Positions 1-54,497 of a stretch of 54,497 bases of DNA are shown one piece after another. The position numbers were made by a program, and so were the translations under genes. Under the pieces are notes generated by a model, which did no database searches, was not told the DNA's origin, and saw only the letters and a program-made list of their open reading frames with translations. Source of the DNA: an uncultured Verrucomicrobiaceae bacterium (GTDB lineage Bacteria > Verrucomicrobiota > Verrucomicrobiia > Verrucomicrobiales > Verrucomicrobiaceae); contig CALMTT010000076.1 of assembly GCA_937872615.1 (NCBI GenBank), forward strand, positions 1 through 54,497. Reading direction: 5' to 3'. Position 1 is the stretch's first letter, and the number at the start of each line of letters is the position of its first letter.

Positions 1-25
1 GGCGCGATAGGTCTCGTGGTCCTCG

Positions 26-622
26 TCATACGCATAGTGCACGGTTGCCTCCGTCCGGCAGGTAGGCAGGCACGCGAATCTTCGCCACATCGATGCCCGC
101 CGCGACTCCATCGGCCTTTTTGAAGCTGTGCAGCGCCGTGTGCGTGCTGCCATACCAAAAGAAGAACGGCTTCTGCGCCTGCCGTGTGCTCATGAACGTG
201 CGGAAGTCATCATACTGCCTGCCCGCCGGATTCTCCTCGCGGCCATGATCCTTGTGATTGCCCGGCGACCAACCCTTTCCCATGAAACCCGTGTGATAGC
301 CCGACTCCGCAAGCGCATCGGTGAAGAGCCGGTATTTTGGATGAAACCTGCTCCACAGGCTCGCCATGTCCTCGAGCTGATGCGCCACGCGTCCCGTGAG
401 CAAACACGACCGCGTCGGCGAGCACGACGGCACCGGGCAGAAGGCATTCGAGAAGTTCATGCCCTCACGCGTGATACGATCAAACACCGGCGTGCACACC
501 GCCGCGCAGCCATTCACCGCGGCATGATCGTAGGCCCAGTTGTCACCGATGAGCAGCAGAATGTTCGGACGCGACGCCGCGTGAGCGAGCCCGGCGAGAA
601 GAAGAAAGCAAAGGAACCGCAT
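26..622 (-). CDS. Sulfatase (SGSH/heparan N-sulfatase-like), C-terminally interrupted fragment
   Basis: This encodes the first 198 residues of a secreted sulfatase of the alkaline-phosphatase superfamily, which hydrolyses sulfate esters or sulfamates on polysaccharides. A signal peptide (residues 1-16, ending AHAA) is followed by the core opening PNILLLIGDNWAYDH and the formylglycine motif CSPTR at 67-71. The start at 622 was chosen because it begins the signal peptide; a much longer open frame upstream is spurious. The frame stops at 26, directly after VPAYLPD, where related sulfatases (about 450-500 residues) continue. The next frame remains open to base 1, so a frameshift or a sequencing error near the contig end is likely. 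It is divergent from the sulfatase at 665. The family is clear; the substrate is unknown. Confidence 0.85.
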   Translation of the reverse strand: MRFLCFLLLAGLAHAASRPNILLLIGDNWAYDHAAVNGCAAVCTPVFDRITREGMNFSNAFCPVPSCSPTRSCLLTGRVAHQLEDMASLWSRFHPKYRLFTDALAESGYHTGFMGKGWSPGNHKDHGREENPAGRQYDDFRTFMSTRQAQKPFFFWYGSTHTALHSFKKADGVAAGIDVAKIRVPAYLPDGGNRALCV

Positions 623-664
623 GGTGATGCAAAGTGGAGGACGACCTGACGTTCCTCTGAACGC

Positions 665-2074
665 ATGAAAGCCGCCGTTCTCGCCCTCATCACCCTTCTT
701 CCGCTCTTGTTGCAGGCTGCTCCGCCGAATGTGGTCATCATTCTGGCTGACGACCTCGGCTACGGCGATCTCAGTTGCTACGGGCATCCGCAGTTCAAAA
801 CGCCGCGCATTGATCAAATGGCCGTGGAGGGCGTGCGGATGACGCAGTTCAACACGCCTGCGCCGTTTTGTGCGCCCACGCGTGCTTCGCTGATGACCGG
901 GCGCTATCCCTTCCGCTGCGGCATGACGCAAAACCCCGCGCCTGATGGTGGTCCCGTTGCGGATGCACTGGCATTGCCGAAGAGCGAAGTCACTCTGGCG
1001 CAGGTCTTGAAAAGCGCAGGCTATGCCACGGGCATGGTTGGCAAATGGCACCTCGGCCACAAAATGGGCGCTTTGCCCACCGAGCGCGGCTTCGACGAGT
1101 ATCTCGGCATTCCTTACTCGAACGACATGCGGCCCGTGCAGGTGCTGGAAGGCACCGAAGTGGCCGAATACCCCGTCGTGCAGGCCACGCTAACCACGCG
1201 TTATTCGAAACGAGCTGTCGATTTCATCAACCGCAACGCGAAGAAGCCGTTCTTCCTCTACTTCGCCGAGGCGATGCCGCACAAGCCTCTCGCCTCGTCC
1301 GAGAAGCACTATCAAAAAGCCGCAGGCGGCCTCTACGGCGCGGCACTGGCCGATCTCGACGACAGCGTGGGCGCGGTGCTCGATGCGCTGAAGCAAAACG
1401 GCATCGATGACAATACGCTCATCCTCTTCAGCAGCGACAACGGCGCGTGGTTCGGTGGTAGTTGCGGTGGTCTTCGCGGCATGAAAGGCACGAGCTGGGA
1501 AGGCGGCTACCGCGTTCCGATGATCGCCCGCTGGCCTGGCAAGATCCCCGCAGGCCGCGTGAACAACGAACTCACCGTCATGATGGACCTCTTTGCCACC
1601 GTGCTCGCCGCCACTGGTGCGAAGATGCCCGATGACCGCGTGCTCGATGGTCGCGATTTGATGCCGCTGCTCGCTGGCGATGCCAAATCACCGCACGAGT
1701 TCGTTTTCGGTCATCAAGGCCCGAAACTCGTCACCATCCGCGATGCCCGCTGGAAGCTCCATCTCGCACCAGCCCGTGAAATGGCCCTCAAGCCCGGTGC
1801 CGATGGCAAATGGCTCGATCCGCGTGCGCCGGATGGCGTGACGATCCTCGCGCCCTTCGAGCAATACAACCTCGACGCCCATCCCGGACTCAAAACGGGC
1901 GTCGAAGGTGCCGCTGGCCTCCTTTTCGACCTCCAAGCCGATCCCGGCGAGCAGGTCGATGCGGCCGCCAAGCATCCCGAAGAGGTCAAACGACTCCAAG
2001 CCGCCTACGACGCGATGAACAAGGATGTTCCCGTCGTCGAGGAGGTGAAGCGAGCGCCTTACAAAAAGCCGTAA
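665..2074 (+). CDS. Secreted arylsulfatase
   Basis: A 469-residue sulfatase that would hydrolyse sulfate esters, probably on algal or animal glycans, outside the cytoplasm. The signal peptide is residues 1-19. The metal-binding DD is at 29-30 (ILADDLGYGD) and the CAPTR motif at 69-73, where Cys69 would be converted to formylglycine by a maturase. GKWHLGH and SSDNGAW motifs supply further active-site residues. Length is normal for the family. It is divergent from the sulfatase fragment at 622, with only about 42 bases between the two starts, so a shared control region is likely. It converges with the sugar isomerase-like gene, whose stop is 2 bases beyond its own. The substrate cannot be read from sequence. 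Confidence 0.95.
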   Translation: MKAAVLALITLLPLLLQAAPPNVVIILADDLGYGDLSCYGHPQFKTPRIDQMAVEGVRMTQFNTPAPFCAPTRASLMTGRYPFRCGMTQNPAPDGGPVADALALPKSEVTLAQVLKSAGYATGMVGKWHLGHKMGALPTERGFDEYLGIPYSNDMRPVQVLEGTEVAEYPVVQATLTTRYSKRAVDFINRNAKKPFFLYFAEAMPHKPLASSEKHYQKAAGGLYGAALADLDDSVGAVLDALKQNGIDDNTLILFSSDNGAWFGGSCGGLRGMKGTSWEGGYRVPMIARWPGKIPAGRVNNELTVMMDLFATVLAATGAKMPDDRVLDGRDLMPLLAGDAKSPHEFVFGHQGPKLVTIRDARWKLHLAPAREMALKPGADGKWLDPRAPDGVTILAPFEQYNLDAHPGLKTGVEGAAGLLFDLQADPGEQVDAAAKHPEEVKRLQAAYDAMNKDVPVVEEVKRAPYKKP

Positions 2075-2076
2075 GC

Positions 2077-2991
2077 TCAGCCCAGCTTCGCGCCGAGGCG
2101 CTTCAGCATGGCATCCAGCATGCGGCCATACTTGATGTAGCTGTCGTATTGCTCCTTCGCCTTCTGCTCGGGGCTGAGGTCATCAGCCGCGCCAGCACCG
2201 TGGAAGACCACGGCCACATGCGGCTCGATGCTGATGTAGCCCGAGTAACCCGTCTCGACGAGGTCCTTCATGATGCGCTCCGTCTGGCCCTCGCCCTCGC
2301 CGGGATAGGTGTAAACGGCGTCATTCTTCGTCTTGTCCCAGATGCCGTCTTTGACGTGCACGTGGGCCATGAAAGGCTTGATGGCCTGATACATCTGCCA
2401 GGCGTCCTGCTTCATGCCCGGGCGGTCACGGTCGTCGATGAAGACGGGGTTGCCGGTGTCAAAGACCCACTTCATGCCAGGCACGGCCTCGGCCATGCGC
2501 TGCACATACGTCGGGCTCATGCCGCCCCAGTTCATGCAGTTCTCATGCACCACCGTGAGGCCGGCATCGGCGAAGCGCTTGTTGATCTCGTTCATGCGGC
2601 GGATGCGCTCGGGGGCAAACTGCTCCGCGTCGTCCTTGCCATCCGTTTTGCACACGGCGTAGCTCATCACACGGATGAGCTTGGCACCGAGGCGCTGCAT
2701 GCGCGGGATGGCGCGGCTGATCTCGGCCTCGGTGATGGAAAAGTCGTCGGTGATCTTTTTGGCCCAGTTGCCGATCAGCGAGCCGAAGCCGCTGATTTTC
2801 ATGCCTTTCTCATCGAGACGGGCCACGACCTTGTCGAAGACCGCGTCGGGAATCTCGTGCAGGTTTCCCTTCACGCCGTCAAACTCGACCACGCGGCACT
2901 CGATGCTGTCCCAGCCGAGTTCCTGGTGGGCCTGGATTTGCACGTCGAGGGACGCGCCTGCTTCGTCTGCGATACCGGTGAGCTTGATCAT
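2077..2991 (-). CDS. Sugar phosphate isomerase/epimerase-like TIM barrel protein
   Basis: A 304-residue protein of the xylose isomerase-like/AP endonuclease 2 TIM barrel superfamily, whose members isomerise or epimerise sugars and inositols using a divalent metal. Likely metal ligands are visible: E150 (VVHENCMNW), D178 (FDTGNP), H210 or H212 (AHVHVKD) and E256 (ISIEPH). There is no signal peptide, so the protein is cytoplasmic. Length is typical. It sits between sulfatases and secreted proteins, which suggests use of sugars released outside the cell. The exact substrate is not predictable. Confidence 0.88.
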   Translation of the reverse strand: MIKLTGIADEAGASLDVQIQAHQELGWDSIECRVVEFDGVKGNLHEIPDAVFDKVVARLDEKGMKISGFGSLIGNWAKKITDDFSITEAEISRAIPRMQRLGAKLIRVMSYAVCKTDGKDDAEQFAPERIRRMNEINKRFADAGLTVVHENCMNWGGMSPTYVQRMAEAVPGMKWVFDTGNPVFIDDRDRPGMKQDAWQMYQAIKPFMAHVHVKDGIWDKTKNDAVYTYPGEGEGQTERIMKDLVETGYSGYISIEPHVAVVFHGAGAADDLSPEQKAKEQYDSYIKYGRMLDAMLKRLGAKLG

Positions 2992-3049
2992 GGTGGTGAG
3001 GGGAAAAAGTGGCCCGCAGTGATGGCGAAGCCCGCCGGGGAAGCAAGCG

Positions 3050-3889
3050 TCACTTCAGCCGGGACTCGACCTGCTTGAGCAAATCCGGCTTTTTCGCCAG
3101 GAGTCGCTTCAAATGCCGCGCCAGCGTCGCGCCGCGAAGCTTGTCACCGGCCGCTTGCAGCCTCTCGATGTGCGCGAGCAGCTCGTTTTGCTGCGCACTC
3201 AGGCCCGCGATGGCACTCGAGGACGTGGCGGGCTTCAACGCACCCGCAGGCTCCCCACCGAAGAGGTTCTCAAGCTGGAGCAGCCAGGCCTCTTTCCCAT
3301 CCTGCGAGAAGGCGAACCAGATGAGCAGCCCGTTTTGCTCTACTTCAAAGACACGATGATCAGCCGCGATGGGACTCATTTTGTCCACGAGCCAGGTTTG
3401 ATCCTTGTTTTGCTTCGCCAGCTCGAGGTGCGTGCCGGTCCAGCGCAGCTTCGCGGGCTGAAGCTGCCTCTCATCCGGCTCGGACTCGAACACCACGCCG
3501 GTGATGTCCTTCGGAAACTCCCGCACCACCTTCGGCTGCGGTCCCACAGGCAGTTTGAAGGCCACCTCGCCGCTCACCGTGAGTGGCGTGATGAAGCGCA
3601 GATCATCACTGAAGAAATACCACCCCGTGTTCGCGCCACGAAAATTCAGCCGCAGCACACCCACATCCACAAACGCGGACTCATAGACGCCTCCCTTCGC
3701 GCCACCGGCCTTGACCTCGAACACGTCCTTTCCGTCAAACGACAGACCTTTGAGCCCAAACGTGCCACGCAGGCTCCACTCGACACCTTTGATCTTCGAC
3801 GCGAAGGCGGTGACCTCGGGATAAGTTTCATCCGCGATCATCACATGGGCGGACAGAGCGAGCAACGACAGCAGCAAAACGATCTTCAT
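3050..3889 (-). CDS. Secreted hypothetical protein
   Basis: A 279-residue protein that I do not recognise. Residues 1-19 form a signal peptide. The middle is beta-rich with many W, F and D residues (for example TGWYFFSDD and FDGKDVFEV). The last 60 residues are helical and charged (ELLAHIERLQAAGDKL onward), resembling a coiled coil. It lies between the isomerase-like gene and an FG-GAP protein on the same strand, with gaps of 58 and 39 bases, so cotranscription is plausible. It is probably an exported protein linked to the neighbouring polysaccharide functions, but that is inference from position only. Confidence 0.7.
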   Translation of the reverse strand: MKIVLLLSLLALSAHVMIADETYPEVTAFASKIKGVEWSLRGTFGLKGLSFDGKDVFEVKAGGAKGGVYESAFVDVGVLRLNFRGANTGWYFFSDDLRFITPLTVSGEVAFKLPVGPQPKVVREFPKDITGVVFESEPDERQLQPAKLRWTGTHLELAKQNKDQTWLVDKMSPIAADHRVFEVEQNGLLIWFAFSQDGKEAWLLQLENLFGGEPAGALKPATSSSAIAGLSAQQNELLAHIERLQAAGDKLRGATLARHLKRLLAKKPDLLKQVESRLK

Positions 3890-3928
3890 GCTGGCATGAT
3901 GCCGTTGCGTGCCCGCCGTGCAATCCTG

Positions 3929-5911
3929 TCACGGCGCCGTTTTGATCTTTTTCCCCGGCAAAAGGAACATCCGGCCTGCTTCGTTGCAGATGAGCAGGTT
4001 CGGCCCGTCCTTGCCGAGCATCGTGCCGACCGCGCCGGTCTCATGCGCACCGCCGGGCTGGATGACGAGGCCTTCCTCGTCACGAAACACGAGCGGCCTC
4101 GCAAAGGTGTTGTTGCCCCGATTGAGCATCACGAGCGGTGTGCCGATGGTTTTCTTCGCCTTCACCGGCAGCGCCTTGTCCACCAGACTGCCGATCAAAC
4201 CACCGACGACGGGGTTCTGTCCCAAAGCGGCCATCGGATAGCCGGTTTCACGATCCGGAATCGAAACGACACGCCCGGTGCCGATCACAAAGTCGAGGTG
4301 GCCGTCTTGATTCCAATCGAAAAAGTCCAGTTTGCAGCGCCCGCTCATGCCACCGACGCCGCCACTCGTGCCGATGAGCTTGCCATCATCGAGCCTCAGC
4401 TTGCCGCCGTCCTCGACGTTGTAGTCGTCGATGCGCCAGTAGAGATGAAAATGGTCGTCGCCATCCACGATGGCCAGCGCCATGCGATTGCCGATTTTTG
4501 CCACCGCCGGACGACAGCGCCACATGCCATGCAGGTCAATGCCATCGCAGTGGAGCGGTCGGGCTGCATCGAGCTTGGGTTGCGTCTTCGTGCCGCGATT
4601 CAGGTAGATGAGATAATCGCCGGTGATGTCGCCCGTGATGAGATCGAGCGTGCCGTCGTCATTCCAATCAATCGCGTTTGGCGAGAGATAGCCCCAGCGA
4701 GCCTCTTGCAGGCCTTGCAAGCTGCCGGAGTATCCCGCCTGCACCTGAATCTCGCGTCCACCGGCCTGCACACGCGTCGCGGGCAAAAAATTTGGCTCGT
4801 CGTTGCTGCCGATGTTTTCAAAGAAGAGCACAAAGCCCTCTGAGTTGCCCGCGAGGATGTCCAGCACCCCATCGCCATTCCAATCGACCGTCGTCGGAGA
4901 GGGCAACGTGCCGGCGTAGAGATCGGCGTGCTCCTGCAAAACCGACACTGGCTCCGCAAACACCGGCGCACCGGTCTTCGCCCACTTCCCGGTGAAGCGA
5001 TAAAAATACAGCGAGCCCTCCCCACACGCGATCAAGCCGCCCGGATAGGCCGCCACGCTCGGATTGATGCTCGGATGCCTCAGCGCATTGCCATCATCGC
5101 CCGCGACGACCCGCTTCGTTTCGAGCTCAAAGCCACTCGTGGCCTTGTTGTGGTAGTAAATGAGGTTTCCCTGCCTCGAACCGGTGATGATGTCGCGCTC
5201 GTGTTCGCTGCCCAAATCGATGCCGGTGATGCCGTGCATCGAGAAAAACACCTCCTGCTTCGTCTTCGTGATCTGCCGCACCTCGCCCTTCGCCGACCAG
5301 CCGATGAGATAGCGATACCTCAGCTCGCCCACGGCAATGCCGGAGGAGTTGAATGGTCGCCATTCCTCCGTGTTCGGGCTGCCCTCGGTGCCTTTGCCGC
5401 CGTTCGACACCTCAAACGCGATGTCGAAGCCTTCGTCATTCGGCAGCACGCCGAGGCTTGACGGCGATTTCACGGCCTTCGGCAGCTTCTCGCGCTTCGT
5501 TTCCCGGAATTCATACCTCTCGCGATCAAACTCTGTCGTCACCAGTTCTTCTTTGTCGATCCACAGCCCGACGATGTTGCCGCTCTTCTCTTGAAACACG
5601 CTGCCCTTGTCTTTGAAGGCGCATTTCACCACCACCGGCTGCGCAAACACTGGCGCACCATCCGCCGCGGTGTCCATCCACTTGAACAAATGCACCGCCT
5701 GCGGCCCGCCATACCCCGCGACGAAGAGATCCGGCTGCTTCCCGCCGAACACCCGCGCATGCCCGAGCACATGATGATTCAAATTCACCAGCGCCAGCGG
5801 TCCCCTGCCCTTCTCCGCCGCCGATGGCAATGCCTTCGTGCCCGCTGGAAGATGAGGCTCCGCGGCCCAGCCGAGTGTTCCGAGGCAAACGAGGACGATG
5901 GGATGCTTCAT
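3929..5911 (-). CDS. Secreted FG-GAP/VCBS repeat protein
   Basis: A 660-residue exported protein built from beta-propeller FG-GAP/VCBS repeats. The start MKHPIVLVC was preferred over a codon four residues upstream because it begins the signal peptide (cut near GWAAEP). Repeats carry the calcium-binding signature D-x-[ND]-x-D-G, seen in DWNGDGVLDILAG, DWNDDGTLDLITGD and DWNQDGHLDFVIGT. Such proteins are common, large families in Verrucomicrobiota and Planctomycetota, usually of unknown function but often beside sulfatases. It is a paralogue of the product at 20369, sharing the repeat layout and a conserved LQG/IQG...WGY segment. A role in binding carbohydrate or surface structures is inference. 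Confidence 0.88.
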   Translation of the reverse strand: MKHPIVLVCLGTLGWAAEPHLPAGTKALPSAAEKGRGPLALVNLNHHVLGHARVFGGKQPDLFVAGYGGPQAVHLFKWMDTAADGAPVFAQPVVVKCAFKDKGSVFQEKSGNIVGLWIDKEELVTTEFDRERYEFRETKREKLPKAVKSPSSLGVLPNDEGFDIAFEVSNGGKGTEGSPNTEEWRPFNSSGIAVGELRYRYLIGWSAKGEVRQITKTKQEVFFSMHGITGIDLGSEHERDIITGSRQGNLIYYHNKATSGFELETKRVVAGDDGNALRHPSINPSVAAYPGGLIACGEGSLYFYRFTGKWAKTGAPVFAEPVSVLQEHADLYAGTLPSPTTVDWNGDGVLDILAGNSEGFVLFFENIGSNDEPNFLPATRVQAGGREIQVQAGYSGSLQGLQEARWGYLSPNAIDWNDDGTLDLITGDITGDYLIYLNRGTKTQPKLDAARPLHCDGIDLHGMWRCRPAVAKIGNRMALAIVDGDDHFHLYWRIDDYNVEDGGKLRLDDGKLIGTSGGVGGMSGRCKLDFFDWNQDGHLDFVIGTGRVVSIPDRETGYPMAALGQNPVVGGLIGSLVDKALPVKAKKTIGTPLVMLNRGNNTFARPLVFRDEEGLVIQPGGAHETGAVGTMLGKDGPNLLICNEAGRMFLLPGKKIKTAP

Positions 5912-6016
5912 GCTGAATCGCATAGCCAGTGAACGACGCCCGTCGCGCCCGACTTCCTCCGCATTCCTGACAAGCGGATGCCGGATCTTGAACTCGGCCA
6001 GGCTTCACGAGCCATT

Positions 6017-6766
6017 TTAACCCAGCAGCATTTCCGCGCCTTGCTTCCAGCAGGCCCAGTCGTGACCGCCGTCGATTTCCGCGAATTGATGCTCTTGGAG
6101 GAAGGAGCGGGTGAAGAAGCGGTTGGAGGTGAGATGCCGGTCTTCGCGACCGGTGATGATTTTCATCGGCACCGGCGGGCCGCCGGTCGCGTGCCATTTG
6201 GTCTTCATTTCCGCCCACAGCTTCTTGATGCCCTCTTCTTTGTTGCGCGGCACGATCTCGCCGGGATGCCAGTGCTCGATGCCGCCCGCGGCCTCGATTT
6301 CGGCAACGAGATCGTCCTCGCCGACAAACGGCGCGAGCATCAGCACCTCGCTCACGTCACGCGGGTAGCGCAGCGTGTAGATGAGTGAGCCGGGCCCGCC
6401 CATCGGGACGCCTATCAGCGTCACCCGCTCGCCACGCTGACGTGCCGGGCGCACGATTTCCTCATGCAGGCAGGTGTGCGGGATGCGGTCCACATAGTAG
6501 CCGAGATGCAGATCCGGCGCTGCCACGCGAGCGTGCGGCCGTTTCTCACGCACGAGGTCCACGATGCCGTGCCGTTCAAATTCCTCCGGCTGGCTGAAAC
6601 GCCCCGGCAGCAGCACCACGAGCTCGTTTGCCTTGCCGCCGGCCTTCGGCGCATAGGAAAGCGTGCGCACCGGCCGTGTGGCATCAGGAAGCATCGAACG
6701 GCAGGAACTCAGCGCGAGAGCCGTGGAGGCTGCTCCGAGTTGATGGAGGAAGTGGGAGCGTTTCAT
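6017..6766 (-). CDS. Alpha/beta hydrolase fold lipoprotein with Ser-to-Pro at the nucleophile
   Basis: A 249-residue alpha/beta hydrolase-fold protein. The N-terminus has a hydrophobic stretch followed by LSSC (Cys22), a plausible lipobox. The nucleophile elbow reads GVPMGG, so residue 121 is Pro (codon CCG at 6404-6406) where hydrolases have Ser in G-x-S-x-G-G. The acid candidate D209 (GREDRH) and the histidine H235 (GGHDWACW) are kept. Either this copy is catalytically inactive, or a one-base change (TCG to CCG) or sequencing error removed the Ser. Its neighbours on the same strand are a Tat-exported deacetylase-like protein and an FG-GAP protein. The fold call is firm; activity is doubtful. 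Confidence 0.82.
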   Translation of the reverse strand: MKRSHFLHQLGAASTALALSSCRSMLPDATRPVRTLSYAPKAGGKANELVVLLPGRFSQPEEFERHGIVDLVREKRPHARVAAPDLHLGYYVDRIPHTCLHEEIVRPARQRGERVTLIGVPMGGPGSLIYTLRYPRDVSEVLMLAPFVGEDDLVAEIEAAGGIEHWHPGEIVPRNKEEGIKKLWAEMKTKWHATGGPPVPMKIITGREDRHLTSNRFFTRSFLQEHQFAEIDGGHDWACWKQGAEMLLG

Positions 6767-6837
6767 CGAGCGCGGCGAGCATGCCGCCCCATCACCGCCT
6801 CTTCAGTCAGCAATCGGATGAGATGCGTCCGCGCCAT

Positions 6838-8178
6838 TCACAGATCAAAAGCGAGCCCTGACCTGCCTTTGGTCAGCTTCAGGCAGATGAGCCGCGCATC
6901 GCCCTCGTCGCACCACGAGCCTGCTTGCAGCGCCTTTTTGGATGCAGCGCGTGTCAGGCCTCGTGGCTGTCCTGCGCTGGTCGGCACAGAGAAAGTGAAA
7001 TCCTCGCACGCGAAGGGCGCTTTGAAAGCCACCTCATGCTTCGCGGCATCCCATTCGATCTTCGTGAGCTCCTTCGCCGCCCAGTAGCGGGCGATCTCAC
7101 TCAGCTTCATCCAGTGCAGGTGATCAAAGGTGGCATGCAGGCGCTTCACCACCTCGCGAAAGATCTCGAAGCCGATCTCCAGGCCGTTCCAGTAAATGCC
7201 GGTCCAATGGCACACGATGATCGCGGGTTCACCACGCTGGATGACCTCGACCATGCGCCCTGATTTGCCATCCGCGGTGATGAAGGCATCCGCGCCCTTC
7301 GGCGTCACGCAATCCCAGCCGCCGGTCCAGTCGCCCGTGCAGCCGAGGATGTGCACGACACAGCGCGGATCGTCCGTGTCCAAACCGGACACATTTTGCA
7401 CCAGCGGAGCCACGCTTTGCTCGCCCTTGTCGTAAAGATCGCGGAAGTAGTGCGGGATCTCGGTTTGAAATACCTCGCGGCAGGCCTCGAAGGTCGCCTG
7501 CGCGAGCTGCGGCCGCGCATCGCTGCCGAATCCGCCCGGCGTCGTGACGCCCTCGCAAGGCAGGCCGATGTTTTTGAGGATCTTGAGCGCGTAGCTCATG
7601 TAATCGGCGATTTCATCCACGCTGCGCCCGCCGCACCACTTCCAGTTCTCCATGAACTTCGGGCTGATCTCAGGAAACGGGTGCCCGGTCTTCGTGTCGA
7701 TGATGCGCGTGTGCGTGACCATCTCCGGATGAATGTCCCAGTTTGGCATGATGCGCTCACGCACGAGGTCGATGCTGCTTTGCAGCTCCTTCTGCGTCCA
7801 GCCGGGGATCTGGCGGTCAAGACGGCCCACGCAGGCGGGATAGGGCACGATGCTGTACTTGCCCTTCACGCCATTCTCCGAGGCCCAGTCGGCGAATTTG
7901 CGCACAAAATCGTCCGGGATCTCATCCGGCCAGCTTTTCCACGGGTAGTGATCGTAGCGCCCCGGATTCGCCGCCGCGAACTGCGGAATGGCGAACTTGT
8001 TCAGGTTCACCAGACACGTCGAATCGTCGATGATGATGCTCACCGGCACCCGAGCGCGTGGATTGAGCACCTTGACCGCTGCATCCTGCTTCGGGCGTTC
8101 GCCGGGCACCTGGCCGAGCAAAGAGGAACCAAGCGCGAGTGACGAGGCTTCGAGAAACCGGCGGCGGGAGAGATTCAT
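6838..8178 (-). CDS. Tat-exported polysaccharide deacetylase-like protein
   Basis: A 446-residue protein with a twin-arginine export signal (SRRRFLEASSLALGSSLL, residues 4-21). After the signal, VPVSIIIDDSTC looks like the first strand and metal-binding DD of NodB-type polysaccharide deacetylases. Later segments (WDIHPEMVTHTRI, EGVTTPGGFG, IIVCHWTG) contain His and Asp residues that could complete a metal site. The last 100 residues look like a beta-rich accessory domain. Conservation to classical deacetylases is weak, so the substrate and even the reaction are uncertain. Neighbouring secreted hydrolases support a role in exterior polysaccharide metabolism. Confidence 0.68.
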   Translation of the reverse strand: MNLSRRRFLEASSLALGSSLLGQVPGERPKQDAAVKVLNPRARVPVSIIIDDSTCLVNLNKFAIPQFAAANPGRYDHYPWKSWPDEIPDDFVRKFADWASENGVKGKYSIVPYPACVGRLDRQIPGWTQKELQSSIDLVRERIMPNWDIHPEMVTHTRIIDTKTGHPFPEISPKFMENWKWCGGRSVDEIADYMSYALKILKNIGLPCEGVTTPGGFGSDARPQLAQATFEACREVFQTEIPHYFRDLYDKGEQSVAPLVQNVSGLDTDDPRCVVHILGCTGDWTGGWDCVTPKGADAFITADGKSGRMVEVIQRGEPAIIVCHWTGIYWNGLEIGFEIFREVVKRLHATFDHLHWMKLSEIARYWAAKELTKIEWDAAKHEVAFKAPFACEDFTFSVPTSAGQPRGLTRAASKKALQAGSWCDEGDARLICLKLTKGRSGLAFDL

Positions 8179-8236
8179 ATGCTTTGATACGGGAAAAGCG
8201 GGTTGAGCTTTAATTTGAGATGTTTATGCTTCTTCC

Positions 8237-8449
8237 ATGCCCTCGAAGACCGTCACCCGCAAGAAAGCCGTCCGGAAGCGCAAGCCGCCGACCGCCATCA
8301 TTGATGGCATCGAAATCCAACTCGCGCCTCGCATTTACGGCTACCACAAGCAGCCCATCAGCGTGCTGAGAAAGATCGTGGATATGGCCATCGCCATGCG
8401 CAATGAGCGCCTGAAAACGGGTCGTCGCATAAAGAGTGTGAACTCTTGA
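8237..8449 (+). CDS. Small basic protein upstream of the TIR-like protein
   Basis: A 70-residue, strongly basic protein that I do not recognise. Residues 1-18 are nearly all Lys, Arg, Thr and Val, and are followed by a short folded-looking section (IIDGIEIQLAPRIYGY) and a helix rich in Arg and Lys at the end. Its stop codon overlaps the likely TTG start of the next gene, so the two are translationally coupled. The basic character suggests nucleic-acid binding. A regulatory or antitoxin-like role for the downstream protein is only a guess. It is divergent from the deacetylase-like gene, with 58 bases between the starts. Confidence 0.6.
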   Translation: MPSKTVTRKKAVRKRKPPTAIIDGIEIQLAPRIYGYHKQPISVLRKIVDMAIAMRNERLKTGRRIKSVNS

Positions 8450-9087
8450 AGAAGATGAAACAGAAGGCTCCCGGCACCTACAAGCGGCAGGTTTTCATCA
8501 ACTGCCCCTTCGATGCCGAATACCTGCCTTTGTTTCGCATCATTGTTTTCGTGGTGAATGCCTGCGGGTACCATGTCCGATGTGCCCTTGAGTCCCAAGA
8601 CGCGGGCGAGGTGCGCATGGTCAAAATTCTCCGGCTGATCAGAGAGTGCCAGTTTGGGATTCACGACATCTCGCGAACCGAACTGGATCCCGCAAACGGG
8701 CTTCCTCGCTTTAACATGCCGCTGGAGCTTGGTTTGTTTCTTGGTGCCGCCTATTTTGGCGACGCGGCGCAAAAGGGGAAGCGGGTGCTGGTGCTCGACG
8801 CAGAGAGATACCGCTATCAAAAATTCATTTCCGACATTGCGGGACAGGACATCAAAGCGCACTCCGATGATCCCGCGAAAATGATCCATGCAATACGCGA
8901 CTGGCTCAATGCACTGCCCGCTCAGAAAAAGCCGCTTCCAGGCGGCAAAATGCTCGTCCGCCTCTTTTCAGACTTCATGAGGGACACGCCGAAGACGATT
9001 GACCTACTCAAACTGCACGAATCGGACATCTCCTTCGCCGACTGGCTCTGGCTGGTGCGAAACTGGTTGGGAAAATCGGCACGGTGA
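8446..9087 (+). CDS. TIR/nucleoside deoxyribosyltransferase-like conserved hypothetical protein
   Basis: A 213-residue protein with a Rossmann-like N-terminal 150 residues. I recall this as a widespread uncharacterised family. Conserved-looking blocks are RQVFINCPFD, GYHVRCALES, FGIHDISRTEL, PRFNMPLELGLFLGA and FISDIAGQDIKAH. The MPLELG segment resembles the catalytic Glu region of nucleoside 2-deoxyribosyltransferases and the related TIR fold, so cleavage of a nucleoside or NAD glycosidic bond is conceivable. Translation may begin at TTG 8446, overlapping the upstream stop, or at ATG 8455 three codons later. The gene pair stands alone between secreted-protein genes and transketolase, a typical position for an acquired defence cassette. 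The function is inference. Confidence 0.7.
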   Translation: MKKMKQKAPGTYKRQVFINCPFDAEYLPLFRIIVFVVNACGYHVRCALESQDAGEVRMVKILRLIRECQFGIHDISRTELDPANGLPRFNMPLELGLFLGAAYFGDAAQKGKRVLVLDAERYRYQKFISDIAGQDIKAHSDDPAKMIHAIRDWLNALPAQKKPLPGGKMLVRLFSDFMRDTPKTIDLLKLHESDISFADWLWLVRNWLGKSAR

Positions 9088-9229
9088 ATTCGCCGTCCCG
9101 TGACCGATCCGGCCCAGTTTTCGACCTTGAAACGCACCCTCGGTCCGGTAAGAACGCACTCCCCCCGCGCCCGGCCGACTCTGGCGCACTTTTTCAACCC
9201 CTACGCTCTTAGCTCTCCGCTCTCTGCTC

Positions 9230-11197
9230 ATGAACAACGCCCTCCTCTCCAAAGCCGCCAATGAAGCCCGTGGTCTCGCCATGGACGCGGTGCACAAGTG
9301 CTCCTCCGGCCACCTCGGTCTGCCCCTCGGCGCGGCGGAAATCGGCGCGGTGCTCTTCGGCCAGGCCCTTCAATGCGACCCTGCCGATCCGAAATGGCTC
9401 AATCGCGACCGTTTCATCCTCTCCGCCGGCCACGGCAGCATGTTCATCTACTCCTGGCTGCACCTCAGCGGCTACGCGGTGAGCATCGACGACGTGAGCA
9501 AGTTCCGCGTGCTGCATTCCATCACGCCGGGCCATCCCGAGTTTCACGAAACGCCGGGCGTCGAGTGCACCACCGGCCCACTCGGTCAGGGCGTGGGCAA
9601 TGCCGTCGGTTACGCGCTCAGCGGCAAGATGGCCGCGGCGAAATACAACACCGCCGAGCACAAGATCATCGACAGCCACATCATCGCCCTCGCTGGCGAC
9701 GGCTGCCTCCAGGAAGGTGTCGCGCGTGAAGCCGCCGCCTTTGCCGCGCACAACGGCCTCGACAACCTCATCCTGATTTATGATTCCAACGACGTCACGC
9801 TCGACGCGATGGCAAACATCACCCAGGGCGAGGACGCGCTGAAGCTCTGGCGTGCGCTCGGCTGGGACGCCGTGCAGATCGACGGCCATGACCTCGACGC
9901 CATCGCCAAGGCCATCCAGAAGGCGAAGAAGACCGACAACGGCAAGCCGAAGATCATCATCGCCAAGACCATCATCGCGAAAGGCATCCCGGAAGTCGCC
10001 GGCACCGCCAAAGGCCACGGCGAAGGCGGCGCAAAATTCGTCGATGCCGCGAAGAAAGCCCTCGGCATCCCCGAAGGCACGCATTTCCACGTCAGCGACG
10101 ACGTGAAAGCCTATTTCGCCGATTTGAAGGCCAAGCGCAGCCGCATCCACAAGCGCTGGAGCAAGATGTACAAAGAGTGGGCCGCTGCCAATCCGGCGCT
10201 CAAAGCCGAACTCGAAGCCGGCAGCGCCAGCGCCGAGGACCTGCTCAAAGTCATCCCCGAATATCCCGCCGAAGGCAAAGCCGCCACGCGCAACAGCGGC
10301 GGCGAAATCCTCAACCACCTCGCCAAGGCCGCGCCGAATCTCATCACCGGCAGCGCCGACCTCTTCGGCTCCACGAAGAACTACATCAAGGACGGCGGCG
10401 ACTACTCCGCCGCCAATCCGAAGGGCCGCAACATCTGGTTCGGCATCCGCGAGCACGCCATGGGCGCGATTTGCAACGGCATCGCCTACGACGGCATCTT
10501 CCAGGCCAGCGGCGCTACCTTCCTCGTCTTCGCCGACTACTGCCGCCCGAGCATACGCCTCGCCGCGCTCGCGAAACTGCCTGTCACCTACATCTTCACG
10601 CACGACAGCGTCGGTGTCGGTGAAGACGGCCCCACGCATCAGCCGGTCGAGACCGTCAGCGGCCTCCGTGTGATCCCGAATCTCGACGTCATCCGCCCTG
10701 CCGATGCTGAGGAGACCGCCGCTGCCTTCGCCGCTGCCTTCAGCCGCACCGATGGCCCCACGCTGCTCGCTTTGAGCCGTCAGGATCTGCCGCATCAGGG
10801 CGGAGTCAGCGCCACCACACGCCGCGAAGGCACGCTGAAAGGCGGCTACGTCCTCGTGCAGGAAACCGCGCCGTTGGAAGCCATCGTCATCGCCACCGGC
10901 TCCGAAGTTCAGTGGGCCGTCGAAGGTGCCAAAGGCAAGCCCGGCGTCCGCGTCGTGAGCCTGCCCTGCTTTGAACGCTTCGACCGCCAGAGCGCCGAGT
11001 ATCGCGAAAGCGTGCTCCCCGCGAGCTGCACCAAGCGCGTCGCCATCGAAGCCGGTGTCTCCGGTCTCTGGTGGAAATACGTCGGCACGCAGGGCCAGAT
11101 CATCGCTATTGATCGCTTCGGCATCAGCGCCCCCGGCAACACCGTCTTCAAAGAACTCGGCATCACCGCCGAGGCCGTCGCGAACGCTTTGGCGTAA
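9230..11197 (+). CDS. tkt: Transketolase
   Basis: A 655-residue thiamine-diphosphate enzyme that transfers two-carbon ketol units between sugar phosphates in the pentose phosphate pathway. The N-terminal cofactor domain has [18 protein letters not shown], the GPLGQG motif and the ThDP-Mg motif GDGCLQEG with the downstream Asn (YDSNDVTLD). The middle domain has the catalytic Glu in GIREHAMG and the [15 protein letters not shown] loop. The length is near the usual 660-670. Upstream are 142 non-coding bases, and a strong terminator follows, so it is probably a single-gene transcript. The long opposite-strand open frame across the gene is a codon-bias artefact. Confidence 0.97.
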
Positions 11198-11212
11198 CCA
11201 ACGACTCCAACG

Positions 11213-11247
11213 AAAAGCCCCGTGCTGTCGCCAGCACGGGGCTTTTT
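11213..11247 (+). terminator. Rho-independent terminator after tkt
   Basis: A perfect 15-base-pair stem (left arm 11213-11227, right arm 11232-11246) closes a four-base loop TCGC and ends in a run of five T (11243-11247). The left arm begins with AAAA, so the same hairpin could also end transcription from the minus-strand gene that stops at 11265. It begins 16 bases after the tkt stop codon. Confidence 0.93.
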
Positions 11248-11264
11248 GCGTCATGGAAAGCACA

Positions 11265-11708
11265 TTACTTCGTCGCTGGCGGGAGCTTGCAGGACTGCCA
11301 GGCGAGGAAGCGCCACTGGCCCTGCTCTTCACGCCACACGGCGAGGAAGCTGAGCACAGCATCCATCGTTTTGCCCTCGGATTCCGCCTTGATGTGCGCA
11401 CGACCGGTCATGAGCGCGATGCCGGGTGCCGGGAAAGTGAAGTTCTGCTCCTCGTAGTCATAGCCGACATACTTGGTCTTCCCGGCGGCAAGGATCTCGA
11501 TGAAGGACTTTTTGCTGTCCACGATGCCGTTGGAGTGCGCATAGCGCAGTTCATCGGAGAAAACGGCGTCCAGCTTGGCGCGGTCGCCGGATTGCATCGC
11601 GGCCACACGAGCTTTGTCAGCGGCTTTCACGGCCACCAAGGCCGGCGAATCCTCGGCGAAGACTTGAAACGCGAAAAGAAGGGCGAGAGAGGCGAGCAGT
11701 GTTTTCAT
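11265..11708 (-). CDS. Secreted SnoaL/DUF4440-like (NTF2 fold) protein
   Basis: A 147-residue exported protein. The start at 11708 (MKTLLASLALLFAF) begins a signal peptide cut near VFAED; seven further upstream codons are not needed. The mature part has the NTF2-like cone-fold pattern of DUF4440/SnoaL proteins: a helix with AMQSGDRAKLDAVFSDELRYAHSNG, the DSKKSFIEIL helix, and paired strands ending GQWRFLAWQSCKL. Such proteins bind small molecules or act as accessory domains. No catalytic residues can be assigned. It converges with tkt across the shared terminator. Confidence 0.8.
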   Translation of the reverse strand: MKTLLASLALLFAFQVFAEDSPALVAVKAADKARVAAMQSGDRAKLDAVFSDELRYAHSNGIVDSKKSFIEILAAGKTKYVGYDYEEQNFTFPAPGIALMTGRAHIKAESEGKTMDAVLSFLAVWREEQGQWRFLAWQSCKLPPATK

Positions 11709-11761
11709 GAGGAATGGAGGGTGATTCAAACGCGAGGCTCAAACGCCGCGCAGCGGGCAGA

Positions 11762-12511
11762 TTAGCGGATTTTCCAGATCTTCACGTCATCGATCCAGAC
11801 GGTGTTGGGGATCAAGAAGCTGAACCAGCGCTTCATCGGGTGTCCAAAGCCCTCCGAGCGGTGTTTGGCGATGAGTTTGCCATCGAGCGTGAGACGCATC
11901 TCATCGCCCACTGTGAGCAAAATGAGCTCATGCCACTCGGTGTCGGCCTTGAAGGGCACATTGATGCTTTTCGTCTTCAGCAGCGCTTCGAGGTCGGCGG
12001 GGACTTTTTGCTTCTTCGCGGCCGCTTCCTCACGGCGACGACGGTTTTCGAGGTTCATGACGCCGGTTTTGTGATCCACCAGCGTCACACTGCTCTGGCT
12101 GAGGATGCCGTAGCACAAATGCCCCGCCCAGATGCCTTTCGTCTCGCGATCCACAAAGCCGAGCTGCAAGGACTCGCCCTTGCTCAGCCCTGGAAACCGA
12201 AAACGCACCACCGCACCGCCATCCGTGAAGCCCGCCTCATGATGGATGTGCGCCGAGTGCTTGGCGGCCTCTGAGGCACTCGCGACCTTCAAAACGCCGC
12301 CATCGATGTCCGCCATCTTCACGTTCGGCACCCGGTCCGCCGTCGCGCTGTTCCACCCATTGCCGATGGCCTTCGCGAGGTTGCCGTCCTCTTCACGCTC
12401 AAACGCATCGTGAAAAACCAGCGTCGCGTTTTTCTCCAGCCAGGCGGTGGTGTCTTGGGAGAATGCCGAGTGTGTGATGGAGAAGGCTGAAAGGAGGAGG
12501 AGAAGGCGCAT
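11762..12511 (-). CDS. Secreted LamG/DUF1080-like protein
   Basis: A 249-residue exported protein. The signal peptide (MRLLLLLSAFSITHSAFSQ) contains a sequence related to a repeat found elsewhere in this window. The mature part reads as a concanavalin-like jelly roll: LVFHDAFEREEDG near the start, DGGAVVRFRFPG, EWHELILLTVGDEMRLTLDGK, and VWIDDVKIWKIR at the end. That pattern is typical of DUF1080/LamG domains that bind or cleave sugars. A charged helical insert (LENRRRREEAAAKKQK) is unusual within it. No catalytic residues are evident, so it is probably a binding or structural domain protein. Confidence 0.75.
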   Translation of the reverse strand: MRLLLLLSAFSITHSAFSQDTTAWLEKNATLVFHDAFEREEDGNLAKAIGNGWNSATADRVPNVKMADIDGGVLKVASASEAAKHSAHIHHEAGFTDGGAVVRFRFPGLSKGESLQLGFVDRETKGIWAGHLCYGILSQSSVTLVDHKTGVMNLENRRRREEAAAKKQKVPADLEALLKTKSINVPFKADTEWHELILLTVGDEMRLTLDGKLIAKHRSEGFGHPMKRWFSFLIPNTVWIDDVKIWKIR

Positions 12512-12562
12512 GGGAAAAGGTGAGACGTGAACTCCTTACGATACGCATTCGATCCGCGAAGC

Positions 12563-12670
12563 AAAGTAGCCATCTCGCTCCGCGAGATGAGCCCAACGCA
12601 TCGCAACTCCGATGCCGCATTCTCCGATCGAACGCCCTGAGCTCATCTTGCGGAGCAAGATGGCTACTTT
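12563..12670. repeat. Paired-hairpin REPIN-like element, family A
   Basis: Two 30-base arms in inverted orientation (12563-12592 and 12641-12670) flank a 48-base spacer. They match at 28 of 30 positions. Each arm folds on its own into a seven-pair hairpin with a five-base loop: CATCTCG/CGAGATG on the left and CATCTTG/CAAGATG on the right. The two differences between arms form one base pair (C-G against T-A), so pairing is kept. The right end supplies the last Lys codon and the TAG stop of the gene at 12664-13815. Confidence 0.88.
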
Positions 12671-13815
12671 TGCTGACGCAGATACTCCAACGCTGCCGCA
12701 CGAAACTCCGCCTCGGTCGGAAGCTTGCCGGTGCGTTGCTGGACCTCGGCGAGGTGCTTCCTCGCCCAAGTGAAGTAGCGCTGATGCGTGTGCCAGATGG
12801 GCTGCTTCTCGTTCTGTTCGTTGATGAGCCAGAAGCCGCCGGGTTTTTCGGGCGTGCCTTCGTTGTCGTAGAGTTCCCAGTAGAGCACGAAGGGGCAGCC
12901 CCATTCGAGCGCAGCGATCATGGTCTCGATGCTCTTCTTGTTTTGCACCTCGGGCGAGTAGCGACGCGCGGGGAAGCCGTATTCGCCGATGAAGACGCGT
13001 TTGCCGGAGATGCTCGGTTTGGGCTTCAGCTTCGACTCGAGGTGGTTGAGCGTGGCGTGGAGATCGTCGCGGATGACGCGCTGGAGGCTGTCGTAGCAGG
13101 AGTAGCTGACGAAATCGACATCGACCTGCGGAAGGATGTCGTTGGCGAGGCATTGGCCGCCTTTGAGATAGGGCTCGACGAGGTTCACCTCGGTGTAGTG
13201 CCAGACTTCGACGTTTTGATGCGGCGTGTCGCGCTTCGCGTCGTCGATGGCCTGCTGGCGGACCTTGAGCCAGGCGATGAAGTTGTCGCCAAAGTGCTCG
13301 GGAAAGGGCTGTTTCGGGTCAAAGTGCGGTCGCAGGTGCCAATCGCCTTCCCAGTGGCCGAGATAGAACTTTTTGCCGCTGCCGCTGTAAGTGCGCAGCA
13401 GGTGCGCGGTGAGGTCAAACATCTCGCGATACTCCAAATCGCGCTCCGCGGGCTTGAAGGTGCCCGCGCTGCCATGCGTGGTGAAGGGATAGGCCCAGAT
13501 GAAGAAGTGCGTGAACGGCATGTCGAGCACCGCGCGATGCGTCTGCTCCTTAGCGGCGATCTCGGCGAGCGTTTGCAGCCCCAGCTCATTGTTGAGCACA
13601 TTCGCCTTCGTTTTGCCAAACGAGGCCTGCTTCGAGATCGAAAACTTCATGATGCCCGACCCCAGCTCCGCGATCAGCTTCACACTCTCCATCAACGGCT
13701 CCTCCGCCGTGAACTGATACCGCCCGCCGATGGCCTGCGTGCCGAGAAAGAGGTTCGGCGGCTCCGCCGCCAATGACGAAACCAGAATGGCGAATGAGGA
13801 AAGAATGAGACGCAT
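12664..13815 (-). CDS. Secreted glycoside hydrolase-like TIM barrel protein (clan GH-A-like)
   Basis: A 383-residue exported protein. A signal peptide (residues 1-17, MRLILSSFAILVSSLAAEP) precedes a probable (beta/alpha)8 barrel. Candidate acid/base and nucleophile positions are Glu residues in YLGHWEGDWHL, VWHYTEVNLVE, RVFIGEYGFPARR and VLYWELYDNEG; the pattern WEGDW followed later by IGEYG suits clan GH-A hydrolases. The exact family is not recognisable. Its stop codon lies inside the family A repeat. It belongs to a run of minus-strand secreted genes that includes a pectate lyase and an esterase, in keeping with plant or algal polysaccharide breakdown. Confidence 0.72.
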   Translation of the reverse strand: MRLILSSFAILVSSLAAEPPNLFLGTQAIGGRYQFTAEEPLMESVKLIAELGSGIMKFSISKQASFGKTKANVLNNELGLQTLAEIAAKEQTHRAVLDMPFTHFFIWAYPFTTHGSAGTFKPAERDLEYREMFDLTAHLLRTYSGSGKKFYLGHWEGDWHLRPHFDPKQPFPEHFGDNFIAWLKVRQQAIDDAKRDTPHQNVEVWHYTEVNLVEPYLKGGQCLANDILPQVDVDFVSYSCYDSLQRVIRDDLHATLNHLESKLKPKPSISGKRVFIGEYGFPARRYSPEVQNKKSIETMIAALEWGCPFVLYWELYDNEGTPEKPGGFWLINEQNEKQPIWHTHQRYFTWARKHLAEVQQRTGKLPTEAEFRAAALEYLRQQK

Positions 13816-13824
13816 GGATTTTGG

Positions 13825-14304
13825 TCACTCCGCATGAATCAGGTCTTCAACAACCAACTCGATTCTTCTTGGTTGATGAATTGGTGAGTCGACACCGCGC
13901 ACCTTGTTGTCATGGAAGGCGTGGAGCTCGAGAACGCTGAAATTGCCATGAACCGCCCTAACCTTGCCGCTTGGGAGTGACACAATAATCATTCGTTGTT
14001 GACGATCTGGTGTCCATTGCGGTGCTGCCAAGGCTCTAGAGTCAGAAGACCAGACGATGGATGGATTGCATGATTCAATCCGAGCACTAGGGCGCCCGCC
14101 ATGTTGATTGTCGAAAATCAGCAGGGTGCCACTGCTTGGTGCTCCCATGGCAATTTCCCAAGACTCTGAGATCACCGCCCGATAACGCCCATCTGGGCTA
14201 ACTAGGTCGACAGAGCAGGTCCACGGGGAGATTGGCGAAGTCATAGTTCTAAATACTTCGTCACCATAAGTGACTTCGGCCAGAACTTCTTGAAACACAT
14301 CCAA
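13825..14304 (-). CDS. Hypothetical protein, atypical base composition
   Basis: A 159-residue protein whose frame opens with TTG at 14304 (GTG two codons later is also possible), 10 bases after the pectate lyase stop. Two segments, SPDGRYRAVISESWEI and IVWSSDSRALAAPQWTPDRQQR, resemble the strand-turn pattern of WD40/TolB-like propeller blades, but the protein is too short for a whole propeller. The DNA is visibly richer in A and T and in codons such as AAT, ATT and GAT than its neighbours, which suggests a different origin or weak selection. There is no signal peptide. I cannot assign a function; it may be a fragment. Confidence 0.55.
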   Translation of the reverse strand: MDVFQEVLAEVTYGDEVFRTMTSPISPWTCSVDLVSPDGRYRAVISESWEIAMGAPSSGTLLIFDNQHGGRPSARIESCNPSIVWSSDSRALAAPQWTPDRQQRMIIVSLPSGKVRAVHGNFSVLELHAFHDNKVRGVDSPIHQPRRIELVVEDLIHAE

Positions 14305-14313
14305 ACGAACAGA

Positions 14314-15546
14314 TCACTTCCCCTTCTCCAGCCGCTTCCGCCACCTCGGCAGCTCCTTGCCGAGGAGTTCGGCGGGGCGGGTGCTGAAGAAGTCGTAGGC
14401 GACTTTGTTTTTGGCGGCCATTTCATGGAAGGTGTGGTATACGATGCCGTCGTCGGCGCCGGCGAAAATGGGTTTGGCGGTTTGCAGGTCGTAGAAGCGG
14501 GCCCAGAGCACCTCGGTCGAGGCGGGGTCGGCGATGTAGTCGGTCTTTCCTTGGTCGTTCTTCGTTTTGCGGAGGCCGGTGAGGCGGTGGGCGTCGAACC
14601 ACTTCAGCGCGGACTCGATGATGGCGACGACTTCGGGCGTGGTGGGGCCGCTGCGCATGAGGAACTTCACGAGGTTCGCGGATTCGCCGCCGCTGAGGGA
14701 GGGCGGCTCTTTGGCGCGGGCTTTGACGGGCTCAAGCGTGAGCGGGTGATGCTGGGCGCACCAAACGGTGGGCTGGCCGTCGATGCGGACCTGCATGGCG
14801 GCGATGCAGGCGATGCCTTTGTCGAATGCGGCCTGCGCCCGCTGCTTCAGCGCGGCATCGGCGAAGGCGAAGTGGTTGTCGCCCTCGGCGAGGTCGTGGA
14901 GGACCTCCAGGATGTGCATCATGGCGTCGTCATTGAGCGTGATGGCCTCGTGGTAGCCGCGCTCGACGGGGTAGTTTTGCGGCCAGCCGCCGTTCGGATA
15001 CTGCGCGGCGAAAACGTAGTCGAGACCCTTCATCAGCGCGGTCTTCACGTCGTCGCGCTTCGTGGCGGTGAAGACTCCGGCGAGGAACTTGATCTGCTCG
15101 GTCGTGGTGCGGTTGTCAAAAGTGCCGCAGTAGTGCCAGGCGTCGCCTTTTTGCGAAGTCCAGTGCGTGCCAGGCTGGCGTGGGCCTTTCGTGTAATCGA
15201 CGGCCTTTGACCAGCCGCCGGTCGGCGTCTGGTAGCTGATCACGATCTCGGCGAGCTTCTGATTCTCCGCGCTGGCAAACCACTCGGCGGGCGTGTCGCT
15301 ATCAAACTCAAACTCGGCGCGATTGCCCGGCGCGGGCTTGGCCTCGGCTTTGGTGCGTTCTTCATCGAGGATGCGATGCTCCTCGGCGGCAAAGGCCTTC
15401 GATTTGGTGATGTAGGCCGTCCATTCACTGCGCTGGGCTTCGGGGAGCTTCGCGAGGAGCTCGTCCGTGAGCATGGTGAAGGGCTTTTCATCGGCCAGCA
15501 GAGTGGACGTGGCCGAAAAGACGCAAAGAGCAGTGAGGACTCGCAT
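14314..15546 (-). CDS. pelA: Pectate lyase, PL10 family-like (PelA)
   Basis: A 410-residue secreted protein matching the PL10 pectate lyase pattern; these cleave polygalacturonate by beta-elimination with calcium. The signal peptide is residues 1-18. Motifs in order are YQTPTGGWSKAVDY, GTFDNRTTTEQIKFLAG, AAQYPNGGWPQNYP, ITLNDDAMMHILEVL, TVWCAQHHPLTLEPVKAR and GLRKTKNDQGKTDY. The (alpha/alpha)-type repeats with GGW and FDN-TTTEQI are characteristic. Length is normal for a single-domain enzyme. Its neighbours, a GH-like protein and an SGNH esterase, could remove side chains or acetyl groups from the same substrate. The catalytic Arg and Asp cannot be fixed with certainty by eye. Confidence 0.88.
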   Translation of the reverse strand: MRVLTALCVFSATSTLLADEKPFTMLTDELLAKLPEAQRSEWTAYITKSKAFAAEEHRILDEERTKAEAKPAPGNRAEFEFDSDTPAEWFASAENQKLAEIVISYQTPTGGWSKAVDYTKGPRQPGTHWTSQKGDAWHYCGTFDNRTTTEQIKFLAGVFTATKRDDVKTALMKGLDYVFAAQYPNGGWPQNYPVERGYHEAITLNDDAMMHILEVLHDLAEGDNHFAFADAALKQRAQAAFDKGIACIAAMQVRIDGQPTVWCAQHHPLTLEPVKARAKEPPSLSGGESANLVKFLMRSGPTTPEVVAIIESALKWFDAHRLTGLRKTKNDQGKTDYIADPASTEVLWARFYDLQTAKPIFAGADDGIVYHTFHEMAAKNKVAYDFFSTRPAELLGKELPRWRKRLEKGK

Positions 15547-15619
15547 GGTGGCGGATGGCTAACCGATGCCCGAGCATGCGCTAATCGGATTTTGTGATGT
15601 GGAGCATGCTTCCAGCTTA

Positions 15620-16702
15620 TCATTGGGCGAACCAGCTCTTCGCGAGCGGGTTCGTGGCAAAGAATTCGAGGAGTTGCCGCGCGACTTTTTCGCGGCCGCT
15701 GGTGCTGGGATGGGTGCCGTCGGGGCCGAAGTCTTCGGCGTTGTATCGGAGGGAATCGAGCTGGCGGCCTTTTTCACCTTCCGACCAAAGGTAAGGGCCC
15801 CAAAGAAGCAGCGGTGACTTGTCGGTGGCGAGCGATGGCTCGCCCGCGATCTGCTTTTGAATCAAATGCCGCACGGCGAAGGCTCCCTCGTAGGCGTAAG
15901 GCTCGGGATTGAGGCCGCTTTTGGCAAAGCCGGCATAGATGCGGCTGCCGAGGTAGGCGATGCGGAGGTTTGGAAAGCGCTGCTTGAGCAAGTGCAGCAC
16001 CTTCGTGCTGTCAGCTTCGAGGATGGACAAGTGCTGGCTCATCGAGCCGGACGGCCCTGCGTTGGCCAGTTTCACCCACGCCACCTGCACCTGCTGTGGC
16101 GTGACACCGGCACGCTGCAAGCGGTTCATCGCCTCCGGCCACGGACGGCCCTCCGGCTGCGCCCAGGCGGCCATCGTCTGCCCGCCCTGTGCACAATCGA
16201 CGATGGTGAGCTTCTCCGACTTCCGCGGATCGGCGTCCGCGATGGTTTTGAAGGTGGAGAACTCCTGCGTGGCGTTTGACATGCTGATGGAAACGAACAC
16301 GACACGGCCTGCGGCGGACGGTTTTCCATCGTTGTCGAGTGGCTGGACCTGCGCGAGAGCCCCCGCGGCGGCCTGTTTCAAAGCAGCAGGCGGTTCATTG
16401 CTGCCTTTGCCATACAAGCCGCCATCCTCGCCCTCGTAACGATCCTCGGCGGTCATGTCGCTGAGCGGCTCGAGATGCTCCGGTGCCTTTCGCTGGGCTC
16501 CGTTTCCACCACCACCGCTGCCGCGACGACGCAGTTCCTTGGCACGGTCGAGATACTGCTGATCCGCCTCGCTGAGCTTTTCGCCGTTTTGCTCGCGACG
16601 GAAGAGCTGGCGGGCCTTGTCGAAATCGATGGCTTCACCGGCTGTTTGCGCCGTGAGGCTGGCAAACGCGGCGAACAGCAAGCTGAGGAGGGCGGACTTC
16701 AT
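15620..16702 (-). CDS. Secreted SGNH/GDSL-type carbohydrate esterase
   Basis: A 360-residue exported protein. The start at 16702 (MKSALLSLLFAAFASL) begins a signal peptide; the longer upstream frame is not credible. A charged, Gly-rich linker (RRRGSGGGG) precedes the esterase domain. The block RVVFVSISMSNATQEF carries the likely nucleophile Ser in strand 1, and FGPDGTHPSTSGREKVA near the C-terminus carries the Asp and His of the triad. Members of this SGNH group remove acetyl or related groups from polysaccharides. The location next to a PL10 lyase makes pectin or hemicellulose a reasonable substrate, but that is inference. Confidence 0.78.
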   Translation of the reverse strand: MKSALLSLLFAAFASLTAQTAGEAIDFDKARQLFRREQNGEKLSEADQQYLDRAKELRRRGSGGGGNGAQRKAPEHLEPLSDMTAEDRYEGEDGGLYGKGSNEPPAALKQAAAGALAQVQPLDNDGKPSAAGRVVFVSISMSNATQEFSTFKTIADADPRKSEKLTIVDCAQGGQTMAAWAQPEGRPWPEAMNRLQRAGVTPQQVQVAWVKLANAGPSGSMSQHLSILEADSTKVLHLLKQRFPNLRIAYLGSRIYAGFAKSGLNPEPYAYEGAFAVRHLIQKQIAGEPSLATDKSPLLLWGPYLWSEGEKGRQLDSLRYNAEDFGPDGTHPSTSGREKVARQLLEFFATNPLAKSWFAQ

Positions 16703-16757
16703 GGTCGCGGTGAAACACCGCTGACTCGGCGAAGGTGCGCGGCTTTTGCAGCCTGCG

Positions 16758-18044
16758 TCACTTCGGCAGGACGGCACTCTCCACCGTGGCTCCCTCGCAA
16801 TCGATGATGATGACGGCATCCGCGCCGTTGTCCGTCTTCAGGCGGCGCACCAGCAACCGGGTGAGGTAGGCAAGTCCCCAGTCTGTCTCACGCTCGAGGT
16901 AGCGGCCGAGCGGCGTGTCACGCTCCGCACAGGCCACGAGCGGGTGACGGCCATCCGCCGTGACGTGCATCGTAAAAGCGACGTAGCGCCCACGCTCCGC
17001 CGCGGAGATTTCGAAGCCGTGGCTGGGTTTGATGAGCGCCCAAGACCACACCGGTTGCTCCGGCTGCGCAGCGAGCGCCTTTGTGAGCAATTGATCATGA
17101 CTCTCATGCAGCAGCGGCCAGTGGAGGCGGCGACGGCCGGAGCCATCATCGATCAGGCGCAGGAAGGCTCCCTCTTTGCAGGTCGTAGTGACCAGATGAA
17201 ACAGCGGCAGCTTTTCACCGCCGGGCAACGATGTGGCCAGGCCCTTCAGCGAGGAGAGCATGGCGAGCTTGGGCGGTTCTCGACCTTCTGGAGCCGTGAA
17301 AGCAGCGATCTCCGCGGCATGGCGTGCGCCATCGTGAATCGCATCCAGCTTCGCCTGCGGATCGCTGCTGGTGAAAAGCAGGTCCACACAGCGGCGCACA
17401 TCATCACGCACGGCCATGAGGTCGATCTGGGGCTGAGTTGCCTCGGCAATCTCGGCCGTGGAAGGAAGCATCGCGCCGCGGATTTCTCCCGGATCAGACG
17501 CAGGAAAGGCCTCCTGGAGCGTCATCGCGTCCGTCGCGGCTGGTTTGCGACCGTTGGTGGCATCCCACCAGACCCAAAGACCGCCAGCAAGAGCCGCGAG
17601 CATCAGCGCAAACAGCAGCACGGCCTTCCAAGGCGAACGCTGCAGATGCGGCGGCACAAAGGCCGCGTGCGCCGCGTCATCATCGGCATCCATCGTTGGC
17701 AATTGCAGCGAGGGCTGCATCGCTGCGGTGGGAGCGGTGGCCGTGGGCTGCCGCCAAATCTGGGGCTGCTGCACCTCAGCGCCAAATGGCGTGGACATCA
17801 CCTCCACTTGCGGAGCGGGAGTCGGAGGCCATGCGGGCGGCGCGGGCTCATCAGCCGCCTTTTGATACACCGCCCGCCGCACGGCCGTGAGGCCTGCGGT
17901 GTGTCCCTGCGTGGGAAAATGCGCCCGATAGCCCTGATGTGCACAATGCGGGCACGTCACCATGCCTTCCGCCGCCTGCTGTTGGCAGAGGAAAAACTGC
18001 CCGCAGGCAGGACATTGAACACTGGCGACGAGTCCGGAGGTCAT
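16758..18044 (-). CDS. Zinc-ribbon membrane protein of unknown function
   Basis: A 428-residue protein that I do not recognise as a named family. Start MTSGLV at 18044 places a zinc ribbon (C11, C14, C31, C34, as CPAC and CPHC) immediately at the N-terminus. A Pro/Ala-rich linker (about 60-135) leads to one transmembrane helix (about 141-160, ending LWVWWD). The C-terminal 250 residues are a soluble domain, probably outside, with GAFLRLIDDG, RGRYVAFTMHVTADGRHPL and ADAVIIIDCEGA. The architecture, ribbon inside and domain outside, is common in Verrucomicrobiota and Planctomycetota. It is divergent from uppS, with 117 bases between starts. Confidence 0.72.
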   Translation of the reverse strand: MTSGLVASVQCPACGQFFLCQQQAAEGMVTCPHCAHQGYRAHFPTQGHTAGLTAVRRAVYQKAADEPAPPAWPPTPAPQVEVMSTPFGAEVQQPQIWRQPTATAPTAAMQPSLQLPTMDADDDAAHAAFVPPHLQRSPWKAVLLFALMLAALAGGLWVWWDATNGRKPAATDAMTLQEAFPASDPGEIRGAMLPSTAEIAEATQPQIDLMAVRDDVRRCVDLLFTSSDPQAKLDAIHDGARHAAEIAAFTAPEGREPPKLAMLSSLKGLATSLPGGEKLPLFHLVTTTCKEGAFLRLIDDGSGRRRLHWPLLHESHDQLLTKALAAQPEQPVWSWALIKPSHGFEISAAERGRYVAFTMHVTADGRHPLVACAERDTPLGRYLERETDWGLAYLTRLLVRRLKTDNGADAVIIIDCEGATVESAVLPK

Positions 18045-18161
18045 GAGAGCCGAAACTGTAATGCACGCGTGGAAGAATGCGCGAGCCGAATCTGGCGGCT
18101 CTGCCCTCGGAAACCTGCTGGCGCATTTCCAACCCCGCGCTAGCCTCCGCCTCCCGAACGC

Positions 18162-18884
18162 ATGAGCCGCGCCGCTTCCGAAGACCTCAAAATCCCCCGC
18201 CACATCGCCATGATCATGGATGGCAATGGCCGCTGGGCGAAACAGCGCGGACTCCCCCGCACCGAGGGACATCGCGTGGGCGCCCAGGTCGTGCGAAAAG
18301 TCACCGAAGCCGCCGGAAAGCTCGGCGTCGAGTATTTGACGCTTTACGCTTTCTCCTCCGAAAACTGGAAACGACCCAAACGCGAGGTCGATGCGCTCAT
18401 GAAGCTCCTCGTGCTCTTTTTGAAGACCGAGCTGCCCGTCATGCAGAAGCAAAACATCCGCCTCCAGGCCATCGGGCGGCTGCACGCCCTGCCGGAATTC
18501 TGCCAGGAGGAACTGCACCGCTGCATCGCCGCCACGGCGCAAAACACCGGCCTCACGCTGATCCTCGCCCTCAGCTACGGCGGGCGGGAGGAGATCGTCG
18601 ATGGCGTGAAAAGCCTCATCGAGTCCGTCGAAAGCGGCCACCTCGACAAGGCGATGATCGACACCGAGGTCTTTTCGAAGCACCTCTACACCCGCTACTA
18701 CCCGGATCCCGAGCTGATGATCCGCACGAGCGGCGAAATGCGCCTCTCAAACTTCCTCCTCTGGCAGCTCAGCTACACCGAATTCGTCATCACGGACAAA
18801 CTGTGGCCCGATTTTGACGAGGAAGCGCTGCTGGATGCGATTCGCCTTTTCAACCGCCGCGAACGCCGTTTCGGCGGCGTGTGA
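18162..18884 (+). CDS. uppS: Isoprenyl transferase (undecaprenyl diphosphate synthase)
   Basis: A 240-residue cis-prenyltransferase that extends farnesyl diphosphate with isopentenyl diphosphate to make the C55 lipid carrier for cell-wall synthesis. The catalytic Asp is D20 in IAMIMDGNGRWA, followed by GHRVGAQ, TLYAFSSENWKRP and the C-terminal RTSGEMRLSNFLLWQLSYTE block with the conserved Arg and Ser residues. Length is normal. No cdsA or dxr gene lies next to it here, so it is not in the common cell-envelope cluster. Confidence 0.96.
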   Translation: MSRAASEDLKIPRHIAMIMDGNGRWAKQRGLPRTEGHRVGAQVVRKVTEAAGKLGVEYLTLYAFSSENWKRPKREVDALMKLLVLFLKTELPVMQKQNIRLQAIGRLHALPEFCQEELHRCIAATAQNTGLTLILALSYGGREEIVDGVKSLIESVESGHLDKAMIDTEVFSKHLYTRYYPDPELMIRTSGEMRLSNFLLWQLSYTEFVITDKLWPDFDEEALLDAIRLFNRRERRFGGV

Positions 18885-18935
18885 AGACGGGTCGCCCACA
18901 GTGCTTCCCGCGGGGTGATACTTCTTTCCATGCCA

Positions 18936-20249
18936 TCACTTCACGGCGGGAGGCAGCTTCCATTTGGCAGCATAAAGATCACTCGAGCCTGAGTTCGTAA
19001 CCTCATGAGCACCGAAGGTCGCGGGTGCGGCGCAGGCTCCGGCGATGATGAGTTCGCCGGGTGAGCGGAAGGTGATTGGGTAGGCGTTGTCGTTGAGCTT
19101 GCCGCCGGCCTGGGCGACCCATGTGAGGCTGCCTTTGGCATCGAAAGCCGCGAGGAAGATATCGCCGCTGCCGCGGGTGGCGAGGGCGTGACCGGCGAGG
19201 GAAGTGTCTTGATTGAAGTCACCACAGACAAAAGCCGTGCCGTGATCATCGGTGGCCACGCCGAGGCAGTAATCAGTGCCCGGACCATGCAGATGCCGCG
19301 CCCATTGCACGTGGCCAGCGGCATCGAGATGCACGATGAGGCCGTCGTTGTCCTTTTCACCGCTGCTTTGGAAGGTTTCGCCAGCAACACTCACGCTGCC
19401 TTTGAACATGCCAGCGCCCCACACACGCCCTTGCGAGTCACAGGCGATCTCGTGATACAACGCACTCGGTGTGCCCGGGATCACGCTCGCCCATACGCCC
19501 TCGCCATCGGGTGTGAGTTTCACCGCGAGTGCGGCGGTGGTCTTGGAATCGATGACCGCTTTGCCAAAGGCGCCGCTGCCGGTGGAGTTCCCGCCGATGT
19601 AGATGTGATCCTGCGCATCCACCGCGATGCCGTGGCCGCTGCCGGAGACTGTGCCTGAGGTCGTGCGATGCCATACCTCGCGGCCTTCCGCGTCATACTT
19701 GGTGCAAAACACCTGGCGTCCGATGGCACCGGTGATGACCACGTGGCCCTTCGAGTCGATCGCGATGCCATGACCGTAGTCATAGCCTTCACCGCCTTTC
19801 ACACGCACCCACAGCACCTTGCCGGCAGGCGAGAACTTGGCCGTGAAAACATCGTAGCTGCCGGCGTTCGGCAGCGTGTCGCCATTCACCATCGCGTCAG
19901 TGCTCTCGAAGTGGCCGGTGACATATGCATTGCCCGCCGTGTCGGTGATCACGCCATACGCACGATCCGTTTTACTGCCGCCGATGCTGCTGACCCACTG
20001 CGGCTTGCTTTGGGCATTGAGCTTCACGAGGCACATGTCCATGCCACCGGCCGTTTTGTGCTGCTGATCGCCAAACGAGGCATCTCCCACGCATTCGGAG
20101 GCGAGGAAGACATTGCCCTGCGCATCGATCGTGACGGCTCGCGTCTTATCGTGAGAGCTCCCACCGCCGCTGAAGACCCAATCGCAGGCTGGTGGCGTGG
20201 CGGCGTGGAGCGTGGAAACGAGAGCGAGGAGGGTGAGCGGCAGTTTCAT
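18936..20249 (-). CDS. Secreted SBBP-repeat beta-propeller protein
   Basis: A 437-residue exported protein. Start MKLPLTLLALVS at 20249 begins the signal peptide. The rest is a chain of SBBP-type repeats (seven-bladed propeller), each about 45-50 residues with a G-x-A-x-D-x-x-G-x-x-x-x-x-G core: for instance GVITDTAGNAYVTGHF, GIAIDSKGHVVITGAI, GIAVDAQDHIYIGGNS and GVATDDHGTAFVCGDF. The function is unknown; such proteins are surface or secreted structural proteins. It is divergent from the FG-GAP gene at 20369. Confidence 0.87.
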   Translation of the reverse strand: MKLPLTLLALVSTLHAATPPACDWVFSGGGSSHDKTRAVTIDAQGNVFLASECVGDASFGDQQHKTAGGMDMCLVKLNAQSKPQWVSSIGGSKTDRAYGVITDTAGNAYVTGHFESTDAMVNGDTLPNAGSYDVFTAKFSPAGKVLWVRVKGGEGYDYGHGIAIDSKGHVVITGAIGRQVFCTKYDAEGREVWHRTTSGTVSGSGHGIAVDAQDHIYIGGNSTGSGAFGKAVIDSKTTAALAVKLTPDGEGVWASVIPGTPSALYHEIACDSQGRVWGAGMFKGSVSVAGETFQSSGEKDNDGLIVHLDAAGHVQWARHLHGPGTDYCLGVATDDHGTAFVCGDFNQDTSLAGHALATRGSGDIFLAAFDAKGSLTWVAQAGGKLNDNAYPITFRSPGELIIAGACAAPATFGAHEVTNSGSSDLYAAKWKLPPAVK

Positions 20250-20368
20250 GGTTGGTCGGGCGATGAATACGAGACGCGAAGTCACAAATCGTCATTCCGT
20301 CGGCAAGAATTCATGGATGCGGCGTGAAGCAGAGGCATGCAGGTTGGCGTTTCGTTCATCCAACCACC

Positions 20369-22357
20369 ATGAAGCACGCCCTCCTTGCGCTTTCCTCGAT
20401 TCTTTGCGGTTCCGCCCTCGCCGCGGAGTCCACGCTCACGCCGTTGAAATACAACAACCCCGGCCTCGTCGTCGATCTCGGCGTCGGCCTGTGGGCCTGG
20501 CCGCTGCCGATGGACTTCGATGGCGATGGCGACCTCGATCTCGTCGTGAACTGCCCGGACAAGCCCTACAACGGCATTTACTTCTTCGAGAACACCAGTG
20601 GCGACACCGCGAAGAACAAGATGCCCGTTTTCAAACCGGCCAAACGCATCAGCAAAGGCGCTCAAAACGTGCAGGTGAGCTACCTCGACGGCAAACCCGT
20701 CGTGCTCACACCCGGCAACTCGCATCCTGATTTCCTCAAGACCGGCATCGAGCAGCAGGTGAAGCTCGGCCCGCCCGCGAACGTCCACATGAACAAAGTC
20801 CGCGCCAACATGTGGCGCATGGTCGATTTCGAGGGCGATGGCAAAAACGACCTCATCGTCGGTGTCGGCGACTGGACCGAATACGGCTGGGACAACGCCT
20901 ACACCGCCGACGGCCGTTGGATGAACGGCCCGCTGCGCGGCTATGTGTACCTGCTGAGCAACTCCGGCACCAACGAAGCTCCGAAGTATGACAAGCCGAA
21001 GAAGATCAACGCCACCGACCGCCCCGTGGAGACCTTTGGCTGGCCTTCACCGAACTTTGGCGACTTCGACAACGACGGCGACCTCGACCTGCTCTGCGGC
21101 GAGTTCCTCGACGGCTTCACCTACTTCCAAAACACCGGCACTCGCACCAATCCGAAGTATGCGCTCGGCATCCGCCTCAAAGCCGACACGGGCAAGTATC
21201 TCACGATGGACTTGGAAATGATCACGCCGACGGCCATCGACTGGGACAAGGATGGCGATCTCGACCTCATCTGCGGCGATGAAGACGGCCGCGTGGCCTT
21301 CATCGAGCACACCGGCAAATTCGACGCCAAAGCGCCGGTCTATGCCGAACCTCGATACTTCCAGCAAGAGGCCGATCAGGTGAAATTCGGCGCTCTCGTC
21401 ACGCCCGTCGGCTTCGACTGGGATGGCGATGGCGACACCGATCTCATCTGCGGCAACACTGCGGGTTATGTCGCCTTCGTCGAAAACCTCAGCGGCAAAG
21501 GCGTGGAGCAGCCGAAGTGGGCCGCGCCGGTCAAACTCACCGCTGCGGGCAAAATTATCCGTCCGATGGCCGGCCCGAATGGCAGCATCCAAGGCCCCTG
21601 CGAAGCCAAATGGGGCTACACGACGCAAACCGTGGCCGATTGGGACCAAGATGGCCTGCCCGACCTTCTTTTGAACTCCATCCTCGGCAAAGTCGTGTGG
21701 TTCAAAAACATCGGCACACGCCAAAAACCGCAACTCGCTGCCGCACAGCCCATCGAAGTCGAATGGAACGGCGAGCAGCCGCATCTCGCCTACGGCTGGC
21801 TTCGTCCTGAAGGCAAAGCGTTGCTCACCCAATGGCGCACGACGCCTGTCGGAGTCGATTGGAACAAGGATGGTCTCACCGACCTCGTCATGCTCGATCA
21901 AGAAGGCTACCTCGCGTTTTTCGAGCGTGTGAAGCAAGGTGACAAACTCGTGCTCAAGCATCCGCAGCGCGTCATCTGCGCCTCGAATGCTACGCACAAA
22001 GCCGAAGAGGGTCTCAAAGTGAAAACACCGGTCGCGATGACTGCTGGTGAACCTTTGCGCCTCAACGGCGGCATCGCCGGCAAGAGCGGCCGTCGAAAGC
22101 TCTGCATCATGGATTGGGATCAGGACGGCAAGCTCGACATCCTTCTGAACTCCGCCAACGCCAACTTCCTCCGCCAGGAAAGCGCCGCCGACGGCAAATG
22201 GTTCTTCACCGACATGGGCCTGCTCTCCGACGCCAACATCGAAGGCCACGACGTGAGCCCCACGACCGTCGATTTCAATGCGGATGGCCTGCCGGACTTC
22301 GTTGGCGGTGCCGAGGACGGGCACCTGTATTACATGCGGAACCCGAAGGCGAAGTGA
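20369..22357 (+). CDS. Secreted FG-GAP/VCBS repeat protein (paralogue)
   Basis: A 662-residue exported protein. Start MKHALLALSSILCGSAL at 20369 begins the signal peptide; fifteen upstream codons are not needed. At least seven D-x-[DN]-x-D-G calcium loops are visible, as in DFDGDGDLDLVV, DFEGDGKNDLIVG, DFDNDGDLDLLCGEF, DWDKDGDLDLICG, DWDGDGDTDLICG, DWNKDGLTDLVML and DWDQDGKLDILLN. It shares domain order, length and the IQG...WGY and LRLNGG...SGRRKL segments with the protein at 3929, so the two are paralogues. A cell-surface or secreted carbohydrate-binding or scaffold role is inferred from family context. Confidence 0.9.
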   Translation: MKHALLALSSILCGSALAAESTLTPLKYNNPGLVVDLGVGLWAWPLPMDFDGDGDLDLVVNCPDKPYNGIYFFENTSGDTAKNKMPVFKPAKRISKGAQNVQVSYLDGKPVVLTPGNSHPDFLKTGIEQQVKLGPPANVHMNKVRANMWRMVDFEGDGKNDLIVGVGDWTEYGWDNAYTADGRWMNGPLRGYVYLLSNSGTNEAPKYDKPKKINATDRPVETFGWPSPNFGDFDNDGDLDLLCGEFLDGFTYFQNTGTRTNPKYALGIRLKADTGKYLTMDLEMITPTAIDWDKDGDLDLICGDEDGRVAFIEHTGKFDAKAPVYAEPRYFQQEADQVKFGALVTPVGFDWDGDGDTDLICGNTAGYVAFVENLSGKGVEQPKWAAPVKLTAAGKIIRPMAGPNGSIQGPCEAKWGYTTQTVADWDQDGLPDLLLNSILGKVVWFKNIGTRQKPQLAAAQPIEVEWNGEQPHLAYGWLRPEGKALLTQWRTTPVGVDWNKDGLTDLVMLDQEGYLAFFERVKQGDKLVLKHPQRVICASNATHKAEEGLKVKTPVAMTAGEPLRLNGGIAGKSGRRKLCIMDWDQDGKLDILLNSANANFLRQESAADGKWFFTDMGLLSDANIEGHDVSPTTVDFNADGLPDFVGGAEDGHLYYMRNPKAK

Positions 22358-22366
22358 GGCGCTTTT

Positions 22367-22400
22367 GTCTGACGGGTCGGACGCGTCTGACCTGTCGGAC
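22367..22400. repeat. Two tandem 16-base hairpins
   Basis: GTCTGACGGGTCGGAC (22367-22382) and GTCTGACCTGTCGGAC (22385-22400) are direct repeats that differ only at their central two bases. Each folds into a seven-pair stem (one G-T pair) with a two-base loop. They occupy the gap between the convergent FG-GAP gene and gmk, and the gmk stop lies 2 bases beyond. They may work as a transcription stop, but no T run follows. Confidence 0.75.
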
Positions 22401-22402
22401 GA

Positions 22403-23008
22403 CTAGCTTCGCAGGCTGCTGCGCATCCGCGCGGCGGTGAGGAGTGCCTCGAAGCGGGCGGCGTCGGCCTCGCGGGCGGCGCTGACGAGGACGTGGCTGT
22501 ATTCGGGCCAGTGGGACATTTCCTCGGCGGCGTTTTTCATGCGCAGCTCAAAGGCGGCGGCATCCTCGGTGGCTCGGCCGCTGAGGCGGGCGCGGAGTTC
22601 ATCAATGCTGGGAGGCATGACGAAGATGTCGAGCAGGCAGCGGCGGATGTGCTCGTCATCGCTGGCGCGGACCTGCGCCGCGCCTTGCACGTCGATGTCG
22701 AGGATGACGTCGATGCCGCGTTGCAAATTATCGATCACGTAGCTCTTCAACGTGCCGTAGCGGCGGCCGTGGACGTGGGCGTGCTCGAAGAACTCCCCAC
22801 GCCCGATCTTTTCGACGAAATCGGCGTCCTGAAGGAAGAAGTAATCTTTCCCATCCACCTCGCCGGGGCGTGGAGCACGCGTGGTGCAGCTCACGGAGAA
22901 AATGGCCTCGCCACGATCACACACACGGCGGGCGAGCGTGGTCTTCCCAGTGCCGGAGGGGCCGGAAAGCACGATCAAGAGGCCGAGACGCTGCGCGGGG
23001 AAAGTCAT
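22403..23008 (-). CDS. gmk: Guanylate kinase
   Basis: A 201-residue kinase that phosphorylates GMP to GDP. The P-loop is GPSGTGKTT; the GMP-binding segment includes SVSCTTRAPRPGEVDGKDYFF, FFEHAHVHGRRYGT and DIDVQGAAQVR. The start at 23008 (MTFPAQRLG) gives the usual N-terminus; an upstream ATG at 23041 would add eleven residues and cannot be excluded. The stop lies next to a hairpin repeat. The 3' neighbour on the other strand is an FG-GAP gene, so gmk is not in an rpoZ operon here. Confidence 0.95.
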   Translation of the reverse strand: MTFPAQRLGLLIVLSGPSGTGKTTLARRVCDRGEAIFSVSCTTRAPRPGEVDGKDYFFLQDADFVEKIGRGEFFEHAHVHGRRYGTLKSYVIDNLQRGIDVILDIDVQGAAQVRASDDEHIRRCLLDIFVMPPSIDELRARLSGRATEDAAAFELRMKNAAEEMSHWPEYSHVLVSAAREADAARFEALLTAARMRSSLRS

Positions 23009-23086
23009 GCCGTGCGTTAGCGCGAGGCGACGGGGTGGCAAACGGGAAATCCGGGGCTCGTGTGGCCTCTGCGAGCCCGTGCACTT

Positions 23087-23482
23087 TCAGCTCACGAGCT
23101 GTCGCAACTTCGCCGTGACCTCATCACGGCTCAAAACACCCGCCGCAACGGCGAGGGTGAGGTTTTCCCAGTCATCGACGCTGAGTTCCTCGTTCTTGAG
23201 CAGCCCGTTTTCGCTGAGGAAGACGAGGCAGGTGGCCAAGGCGACCCGTTTGTTGCCATCCACGAAGGCGTGGTTGCTGCAAAGATAGAAGAGATAGGCC
23301 GCGGCGATCTCGATCGGGTCCGTGATCATCGGCTGGCCCATCATCGTCGCCTGAGGCGCGGCCACCGCAGACTCAAGCAGGTCTCTCGATCTCAAACCCG
23401 GGCTGCCACCATGTGCGGCCAGCACCTCGGCATGGATCGCGATCACCGCATCGAGCGTGGGATGCAGAAGCGGGCGGCTCAT
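23087..23482 (-). CDS. doc: Doc-type Fic toxin
   Basis: A 131-residue Fic-fold protein of the Doc (death on curing) family. Doc toxins phosphorylate elongation factor Tu and stop translation. The active-site motif HAFVDGNKR (71-79) matches the Doc consensus, and the N-terminal helices (LLHPTLDAVIAIHAEVL and GLRSRDLLESAVAAPQ) are typical. The start overlaps the antitoxin stop by four bases, so expression is coupled. This would be the toxin of a module whose antitoxin is AbrB-like, not the classical Phd. Confidence 0.92.
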   Translation of the reverse strand: MSRPLLHPTLDAVIAIHAEVLAAHGGSPGLRSRDLLESAVAAPQATMMGQPMITDPIEIAAAYLFYLCSNHAFVDGNKRVALATCLVFLSENGLLKNEELSVDDWENLTLAVAAGVLSRDEVTAKLRQLVS

Positions 23483-23709
23483 GAGAGGCGGCGGAAAAGT
23501 TCGCTGTTTTTCTGGATGAGTCGTTTGGCGGTTTCAGCGGCCTTTGAGGCTTCGATGACCGCGGGCTCCATCGGCGTGATGCTGATCGTGCCGCCGCTGT
23601 GGACCTCGACATTGACCTGATCGCCGACTTGGAGCCGGGCGAGCTGGAGGAGGGCGGAATCGAAGATGATGCCTTGAGAATTGCCGATCTTGGTGATGGT
23701 TTTGATCAT
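23479..23709 (-). CDS. AbrB/MazE-like antitoxin of the Doc pair
   Basis: A 76-residue protein with a swapped-hairpin AbrB DNA-binding domain at residues 1-46 (MIKTITKIGNSQGIIFDSALL then VGDQVNVEV). The C-terminal 30 residues (ASKAAETAKRLIQKNSELF) form a helix likely to bind and block Doc. The start at 23709 is the normal one for the family; seven upstream codons are ignored. It precedes and overlaps doc, the usual order with antitoxin first. It presumably represses its own operon. Confidence 0.9.
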   Translation of the reverse strand: MIKTITKIGNSQGIIFDSALLQLARLQVGDQVNVEVHSGGTISITPMEPAVIEASKAAETAKRLIQKNSELFRRLS

Positions 23710-23765
23710 GGGTAAAACTATGTAAAACATCCCATCGGGTCAAGAACGGCTTTCTGGGCCTTCAT

Positions 23766-24908
23766 TTACCCAGCTCGTTTTCGCCGAAACGTGCCGGGCG
23801 TCATGCCGGTGCGTTTGCGGAAGGCCTCGGCCATGTATTGCGGGTGGGTGAAGCCGCATTTCGCGGCGATGGCATCGAGCGTGAGATCGGTCTGCAGGAG
23901 CAGTTTTTCCACGGCGGCAAAGCGCAGGCGATTGATCTCCTCGCCGGGGCTGCGGCCGATGAGGGCCTTCATGCGGCGCTCGAGCACGCTGCGGGAGAGG
24001 GCGCACTCGCGGGCCACGCGGGCGACATCGATCGAGGCGGTGGCGTTTTGACGGATGAAACGCAGCGCGGTGGCGATGCGTGGGTCCTCGACAGCCACGA
24101 TGTCGCTCGACTGGCGGGTGACGATGTCGCCGGGAGGATGGAGATGCCGTTCGCCGGGCTTGGGGAGGCGTTTTTTCGTCATCCACTCGTCGAGCAACCT
24201 CGCGGCGGCATAGCCCACGGCCTGCCCGCGGAGTCGCACGCTCGAAAGTGGCGGCGAGGCGGTCTCGCAGAGCATGTTATCATTCTCCGCGCCGACGACG
24301 GCGAGCTCCTCCGGCACGGCGATGCCTGCCCGGCGGGCCGCATCGAGCACCCAGAAGCCCATCTGGTCATTCACGGCGAAGACACCGGCGGGCTTTGGCA
24401 GGTCGCGCAGCCAGTCGGCGAGCTCACGCTGATGCTGCTCCCAGTTGGAGCGTTTGGATTGAAACACCGGGCAGTCGAATCCGGCCTCGTTCACGGCCTG
24501 GATGAAGGTATCGCGCCGTTCGAGGAAAAAGTTCTCCGAGGCATCCTGCACGCAGGCGAAGTGCTGGAAGCCGAGCGTGCGGAAGTGCGCGGCCACGCGG
24601 CTGCCGATGACGCTGTTGTCGATGCCCACGAAGGGAAAAGGATGCTTCAGCATGCTCGTGCGCAGCTCGACGACGGGCAGCTTCGTGGCCTTGAGCTGGC
24701 GAATCATGGTCTCATCCACCGTGCGCGAGAGGATGCCGTCACCGCGCCAGTTTTTCAGCCACTCAGGAAAGCTGCTGCGCAGATCCCGCGGCTCCAAATA
24801 GAGCGACCACGGCCCGTGTTCCGCCACATAACGCCGGATGCCACGCACGATGTCACGGCCATACGACCGCGAAGTATCGACGAGGATGGCGACGGAGGGT
24901 AGGCGCAT
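23766..24908 (-). CDS. XylR-like transcriptional regulator (LacI-type sensor plus AraC DNA-binding domain)
   Basis: A 380-residue regulator. Residues 1-270 form a LacI/periplasmic-binding-type ligand domain (VAILVDTSRSYGRDIVRGIRRYV, GVFAVNDQMGFWVLDAAR, VVGAENDNMLCETASPPLSSVR). Residues 275-380 are an AraC double helix-turn-helix (ALRFIRQNATASIDVARVA, GRSPGEEINRLR, IAAKCGFTHPQYMAEAFRKRTG). This fusion is the XylR type, which senses a sugar and turns catabolic genes on or off; it is frequent in Verrucomicrobiota and Planctomycetota. The ligand and targets are unknown. No sugar-catabolic operon is immediately adjacent, so it may act on a distant locus. Confidence 0.93.
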   Translation of the reverse strand: MRLPSVAILVDTSRSYGRDIVRGIRRYVAEHGPWSLYLEPRDLRSSFPEWLKNWRGDGILSRTVDETMIRQLKATKLPVVELRTSMLKHPFPFVGIDNSVIGSRVAAHFRTLGFQHFACVQDASENFFLERRDTFIQAVNEAGFDCPVFQSKRSNWEQHQRELADWLRDLPKPAGVFAVNDQMGFWVLDAARRAGIAVPEELAVVGAENDNMLCETASPPLSSVRLRGQAVGYAAARLLDEWMTKKRLPKPGERHLHPPGDIVTRQSSDIVAVEDPRIATALRFIRQNATASIDVARVARECALSRSVLERRMKALIGRSPGEEINRLRFAAVEKLLLQTDLTLDAIAAKCGFTHPQYMAEAFRKRTGMTPGTFRRKRAG

Positions 24909-24942
24909 GCGAGAAGGGTAACGGGAGAACGAAGGAAATGCA

Positions 24943-25012
24943 AAAGTGCTCAGTTCTCAGTGCTCAGTCGAATCGCCCGGGTGAAAACTAAGCACTGAGC
25001 ACTAAGCACTTT
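24943..25012. repeat. Inverted heptamer-array element
   Basis: Two 26-base arms face each other (24943-24968 and 24987-25012). Each is built from three heptamers plus a partial copy: AGTGCTC, AGTTCTC, AGTGCTC on the left, ACTAAGC, ACTGAGC, ACTAAGC on the right. The right arm, reversed and complemented, matches the left at 23 of 26 positions. An 18-base spacer separates them. It lies in the gap before the hypothetical gene ending at 25050. Confidence 0.85.
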
Positions 25013-25049
25013 GGCCCTGCGAACATGTATTTCGCTCGATTTCGCCGCT

Positions 25050-26063
25050 TCAATTCCGCAGCAGCCCCAGCAGCTCCCGCATGCGCAGCTCGATGTTCAG
25101 CAGGCTGGCCTGCACACCGGCGAGCCATTCGATGTCGGCTCCGGCGGGGTTTTGCTGCACGAGCTTGTCCGTGGCGTTCAGTGCGGCGGCGAAAAGAGGC
25201 AAGCTTTGCTCCAAATCGGTGACGAGGAAGGTCCACTCGGGCTTCGCGGCCTCGGAAAACTGGCGGAGCACATGCACCAGGTGGGCACCGAGGTCTGCCA
25301 CAGTAGAGAGCAGGCGCAAAACGGCCGGGCGAGTGCGGATTTCGTCGTTGAAGACGAGCAGGTTCTGGAAGCGGCGCAGCTCCTTAGCCAGCGCGGCGGA
25401 GCGGGTGGCCGGATCACTCGACGACGAGGCCTTTTCGGGCTTCGCGGCGGCGGGCGGCGCTTTTTTCCCGGAGGCGGGCGTTTGGAAAGGATCGCGTCCA
25501 GGCTCCTTCGGCTGAAACGGATCGTCGAAGCCGGGGCTGTGCAGCGCATCGGCGGGCGAGCTTTCCTGCCGTTCGCCAAGGAGGAAGTGCTTCCGGCGGG
25601 CGCGGTTCTGGCGAAGGAGGGCGTTTTCCTCGTCCTTCGTGAGCTGCCACCGCGGCGCGGACACACGGACCTGCAAATGCCAGCTTTGGATGAGCACGCG
25701 CTGGTTGTCCTGGTTGAACCACTCGAAGAAAAGCAGGTTTTTCAGTCCCGGCGGCACCGGCAGGATGCTGGAAGTCTTCGCCGCGCGGCGTCGGGGGATT
25801 TTTGCCACGCGGTAGGAGGCGGTCATGACGCCGGTGTAGCCGCTCTGCAGGGGCGTGATGGCATCCACGCTGGCCTCGTTCATTTCCGGCAGCGGATTGT
25901 GGAAATCCACGCGGCAGCCCGCGATGTCCCGCAGGAAGTTTCCAACCAACTCAATGCGCACGGGCTGCTTCTGCCCCGTGAGGTGAAGCATGCCCGTGAC
26001 CAAGCCCGGCACTTCATTCGTGAGGTAACCGCCGAGCACTGAGGATTCGAGACACACTATCAT
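25050..26063 (-). CDS. Hypothetical protein with proline/alanine-rich linker
   Basis: A 337-residue protein I do not recognise. Start at 26063 (MIVCLESSVLGG) was preferred to codons further upstream; MSRVACALK at 26117 would add 18 residues. The N-terminal 165 residues look like a compact domain (NEVPGLVTGMLHLTGQKQP, SGYTGVMTASYRVAKIPRRR, FFEWFNQDNQRVLIQSWHLQVRV). A low-complexity linker (about 195-245) follows. The C-terminal 90 residues are helical (LLSTVADLGAHLVHVL). There is no signal peptide or membrane segment, so it is cytoplasmic. It is divergent from the GYF_2-type small protein gene. Confidence 0.62.
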   Translation of the reverse strand: MIVCLESSVLGGYLTNEVPGLVTGMLHLTGQKQPVRIELVGNFLRDIAGCRVDFHNPLPEMNEASVDAITPLQSGYTGVMTASYRVAKIPRRRAAKTSSILPVPPGLKNLLFFEWFNQDNQRVLIQSWHLQVRVSAPRWQLTKDEENALLRQNRARRKHFLLGERQESSPADALHSPGFDDPFQPKEPGRDPFQTPASGKKAPPAAAKPEKASSSSDPATRSAALAKELRRFQNLLVFNDEIRTRPAVLRLLSTVADLGAHLVHVLRQFSEAAKPEWTFLVTDLEQSLPLFAAALNATDKLVQQNPAGADIEWLAGVQASLLNIELRMRELLGLLRN

Positions 26064-26209
26064 TTTGCTGAGGTACTCTAAGGGCAAGATTTTCAGGGCG
26101 CAAGCCACGCGGCTCATCCCGGCCAAAATGTGGCAGACCTTTTGCTTGTTGCAGAGGGCTTTCGGGTTAACCCCACGGCCCCCAAACAAACCAGAACCCA
26201 AAAAAGCCT

Positions 26210-26458
26210 ATGAAATCCCTCGTGACCCTCAGTCGTGCCTTTGTCGAATTCGGACCCTTTACCAAGGCGGAAGTGCTCGACTTCAGCAAGCGTGGCCTCC
26301 TCCAGGACTCCGACTACCTCCGCGATGAAGGCAGCGATGCCTGGACGCCCTCCGCCGAATGGCTGACCGCCTCCAAGCCCGCGCCGAAGCTCAAAGTCGT
26401 GAAAGCCGCCGCTCCGAAGGCTGCCCCCGCTGCCAAAAAGACGAAGAAGGCAGCCTGA
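26210..26458 (+). CDS. Small GYF_2-like domain protein with Lys/Ala tail
   Basis: An 82-residue protein. Residues 12-55 match the GYF_2 pattern: FGPFTKAEVLDFSKRGLL, then DEGSDAWTPSAEWL, with the G-P and W-x-P residues that form its peptide-binding face. Residues 56-82 are a Lys/Ala/Pro-rich tail (KAAAPKAAPAAKKTKKAA) like those of basic nucleic-acid-binding proteins. GYF_2 domains usually sit in larger membrane proteins, so a stand-alone version with a basic tail is unusual. It is followed at 54 bases by an MFS gene on the same strand. Confidence 0.72.
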   Translation: MKSLVTLSRAFVEFGPFTKAEVLDFSKRGLLQDSDYLRDEGSDAWTPSAEWLTASKPAPKLKVVKAAAPKAAPAAKKTKKAA

Positions 26459-26512
26459 TGCGGCTCCGCACCGCCGCTGGACTCTCCGGCGCACGCATGC
26501 CATGAAGCAGGC

Positions 26513-27739
26513 GTGACCCACGAAACCACGCGCACCTTTCGCAACGAGCTCTGGCGCTCGCTGCCTGCCGGTGTGCTCGACACGCTCACGGCCACTTTTG
26601 GCATGCTCGTGGCCGTGCGTGTCTTCGCGATGGGTGACATGGCGAAAGCGAGTTTCCTCGCCGCGACGAGTGGTGGCATGGTCACGAGCTTGTTTGTCGT
26701 GCCGCTGCTGCTTCGGGCGAAAAGCACCATCGCACGCACCGCGGCGAAGGTGCAGATGCTCGGCGGTGCCAGCATGGCGGTGAGTGCCGCGTTTCCCGAT
26801 TCGCCCACGCTTTACCTGCTGGGCCTTGGTCTCGGCATCTTCTGCTTCTCCATGCAGATCCCGCTGATGACGCAGATCTACCGCATGAACTACCCCGAGG
26901 CCGCGCGGGGCAAGCTCTACGCCATCGCGGGCGTCACGCGGGCCGGTGCGGCGGTGGCCTTTGGCTACGCGGCGGGCTGGCTGCTCGATCTCGATTTAAA
27001 AAACTATACTTGGCTGCTGTGGTCCTATGCCTTGAGCGGCTTTGTCAGCGGCCTGTGGACCTACGGCCTGCCCGCCACGCCCTGGCAACCAGAGGAAAAC
27101 GCCCGCACCAGCCTATGGAGCGCCTGGCGCTGGGTGCGTGAGGATCACGACTTCCGCACGCTGCTCATTTCGTGGATGATGATGGGCGTGGGAAATCTCG
27201 CCGCCGCGTGTCTCTTCGTCGAATACCTGGCGAACCCCGCCCACGGCATCAACCTGCCGGAAAAGCAGGTCGCCTTCATCACCTGTGTGGTGCCGGTGCT
27301 CGCGCGGCTGCTCTTCTCGTATCCATGGGGTTTGATTTACGACCGCTTTCACCTCTTCGGCGTGCGTGCCACGCTGAATGTCTTCTTTGCCGCGGGCATC
27401 CTTTGCTTCTACCTCGGTCAAAGCGTCGGCTGGTGGACCTTTGGCATGGCTTTGTGGGGCATGGCGAATGCCGGCGGCAATGTCACGTGGGCGCTGTGGG
27501 TCACGAAACTCGCCCCGAAGCATGCCGTGGCCGAGTACATGAGCGTCCACACCTTCCTCACCGGCCTGCGTGGCCTCGTGGCACCGTTCCTCGCCTTCGC
27601 GATGCTCAAAGCGATGAGCTTCCAGAGCTTCTCAATGGTCTGCGCCGCCGCCATCCTCTCCGCAAGCGCCTTCATCACCGTCCGTGCCCGCACCAGCGAT
27701 CCCGAAACGAGCAAACGCCTGCGCCCGGAGCGTCTTTGA
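26513..27739 (+). CDS. Major facilitator superfamily transporter
   Basis: A 408-residue membrane carrier with about twelve hydrophobic helices, starting at GTG 26513. Helix-rich segments include GVLDTLTATFGMLVAVRVFAM, LYLLGLGLGIFCFSMQIPL and FITCVVPVLARLLF. The loop SYPWGLIYDRFHLFGVRAT resembles the MFS motif A position. It sits 12 bases before the nitrilase gene, so the two are probably cotranscribed. The substrate cannot be predicted; a nitrogenous metabolite would suit the neighbour. Confidence 0.85.
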   Translation: MTHETTRTFRNELWRSLPAGVLDTLTATFGMLVAVRVFAMGDMAKASFLAATSGGMVTSLFVVPLLLRAKSTIARTAAKVQMLGGASMAVSAAFPDSPTLYLLGLGLGIFCFSMQIPLMTQIYRMNYPEAARGKLYAIAGVTRAGAAVAFGYAAGWLLDLDLKNYTWLLWSYALSGFVSGLWTYGLPATPWQPEENARTSLWSAWRWVREDHDFRTLLISWMMMGVGNLAAACLFVEYLANPAHGINLPEKQVAFITCVVPVLARLLFSYPWGLIYDRFHLFGVRATLNVFFAAGILCFYLGQSVGWWTFGMALWGMANAGGNVTWALWVTKLAPKHAVAEYMSVHTFLTGLRGLVAPFLAFAMLKAMSFQSFSMVCAAAILSASAFITVRARTSDPETSKRLRPERL

Positions 27740-27751
27740 ATCCATCCAGCC

Positions 27752-28525
27752 ATGATCACCTACCTCGTCCAAATGAACTCCGCGTGGGAGGACAAGCCCG
27801 CGAGCTTCGCCAAGGTCCGCCAGCTCATCGCGGCCGCGAAACCGGTCGCGGGCTCGCTCATCGTGCTGCCGGAGATGTTTGCCACCGGCTTCAGCATCGA
27901 AACGAAAATCACCGCTGAGCCCGAGCAAGGCACCACAGAGCAATTTCTCATCGAAATGGCCCGCGAGCATCGCTGCGCCGTCATCGGCGGTTTGGTCACT
28001 CAAGATGCCGACGGCCGCTGCAGGAACCAAAGCCTCTTCATCACACCGGAAGGCCATGTTTTGGGCCGTTACAGCAAGAACCAGCCCTTCAGCCTCGGCG
28101 GTGAAAGCACCGTGCATACCGCTGGCAAGGGCGTGACCATCATCGAATGGCAGGGCATCAAGATCGCGCCGCTCATCTGCTATGATCTGCGCTTTCCTGA
28201 ACTCGCTCGCGAGGCCGTGAAGGCCGGTGCCGAGATGCTCGTCTTCATCGCCGCGTGGCCCATCAAACGCGTGCAGCATTGGATCACGTTGTTGCAGGCC
28301 CGCGCGATCGAAAACCTCGCGTTCGTCATCGGCGTGAACCAGTGCGGCACCGATCCGAGCTTCACGTATCCCGGGCGCAGCCTCGTCGTCGATCCACACG
28401 GTGTCATCATCGCCGATGCAGGTGATCATGAGCACGTCCTGCGTGCCGAGATCGATCCCGCGATCCTCCACGCGTGGCGTGGCCAGTTCCCCGCCTTGCG
28501 TGACGCGGGAATCGCGTCGGCGTGA
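27752..28525 (+). CDS. Carbon-nitrogen hydrolase (omega-amidase/YafV-like)
   Basis: A 257-residue cytoplasmic member of the nitrilase superfamily, which hydrolyses amides. The catalytic Glu-Lys-Cys triad is visible: E41 (VLPEMFATGF), K109 (YSKNQPF) and C143 (LICYDLRFPE). The motif ARAIENLAFVIGVNQCG follows, and the length fits the omega-amidase group that cleaves alpha-keto acid amides. The MFS gene precedes it, and RidA, which removes reactive enamines, converges with it at 28528, suggesting nitrogen-metabolite repair. The specific substrate is inferred only. Confidence 0.9.
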   Translation: MITYLVQMNSAWEDKPASFAKVRQLIAAAKPVAGSLIVLPEMFATGFSIETKITAEPEQGTTEQFLIEMAREHRCAVIGGLVTQDADGRCRNQSLFITPEGHVLGRYSKNQPFSLGGESTVHTAGKGVTIIEWQGIKIAPLICYDLRFPELAREAVKAGAEMLVFIAAWPIKRVQHWITLLQARAIENLAFVIGVNQCGTDPSFTYPGRSLVVDPHGVIIADAGDHEHVLRAEIDPAILHAWRGQFPALRDAGIASA

Positions 28526-28527
28526 GA

Positions 28528-28968
28528 TCAGGCCTTGATCTCAAAGATCGCCTCGACTTCCACGGCGGCGCCGGTGGGCAGTTGGGCGAAACCGAGGGCG
28601 CTGCGGGCGTGATAGCCATCGCCTTCCTTGCCAAAGATCTCGTGCAGGAGGTCGGAGCAGCCGTTGATGACGAGATGCTGGTCGCTGTAGTCGAGCGTGG
28701 AGTTCACGCAGCCGAGCACTTTGATCACCTTGAGGCCATCGAGAGTGCCATGCGTGTCCCAAACCGAGCGAAGGACTTTCTCCGCGCAGTTCTTCGCGGC
28801 CTTGTAGCCGTCCTCGGTCTTCAAATCAGCTCCGAGCTTGCCTTTGAGATCGCTGACATGGCCGGAAGTGAGCAGTTGGTTGCCGCTGCGGATGCACAGG
28901 TTCAGGTAACCGGGAGCCTGCTTCGTGAAGGTGATGCCGAGGGATTCTGCTTTTTGCTGGGGAGTCAT
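28528..28968 (-). CDS. RidA family enamine/imine deaminase
   Basis: A 146-residue RidA/YjgF/YER057c/UK114 family protein. RidA proteins hydrolyse reactive 2-aminoacrylate and related enamines that arise in amino-acid metabolism. The fold segments are visible: LNLCIRSGNQLLTSGHVSD, AAKNCAEKVLRSVWDTHGTL, VIKVLGCVNSTLDYSDQHLV, ALGFAQLPTGAAVEVEAIFE. The last segment lacks the classical catalytic Arg context (R-x-x-V) seen in archetypal RidA and instead has HARSALGFAQLP, so it belongs to a sister group. It precedes PP2C on the same strand but ends beside the nitrilase gene. Confidence 0.88.
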   Translation of the reverse strand: MTPQQKAESLGITFTKQAPGYLNLCIRSGNQLLTSGHVSDLKGKLGADLKTEDGYKAAKNCAEKVLRSVWDTHGTLDGLKVIKVLGCVNSTLDYSDQHLVINGCSDLLHEIFGKEGDGYHARSALGFAQLPTGAAVEVEAIFEIKA

Positions 28969-28984
28969 GGTGATGGGAAATGAG

Positions 28985-29836
28985 TTACGAGATCTTCACT
29001 ACGCCCACCGTCGTGTTGTCCTGTCGCTCGTAATTGATACGACGGATGGCGAAGATAATCGCGTCGGCGATTTTGTCGGCGGTGGTGTGCTTGCCAAAGC
29101 TGAGGAGCTCTTCCAAGGCCTTGTGGCTGAGGGTGAAAATGCCGTCGCTGGCGCCGATGATGATGTCGCCCTTTTGCAGGGCGATGGGGTGCGGAGGCGA
29201 GTCGATCATCGCCATGGGCATGCCGAGCAGGGCGGATTGAAGCGTGTGGCGGTCAGGATGGTTTGCGGCCTCCTCGGCGGTGATTTCGCCGCGTTTGGCA
29301 CGCTCTTCGATGAGCGGGGCGAGCGAGTGGTCCTGATTGATGCGGTTCAGTTTCCCTTCGCGGAAGAGGAAGAGCGGCGAATCACCCACGCTGATCCATT
29401 CCATCCACTTTTGCGTCACCAGCACGCCGATCATCGTGGTGCCCATCGGTGGAGCCACGGCGGGCATGCGGTCGGTGATGTAGCCGAGGGTGCTGTTCGC
29501 GGTTTGCAGGGCGTGATGAAGCTTGTCCGCCGGATGACCATCCACCTCGTGGTAGGCACGCACAAAGGCATTCACACCGATGTAGCTCGCGACACTGCCA
29601 CCCGCATGGGCACCAAGACCATCGCCGACGACGAGCATGAGACGCTCCAGGCTGCGCTCGCCGGGTTCGGCGGCATCGGCGAAGGCATAATAATCCTCCT
29701 GGTTCTCACGACGGCCGCGATACTGGCGGGCGGCAAAGTCTTGCTCCTGGATGAAGGCAGCGTCCGTGATGGCTTCGGCGACAAAAACGGGGGCGGTCTT
29801 GTTGGCTTGGGGGGGCTTGATGTCGTCGGTGATCAC
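28985..29836 (-). CDS. PP2C-type Ser/Thr protein phosphatase
   Basis: A 283-residue metal-dependent phosphatase. PP2C motifs in order are the acidic strand GRRENQEDYYAFAD, VVGDGLGAHAGG, GTTMIGVLVTQK, SVGDSPLFLFR, IIIGASDGIFTLS and DNTTVGVVKI; the Asp residues in these bind the two metals. There is no signal peptide. Its start overlaps the galactose mutarotase stop by four bases (ATGA), an odd coupling. The nearest protein kinase is the large one at 31415, about 1.6 kb away on the other strand and possibly its counterpart. Confidence 0.93.
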   Translation of the reverse strand: MITDDIKPPQANKTAPVFVAEAITDAAFIQEQDFAARQYRGRRENQEDYYAFADAAEPGERSLERLMLVVGDGLGAHAGGSVASYIGVNAFVRAYHEVDGHPADKLHHALQTANSTLGYITDRMPAVAPPMGTTMIGVLVTQKWMEWISVGDSPLFLFREGKLNRINQDHSLAPLIEERAKRGEITAEEAANHPDRHTLQSALLGMPMAMIDSPPHPIALQKGDIIIGASDGIFTLSHKALEELLSFGKHTTADKIADAIIFAIRRINYERQDNTTVGVVKIS

Positions 29837-30951
29837 TCGGCGCTGAACTGGAAGGAGGTGGTGCTTTGATAGACATCCCCGGGATGCAGCACCACGGACG
29901 GGAAGGCGGGCTGGTTCGGGCTGTCAGGATAGTGTTGTGTCTCAAGGCAGAATCCGTGGCGCTTTTCATACACATGGCCGCTCTTGCCGGCCACGCCTTT
30001 GAGATGGTTTCCGGTGTAGAACTGCACGCCGGGCTCCGTCGTCATCACCGTCATGACGCGACCACTCTTCGGATCGCGAACCTTTGCGGCCAAGCGCATG
30101 CCGCTGCCGGCGCGGAGGATGTAATTGTGATCGTAGCCCTTGCCCTGCACGAGCGCTTTGAAGTCGGAATCGATGCGGCTGCCAATTTTGAGCGGCACAT
30201 TGAACTCCAGCGGCGTGCCCACGACGGTCGCGATCTCGCCGGTGGGGATCAAAGCGTCATCGGTGGGCGTGAACTCGGTGGCGGCGATCATCATCTCGTG
30301 GCCCAGCACATCGCCGCTGCCCTCGCCGGCGAGGTTGAAGTAGCTGTGGTTCGTGAGGTTCACGACGGTGGCCTTGTCCGTCGTGGCGCGGTATTTGATC
30401 TCGAGGGTGTTGTCCGCCTTCAACGTGTAGGTTACGAGGCATTCGAGCGTGCCGGGGAAGCCTTCCTCGCCATCGGGGCTCGTGTAGCGCATCTCCACGC
30501 CCACGTTGTCGCCTTTGCGGACCTCGGAGGCCTTCCAGACCTTCTTCGCAAAATTCTCCACACCGCCGTGGATGTGGTTTTTGCCCGAGTTCGCCGTCAC
30601 CTGCACCTCCTGGCCGTTGAGCTTGAATTTGGCTCCGCCGATGCGGTTCGCATAGCGGCCGGTGAGAGCACCAAAGTGCGGATGCTTGCCGAGGTAAGGC
30701 TCCAGCGTGTCAAAGCCGAGCACGACATCGGCGAACTGACCTTTTTTGTCCGGCGCGCTCAGCGCCACGATGATGCCGCCGTAGTTCGTGATCTTCGCCT
30801 CCATGCCTGCGGCGTTCTTCAGCGTGAAGAGGCTCACTTTCTCGCCCGTGGCCGTTTTTCCCCACGCCACCGAGTCCACGGACGCCTTCTCCGCCGCCAT
30901 CGAAAAGACGGCGAGCAGGCAAAAACAGAAAACAGGCACGAAACGGCTCAT
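29833..30951 (-). CDS. galM: Secreted aldose 1-epimerase (galactose mutarotase)
   Basis: A 372-residue enzyme that interconverts the alpha and beta anomers of aldoses. The signal peptide is residues 1-19 (MSRFVPVFCFCLLAVFSMA), so it acts outside the cytoplasm. The catalytic His lies in LTNHSYFNLAGEG and the Glu in TTEPGVQFYTGNHLKG. Other conserved segments are RYANRIGGAKF and GYDHNYILR. Length is typical. Its stop overlaps the start of PP2C, so they are read from one message. Being exported fits a periplasmic polysaccharide-processing role. Confidence 0.95.
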   Translation of the reverse strand: MSRFVPVFCFCLLAVFSMAAEKASVDSVAWGKTATGEKVSLFTLKNAAGMEAKITNYGGIIVALSAPDKKGQFADVVLGFDTLEPYLGKHPHFGALTGRYANRIGGAKFKLNGQEVQVTANSGKNHIHGGVENFAKKVWKASEVRKGDNVGVEMRYTSPDGEEGFPGTLECLVTYTLKADNTLEIKYRATTDKATVVNLTNHSYFNLAGEGSGDVLGHEMMIAATEFTPTDDALIPTGEIATVVGTPLEFNVPLKIGSRIDSDFKALVQGKGYDHNYILRAGSGMRLAAKVRDPKSGRVMTVMTTEPGVQFYTGNHLKGVAGKSGHVYEKRHGFCLETQHYPDSPNQPAFPSVVLHPGDVYQSTTSFQFSAE

Positions 30952-31004
30952 GGTGGGTTGGGAGCGGCGATTTTGGCGGGGTTAAGCAAAATGCGCAACA
31001 AGCG

Positions 31005-31068
31005 AAAGTTGCCCTGTTCCTGTGGAACAGGCGCTCAGAACCTTGTTCCGCAGGAACAAGGCAACTTT
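31005..31068. repeat. Paired-hairpin REPIN-like element, family B, copy 1
   Basis: Two inverted arms each fold into a hairpin: CCTGTTCC-TGT-GGAACAGG on the left (stem 8) and CCTTGTTCC-GCA-GGAACAAGG on the right (stem 9). The outer ends AAAGTTGCC and GGCAACTTT pair with each other. The arms differ by a compensated stem pair (C-G against T-A), a loop base and one bulge. It lies between the divergent galM and the small membrane protein genes. A second copy is at 35199. Confidence 0.88.
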
Positions 31069-31146
31069 TCATGTAACCTCCGCCGCCGCAGTCCTCAGGC
31101 AAAGGGTGGCAGTCGCTCTCAGCGAGTGCGAACCCACCTGAAACTC

Positions 31147-31422
31147 ATGAAAAACTGGAAAACCAAATTCTTTGGCGACAACGCCTTCAACTTCTACGGC
31201 TGGAATTTTGCCGCCGTGCTCATTCTGGTCGGCTCCGCCCGCTATGTGCTCGCGGCGGCGCGTGCCGAGTCGGCTGTGGTCATGCAGCGAGATCTGCTGA
31301 TCGCCATCTACATCGTGCTGCTCGGCTGCTTTGGCCTGCTGCTGCAAAACTACCTTGCCCGGCTGGCCGCGAAGCTGGAAGAGAAGACGAAATCCCTCTC
31401 TCCCGCCCCCGATCATGAGTGA
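31147..31422 (+). CDS. Small two-helix membrane protein upstream of the kinase
   Basis: A 91-residue protein whose frame opens at ATG 31147 (MKNWKTKFFGDNAFNFYGW). Two hydrophobic helices are visible, NFAAVLILVGSARYVLAAA and LLIAIYIVLLGCFGLLLQ, and the C-terminus is charged and cytoplasmic. It ends eight bases after the kinase start (overlap 31415-31422), so it is translated with the kinase and ECF sigma factor. No named family is recognised. A longer frame beginning upstream in the other gene's region is not real. Confidence 0.72.
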   Translation: MKNWKTKFFGDNAFNFYGWNFAAVLILVGSARYVLAAARAESAVVMQRDLLIAIYIVLLGCFGLLLQNYLARLAAKLEEKTKSLSPAPDHE

Positions 31423-34400
31423 TCCACTTCACGGTCTCGATCCCGCCGGCCTCATGGCCGCCGCGGCCATGCCGACCGATGGCGACGCGGACACGCTGCC
31501 GCTTCAGCGCACCGATCTGCCCACGCAGGCGGAGATCGCCGCGGCTTTTCCCGATCTCGAAATCCTCGGCCTCATCGGCCACGGCGGCATGAGCGCGGTG
31601 TTCAAAGCACGCCAGCCCAAGCTCGATCGCGTCGTCGCGCTCAAAGTGCTGCCAAAGTCCCTCGCGGCCACGCCGGGCTTTGCGGAGCGCTTCCATCGCG
31701 AAGGCCGCGTGCTGGCGAGGCTGAGCCATCCCAGCATCGTCACTGTGCATGACTTTGGCGAGAGCGGCGGCTTCGCGTATCTCGTGATGGAGTTCGTCGA
31801 TGGCGTGAATCTCCGCCAAGCCATGCGAGCAGGCCGTTTCACACCGGAACAGGCTTTGAAAATCATCCCGGCCATCTGCGATGCGCTTCAATTCGCCCAC
31901 ACGCAGGGCGTTTTGCATCGCGACATCAAACCGGAGAACATCCTGCTCGATGCGACCGGCCGGGTAAAGATCGCCGACTTCGGCATCGCGAAGATCCTCG
32001 ATGAAAAAGGCGGCGACATGCTGCTCACGCAAAGCGGCGCCAAGCTCGGCACAGCCCCATACATGGCTCCCGAGCAGATCGAGCAACCATCGAGTGTCGA
32101 TCACCGCGCGGACATCTACAGCCTCGGTGTCGTGTTTTATGAGATGCTCACCGGCGAACTGCCGCTCGGTCGCTTCGCCGCGCCGTCGGAATTCGCCGCC
32201 GTGGGCGGAAACATCGACGAGATCGTGTTTCGAGCCTTGGAGAAAGAGCGTAGCCGCCGCCAGCAGAGCGTGAATGAATTCAAGACGCAGGTGGAGGGCG
32301 TGTCGTGGGATGGTTCGACCAAGAGCGCAGTCAACTCCTGGGCACCTTTCGAGTACAAGTCGAAGCGCATGGTGTTTGGCCTGCCGTTGCTCCACGTCGT
32401 TCATGGCAACGACCCTGTGACAGGCAAGGTGCGTGAGGCACGCGGTGTCTTTGCCGTCGGTGGCCGTGCACGAGGCATTTTTGCCTTTGGCGGTATCGCG
32501 CGCGGCTGGTTTGCCTTCGGAGGCGTGGCGATCGGTGGCGTGGCCTGTGGTGGTTTGGGCATCGGCCTCGTGTCCTTCGCCGGGCTAGCCATCAGTTTGC
32601 TGCTGAGCATCGGCGGAATCAGCCTCGGAACCCTCGCCACGGGAGGTCTGGCCGCGGGATGGCATGCGCACGGCGGTGTGGTGCTCGGCTGGCATGCGAT
32701 TGGAGGCATGGTTTTCGCCCATCAAGGCGCAGGTGGCAGCGTGCATGCCACCGAGGTGATGAAATCCATCTCCGAGATGCCTTGGCTGACCCAGTCACTC
32801 GTCGGCAGCATGGCGTATTCCAGCGTGATGGGCCTCATGTGGCTGCCGCTGAGCCTCGTGCCCGCGCTGGTATCGTTGTGGGCGCGGCGGCAGGCCGAGG
32901 CCGAGATCCGAAAAACGACCGCACCGTCCAAGCGCATCTTTTGGATCCTTCCTGCCATCGCCGTGCTGGCAGGGGTGATGTGGTGGATTCTCTTCCGCTG
33001 GACGCTGATCGGCACCGCAGATGTCATCCGTTTTATCATTCCGACGGTCATCTGTGGCATGGGGCTGCTGACCTTCGCGCTGAGCCTGCCCTTGTGGCTG
33101 CGACTCGTGCCGGTCAATCCGCTCTATGGTGTGCGCCTGCCATCGACCATGGCATCCAGCGCCCGATGGTTCGATGTGAACGCGCATTTTGGAAAGCATC
33201 TCTTCATCTGGTCCCTGCTCATCATCGCGGCGGGCATCGCGGGCTTCTACCAACTGCCGCGGCATGAGGATGCGTATGCGTGGGCATCGATCACGCTCAC
33301 GCTGGTGGCCGTCGCCGCGGCAGTGCTCTCGACGCTTGTTTGGATGCGTCGAAATCCTGTGAACGGGCCGCCGCGCAAGCCGCACCGGCTTCTGCGCAAT
33401 CTGGAGCTCGTGCTGCCGGTCGTGGTGCTGATGTTTTTTGTGCGTTCGTTCATCGGCAGGGCCTACTCCATGCCGAGTGGCAACGAACCCGGTGTCGCAA
33501 AAGGCAGCCACTGGATCGCGACGCATCTCAACATCGGATTCGTGCCAGGAGATCTGATCGCCTATGAGCACGAAAACAGCCAGACGTGGGTAGCCCGTGT
33601 TGTGTCCGTCGAGGCCAAAGGCCTGCTTCTGAAGCGCGGCGGCAAGCCGGACGAGTTCCTCATACCGTGGGACAAGATCATTGGGAAGCTGCTCTTCTCG
33701 CATTACTCACCGGACGTGATGAAGGACTCCGGCAGTTTGATCACTGTCCCGCGAGAGCAAGTGGCGGAAGGAACTTCCAAAGCGTTGGTCAAGACTCCAG
33801 TGCTGCGATTCACGCGGTTGAAGCGCAACGGCACAAACTGGCAATGGCCGGTTTACACCGTGGATGGCAAACCCTTGGATGATGAGGAGTCGAAGCGCCT
33901 GATTCGCGCATCCGTCGGCAATGGCGTGGAATCACAGAATGCCGAGGATTGCTGGCTGGAGCTTTGGTTTGAGCATCCCGACTTTGACCGGCACAGCCAG
34001 TTGCGTGTCGATATCGCCGGTCCGGACGGCCAGCCGCTGAAGGATCGAGACTCCAGCACGGCGGCACCGGGATGGGTCTCGGTGCGGCCCCATCCCGCGT
34101 TGTCCAGCTATGTCATCAGCCCTGGTCGTGTCGGCAAACTTCCCGCATCGGTGCAGGTCACGCTGCGTTACAGCATCGGCCCGTGGCGGAAGGGCAGCGT
34201 GCTGCCTGCGGACTACAATGGCTCCATGTCCTTTGGTGACGGCTGCCTGCTCGCAGCCTTCGGCGATGACTCAAACCATCGTGCATTCGTGTCCTGGTCG
34301 AAGGGTCAAGACGACTGGATGTATGATGCGACTGCTAGACTGAAGGACGGCACTGAAATCGGCTCCTCGGGCTGGTCGCGCTCGGGTCATCCGGGCAAGA

Positions 34401-34519
34401 ACATCGTGGAGAGCGTCTCCTTCCCGGTGCAGTTGCGTGAGGTGGAGTCCTTTCGGATTCGCAGCCGCAGAGTGGCCACCATCACCTTTCCTCATGTGGT
34501 CATTCCGCCACTGCCATGA
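31415..34519 (+). CDS. Giant Ser/Thr protein kinase with SdpI-like and signal-peptidase-like domains
   Basis: A 1034-residue protein. Residues 50-295 form a Hanks-type kinase: P-loop GHGGMSAVF, K77 (VALKVLP), HRDIKPEN with D170, DFG at 188-190, GTAPYMAPEQ. Residues 310-440 are a Gly-rich tandem repeat (GLPLLHVVHGNDPVTG, then RGIFAFGG units), likely a beta-solenoid. Residues 460-650 carry membrane helices and an SdpI-like signature (NPLYGVRLPSTMASSARWFDVN). Residues 665-760 resemble signal peptidase I (FVRSFIGRAYSMPSG, PGDLIAYEHE, WVARVV), but the nucleophile Ser is Asn690 and the general-base Lys is Ala727, so it looks inactive. The tail (780-1034) is an unassigned exported-looking region. 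The start is ATG 31415; the stop overlaps the sigma factor start. Confidence 0.88.
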   Translation: MSDPLHGLDPAGLMAAAAMPTDGDADTLPLQRTDLPTQAEIAAAFPDLEILGLIGHGGMSAVFKARQPKLDRVVALKVLPKSLAATPGFAERFHREGRVLARLSHPSIVTVHDFGESGGFAYLVMEFVDGVNLRQAMRAGRFTPEQALKIIPAICDALQFAHTQGVLHRDIKPENILLDATGRVKIADFGIAKILDEKGGDMLLTQSGAKLGTAPYMAPEQIEQPSSVDHRADIYSLGVVFYEMLTGELPLGRFAAPSEFAAVGGNIDEIVFRALEKERSRRQQSVNEFKTQVEGVSWDGSTKSAVNSWAPFEYKSKRMVFGLPLLHVVHGNDPVTGKVREARGVFAVGGRARGIFAFGGIARGWFAFGGVAIGGVACGGLGIGLVSFAGLAISLLLSIGGISLGTLATGGLAAGWHAHGGVVLGWHAIGGMVFAHQGAGGSVHATEVMKSISEMPWLTQSLVGSMAYSSVMGLMWLPLSLVPALVSLWARRQAEAEIRKTTAPSKRIFWILPAIAVLAGVMWWILFRWTLIGTADVIRFIIPTVICGMGLLTFALSLPLWLRLVPVNPLYGVRLPSTMASSARWFDVNAHFGKHLFIWSLLIIAAGIAGFYQLPRHEDAYAWASITLTLVAVAAAVLSTLVWMRRNPVNGPPRKPHRLLRNLELVLPVVVLMFFVRSFIGRAYSMPSGNEPGVAKGSHWIATHLNIGFVPGDLIAYEHENSQTWVARVVSVEAKGLLLKRGGKPDEFLIPWDKIIGKLLFSHYSPDVMKDSGSLITVPREQVAEGTSKALVKTPVLRFTRLKRNGTNWQWPVYTVDGKPLDDEESKRLIRASVGNGVESQNAEDCWLELWFEHPDFDRHSQLRVDIAGPDGQPLKDRDSSTAAPGWVSVRPHPALSSYVISPGRVGKLPASVQVTLRYSIGPWRKGSVLPADYNGSMSFGDGCLLAAFGDDSNHRAFVSWSKGQDDWMYDATARLKDGTEIGSSGWSRSGHPGKNIVESVSFPVQLREVESFRIRSRRVATITFPHVVIPPLP

Positions 34520-35205
34520 CCTCCTCCTTCCATGACACCCGCTGGACGCTCGTTTCGCGATCACGCGGGAGCGACACGCAGGCTGCGGCGGCGTTGAGCG
34601 AGCTGTGTGAGGCTTACTATGCGCCGGTCGTGGCTTTTTTGCGGCGGCAGGGTCGAGAAGAAGATGGTGCGAGGGAACTGGCGCATGATTTTTTTGCCAA
34701 ACTGCTCGCTGGTGGTGCCATCGAGAGTGCGAGACCGGAGCGTGGTCGTTTCCGCAGCTACCTGCTCGGTGCCTTGAAGCACTTCGCGGCGGATCAGCGG
34801 GACAAAACGCTCGCCTCCAAACGCGGCGGTGGTCTCGATCATGCCGAAGTGGATGAGGAGATGCCCGATGTGACGATGGAGATGCCCGATGCCGAGTTTG
34901 ACCGCCAATGGGCGCTCACCTTGCTGGCGCGGAGTTTGAGCCGCTTGGAGTCAGAAATGGCCGCCGAGGGCAAAACAGCCCATTTTGAGGCCTTGAAGCC
35001 CTGGCTGAGCGCTGAGGCCGATTCGACCCCGCAGGCCTCAGCGGCCGAAAAGCTCGGCCTGAGCATCGAAGCCGTCAAAGTGGCCATCCATCGCCTGCGC
35101 AAACGCTTCCGCGAAGCCGTGAAAACCGAGATCGCCCACACCGTGAGCGATGCCGCTGATGTGAACGAGGAACTCGATGCGCTGATGCAGGCGCTGCGAA
35201 AGTAG
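34516..35205 (+). CDS. ECF RNA polymerase sigma factor paired with the kinase
   Basis: A 229-residue sigma factor of the ECF group. Region 2 is SFHDTRWTLVSRSR through ELAHDFFAKLLAGG and FRSYLLGALKHFAADQRDK; region 4 is SAAEKLGLSIEAVKVAIHRLRKRFREAV. It resembles the ECF groups of Planctomycetota and Verrucomicrobiota that lie beside Ser/Thr kinases and are thought to be controlled by phosphorylation. The start overlaps the kinase stop by four bases (ATGA), and no anti-sigma factor gene is present. Its last Lys codon and stop (AAGTAG) lie within the family B repeat. Confidence 0.9.
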   Translation: MTSSFHDTRWTLVSRSRGSDTQAAAALSELCEAYYAPVVAFLRRQGREEDGARELAHDFFAKLLAGGAIESARPERGRFRSYLLGALKHFAADQRDKTLASKRGGGLDHAEVDEEMPDVTMEMPDAEFDRQWALTLLARSLSRLESEMAAEGKTAHFEALKPWLSAEADSTPQASAAEKLGLSIEAVKVAIHRLRKRFREAVKTEIAHTVSDAADVNEELDALMQALRK

Positions 35206-35261
35206 CCCTGTTCCTGTGGAACAGGGTTTCTGAACCTTGTTCCGCAGGAACAAGGCAACTT
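35199..35261. repeat. Paired-hairpin REPIN-like element, family B, copy 2
   Basis: The same two-hairpin layout as at 31005. The left hairpin CCCTGTTCC-TGT-GGAACAGGG has a nine-pair stem and the right one CCTTGTTCC-GCA-GGAACAAGG also nine. The left end reads AAAGTAGCC instead of AAAGTTGCC, and its AAG TAG is the end of the sigma factor gene. Only a few bases differ from copy 1, mainly in the spacer between hairpins. Confidence 0.88.
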
Positions 35262-35315
35262 CCTTGTCCATGCCGGTTGCGCATTCCGGCGGAGGCGCTG
35301 AGATTTTCCGCTGTC

Positions 35316-36290
35316 ATGGGCGAGCTGGTCATCCTTCACAAACAACTCGGCGACACGGTGCTGCTAGAGCCCGTGCTGCGAAAAATCGCGCACTTCACCG
35401 GCGAGCGCGTGCATCTGCTCTGCCCACCGCAGTGGCGTCCGATCATCGAACTGATGCCGCACACGCAGTTTGCCACCGGGAAGCGTCGCTGGATGCCGGA
35501 TCGACTGCGGGCGCTGGATTCCGGCGGGCGCACCACGCGTGCTGCGGCCTTCACTTTCTGCCGGGAAAAGGTGCTGCTCGTGCCGGAGCCCGGCTGGGTC
35601 ACCCGCACGCATCGGGCCGTTTACTCGCAGATCGATGCCGTCGCGCCCGGCGGTCGGGACATGGCTCGCTGGCTCTGGGATGCCGTCGGCACGGACATCG
35701 GCCCCAAATATGAGCCGCCTGTGCTGGAACGTCCGCCGGAGGACTGGACGCGCGAAGGCCTGTGCCCCGCGGAGCCTTTCGTGCTGCTCCATCCTGTCAC
35801 CACCTCGCTGACGAAGGCCTGCGATCCCGCGCAATGGGCCGCGTTGCTGCGAGTCGCGCATGATTTGGGGCTGAAGCGCATCCTTGTCAGTGGCGGCATG
35901 GAGGCGTGGCACTACGAGCACTGCGCCCGCATCGCCTCCGCCACAAAGGAACTCGGCGTCACCATCGAGGATGTCTCCGGCATGACCGTCCTGCCCGAAT
36001 TCCTTCATTTGCTCTCCCGTGCGCGGCTGGTGCTGTGCGTGGACGGTGCCGCGTCGCATCTCGCGCGTGCCTTGAATGTGCCCAGCCTCACGCTGCATGC
36101 CGTGGGCAGCGTGCCCGAGGAGGTCAACCCGCGTCACGTCCATCTCGCCGCGGGTGCCACGAATGCGGCGAAGGTGCTGCATGAGCTTTTCACCGTCTCC
36201 GATACGATCCTCGACACGCCATCGACAGGGCCGCTGCCCACCAGCCTGCGCGAGGGCATCACCGGCAGCCTGCGGGCGGCTGCGAGGTGA
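35316..36290 (+). CDS. Glycosyltransferase family 9 (heptosyltransferase-like)
   Basis: A 324-residue cytoplasmic GT-B fold transferase, similar to lipopolysaccharide heptosyltransferases. Start at 35316 (MGELVILHKQLGDTVLLEPVLR) carries the family's N-terminal L-G-D block; 13 upstream codons are ignored. Further signatures are EPFVLLHPVTTSLTKACD (sugar-nucleotide region), RILVSGGMEAW and RARLVLCVDGAASHLARALNVP with the conserved D-x-G-x-x-H pattern. It would add a sugar to an envelope glycolipid. Just downstream is tRNA-Pro. Confidence 0.9.
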   Translation: MGELVILHKQLGDTVLLEPVLRKIAHFTGERVHLLCPPQWRPIIELMPHTQFATGKRRWMPDRLRALDSGGRTTRAAAFTFCREKVLLVPEPGWVTRTHRAVYSQIDAVAPGGRDMARWLWDAVGTDIGPKYEPPVLERPPEDWTREGLCPAEPFVLLHPVTTSLTKACDPAQWAALLRVAHDLGLKRILVSGGMEAWHYEHCARIASATKELGVTIEDVSGMTVLPEFLHLLSRARLVLCVDGAASHLARALNVPSLTLHAVGSVPEEVNPRHVHLAAGATNAAKVLHELFTVSDTILDTPSTGPLPTSLREGITGSLRAAAR

Positions 36291-36399
36291 ATTTTCGCAC
36301 GCAGAAACATCGCGGTTGCAAACCGTCCGCAAACCGCCAGAATCCCCGCCCTCGCCGCCAAGGACGCCTCAAAACGCCCGAGGTGCGCGTCAACAAGGT

Positions 36400-36476
<77 letters not shown>

Positions 36477-36564
36477 TTGTTGTTGGCGCGGAGAAGGCCA
36501 TCAAGATGCCTTCCCACACATTCGAGGCAATTCAGCCCATCGTCGCATCGTTTCCCGCGGCATC

Positions 36565-38472
36565 ATGCTTCGCTCCGCCGTCCTGCTCTTTTCGTCATTC
36601 GTCCTTCTGCATTCGTCATTATGGGCGAAGCCCAACGTCATTCTCTTCCTCGTCGATGACATGGGGTGGATGGACAGTGGCGTGTATGGCTCGAAGTATT
36701 ACGAGACGCCAAACATCGACCGCTTTGCCACGCGGGCGATGCGTTTCACGAATGCGTACTCGCAGCCGCTGTGCTCGCCCACACGGGCTTCGATCCTCAC
36801 CGGGCAATACACGGCACGGCATGGCATCACGACGGCCAGCGGCCATCAACCGCCGCAGGAGGCCGGGCATGTGTTTTTGAAGGAAATGGCTCCGCCGAAT
36901 GCCCCGATGCTCACGCCGGAGAGCAAAAACTACCTCGAACCTTCGCAAATCACGCTGGCAGAGGCTTTGAAGCAAAACGGCTACCGCACCGCGCACATCG
37001 GCAAGTGGCATCTCGGCCTCACGCAGCCGCATTGGCCCGAGCAGCAGGGCTTTGAGGTGGCGTTTCACTGCCATCCCGATCCGGGGCCGCCCGGCGAGTA
37101 TTTTTCGCCCTACAGCGTCGTGCCGGAGGGCAAGCCGAATGCCAAGCAACGCGTCGGCACGATCACGGATGGCCCGGCGGGTGAATACATCGTGGATCGC
37201 CAGGCGGCGGAGGCGGTGAAGTTTATTCAAGCGGGCAAGGACAAGCCCTTCTTTCTCAACCTGTGGTGCTATGGCGTGCACGGTCCGTGGGGCCACAAAG
37301 AAGAATACACGAAGGCCTTTGCCGCGAAAAAAGATCCCACTGGCCGCCAGGCGAACCCGATCATGGCCTCGATGCTCAAAAGCGTGGACGAGTGCTTTGG
37401 CCGCATCCTTGATGAATTGGAGAAGCAAGGCATCGCCGACAACACGCTCGTCATTTTCACCTCCGACAACGGCGGCAACACGCACAGCAACACCATCGCG
37501 GAAGGCAAAAAGTCCGCCAACGAAGCCTGGCAGAAGTGGGCAGGCCTGCAACCGCCGACGATGAACACGCCGCTTCGCGATGGCAAAGGCACGCTCTACG
37601 AAGGCGGCACCCGCGTGCCCTTGATGTGGTCGTTTGCGAACAAGATCGCGAAAGGCAGCACGAGCGAGGCGGTAGTCGGTTGCATCGACATCTATCCCAC
37701 CGTGCTTGATCTGCTCGGCATCGAAAAGCCCGCCGCGCAGAAGGTGGATGGCGTCAGCTACGCGAAAGTGCTCCGCGGCGAGGGTGCGCTCGATCGCGTG
37801 GCCTACTTCAATTACCATCCGCATGCCGGAGCGAACCGCGCCGGCGGCGTGTGGGCCCGCAGCGGCAATTTCAAGCTGCTGCGTTGGTTTGGCAATCCCG
37901 CCACGCATGAGCTCTACAACCTCAAAGACGACCTCAGCGAGTCCAAAGACCTTTCCACCACCAAGCCGGAGAAGGTGAAGGAGCTCAGCGCCCTCATCGA
38001 TGGTTTCCTCACCGACACCGGAGCGACGTATCCGCGGCCCAATCCGGCCTACAAGCCCGTCGCGGCCAAAACACCCGCGAAAGCCGCTGATCCGCTCGGT
38101 GGTTGGAAAGAGCGTCAATGCAAAGCGAGCCTCGTCGACGGCATCATGACATTGAAAGGCACCGCCAAGCCCGGCACGGCCTTCCTCGGTCATGCGATGG
38201 GCAAAACGAACGGTCCCGCCGTCCTCAAACTCCGCGTGCGCAGCCAAACCGGCGGCGCGGCAAAGATCGACACCTTCCCGAAAGGCTCCGCCGATCCCGA
38301 CGGCATGATCTCGACGCCTTTTGATGTCAAAGCTGGTGACTGGCAGGACCTCTCCATCGAGCTAAAAACCACCGGCCTGCTCGGCACGCTGCGCCTTTAT
38401 CTTCCGGACAGCGACATCGACTCCATCGAAATCGCTCCCGCGAAGGGCAGGGTCGAGCGCTGGGATTTTTGA
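36565..38472 (+). CDS. Secreted sulfatase with C-terminal extension
   Basis: A 635-residue sulfatase. The start at 36565 begins a signal peptide (MLRSAVLLFSSFVLLHSSLW) whose codons contain a short repeat seen elsewhere. DD is at 31-32 (FLVDDMGWMD) and the CSPTR motif at 70-74, which places formylglycine at 70; GKWHLGL and SDNGGNTH follow. The core ends near residue 515. A further 120 residues (GGWKERQCKASLVDGIMTL to VERWDF) form a beta-rich extension not usual in the smallest sulfatases, perhaps a carbohydrate-binding part. Substrate unknown. It follows tRNA-Pro after 88 bases. Confidence 0.93.
   Translation: MLRSAVLLFSSFVLLHSSLWAKPNVILFLVDDMGWMDSGVYGSKYYETPNIDRFATRAMRFTNAYSQPLCSPTRASILTGQYTARHGITTASGHQPPQEAGHVFLKEMAPPNAPMLTPESKNYLEPSQITLAEALKQNGYRTAHIGKWHLGLTQPHWPEQQGFEVAFHCHPDPGPPGEYFSPYSVVPEGKPNAKQRVGTITDGPAGEYIVDRQAAEAVKFIQAGKDKPFFLNLWCYGVHGPWGHKEEYTKAFAAKKDPTGRQANPIMASMLKSVDECFGRILDELEKQGIADNTLVIFTSDNGGNTHSNTIAEGKKSANEAWQKWAGLQPPTMNTPLRDGKGTLYEGGTRVPLMWSFANKIAKGSTSEAVVGCIDIYPTVLDLLGIEKPAAQKVDGVSYAKVLRGEGALDRVAYFNYHPHAGANRAGGVWARSGNFKLLRWFGNPATHELYNLKDDLSESKDLSTTKPEKVKELSALIDGFLTDTGATYPRPNPAYKPVAAKTPAKAADPLGGWKERQCKASLVDGIMTLKGTAKPGTAFLGHAMGKTNGPAVLKLRVRSQTGGAAKIDTFPKGSADPDGMISTPFDVKAGDWQDLSIELKTTGLLGTLRLYLPDSDIDSIEIAPAKGRVERWDF
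36591..36620 (+). repeat. CATTCGTCATT-type short repeat inside a signal-peptide coding region
   Basis: The bases read TTCGTCATTC, GTCCTTCTGC, ATTCGTCATT and encode part of the hydrophobic core of the sulfatase signal peptide. The 18-base core matches the intergenic copy at 43825 at 16 positions. A third copy lies on the minus strand at 13772-13789, also in a signal peptide. Confidence 0.65.
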
Positions 38473-38508
38473 GCGTGCCGCGGATGCCGTGTGTGGTTAA
38501 GTAAATGA

Positions 38509-39252
38509 ATGGCCGCCCGCTCGTTCGCCTTCTTTGACCTCGATCACACGCTCCTGCCCTTCGACACGCAGGCGCTGTTTTGCAATTTCGTGCTTCATCG
38601 CCAGCCCTGGCGGGTGTTTTTGCATCTCGTGTTCCTTCCGTTCGCACTCGCCCGCGCCTGCAAGCTCGTGAGCACGGACACAGCGAAGCGAGCCTTCAAT
38701 GCCTACCTTTGGGGCATGTCCGCCGAGGAGCTGCAAAAGCTCGCGCATGAGTTCGCGGCGACCAGTGTTGAGCGTTGGTGCTATCCCGAGCTGCGTGCCG
38801 AAATGCTGCGTCACCGGCATCAAGGCCGCGTTTTGGTGCTGAACACCGCGAGCCCGGATTTTTACGCGCACGAGATCGCCCGGGCGCTGGAGTTTGATCA
38901 CTGCGTGGCCACGAAAATGATCATCGGCAAGTCCGTGCCGCTGCTGCCGAAGCTGCCGCGTGGCAACAACAAGCGCGATGCAAAGATCACCGCGATGTGC
39001 GCCGATGTGCCCGGTGTGCTCGAGCTGTCCGACGCGGATCGAGCGAAGTGCTGGAGCTACTCGGACAGCCACGCCGACCTGCCTTTGCTCGAGTTCACCG
39101 GGAATCCGATGTGCATTCATCCCACGCTGAAGCTCGAGCCGGTGGCCAAACAACGCGGCTGGCCCATCCTGCGTCCTGCACGGCCGTATGGCTCGCGGTG
39201 GGGAAACATCCTGCACATGGTCATGCAGGTCTGCGGCATCCACGCGGAGTGA
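38509..39252 (+). CDS. HAD-superfamily phosphatase (subfamily IB)
   Basis: A 247-residue HAD-family hydrolase. The catalytic motif I is FFDLDHTLLPFD with D10 and D12; motif II is VLVLNTASPDF with the conserved Thr/Ser; motif III/IV include KITAMC and WSYSDSHADLPLLEF (D-x-x-x-D type). The HAD-IB layout and the hydrophobic cap (VFLHLVFLPFALARACKLV) resemble SerB-like or CicA-type phosphatases. The substrate is unknown. Its stop and the stop of the SixA-like gene on the other strand are adjacent. Confidence 0.87.
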   Translation: MAARSFAFFDLDHTLLPFDTQALFCNFVLHRQPWRVFLHLVFLPFALARACKLVSTDTAKRAFNAYLWGMSAEELQKLAHEFAATSVERWCYPELRAEMLRHRHQGRVLVLNTASPDFYAHEIARALEFDHCVATKMIIGKSVPLLPKLPRGNNKRDAKITAMCADVPGVLELSDADRAKCWSYSDSHADLPLLEFTGNPMCIHPTLKLEPVAKQRGWPILRPARPYGSRWGNILHMVMQVCGIHAE

Positions 39253-39831
39253 TCAATCGTCGCCGTCGCCCTGGGAGATGTTTCCGTAGAGCTCGGGGAA
39301 GCGGCGCTCGAGCGACTTCGGCGTGATGTAGCCGATGAGCTGCGCCTCATGCCAGTCCGCGAGGCCCCAAAACTCATGCGGCAGCGCCAGCAGCACCGCG
39401 GTGCAGGTGGGCATCTTTGGCACGCTGGCACGGGCGAGGATCTCGTCCGCAAACTCATGCAGGCCCGGGTTGTGGCCGAAGATGCACACATGGTTCCACT
39501 TCTCATCAAAACCACGCACCGCATCGAGAATGACCTGCGGTGACGCGAGGTAGAGCTTCGAATCGAGCAGCAAACGATCCGCCGTCATGCCAAACGTATC
39601 CCGCATGATCTGCGCGGTGGTCATCGCACGCATCGCCGTGCTGCTCACCAGGCGGTCGGGGGAGGGCAGCAGCTTCTCACCGCCACCACCGCCGAAGTAG
39701 GTGCGATGCAGAAACGCGGCGACGGCTGGTGCCGCGCGGCGTCCGCGGTCATTCAGCACGCGGTCATGATCCGGCACACCCGGCTGGTCCCAGCTGGATT
39801 TGGCGTGGCGGATGACCGTGAGATACTTCAT
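39253..39831 (-). CDS. Histidine phosphatase, SixA-like
   Basis: A 192-residue branch-1 histidine phosphatase. The catalytic RH is at 8-9 (VIRHAKSSWD), the phosphate-binding Arg in LSSTAMRAM-type context (VSSTAMRAMTTAQ), and the second His in IFGHNPGLHEFAD. The short single-domain form matches SixA, which dephosphorylates phosphohistidine in signalling proteins. A small-molecule phosphatase role is also possible. No histidine kinase gene lies next to it. Confidence 0.92.
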   Translation of the reverse strand: MKYLTVIRHAKSSWDQPGVPDHDRVLNDRGRRAAPAVAAFLHRTYFGGGGGEKLLPSPDRLVSSTAMRAMTTAQIMRDTFGMTADRLLLDSKLYLASPQVILDAVRGFDEKWNHVCIFGHNPGLHEFADEILARASVPKMPTCTAVLLALPHEFWGLADWHEAQLIGYITPKSLERRFPELYGNISQGDGDD

Positions 39832-39967
39832 GCGGCGCTTGTTTTGGAAGCGCGGTGTTTGGCATGCTCACCGGGCGGTGTCAACGACGGCAGGCCGCCT
39901 CTTGCAAAGCACCTGTAGCCCGGATTGCTCATACTCGCATGGTTTGAACGTCCGGTTTGCGTCGCTT

Positions 39968-40047
39968 CGGAGGTTGGAGTCTAGGCTTTAGCCGACCCGC
40001 TAGATGCGAGACGCTCGGATCGCCTAAAGGCTAGACTCCAACCTCCG
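39968..40047. repeat. Paired-hairpin REPIN-like element, family C
   Basis: Two 28-base inverted arms (39968-39995 and 40020-40047) match at 26 of 28 positions and flank a 24-base spacer. Each arm holds a small internal hairpin: GGC-TTTA-GCC on the left, and GCC-TAAA-GGC on the right as read on the plus strand. The two mismatches form one base pair (G-C against C-G), so pairing is kept. It lies in the 256-base gap between the SixA-like and cytochrome genes, the longest non-coding gap of the window. Confidence 0.86.
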
Positions 40048-40087
40048 CGCATGTCTGTGTGTCCGGAATTAGTGCGATCGATGCACG

Positions 40088-40876
40088 CTATCGTGACGCG
40101 GACTCGAACGGGCTGTCGTTGCTCGGCGCGGGCGGCTCCGGCCGTGGATTCAGCGAGACGATGTAGGCCGTGATGTCCCGCAGCATCTGCTCGTCCTCGA
40201 TGAAGTTTGAGGAGAGCACCATCTTCGCACCATTCACATCGCCCTTCACCGTGCCACGCTGACCGTTTTTGAATTTCCCAATCTGCGCCATGATGTACCA
40301 CGCCTGCTGCCCCACCAGCGGCGGGCTGCCAAAGGCGATCTCGCCCGTGGCGTTGTAGCGATGGCACTCCATGCAGCGTTCCTGGAAAAGCATCTGGCCG
40401 TTGGCCACATCCGCGTTCTGCGAGTCCTTGTCGATGCCGGCAGGGATCGTGCGCGGCAGCTTCGTGATGTGGGCGATGACGGCTTCCGCCTGCGCATCGG
40501 TCAGTTGCTTCGCGATCATGCCCATCAGGGATGACTGCGTGTCCTCCGGATGATGCCCGCGGCGGCCTTCGCGGAAGCCATTGATCTGATGCTTCGCGTA
40601 GTATTCGGGCAGCGCCGCGATCGCGGGGGACTTCAGCTCCGCTTTGCCACCACCGTCCATGCCGTGGCAGGCCGAGCACACCTTCTCAAAAATAACCTTC
40701 CCGTCCCTCATGTCCGCGGTGACCATCGGGATCACCGGCGTGGCGCCGGGCGCGGCCGCTGGCTTGGCCGCGGCAGGCTTGCGCGGCGGAGGCTCCGGCT
40801 GTTTCACGAGGAGCGATGAGGCCACGATGAGCGCCGCGGCGGCGAGCAGAAAGAGGATGGGACGTGCCTGTGCCAT
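40088..40876 (-). CDS. Diheme c-type cytochrome
   Basis: A 262-residue protein. The start MAQARPILFLLAAA at 40876 begins a hydrophobic N-terminal anchor; eight upstream codons are ignored. A Pro/Ala/Lys-rich linker follows. Two heme-binding motifs are CSACH (67-71) and CMECH (168-172), each with a later candidate Met ligand (SSLMGM and GAKMVLSS). Two fused cytochrome c domains are typical of electron carriers such as cytochrome c4 or subunits of alternative complex III. It is an electron-transfer protein outside the membrane; the partners are not nearby. Confidence 0.93.
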   Translation of the reverse strand: MAQARPILFLLAAAALIVASSLLVKQPEPPPRKPAAAKPAAAPGATPVIPMVTADMRDGKVIFEKVCSACHGMDGGGKAELKSPAIAALPEYYAKHQINGFREGRRGHHPEDTQSSLMGMIAKQLTDAQAEAVIAHITKLPRTIPAGIDKDSQNADVANGQMLFQERCMECHRYNATGEIAFGSPPLVGQQAWYIMAQIGKFKNGQRGTVKGDVNGAKMVLSSNFIEDEQMLRDITAYIVSLNPRPEPPAPSNDSPFESASR

Positions 40877-40989
40877 GCGACACCAAACGCATCCACCCAT
40901 CCCGCCTTGGCGTCGAGGGCCTGCTTTGCCTCTTTTGGCACACTGGACGCCAAAACATGCACGGTGGATGCATGTTTGAGCATCTCAGT

Positions 40990-43773
40990 CTAGTCCACCA
41001 GCTTTCGAATCTCGATGTCTTTGATCCACGATTCTCCCTTGGAGTTGTAATAGGAGCCAAAGCCCGTCAGGTTTTGCCCGGGTGCTTCTTCGTGCCATGG
41101 TTCTCGATATTTGTAGAGACCGCGGATGTCGCCCTGGACTGCCTCCCGGCCGTCGATGGTCAAGGTCGCAATGCCCTTCCGCACCCGGAGGTGGAAGACC
41201 GAGTTCGCCTTCAGCTCTGCCTCTCCCTGCGGTGAATCCTCCGTCGCGGCGTAGGCATAGGAGACGAGCGCCGCGCCTTTCTTGTTCGGATTAACGCTGA
41301 TGTAGCCCGCCACGGCGGTGGACCAGCCGTTGTAATCCCAGCGGAAGCCCATCAGCACGCCGAGCTGCGCATGATGCAGATCCGCCGGGTTGTCGATGCG
41401 GCCCTTGATCTCGAAATCCAGGCCCACACGAGCATTGAGCACGACCTGGCCCACAGCGCCCTCCCACTGGTTTTTCAGGCTTAGGTGCCCTCCCTCGTGG
41501 TTCCACCAGTCGTTGGTCTTGCTCAGCCACAGCAGGCGCCGCTCGTTCTCCGCAAGCTTGACCCATTCGCCCTTTTGCAGCCTCTTTTCGACGGCGATGG
41601 CAGCCAGCCGCATGCGCACGAGACGCGCACCGTCCTTCGATTTCACCACTTCCGGTGACTTCAGCACTTCCTGGTAAAGCTGGCGTGCCACCTCCCGGTC
41701 AAAACGCACATACGCTTGCTCCGCCTTCTCAAAGGTCCCAAAGGCCGCCTTGTCCGAGCTGAAGAGTCCCAGCATTCCCTTCCACACCACCGCATGCTTG
41801 CCATAGAGGTCAAAGCGCTCCCATGCCTGGCTATGCAGCGGCTTCTTCAGCGAGGCGAGCGCCGCAGCCGCCGTCTCGTAGTCACGGGTGAGGAATGCGT
41901 TCACCACCAGGAAGGAGCGGAGGTAGTGCGCCTCGTTTTCATCCGCCGCCCGCCCCACCATGCCTTTTTGCACCTCCACGACCCGGCGGCAGAGCTCTGG
42001 ATCATCATGCACCGTGTCTTTGCAGGCCAGCTCGCCTGCCACATCACGCACCGCCTTGAAAAGGCGCGAGGGCACAATCGTGTCGTAGCGCTTTGTATCC
42101 GCGCAGGCCTTCCCAAACTCCAGCATCAGCTCGTGGCTTCCGCCCCAGCGGGGACGCCAGGCCCAAAGCAGCGCCTCGTAGGAGGTCATGTGGTCAAAGC
42201 AGGCCGCTGTGGCACGGTCGAACCACGCGCGTTCGTCCACACCGGGCACCCCGTGCCCGGCCATCGTCACCGCGATCATGCGCGAGGCGGCCCAAGGCGC
42301 TTCCTTCTCCTCTTCCCAGGCGCTCACGAGATGGCCGCGGGCCTTTGTCAGCCAGTGCTCAAAGCCTTTCCAGCCATCATCCGTCACCGTCGAGGCCCAG
42401 CCGCTGCCGCGTTTATCCCACGCCTCCTCCACCTCCATGTCTCCCAGCAGCGTGCCGATCACCCATTTCGGCCCCCGGCAGCGATCCATCACCTCCAGGA
42501 GCGATGAGCGCCGCCAGTAGAGAAACTTCGCCAGCGGCCACTCGCCCTGGAACAACTGGCAGATGCCAAACGCATCCTCGCGGTCCCGTGGGGACTCCAG
42601 CGCGGCGATGACCCGCGTTGCCAGTTCCTCGTCGCAACGCTTTTTCAGCTCCTCGTTCCGCGTTGCCTTGGCCCCAGCGTAGGTGGTGCTCCACAGCCAC
42701 GCGGTCACAAATGCCTTCATCGCCTCTGGATCATCGCCTGCCAGCAGACGCTGCCACACGGCCTCCACCTCACGCACCTGCTCCACCGTCGCGTGCTTCG
42801 TGAAGGACTCCAGGAACACACCCACAAAGATGAACAGCGGGTCATCACAGCCGCTCTTCCGCACTTGCTGAAACCTCGCCAACAGTTCCGCGTCCGGTTT
42901 CGTCGTCACTCCGGTGGTTTCGTTACGCGTGCCGCCTTCGTTTAAGAAACGCGCCGCCTGCCGCAGGGCCGAGGTGGCCTCCTCGAGCCAGACGGCCTTG
43001 GCATGCCGTTTCACAAAGCCCTGTGTCAGCATCTTCTCCATCCAGGCTGTCTGCCTCGCTTCAAACTCACGCCACAGGCGGCCAGCCTCGCTGGGCACGG
43101 GAATCGGAGCCACTCGCACCTGCTCACGCCGTGTCAGGGCGTCCACCACCTTCACCTCTGGTGGCGGGGTAAAGACAAACAGATCCTCCGCGGGCTTTTC
43201 AAAGCTCCAGTTCGTGTACACCTGCCGGCGTGACCACGGCTGCCGCGTCACATCATTCACCATCGTGGCCATCTCAGAGCCGCGCATCACCGGACCGCCC
43301 GTTCCGCGCTCCAGCCACAGTTTCAGCCCATACTCGCCGAAAACGAGATCGAACCGCGTGCACGGCACGCCATCAAAACGCTCCTCCACCGGCCTGGCGT
43401 CCGTGCGCATCGTCATTTGCGCAAACAACGAGGTGGCCGCGACCGCGCCGAGGGCCAAGTCGCCTTTTTGGAGCTGTTTCAGCACCTCCGGCTCCTCCAG
43501 CACGAAGCACACTTTCTTCGCCGGGTGGTAAACCCAGCCCTTCGCGCCATTCAATACGATCAAAAGCCCTTCGCCTCCCTTTTGCTCCACACGCAGCTTG
43601 TCCGGCACGGCAAACACCACGCGTGTCACACCTTCCCCGCCCTGCTCCGGTGTGCGGGCCTCCACCGACCACGCGGAGAACGATTCACATCGCTTCACGA
43701 ACGCGTCAAACAACGACGTCTCGGCGGCTAGGACCGCCGGGCAGCACAGCAACAACAGAAAGAATCGGCACAT
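40990..43773 (-). CDS. Large secreted protein: LolA-like N-terminus, LamG-like C-terminus
   Basis: A 927-residue exported protein with a signal peptide from start 43773 (MCRFFLLLLCCPAVLA). The first 215 residues follow the outer-membrane lipoprotein carrier LolA/DUF2092 pattern (FDAFVKRCESFSAWSVEAR, VVFAVPDKLRVEQKGGEG, GVPCTRFDLVFGEYGLKL). A long helical middle part of about 500 residues looks like TPR-like repeats (AAAALASLKKPLHSQ). The last 170 residues are a LamG/DUF1080-like jelly roll (NARVGLDFEIKGRIDNP, HLRVRKGIATLTIDGREA, WIKDIEIRKL). This three-part combination is unusual and its function unknown. Confidence 0.75.
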   Translation of the reverse strand: MCRFFLLLLCCPAVLAAETSLFDAFVKRCESFSAWSVEARTPEQGGEGVTRVVFAVPDKLRVEQKGGEGLLIVLNGAKGWVYHPAKKVCFVLEEPEVLKQLQKGDLALGAVAATSLFAQMTMRTDARPVEERFDGVPCTRFDLVFGEYGLKLWLERGTGGPVMRGSEMATMVNDVTRQPWSRRQVYTNWSFEKPAEDLFVFTPPPEVKVVDALTRREQVRVAPIPVPSEAGRLWREFEARQTAWMEKMLTQGFVKRHAKAVWLEEATSALRQAARFLNEGGTRNETTGVTTKPDAELLARFQQVRKSGCDDPLFIFVGVFLESFTKHATVEQVREVEAVWQRLLAGDDPEAMKAFVTAWLWSTTYAGAKATRNEELKKRCDEELATRVIAALESPRDREDAFGICQLFQGEWPLAKFLYWRRSSLLEVMDRCRGPKWVIGTLLGDMEVEEAWDKRGSGWASTVTDDGWKGFEHWLTKARGHLVSAWEEEKEAPWAASRMIAVTMAGHGVPGVDERAWFDRATAACFDHMTSYEALLWAWRPRWGGSHELMLEFGKACADTKRYDTIVPSRLFKAVRDVAGELACKDTVHDDPELCRRVVEVQKGMVGRAADENEAHYLRSFLVVNAFLTRDYETAAAALASLKKPLHSQAWERFDLYGKHAVVWKGMLGLFSSDKAAFGTFEKAEQAYVRFDREVARQLYQEVLKSPEVVKSKDGARLVRMRLAAIAVEKRLQKGEWVKLAENERRLLWLSKTNDWWNHEGGHLSLKNQWEGAVGQVVLNARVGLDFEIKGRIDNPADLHHAQLGVLMGFRWDYNGWSTAVAGYISVNPNKKGAALVSYAYAATEDSPQGEAELKANSVFHLRVRKGIATLTIDGREAVQGDIRGLYKYREPWHEEAPGQNLTGFGSYYNSKGESWIKDIEIRKLVD

Positions 43774-43821
43774 CTTGCGATTCAAAGCGAACAAGCACGC
43801 CGCGGTCAAGCCTTCCGCCCC

Positions 43822-43844
43822 TTGTCATTCTGAATTCGTCATTT
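43822..43844. repeat. Intergenic copy of the signal-peptide repeat motif
   Basis: CATTCTGAATTCGTCATT (43826-43843), between the divergent genes at 43773 and 43883, matches at 16 of 18 positions both a segment within the sulfatase signal-peptide codons at 36591 and a reverse-strand segment at 13772-13789. Presence between genes shows the motif is not simply produced by signal-peptide coding constraints. Confidence 0.6.
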
Positions 43845-43882
43845 GAAACGCCCTTTGCTCTGAGGCATGCAACCGGCTCCCC

Positions 43883-45505
43883 ATGCCCAACGAAGCCCAA
43901 ATCGCCCGCCGCCGCTCTTTCGCGATCATTTCGCACCCGGACGCCGGTAAAACGACGCTCACCGAAAAGCTCCTGCTCTACGGCGGTGCCGTCGCGCTCG
44001 CGGGCAGCGTTACCGCACGCAAAAACCAACGGGCGACGACTTCCGACTGGATGGAGCTGGAAAAGCAGCGCGGCATCTCCGTGAGCTCCACCGTGCTGCA
44101 GTTCGAATACAAGGACAGCATCGTGAACCTGCTCGACACACCGGGTCACAAGGACTTCTCCGAGGACACTTACCGCGTGCTCACCGCCGTGGACGCCGCG
44201 ATCATGGTGATCGATGCCGGTAAAGGGATCGAGGCGCAGACGCGGAAGCTCTTCGAGGTGTGCCGCCGCCGCGGCGTTCCCATCTTCACCTTCATGAACA
44301 AGCTCGACCGTCCGGCGCGCGAGCCTTTGACGCTGCTCGATGAACTGGAAACCGTGCTCGGCATCGGCGCGTGCGCCATCAATTGGCCGCTCGGTCTCGG
44401 CCAGCAGTTCCGCGGTGTGTATGACCGCATCAGCAAGGATGTGCATCTTTTTGAACGCACGGCCCATGGTGCCTACCGCGCCCCTGAAAAGGTCGGCGGA
44501 CTCGATGACGACTTTGTCGCCAAACACATCGCCAGCGATGCGCTCGAGCAGGCAAAAATGGAGATCGAGATGCTCGAAGGCGCCGGCCATGCCTACGACC
44601 GCAAAAAGATCGACCGTGGCGAGCTCACGCCCGTCTTTTTCGGCAGTGCGAGCAACAACTTCGGTGTCCAGTTGCTCCTCGACGGCTTCCTCGACCTCGC
44701 GCCGCCACCTGCGCCGCGCATGGCCGTGGGCGACCGCATCATCGAGCCGACTCAGGAGGCTTTTTCCGGCTTCGTCTTCAAAATCCAGGCCAACATGGAC
44801 CCGCGTCATCGCGACCGCATGAGCTTCATCCGCATCGTCAGCGGCAAATTCGAGCGTGACATGCAGGCCGTGCACACGCGCACCGGCAAGACCGTGCGCC
44901 TCGCCAACTCGCAGAAGCTTTTCGCGCAGGATCGCGAGACCGTGAACGAGTCCTACGCCGGTGATGTCGTCGGCATCGTGGGCAATTACGGCTTCGGCAT
45001 CGGCGACACGCTCTCCACCGATCCGAAGATCAAATTCGACGAGATCCCCCGCTTCGCGCCCGAAGTCTTCGCCTACCTCCACAACCCCAGCACCGCGCAC
45101 TACAAACGCTTCCGCGAAGGTTTGGAGCAGCTCCTCAGCGAGGGGGTGGTGCAGCAATTCATCCAGCCGCATGCCGGCCAACGCGTTCCCTTGCTCGGAG
45201 CCGTCGGTCCGCTGCAGTTCGAAGTCGTGCAATACCGCCTCGAAAGCGAATACAACGCCACCAGCCGCCTGGAGCAGGCACCCTACACCGTGCTGCGCTG
45301 GGTGCGCACGAAGGACGGCGGTGCCATCGAGGACTTCGACATCCCGAGCGGCGTGACCACCGCTCAAGACGCCGAAAACCGCTGGGTCGTCTTCTTCAGC
45401 GACCAATGGGCCATCAACTACTTCGAGCGCCGCAATCCAAACGCCGAATTGTCCGAGATCCCGTGGGATGAAGTCGAGAAGGCAAAGGTCGAAGACGCCG
45501 CGTAA
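43883..45505 (+). CDS. prfC: Peptide chain release factor 3
   Basis: A 540-residue translational GTPase that recycles release factors 1 and 2 from the ribosome. GTPase motifs are ISHPDAGKTTL (P-loop), a switch I region with QRGISVSSTVLQF, DTPGHKDFSEDTYR and NKLDRP. RF3-specific segments include AINWPLGLGQQFRGVYDR and VNESYAGDVVGIVGNYGFGIG. The C-terminal domain is complete (DFDIPSGVTTAQDAENRW). Length is near the usual 525-530 residues. It converges with the esterase gene. Confidence 0.97.
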   Translation: MPNEAQIARRRSFAIISHPDAGKTTLTEKLLLYGGAVALAGSVTARKNQRATTSDWMELEKQRGISVSSTVLQFEYKDSIVNLLDTPGHKDFSEDTYRVLTAVDAAIMVIDAGKGIEAQTRKLFEVCRRRGVPIFTFMNKLDRPAREPLTLLDELETVLGIGACAINWPLGLGQQFRGVYDRISKDVHLFERTAHGAYRAPEKVGGLDDDFVAKHIASDALEQAKMEIEMLEGAGHAYDRKKIDRGELTPVFFGSASNNFGVQLLLDGFLDLAPPPAPRMAVGDRIIEPTQEAFSGFVFKIQANMDPRHRDRMSFIRIVSGKFERDMQAVHTRTGKTVRLANSQKLFAQDRETVNESYAGDVVGIVGNYGFGIGDTLSTDPKIKFDEIPRFAPEVFAYLHNPSTAHYKRFREGLEQLLSEGVVQQFIQPHAGQRVPLLGAVGPLQFEVVQYRLESEYNATSRLEQAPYTVLRWVRTKDGGAIEDFDIPSGVTTAQDAENRWVVFFSDQWAINYFERRNPNAELSEIPWDEVEKAKVEDAA

Positions 45506-45511
45506 ATCGCG

Positions 45512-46402
45512 TCAGTCCTTCTTCACCGTGCCGAGGTGCTTTTTGAAGAACGCATCGGCGATGTCCACCGTCTCGGCGCACCACGGATCACTCATCCAGA
45601 AGGGATGCGGAGCGTGTTTGAGCGTGTGAACGGCGGTTTCGATGCCGAGCGCCTTCAGCTTCTCCATCATCTCGGCGCGACCGATCTTGAGCGTGTCTTT
45701 TTCCCCTTCGATGAAGATCGTCGGGCACATACCAGCACGCACATGGGTGATGGGCGAGGCCGCGGCGTAGAGATCGGGCTTCTCAGCGGCGGTGGAGCCA
45801 AAGAAGAGCGCCGCGCCCTCGTTGGTCTTGTCCTTGTTCGCGGCCACGAGGTCCTGCGTGGCGGCCATGACGATGCAGGCCTTCACCGCGCTGCTTTGAT
45901 CTTTGAAGGGGCCATCGCCCTCAAACGCTGCGAGGCCGCTGGTCATCGCCGTGAGGCCGGAGAGATGCCCGCCGGCGCTGCCGCCCATGCATCCGATGCG
46001 CTCGGGGTTGATCTTGAGTTCCTTCGCATGCGAACGCAGGCAGCGGAGCGCGGCTTTGCAGTCGTGAATGGCCGCGGGATACTTCGCCTCGGTGGAGAGA
46101 CGGTAGCTGACGAGCGCGGTGACAAAGCCACGCTGCGCGAGACGCTCCATCATCGGCTTGTCCGCCTCCACCTGACGTGCCTTCCAACCGCCGCCGTGGA
46201 TGTCGAGGATGCAGGGATAGCTGCCGGGAGCATCCGGGACGTAAACGTAGAGCTCCACATTGTGCTCGGGATGCTTCTCGACCTCGATGGTCTTCAAGGT
46301 GAAGCCCGCAGGCGTCTGCGGATTGAGCTTTTTCCAATTCGGCGGTGCGTCTGCGGCATGGATCGAAAAGGCAAGGGCAAGGAAAAGAGCGAGGCGCTTC
46401 AT
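45512..46402 (-). CDS. Secreted alpha/beta hydrolase (BD-FAE/esterase-like)
   Basis: A 296-residue exported esterase. Start MKRLALFLALAFS at 46402 begins the signal peptide. The oxyanion motif is ILDIHGGGW (HGGG at 69-72), the nucleophile is S142 in GCMGGSAGGHLSG, the acid Asp is in EGEKDTLKIG and the His in HAPHPFW. The family (BD-FAE, related to Aes/feruloyl esterases) cleaves acyl groups from sugars; with several secreted hydrolases nearby, such a role is plausible. It faces a divergent dehydrogenase gene, with 43 bases between starts. Confidence 0.9.
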   Translation of the reverse strand: MKRLALFLALAFSIHAADAPPNWKKLNPQTPAGFTLKTIEVEKHPEHNVELYVYVPDAPGSYPCILDIHGGGWKARQVEADKPMMERLAQRGFVTALVSYRLSTEAKYPAAIHDCKAALRCLRSHAKELKINPERIGCMGGSAGGHLSGLTAMTSGLAAFEGDGPFKDQSSAVKACIVMAATQDLVAANKDKTNEGAALFFGSTAAEKPDLYAAASPITHVRAGMCPTIFIEGEKDTLKIGRAEMMEKLKALGIETAVHTLKHAPHPFWMSDPWCAETVDIADAFFKKHLGTVKKD

Positions 46403-46445
46403 GTGGCTGGCATGAACTCCGCCTTCACGTCGTTCTTTCCCGCGC

Positions 46446-47264
46446 ATGACCTTCTCTCACGACCGCATTGGCATCATCGGCATGGGCCTGATGGGCAGCG
46501 CTGTGATGAAACGCACCGGCGCGGCCTGCGGCTGGGATTTGGATCCTTCGCGTTGCGTGAACGCAGCCACCGCAGACGAGGTTTTCAGCCGCTGCGAGGT
46601 CGTTTTCCTCTGCCTGCCTCACTCCGGCATCGTGCGCGAGGTTTTGAGCCACGCGACCCTGAAGCCCGACCTCATCGTGATCGACACCACGACGGGCGAT
46701 CCGGCCGAAATGGCTGCTCTCGGCAGTGAATTGGCGTCAAAAGGCATCCATTACCTCGACGCGACGATTTCCGGCAGCAGCGCCCAACTCGCCAACGGAG
46801 ACGTTTTGATCATGGCAGGTGGTGAAGCGGCCGTTTTTGAGCGCTGCCGTGATTTGTTCGCCCAACTGGGCCGCGATGCCGTTCACACCGGCCCGTGCGG
46901 CAGCGGTGCGAAGATGAAACTCGTCACCAATCTTGTCCTCGGCCTCAATCGCGCTGCTTTGGCCGAAGGACTCGTTTTTGCCGATGAGCTCGGCGTGGAC
47001 GGAAAGCAGGCGTTGGATGTCTTGCGCCGCAGCATGGCCTACTCCCGCATCATGGACACGAAGGGCGAAAAGATGCTGGAACGCGATTTCACTCCGCAAG
47101 CCAAGCTCTCGCAGCATCTCAAAGACGTGCGTCTGATGCTCTCCGCCAGTTCCATTCCGCTGCCGCTGAGCGAAACGCATCGCCAGCTTCTCGAAAAAGC
47201 CGAGGTGCTCGGTTTTGGCGAGGCGGACAACAGCGCGGTGATCGAAGCCATCTCCCAACCATGA
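46446..47264 (+). CDS. 3-hydroxyisobutyrate dehydrogenase-like oxidoreductase
   Basis: A 272-residue NAD(P)-dependent beta-hydroxyacid dehydrogenase. The N-terminal Rossmann motif is IGIIGMGLMGSAVM; then VVFLCLPHSG, the substrate-binding segment LDATISGSSAQLANG, and the catalytic-Lys block GSGAKMKLVTNLVLGLNRAALAEG. Length is a little short of the usual 290. Substrate could be hydroxyisobutyrate, tartronate semialdehyde or a similar acid. Its stop overlaps the start of the MFS gene (ATGA), so both act in one pathway, probably uptake and oxidation of a sugar acid. Confidence 0.92.
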   Translation: MTFSHDRIGIIGMGLMGSAVMKRTGAACGWDLDPSRCVNAATADEVFSRCEVVFLCLPHSGIVREVLSHATLKPDLIVIDTTTGDPAEMAALGSELASKGIHYLDATISGSSAQLANGDVLIMAGGEAAVFERCRDLFAQLGRDAVHTGPCGSGAKMKLVTNLVLGLNRAALAEGLVFADELGVDGKQALDVLRRSMAYSRIMDTKGEKMLERDFTPQAKLSQHLKDVRLMLSASSIPLPLSETHRQLLEKAEVLGFGEADNSAVIEAISQP

Positions 47265-48487
47265 CCGCCCGCCAACGCTACCTCGTGCTCGTGACCAGCT
47301 TTCTCGCGTTGGTGTTTGATGGCGTGGAACTCGGGTTGATGCCGGTGGCATCGCTTTCGGTGTCGAAAAGCCTGCTGGGAACGGCTTTCACGCCGGAGCT
47401 GGGTGGCGAGTGGTTTGCGCGGTTCACCGCGGCACTGATGCTCGGCGCGGCGATCGGCGGCATTGCGCTCGGCAGTCTCGGAGATCGCGTGGGACGCACG
47501 CGGGCGATGGGTGTGTGCATCTTGTTTTACTCGGTCTTCGCGGCGCTCGGCGCTTATGCGCAGGATCAGTGGCAGATGCTGGCGCTGCGTTTTTTGGTGG
47601 GGCTCGGCGTGGGTGGGTTGTGGCCAAATGGCATCGCGCTCGTTTCGGAATGCTGGAGCGGCGCATCAAGGCCGCTGGTGTCCGGCGCGATGATGGCGGG
47701 GCTGAATGCGGGCATTCTGCTGCTCTCGCAGATGGCGTTGAAGTGGTCGATCACACCGGAGTCGTGGCGCTGGGTATTTCAATTCGCGGGCGCACCGGCA
47801 TTGCTGGGGCTTTTTGTGCTGCTCGTGCTGCCGGAGTCGCCGAAATGGCTCGCGACGCGTGGCGAGGTGAAGGCCGTGACACCGCTGCGCGAGCTCTTCC
47901 AACCTTCGCTGATTCGTTTCACTCTCATCGGCATCTTCATCAGCGCCATTCCGATGGTGGGTGCGTGGTCGGCGAGCAAGTGGATGATCCCGTGGGCCGA
48001 TAAAATCGCCGGTTCGGCCAACGCGGGCTACAAAGCAGCGACGCAGGGCTGGTGGGCGCTTGGCGCGACGTTGGGAAGTTTTGCCGGAGCGCAGTTCGCG
48101 AGCTGGATGGGAAGGCGGCAAAGCTATGCGATCATAAGTGCGGCGACGTTTGCGATCACCTTCGTGATGTTTCAGATGACCGCTCCGCTGCGTGAGGGGT
48201 TTCACGCCGTGGTCTTCACGCAAGGCTTCGTGGCCACGCTGTTCTTCGGCTGGCTGGCGCTGTATCTGCCGGAGCTGTTTCCCACCCGCGTGCGTGCCAC
48301 GGGCAGCGGCCTGGCCTATAATTCTGGCCGCTTCGCGACGGCGTTTGGCGTGCTCGCAGCCGGTTTTCTCTTTTCAGCCATGGGCGGTGACTATCCACGC
48401 GTCGGCACCATCTGCGCCGGCATTTACGCGCTGGGCTGCGTGGTCATCTGGTGGGCACCGGATACGCGAAAAGGTCTCTCCGATTAA
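47261..48487 (+). CDS. MFS transporter, organic/sugar acid type
   Basis: A 408-residue carrier with about twelve helices. MFS motif A is GSLGDRVGRTRAM, and LRFLVGLGVGGLWPNGIALVSE fits motif B/C; LPESPKWLATRGE ends the first half. The repeat of the loop after helix 8 is ASWMGRRQSYA. The overall pattern suits the sugar acid or aromatic acid:H+ symporter families. Coupled by a four-base overlap to the dehydrogenase at 46446. It converges with and overlaps the helicase stop by four bases. Confidence 0.9.
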   Translation: MTARQRYLVLVTSFLALVFDGVELGLMPVASLSVSKSLLGTAFTPELGGEWFARFTAALMLGAAIGGIALGSLGDRVGRTRAMGVCILFYSVFAALGAYAQDQWQMLALRFLVGLGVGGLWPNGIALVSECWSGASRPLVSGAMMAGLNAGILLLSQMALKWSITPESWRWVFQFAGAPALLGLFVLLVLPESPKWLATRGEVKAVTPLRELFQPSLIRFTLIGIFISAIPMVGAWSASKWMIPWADKIAGSANAGYKAATQGWWALGATLGSFAGAQFASWMGRRQSYAIISAATFAITFVMFQMTAPLREGFHAVVFTQGFVATLFFGWLALYLPELFPTRVRATGSGLAYNSGRFATAFGVLAAGFLFSAMGGDYPRVGTICAGIYALGCVVIWWAPDTRKGLSD

Positions 48488-50646
48488 AGCAAACCGAGCA
48501 ATCCAGTGAAGCGCTTGCGGCTTTCCTGCTTGCTCACGGCGAGCGAGAGCGCCCGCTCATCGCCGACGAGGATGCAGAGCTTTTTGGCGCGGGTGATGGC
48601 GGTGTAGATGAGGCTGCGCTCGAGCAGGACGTAGTGCTGCGTGCTGACGGGGATGATGACGCAGGGGAATTCGCTGCCCTGGCTCTTGTGAATGGTGAGG
48701 GCGTAGGCCGGTTGGAGCTCGTCGAGCTCGCCGGGCTCGTATTCGACAGTGCGCTGGGCATCGAAGCGAACGTGGAGCTTCACCGGATCGGCGTCGATGG
48801 CAGTGATGTGGCCGATGTCGCCATTGAAGACCTCTTTGTCGTAGTTGTTGTGCGTCTGGATGACCTTGTCGCCGACGCGGAAGGTCGTTTGAAAGCGCTC
48901 GATCTCGAATTTGACCTCGTTCGGCGGATTGAGCGCGAGCTGGAGCGAGTGGTTCAATGAGGCGGTGCCGAGGAGGTTGCGATTCATCGGCGTGAGCACC
49001 TGGATATCGGAGATGGGATCAAAGCCGTATTTGGCTGGCAGGCGCGTGTGGGCGAGCTGGACGATCAAATCGCGGACCTCCTCCGGCTCGCTGGCTTCGA
49101 GGAAAAAGAAGTCGCTGCGGCTGGCGGGCTTCAAATCGGGCACCTGGCCGCGATTGATGGCGTGGGCACTCGTGATGATGCGGCTGCTGGCAGCCTGGCG
49201 GAAGATTTCCGTGAGCTTCACGCAGGGCACCGCGCCGCTGGCGATCAAATCATGCAGCACCATGCCGGGGCCGACAGATGGAAGCTGATCGGCATCGCCC
49301 ACGATGAGCAAATGAGCGCCCGGTGGCAGCGCGGAGAGAAACTGCGCCATGAGCGGCGCATCAATCATCGAGGCCTCATCGACGACAAAGAGATCGCCGA
49401 CGAGCGGCTTGCCGCGATGGCGACCCCACTGACCTTCGCCTTGATACTCGAGCAGACGGTGGAGCGTCTTCGCCTCGAGGCCGGTGCTTTCGCTGAGTCG
49501 CTTCGCGGCGCGGCCGGTGGGCGCGGCGAGGACGAGTTTGACCTGCTTGCTCTGCAAAATGAGCAGGATGCTGCGAAGGATGGTGGTCTTCCCGACGCCG
49601 GGACCGCCGGTGATGATAAGCAGGCGCTGACGCAAAGCCTCGCGCACGGCCCGCTGCTGGCTTTCGGCCAGTTCCTTGCCGGTTTTCTTCATCACCCAGG
49701 CCAGCGCGGCATCCTCGTCGATGCTCGGGTAGCTCGCGGGTGTGGAAACGAGGCCTTTCACATTCGTGGCGATGCTTTGCTCGGCGGCGCGGAGATGCGG
49801 AAGATACAAAAACTCACCGTGACGCTCGATTTGGCTGTTCTCGATGAGGGGCTCGATTTGAGAGCGAACGAGCTCGTCGGAAGCGCCGAGGAGTTCGAGA
49901 GCCTTTTCGAGGGTTTTGGCCTCGGGGAAGCAGCAGTGACCACTTTGAGCCGCCGTCTCCAAAACATGCAAAAGACCGGCTTTGAGGCGCTCCGGGGCAT
50001 CATTGGCCACGCCGAGCCGATACGCGATGTCGTCGGCGGTTTTGAAGCCGATACCGCGGATGTCCTGCGCGAGGCGATACGGGTTCTCCTTCAGCACCAC
50101 CTGCGCTTCATCGCCGTAGGTCTTGTAGATGCGCAATGCCCGCGACGAGCTGATGCCATGCTGATGCAAGAAGAGCATGATGCTGTGGAGGGCCTTTTGC
50201 CTCATCCACGACTCGCGAATCTCCAGCCGGCGCTTTTTGCCGACCCCCTCGACGTCTTCGAGCTTTTTCGATTCGTTCTCGATGATCTCGAAGACCTTGG
50301 GGCCGAATTTCTCGACGATGCGCTTCGCATGCGCCGGGCCGATGCCCTTGATCAAACCGCTGCCGAGGTATCTCTCGATGCCGCCGAGCGAATCCGGCCG
50401 CTTCAGCTTCAACTCATCCGCTTTGAACTGCGGCCCGAAGTCTCGATTCGGCTCCCAAATGCCCCGCGCCTCAAATTCCTCGCCCGCGACGACACGTGGG
50501 GCCTTGCCGAGCAAGCTTGCCGTGCCGCTTTTGCCCTCCGGGACGATCTTGAGGATGCAGTAGCCGTTCTCCTCATTGTGAAACACCACACGCTCGACGA
50601 GCCCGCGAAGGGTCTCGGCTTTGGTGGTGGCTCGTGGAGGTGGCAT
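48484..50646 (-). CDS. recD2: RecD2-like DNA helicase
   Basis: A 720-residue SF1B helicase of the RecD2/TraA type, which unwinds DNA 5' to 3' in repair. An N-terminal OB-like and helix-hairpin-helix region (GSGLIKGIGPAHAKRIVEKFG, DVEGVGKKRR, IRGIGFKTADDIAYRLG) precedes the motor: Walker A GGPGVGKTTILRS, motif AAPTGRAAKRL, Walker B FVVDEASMID, GDADQLPSVGPG, and the C-terminal TIHKSQGSEF and YTAITRAKK motifs. Length is typical. It is divergent from the sensor gene. RecD2 proteins usually function outside RecBCD, and no recBC genes are seen here. Confidence 0.96.
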   Translation of the reverse strand: MPPPRATTKAETLRGLVERVVFHNEENGYCILKIVPEGKSGTASLLGKAPRVVAGEEFEARGIWEPNRDFGPQFKADELKLKRPDSLGGIERYLGSGLIKGIGPAHAKRIVEKFGPKVFEIIENESKKLEDVEGVGKKRRLEIRESWMRQKALHSIMLFLHQHGISSSRALRIYKTYGDEAQVVLKENPYRLAQDIRGIGFKTADDIAYRLGVANDAPERLKAGLLHVLETAAQSGHCCFPEAKTLEKALELLGASDELVRSQIEPLIENSQIERHGEFLYLPHLRAAEQSIATNVKGLVSTPASYPSIDEDAALAWVMKKTGKELAESQQRAVREALRQRLLIITGGPGVGKTTILRSILLILQSKQVKLVLAAPTGRAAKRLSESTGLEAKTLHRLLEYQGEGQWGRHRGKPLVGDLFVVDEASMIDAPLMAQFLSALPPGAHLLIVGDADQLPSVGPGMVLHDLIASGAVPCVKLTEIFRQAASSRIITSAHAINRGQVPDLKPASRSDFFFLEASEPEEVRDLIVQLAHTRLPAKYGFDPISDIQVLTPMNRNLLGTASLNHSLQLALNPPNEVKFEIERFQTTFRVGDKVIQTHNNYDKEVFNGDIGHITAIDADPVKLHVRFDAQRTVEYEPGELDELQPAYALTIHKSQGSEFPCVIIPVSTQHYVLLERSLIYTAITRAKKLCILVGDERALSLAVSKQESRKRFTGLLGLL

Positions 50647-50725
50647 GGGGACAGACTAGACACGCCACAGGGGCCTGCGAGGGCGAATCTGCGCCGGGGG
50701 CGATCCCTCGTGGTCTTGGCGGGCC

Positions 50726-53362
50726 TTGAATAAATATTTAGTTGAGGATCTCACCGGTGTTCCTTTTTATCAAAGTTTGACTAATCCTCGTCATTCAACG
50801 GGTGAAGCCCGTGAAAATCCAGCCTCCTGGTGCCACCGAAGCATCCTGATAGCTTTGCTTCCACCTGTGCTGGCCTGGGGAGTGCAGTGGGCCTTGTGGG
50901 AGCATTTGAGGCCGTTTGTGTTCGTATTGTTTTTCCCGGCGGTGTTCTTGAGTGCCTGGATCGGTGGCTGGAAGGGCGGGCTGGCGGCCACCGGCCTGTC
51001 GGCAATGCTGATTGGGACGGTTTTTGTGCCTCTGCAATGGCCGGTGGTGGAGGAACGACCTGGAATGACCTCCAGCCTTCTCACCTTTGCGCTGGTAGGG
51101 ATCGGGGTTTCGTGGCTTCACGAACGCTTGCGGGATGCCAGGGAGAATCTGGAGTCGAGGGTGGATCGCCGGACGCTGGAACTAGTGCTTTCCGAAGAGC
51201 TCATCCGCGAGGGCAAAGCCCGGTTGGAGGCGGTGATCGCCTCGGCGATGGATGCGATCATCACCGTGGATGAGCGGCAGCGTGTGGTGATGTTCAACAA
51301 GGCGGCGGAGGCCATGTTTCAATGCCAGGCTGCCGAGGTGATGGGGCAGCCGATGGACAGATTCATACCCGAAAGGCATCGTCAGGCGCACCACGGGCAT
51401 GTGGAGCGTTTTGGGGCGCAGGATGCCACGTCCCGCTCAATGCGCTCGCTGGGACAGTTGCTCGCCTTGCGGGCGGACGGAGTGGAATTTCCGATCGAGG
51501 CATCCATTTCACACTCCGAGGTGGAGGGCAGCAGGCAGTACACGGTCATCATCCGGGACATCACGATGCGCCTGCGAACGGAGGAGCAAATCCGCGTGCA
51601 GGAGGCGCATGCGCGGTCGCAGTTGCGGCTGGCGCAGGCCTTGGAGCATGCGGGCGGTCTCGATGAGATCCTTCACGCCGTGCTGGCGGAGATTCGCTCC
51701 ACGCTGGGATTCAACGCGGTGTGGTTTTATCTCTTCTCCGAGGATCGGAGCAGCATGCGTCTCGTGCGGGCCGAGCGGGTGTCGGACGGGGGCACGAAGG
51801 TGCATGCGGACGAGCAGCTCACGGTGAAGGGCGACCGCATGCTGGAGGAGATCGCCGCCGGCCAGGATCTCGTCGTGGTGACCGATGCCCGCGAGGACGA
51901 GCGGACTGACAAGGCCATCGTCGCGAGCAACGGCAACCGGACCATCATCAACATGCCGGTGATCCTTTCCGGCAGGCGGCTCGGTGCCATGGGGAGCGGC
52001 ACCTTTCACGAGGAAGGCACGCGCACCCTGAGCACGGCGGAGCGTGAGCACTTTATCGCCGTGGCCAGGCATGCCACCGCGGTGCTTGATCGCATCCAGC
52101 AGCAGGAGCGCCGCCGCCGCGCGGAGGCCACGCTGCGGGAGAGCGAGGCCCGTTACCGGAGGACGCTGGACCAGATGCTGGAGGGATGCCAGATCATCAG
52201 CCGTGATTACCGCTACCTCTACGTTAACGGAGAGGCCTGCAAACAGGGCCGCAAGACAGCGGAGGAGCTGCTCGGACGGACGATGATGGAATGCTATCCC
52301 GGCATCGAGCAGACGGAAGTGTTTGCCGTTTTGAATCGATGCCTCGAGAGCGGCGGCGCGGAGCAGATGGAGCATCTCTTTATCTACCCGGACGGCAGCC
52401 AGGCGGACTTCCAGCTGTGCTTCCAGGCTGTGCCGGAAGGGGTCTTTGTGCTGTCACTGGAGATCAGCGAACGCAAAAAGGTGGAGCGCCGCATGCAGGA
52501 CCTGAACACGGAGCTGGAGTGGCGTGTCACCGAGCGCACCACGCAGCTCGAAGCGGCCAATGCCGAGCTGCAAAGCCGCCGTGCCGAGCTGCAGAGCCTG
52601 TTTGAGTCGCTGCCCGGGCTCTATCTCATTCTGACGCCGGAGCTGGAGATCGTCGCCGTGAGCGATGCCTATCTGAAAGCCACCATGACGCGGCGGGAGG
52701 AGATCCTGGGGCACCATTTGTTCGAGGTGTTTCCGGACAATCCTGACGATCCCGGGGCGGATGGTGTGTCGAATCTGCGTGCCTCGCTGAACCGGGTGCT
52801 GAGGGACCGGGTGGCCGATACGATGGCGATCCAGAAATACGATATCCGCAGACCGCCGGAACAAGGTGGCGGGTTCGAGGTGCGTTATTGGAGCCCGGTG
52901 AATTTTCCGGTGCTTTCAGAATCCGGCGAAGTCATGTACATTATTCATAGGGCCGAAGACGTCACCGATTTCGTGAAACTGAAAGAGACCGGCCTCGCAA
53001 AACAGTCCGCTGCGCTACAGGGAACCCGCGACGCTGAGCAGGCCGAGAAGCTGAGACAGGCGCAGGGTTATACGGTGATGGCTGCAGCGAATGGCGCAGC
53101 TGCACTTGAAATTATCGCCACGGGTCAATTTAAGCCCGACCTGCTTCTCACCGACGTGGTCATGCCCGAAATGACTGGCAATGCCCTTGTTGCAAAGGCG
53201 AAAGCGTATGACAAAAAAATGCGGGTGCTCTATCTTTCTGGGTATGCGCCAGAAGCCCTGACGAATTATGATATTTCAGAAGCCGAGCCCCACTTTCTCG
53301 AGAAACCGTTCTCGTTGAATCAACTGCTGATAAAAATCCGTGAAATACTGTCCCCTGCTTAA
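50726..53362 (+). CDS. Membrane PAS/GAF sensor protein fused to a truncated receiver domain
   Basis: An 878-residue product beginning at TTG 50726. Residues 40-130 are a DUF4118-like membrane domain ([40 protein letters not shown]). PAS domains follow at about 165-285 ([18 protein letters not shown]) and 475-585, a GAF domain at 305-455, and another PAS at 620-755. No HisKA or HATPase domain is present. The last 110 residues are a receiver domain with D810 (LLLTDVVMP) and K860 (LEKPFSL) but without strand beta-1 and its acidic pair, so it begins inside helix 1. Composition drops near residue 770. The segment after about 53030 may be foreign. Confidence 0.8.
52930..53060. other. Probable composition junction (chimeric join or insertion border)
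   Basis: Upstream the coding sequence is GC-rich (about 40 of 60 bases G or C at 51301-51360 by direct count). Downstream, blocks at 53401-53460 and 53461-53520 have about 25 and 27 of 60. The protein here jumps from the end of a PAS domain directly to the middle of a receiver domain. The exact base of change cannot be fixed by eye. Confidence 0.65.
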
Positions 53363-53415
53363 CGGGCAGAATTAACGCTCGCCAAAACGCACCAAAGTTG
53401 AACATTGGTTCACCT

Positions 53416-54497
53416 ATGAACGAACTCGATTTGATGACAGAAATAGAGAAGCTCGCGCATGTGCTTAAGGTCACCCCCGATAAAATCCATTATCTGAAAA
53501 ACCTGTCGCTCGACGATTTTCGTTCGCTCAACCAGTCGATCTCTGACCGCCTGCTCACCGACTCGTCTGATGTCTGGGGCAAGCTCGCTGGCGTCGCGAA
53601 ATTCATGCCGAATTTCATTAACGCGCAAGTGTCGAAATCGCTTCTGGGGCCTAACATCACAGCAAACCTCACCTACCATATCGATGTCAAGCAAGCCGTG
53701 TCGATCGCGAAGAGCCTGAATATCGAGTTTCTTGCGCAAGTCGCCGAAAACCTTGTGCCGGCACGCGCGCAGCATATCATCGCGGCTTTTCCGATGGATG
53801 TACTCGTGGGGCTCACGCGTATTCTGACGCGCGATAAAAAATATTTCACGATGGGCGCGTTCGTCGATTATATGGACAAAGATAAGATTCTCGCACTCTC
53901 TAAAGAGATACCCGATACCGAGTCGCTGTTGCGGGTCGCACTCTATACGCAGAACAAGGCGCATGTCGCGACCCTGACCGACGGTTACAGCGACGAAAAA
54001 ATTATCGATATGGTCGAGACTGCACAGCGCAAAGACCTCTGGCCTTCGGTCATCGGTCTTCTCGCCTATTTCACCGAAGCGCAGCATAAACGGCTCGCGA
54101 GCCTTGTTGGCCGCGTCTCTGTCGACGCACTTCTGGGGATGGTCCCCTTTGCGATCGAGCATGGGGCGCTCGTGCATATCTTCGCGTTCCTGAAACACTT
54201 GTCACAAGACATGTATGCACACATGGCAACGATCTGCGCGAAACTCGATTCCGAAGCGCTCGCGAAACTCATCCATGCCGCCGAAGAGTCGGGGCAGTTG
54301 CCCACGGCGCTCAAGATCGCCGATCACCTCGCCGAACGCGACGTCGAGCGGCTCTCAGCCATGTCGCACCGCTTCGACGACGAGCTGCTGAAGCGCGTGA
54401 TTCTCACTGCACACGCCGAGAACCTGATTCCCTTTGGCCTGAGGCTGTTGGCTCTTCTGCCCGAAGCCGAAGTGCCGCGCGCCGAACGCATCGCCGG
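53416..54497 (+). CDS. Helical-repeat hypothetical protein, right edge, open at the window end
   Basis: The frame opens at ATG 53416 (MNELDLMTEIEKLAHVL) and has no stop before the window ends, giving 360 residues so far. The sequence is almost wholly helical, with repeated two-helix units about 30-40 residues long (for example DLWPSVIGLLAYFTEAQHKR, ALVHIFAFLKHLSQDM, QLPTALKIADHLAERD). This resembles helical superhelices such as MgtE-N or armadillo-type repeats. Codon use (many GAT, AAA, CAT, TAT) and composition differ from the rest of the window; I am reminded of leptospira-like spirochaete hypotheticals, but that is impression only. No signal peptide. Confidence 0.75.
   Translation, partial: MNELDLMTEIEKLAHVLKVTPDKIHYLKNLSLDDFRSLNQSISDRLLTDSSDVWGKLAGVAKFMPNFINAQVSKSLLGPNITANLTYHIDVKQAVSIAKSLNIEFLAQVAENLVPARAQHIIAAFPMDVLVGLTRILTRDKKYFTMGAFVDYMDKDKILALSKEIPDTESLLRVALYTQNKAHVATLTDGYSDEKIIDMVETAQRKDLWPSVIGLLAYFTEAQHKRLASLVGRVSVDALLGMVPFAIEHGALVHIFAFLKHLSQDMYAHMATICAKLDSEALAKLIHAAEESGQLPTALKIADHLAERDVERLSAMSHRFDDELLKRVILTAHAENLIPFGLRLLALLPEAEVPRAERIA

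Follow-up and report, generated by a model that had tools for sequence, protein, structure and literature searches.

The window analysed here is a stretch of 54,497 nucleotides from an uncultured Verrucomicrobiaceae bacterium. In a 152-bp gap directly after the end of a gene it contains two inverted 30-base arms, at 12563-12592 and 12641-12670, and the question is what kind of element these arms form and what about it is conserved. The sequence and the predicted folds bear out the original prediction that the arms are identical at 28/30 bases and that both differences (C/T and G/A) fall on a single stem pair: they are the two halves of pair 11-19 in each hairpin. A repeat search finds the longest inverted pair in the whole window here (12563-12595 / 12638-12670, 33 nt, 91% complementary), and a 28-base arm matches the window at 2 places, while 100 shuffles gave 0 matches. 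Folded by itself, each 27-nt arm takes the form ...((((((((((...)))))))).)), with energies of -9.2 and -8.2 kcal/mol and z about -5, while the whole element folds with z = -7.5. The Rfam matches within the window consist of one tRNA only, with nothing on the element.

Each arm consists of a GTAG tag, an 8-bp stem, a TCC loop, a bulged A and a 2-bp foot. The left hairpin, a REP as judged by sequence, folds and alignment of copies, occupies 12566-12592 on the plus strand, with its tag at 12566-12569, its stem formed by CATCTCGC (12571-12578) and GCGAGATG (12582-12589) with the TCC loop between them, the bulged A at 12590 and the foot pairs at 12569-12570/12591-12592. The right REP is inverted (12641-12667, minus strand) and is otherwise the same hairpin, with the stem pair changed from C-G to T-A (CATCTTGC/GCAAGATG). 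The spacer (12593-12640) differs among copies. GTAG-type REPs are defined by GTAG or GTGG at 0-2 nt from the hairpin foot, a stem of 7-20 bp and a loop of 2-5 nt (PMC6006769), and the GTAG, 8-bp stem and 3-nt loop seen here fall within that definition. The two REPs lie head to head, forming a REP doublet (REPIN) of about 100 bases, which spans 102 nt with its tags included and encloses no gene. We are highly confident that the element is a REPIN, a geneless, non-autonomous element made of an inverted pair of GTAG-tagged REPs; that it was moved by a RAYT and is now orphaned is what we infer from the comparisons below.

The original prediction pointed to a whole-genome search for the arm, and the arm proves not to be unique. 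In the host genome (6.8 Mb in 744 contigs, 91% complete) the arm pattern at 0-3 mismatches is found at 22 places, against 0 for the reversed-pattern control; a looser 3-mismatch pattern gave 205 matches against 90 in its control, many of them by chance, and only low-mismatch rows were used. About 24 hairpins of this family (family A) are found by pattern. Fourteen doublets besides that of the window bring the aligned set to 15, all with their tags pointing outward, a tag-to-tag length of 101-121 nt and spacers that are mostly unrelated, and we put the number of dispersed copies of the element at about fifteen to twenty. Family A is present in 23/35 genomes of the genus and in 0/21 genomes of other genera in the order, and is thus a dispersed, genus-specific family. 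Classical REPs usually exceed 100 per genome (PMC2817692); about 24 copies is low by that standard, and this counts against the REPIN reading. It is worth adding that in one genome (G025) many contigs (for example C12, C15, C31, C42 and C55, near position 101) have an end about 100 nt beyond a family variant that is tagged CTAGCC, which suggests that a repeated stretch there broke the assembly.

Alignment of the copies shows what is being kept. The covariation set comprises 34 distinct units and 10 stem pairs, giving 340 cells, and includes inherited copies, so that the cells are not independent events. Among these units 95.3% of cells are paired, against 83.0% in shuffles, and 7/10 stem pairs show two-sided changes. 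The covariation across copies envisaged by the original prediction is present, since the copies differ with compensation: 40 of the 340 cells are changed on both sides of the pair and 1 on one side only. The TCC loop and the GTAG tag are also conserved across units. In 10 doublets with two ungapped arms, pairing holds at 159/160 positions inside the arms but at 127/160 between them, and therefore the maintained unit is the small hairpin of each arm and not the doublet's long stem. A long REPIN stem was considered as the conserved structure, and is ruled out by the heterogeneity of the arms.

That hairpin folding is kept had been argued originally from one compensated pair in one copy. Such a pair is insufficient evidence of selection on folding, because template-switch correction can change both sides in one step; the claim now stands on the many copies, the contrast between pairing inside and between arms, and the linkage to RAYT genes. 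In quasi-palindrome mutation, template switching corrects imperfect palindromes, making both changes at once. It is possible, although we consider it doubtful, that the compensated pairs arose by such mechanical correction during replication and not by selection on folding. The ratio of 40 two-sided changes to 1 one-sided change is what one would expect if both sides change in a single event, as is the replacement of A-T by C-G at pair 7-23 with no wobble intermediate, whereas correction of this kind does not explain the conserved loop and tag, and has left the palindromy between arms uncorrected (127/160). G-U pairs are almost absent among family-A stems, which fits either DNA-level selection or one-step palindrome correction. 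This alternative bears only on the origin of the variants, and is compatible with the identity of the element as a REPIN.

The transposase that would move such an element was looked for in the host genome and its relatives. The host genome has eight Y1-transposase matches, and four RAYT-like genes of that genome have tagged hairpins on either side, which differ in sequence from gene to gene. No RAYT flanked by family A was found in this 744-contig assembly, the best relatives being 47-49% identical and adjoined by other hairpins. In four genomes of the genus (G011, G024, G025 and G026), however, a single RAYT lineage, 83-100% identical to the query, has family-A REPs on both sides; the copy in G026 has a stop within the aligned stretch. 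The linked RAYT that had been anticipated is thus found in sister species and not in the host. Records with a matching RAYT are from Prosthecobacter sp. VE4, Prosthecobacter debontii and Verrucomicrobiaceae MAGs, and among these records too the gene is bordered by family A on both sides, the REP flanks having been read in two of them. RAYTs at 73% and 69% identity lie beside family-A-like hairpins with the stems CTTCTCGC and CATCACAC respectively, both altered yet paired, so that divergence of the RAYT is matched by correspondingly altered stems.

The 215-aa RAYT protein has the HUH (NHVH), WQ and tyrosine (YIAQNP) motifs and REP flanks of the E. coli RAYT, TnpAREP (PDB 4ER8), but differs from it in its length and matches that structure with 25 bits only. 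It matches the NCBIfam model REP_Tyr_transpos with E 1e-18, a score below the curated cutoff of the model, and its motifs resemble those of subclass 2.4/2.7 (classes in PMC6006769). We regard it as very improbable that the doublet represents the two decayed ends of an IS200/IS605 insertion sequence, which would make it a MITE of this family. The genus does have hairpin ends and Y1 transposase relatives, but the associated genes fit the IS200 model (E 1e-4) much less well than the RAYT model (E 1e-18) and are flanked by REPINs that carry the GTAG tag, a REP hallmark. The Y1 transposase gene of its own that an IS200/IS605 insertion sequence requires is absent from the element. Of the original label of REPIN/IS200-type, then, the REPIN half is upheld by the repeats, the covariation and the RAYT of the sister species, and the IS200 half falls, with no transposase gene inside.

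The number of REPs follows the presence of the gene: genomes with the cognate RAYT have a median of 20 family-A copies and those without it 1.5 (P = 0.0008, kinship not corrected for). The host genome, G016 and G029 have 24-26 copies each despite no cognate RAYT having been found in them, which also counts against the REPIN reading. Assembly gaps are an unlikely cause in G016, because that genome is in six contigs. In the host genome the cognate RAYT is apparently missing or unassembled, and the copies look orphaned. RAYTs can be lost, and a cognate RAYT in the same genome is not strictly defining for a REPIN.

A likely course of events for the REPIN is that each arm folds while its DNA is single-stranded, the lagging-strand template being one such occasion. 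The RAYT would then recognise the GTAG, the hairpin, and the loop and bulge, cut near the tag, and copy or move the doublet. In the host genome, with the cognate RAYT absent or unassembled, the copies would now be mostly inherited vertically.

Joined flanks were compared at seven loci. At the locus of the element itself, a REPIN stands in the matching position beside the left gene in G007, the junction in G033 is short and free of REPs, and the interval in G016, G011 and G029 consists of other sequence of about 0.9-1.1 kb. The sites on contigs 31 and 571 have a REPIN common to several species, while the contig 693 site is empty in G016, G029 and G004 and the contig 31 site is empty in G057. 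From the common filled sites and the sites empty in relatives, we conclude that the REPIN population has come down mainly by inheritance, with copies gained or lost from one species to another. At the contig 529 site (L006 against L223), the two REP types of the doublet are in opposite order in the host genome and in G068, as if the element had inverted or had been inserted twice.

The position of the element relative to its neighbours requires some comment. On the right is an ORF of 383 aa (12664-13815, minus strand), whose stop codon TAG (12664-12666) lies within the GTAG tag of the right REP. Its last codons, CAG CAA AAG TAG, overlap the right outer arm, and the final residues QQK derive from arm-like sequence; several relatives without arm sequence end in LRR or LKR before the stop. 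In G007 and G029 the arm-like CAGCAAAAGTAG is kept at the gene end with no hairpin adjoining, and may be what is left of an element or a target that existed beforehand. To the left of the REPIN lies an ORF of 249 aa (11762-12511, minus strand). Neither flanking ORF has a Pfam match. Use of the TAG of the tag as a stop codon is a known habit of GTAG REPs, many of which lie just after gene ends (PMC3733652).

This location right behind a gene end, which so many REPs share, also favours a different reading, that the repeat is retained for a role in RNA (as a transcription terminator, or a stabiliser of the mRNA 3' end of the flanking genes) and that its mobility is past, and the right REP, with CTACTTTTGC after it, does score as one terminator-like site. 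We consider this improbable. The T-run is short and derives from the outer arm, selection on RNA would tolerate the G-U pairs that are so rare here (1 one-sided change in 340 cells, with 40 two-sided), and the linkage to RAYT genes would be left unexplained.

The REPIN has one unusual feature, in that conserved arms continue outside the tag, which is absent from the standard REP definition and is a point against the REPIN reading. In the window these are GCGAAGCAAA on the left (12556-12565, plus strand) and GCGTCAGCAAAA on the right (12668-12679, in minus-strand reading). Across 124 units from the genus, conservation runs through positions -11 to -1 outside the tag (GCGAAGCAAA or GCGYCAGCAAA) and ends at -12. 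The strongest positions are A at -3 (98%) and A at -1 (93%), which are found also in most copies without the rest of the arm. The family-A copies that flank RAYTs carry outer arms, whereas family B has no conserved outer arm. At contig 678 the left flank is a native gene end, and therefore not every outer arm was brought in by the element. The idea that the arms are a target palindrome was tried and rejected: GCGAAGC..GCTTCGC without a REPIN occurs at 3 places only, fewer than in the control. With no stock of such empty palindromes, the arms seem to belong to the repeat itself. In other bacteria the cut made by TnpAREP falls at CT or CA close to the REP, with GTAG as a guide (PMC8266576), and by analogy family A might be cut at the CA of -4/-3. 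We tentatively suggest that the mobile unit of family A may reach about 10 nt past GTAG, with two distinguishable ends (GCGAAGCAAA and GCGYCAGCAAA), that the conserved CA may belong to the recognised cleavage signal, and that the unit may persist vertically after loss of its RAYT.

The kind of element is already known and is well explained in outline; family A is a new, genus-specific GTAG REPIN/RAYT family. It resembles the GTAG REP super-family of Di Nocera et al. (2013, PMC3733652), which includes GTAG-20 of Opitutus terrae (Verrucomicrobia), in its GTAG/GTGG tag, 6-9 bp stem and short loop, in having stem subfamilies with complementary alternatives and heterodimers, and in its location at gene 3' ends with the tag TAG as stop codon. 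It differs in that most copies have a conserved arm of 10-11 nt beyond the tag, and in having tens of copies, not hundreds. The text of that paper, leaving its figures aside, does not name the family-A stem and loop or the genus. Extra inverted sequence outside the tag is shared with GTAG-23 of T. roseum (PMC3733652), but GTAG-23 inserts in small palindromes, of which family A has no empty stock. Like the REPINs of Pseudomonas fluorescens (Bertels and Rainey 2011, PMC3116915), family A consists of dispersed, RAYT-linked inverted doublets, although its cognate RAYT was not found in the host genome. These systems have been studied mostly in Proteobacteria, and family A adds a well-resolved REPIN/RAYT lineage from Verrucomicrobia. 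The sister species, some having the cognate RAYT and some lacking it, the filled and empty sites and the clade-specific stems constitute a natural experiment on REP-RAYT specificity, and the same family is suited to asking whether REPINs outlive their transposase.

Other repeats are present in the genome and in the window. Family B (GTGGCCGATTTTC...) was considered as part of the same population and rejected, having its own RAYT on contig 616, no conserved outer arm and no copy in the window. A second doublet at 31005-31068 (AAAGTTGCCCTGTTCC...GGAACAAGGCAACTTT) looks like a REPIN of a different family, because the RAYT on contig 595 of the host genome has hairpins of the same kind at its sides (GTTGCCCTGTTCCTGCGGAACAGGGC). 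A 32-nt inverted pair at 39968-40047 (CGGAGGTTGGAGTCTAGGCTTTAGCC...), with 16 nt between its arms, is possibly another hairpin repeat, and 24940-25015 is an inverted, partly self-repeating stretch of AGTGCTCAGT-like units. Finally, the start of the 383-aa ORF contains a GAATGACGAATG-like sequence (13772-13808) with many matches in the genus, about 80-95% over 34-66 nt, which is probably a separate dispersed repeat.
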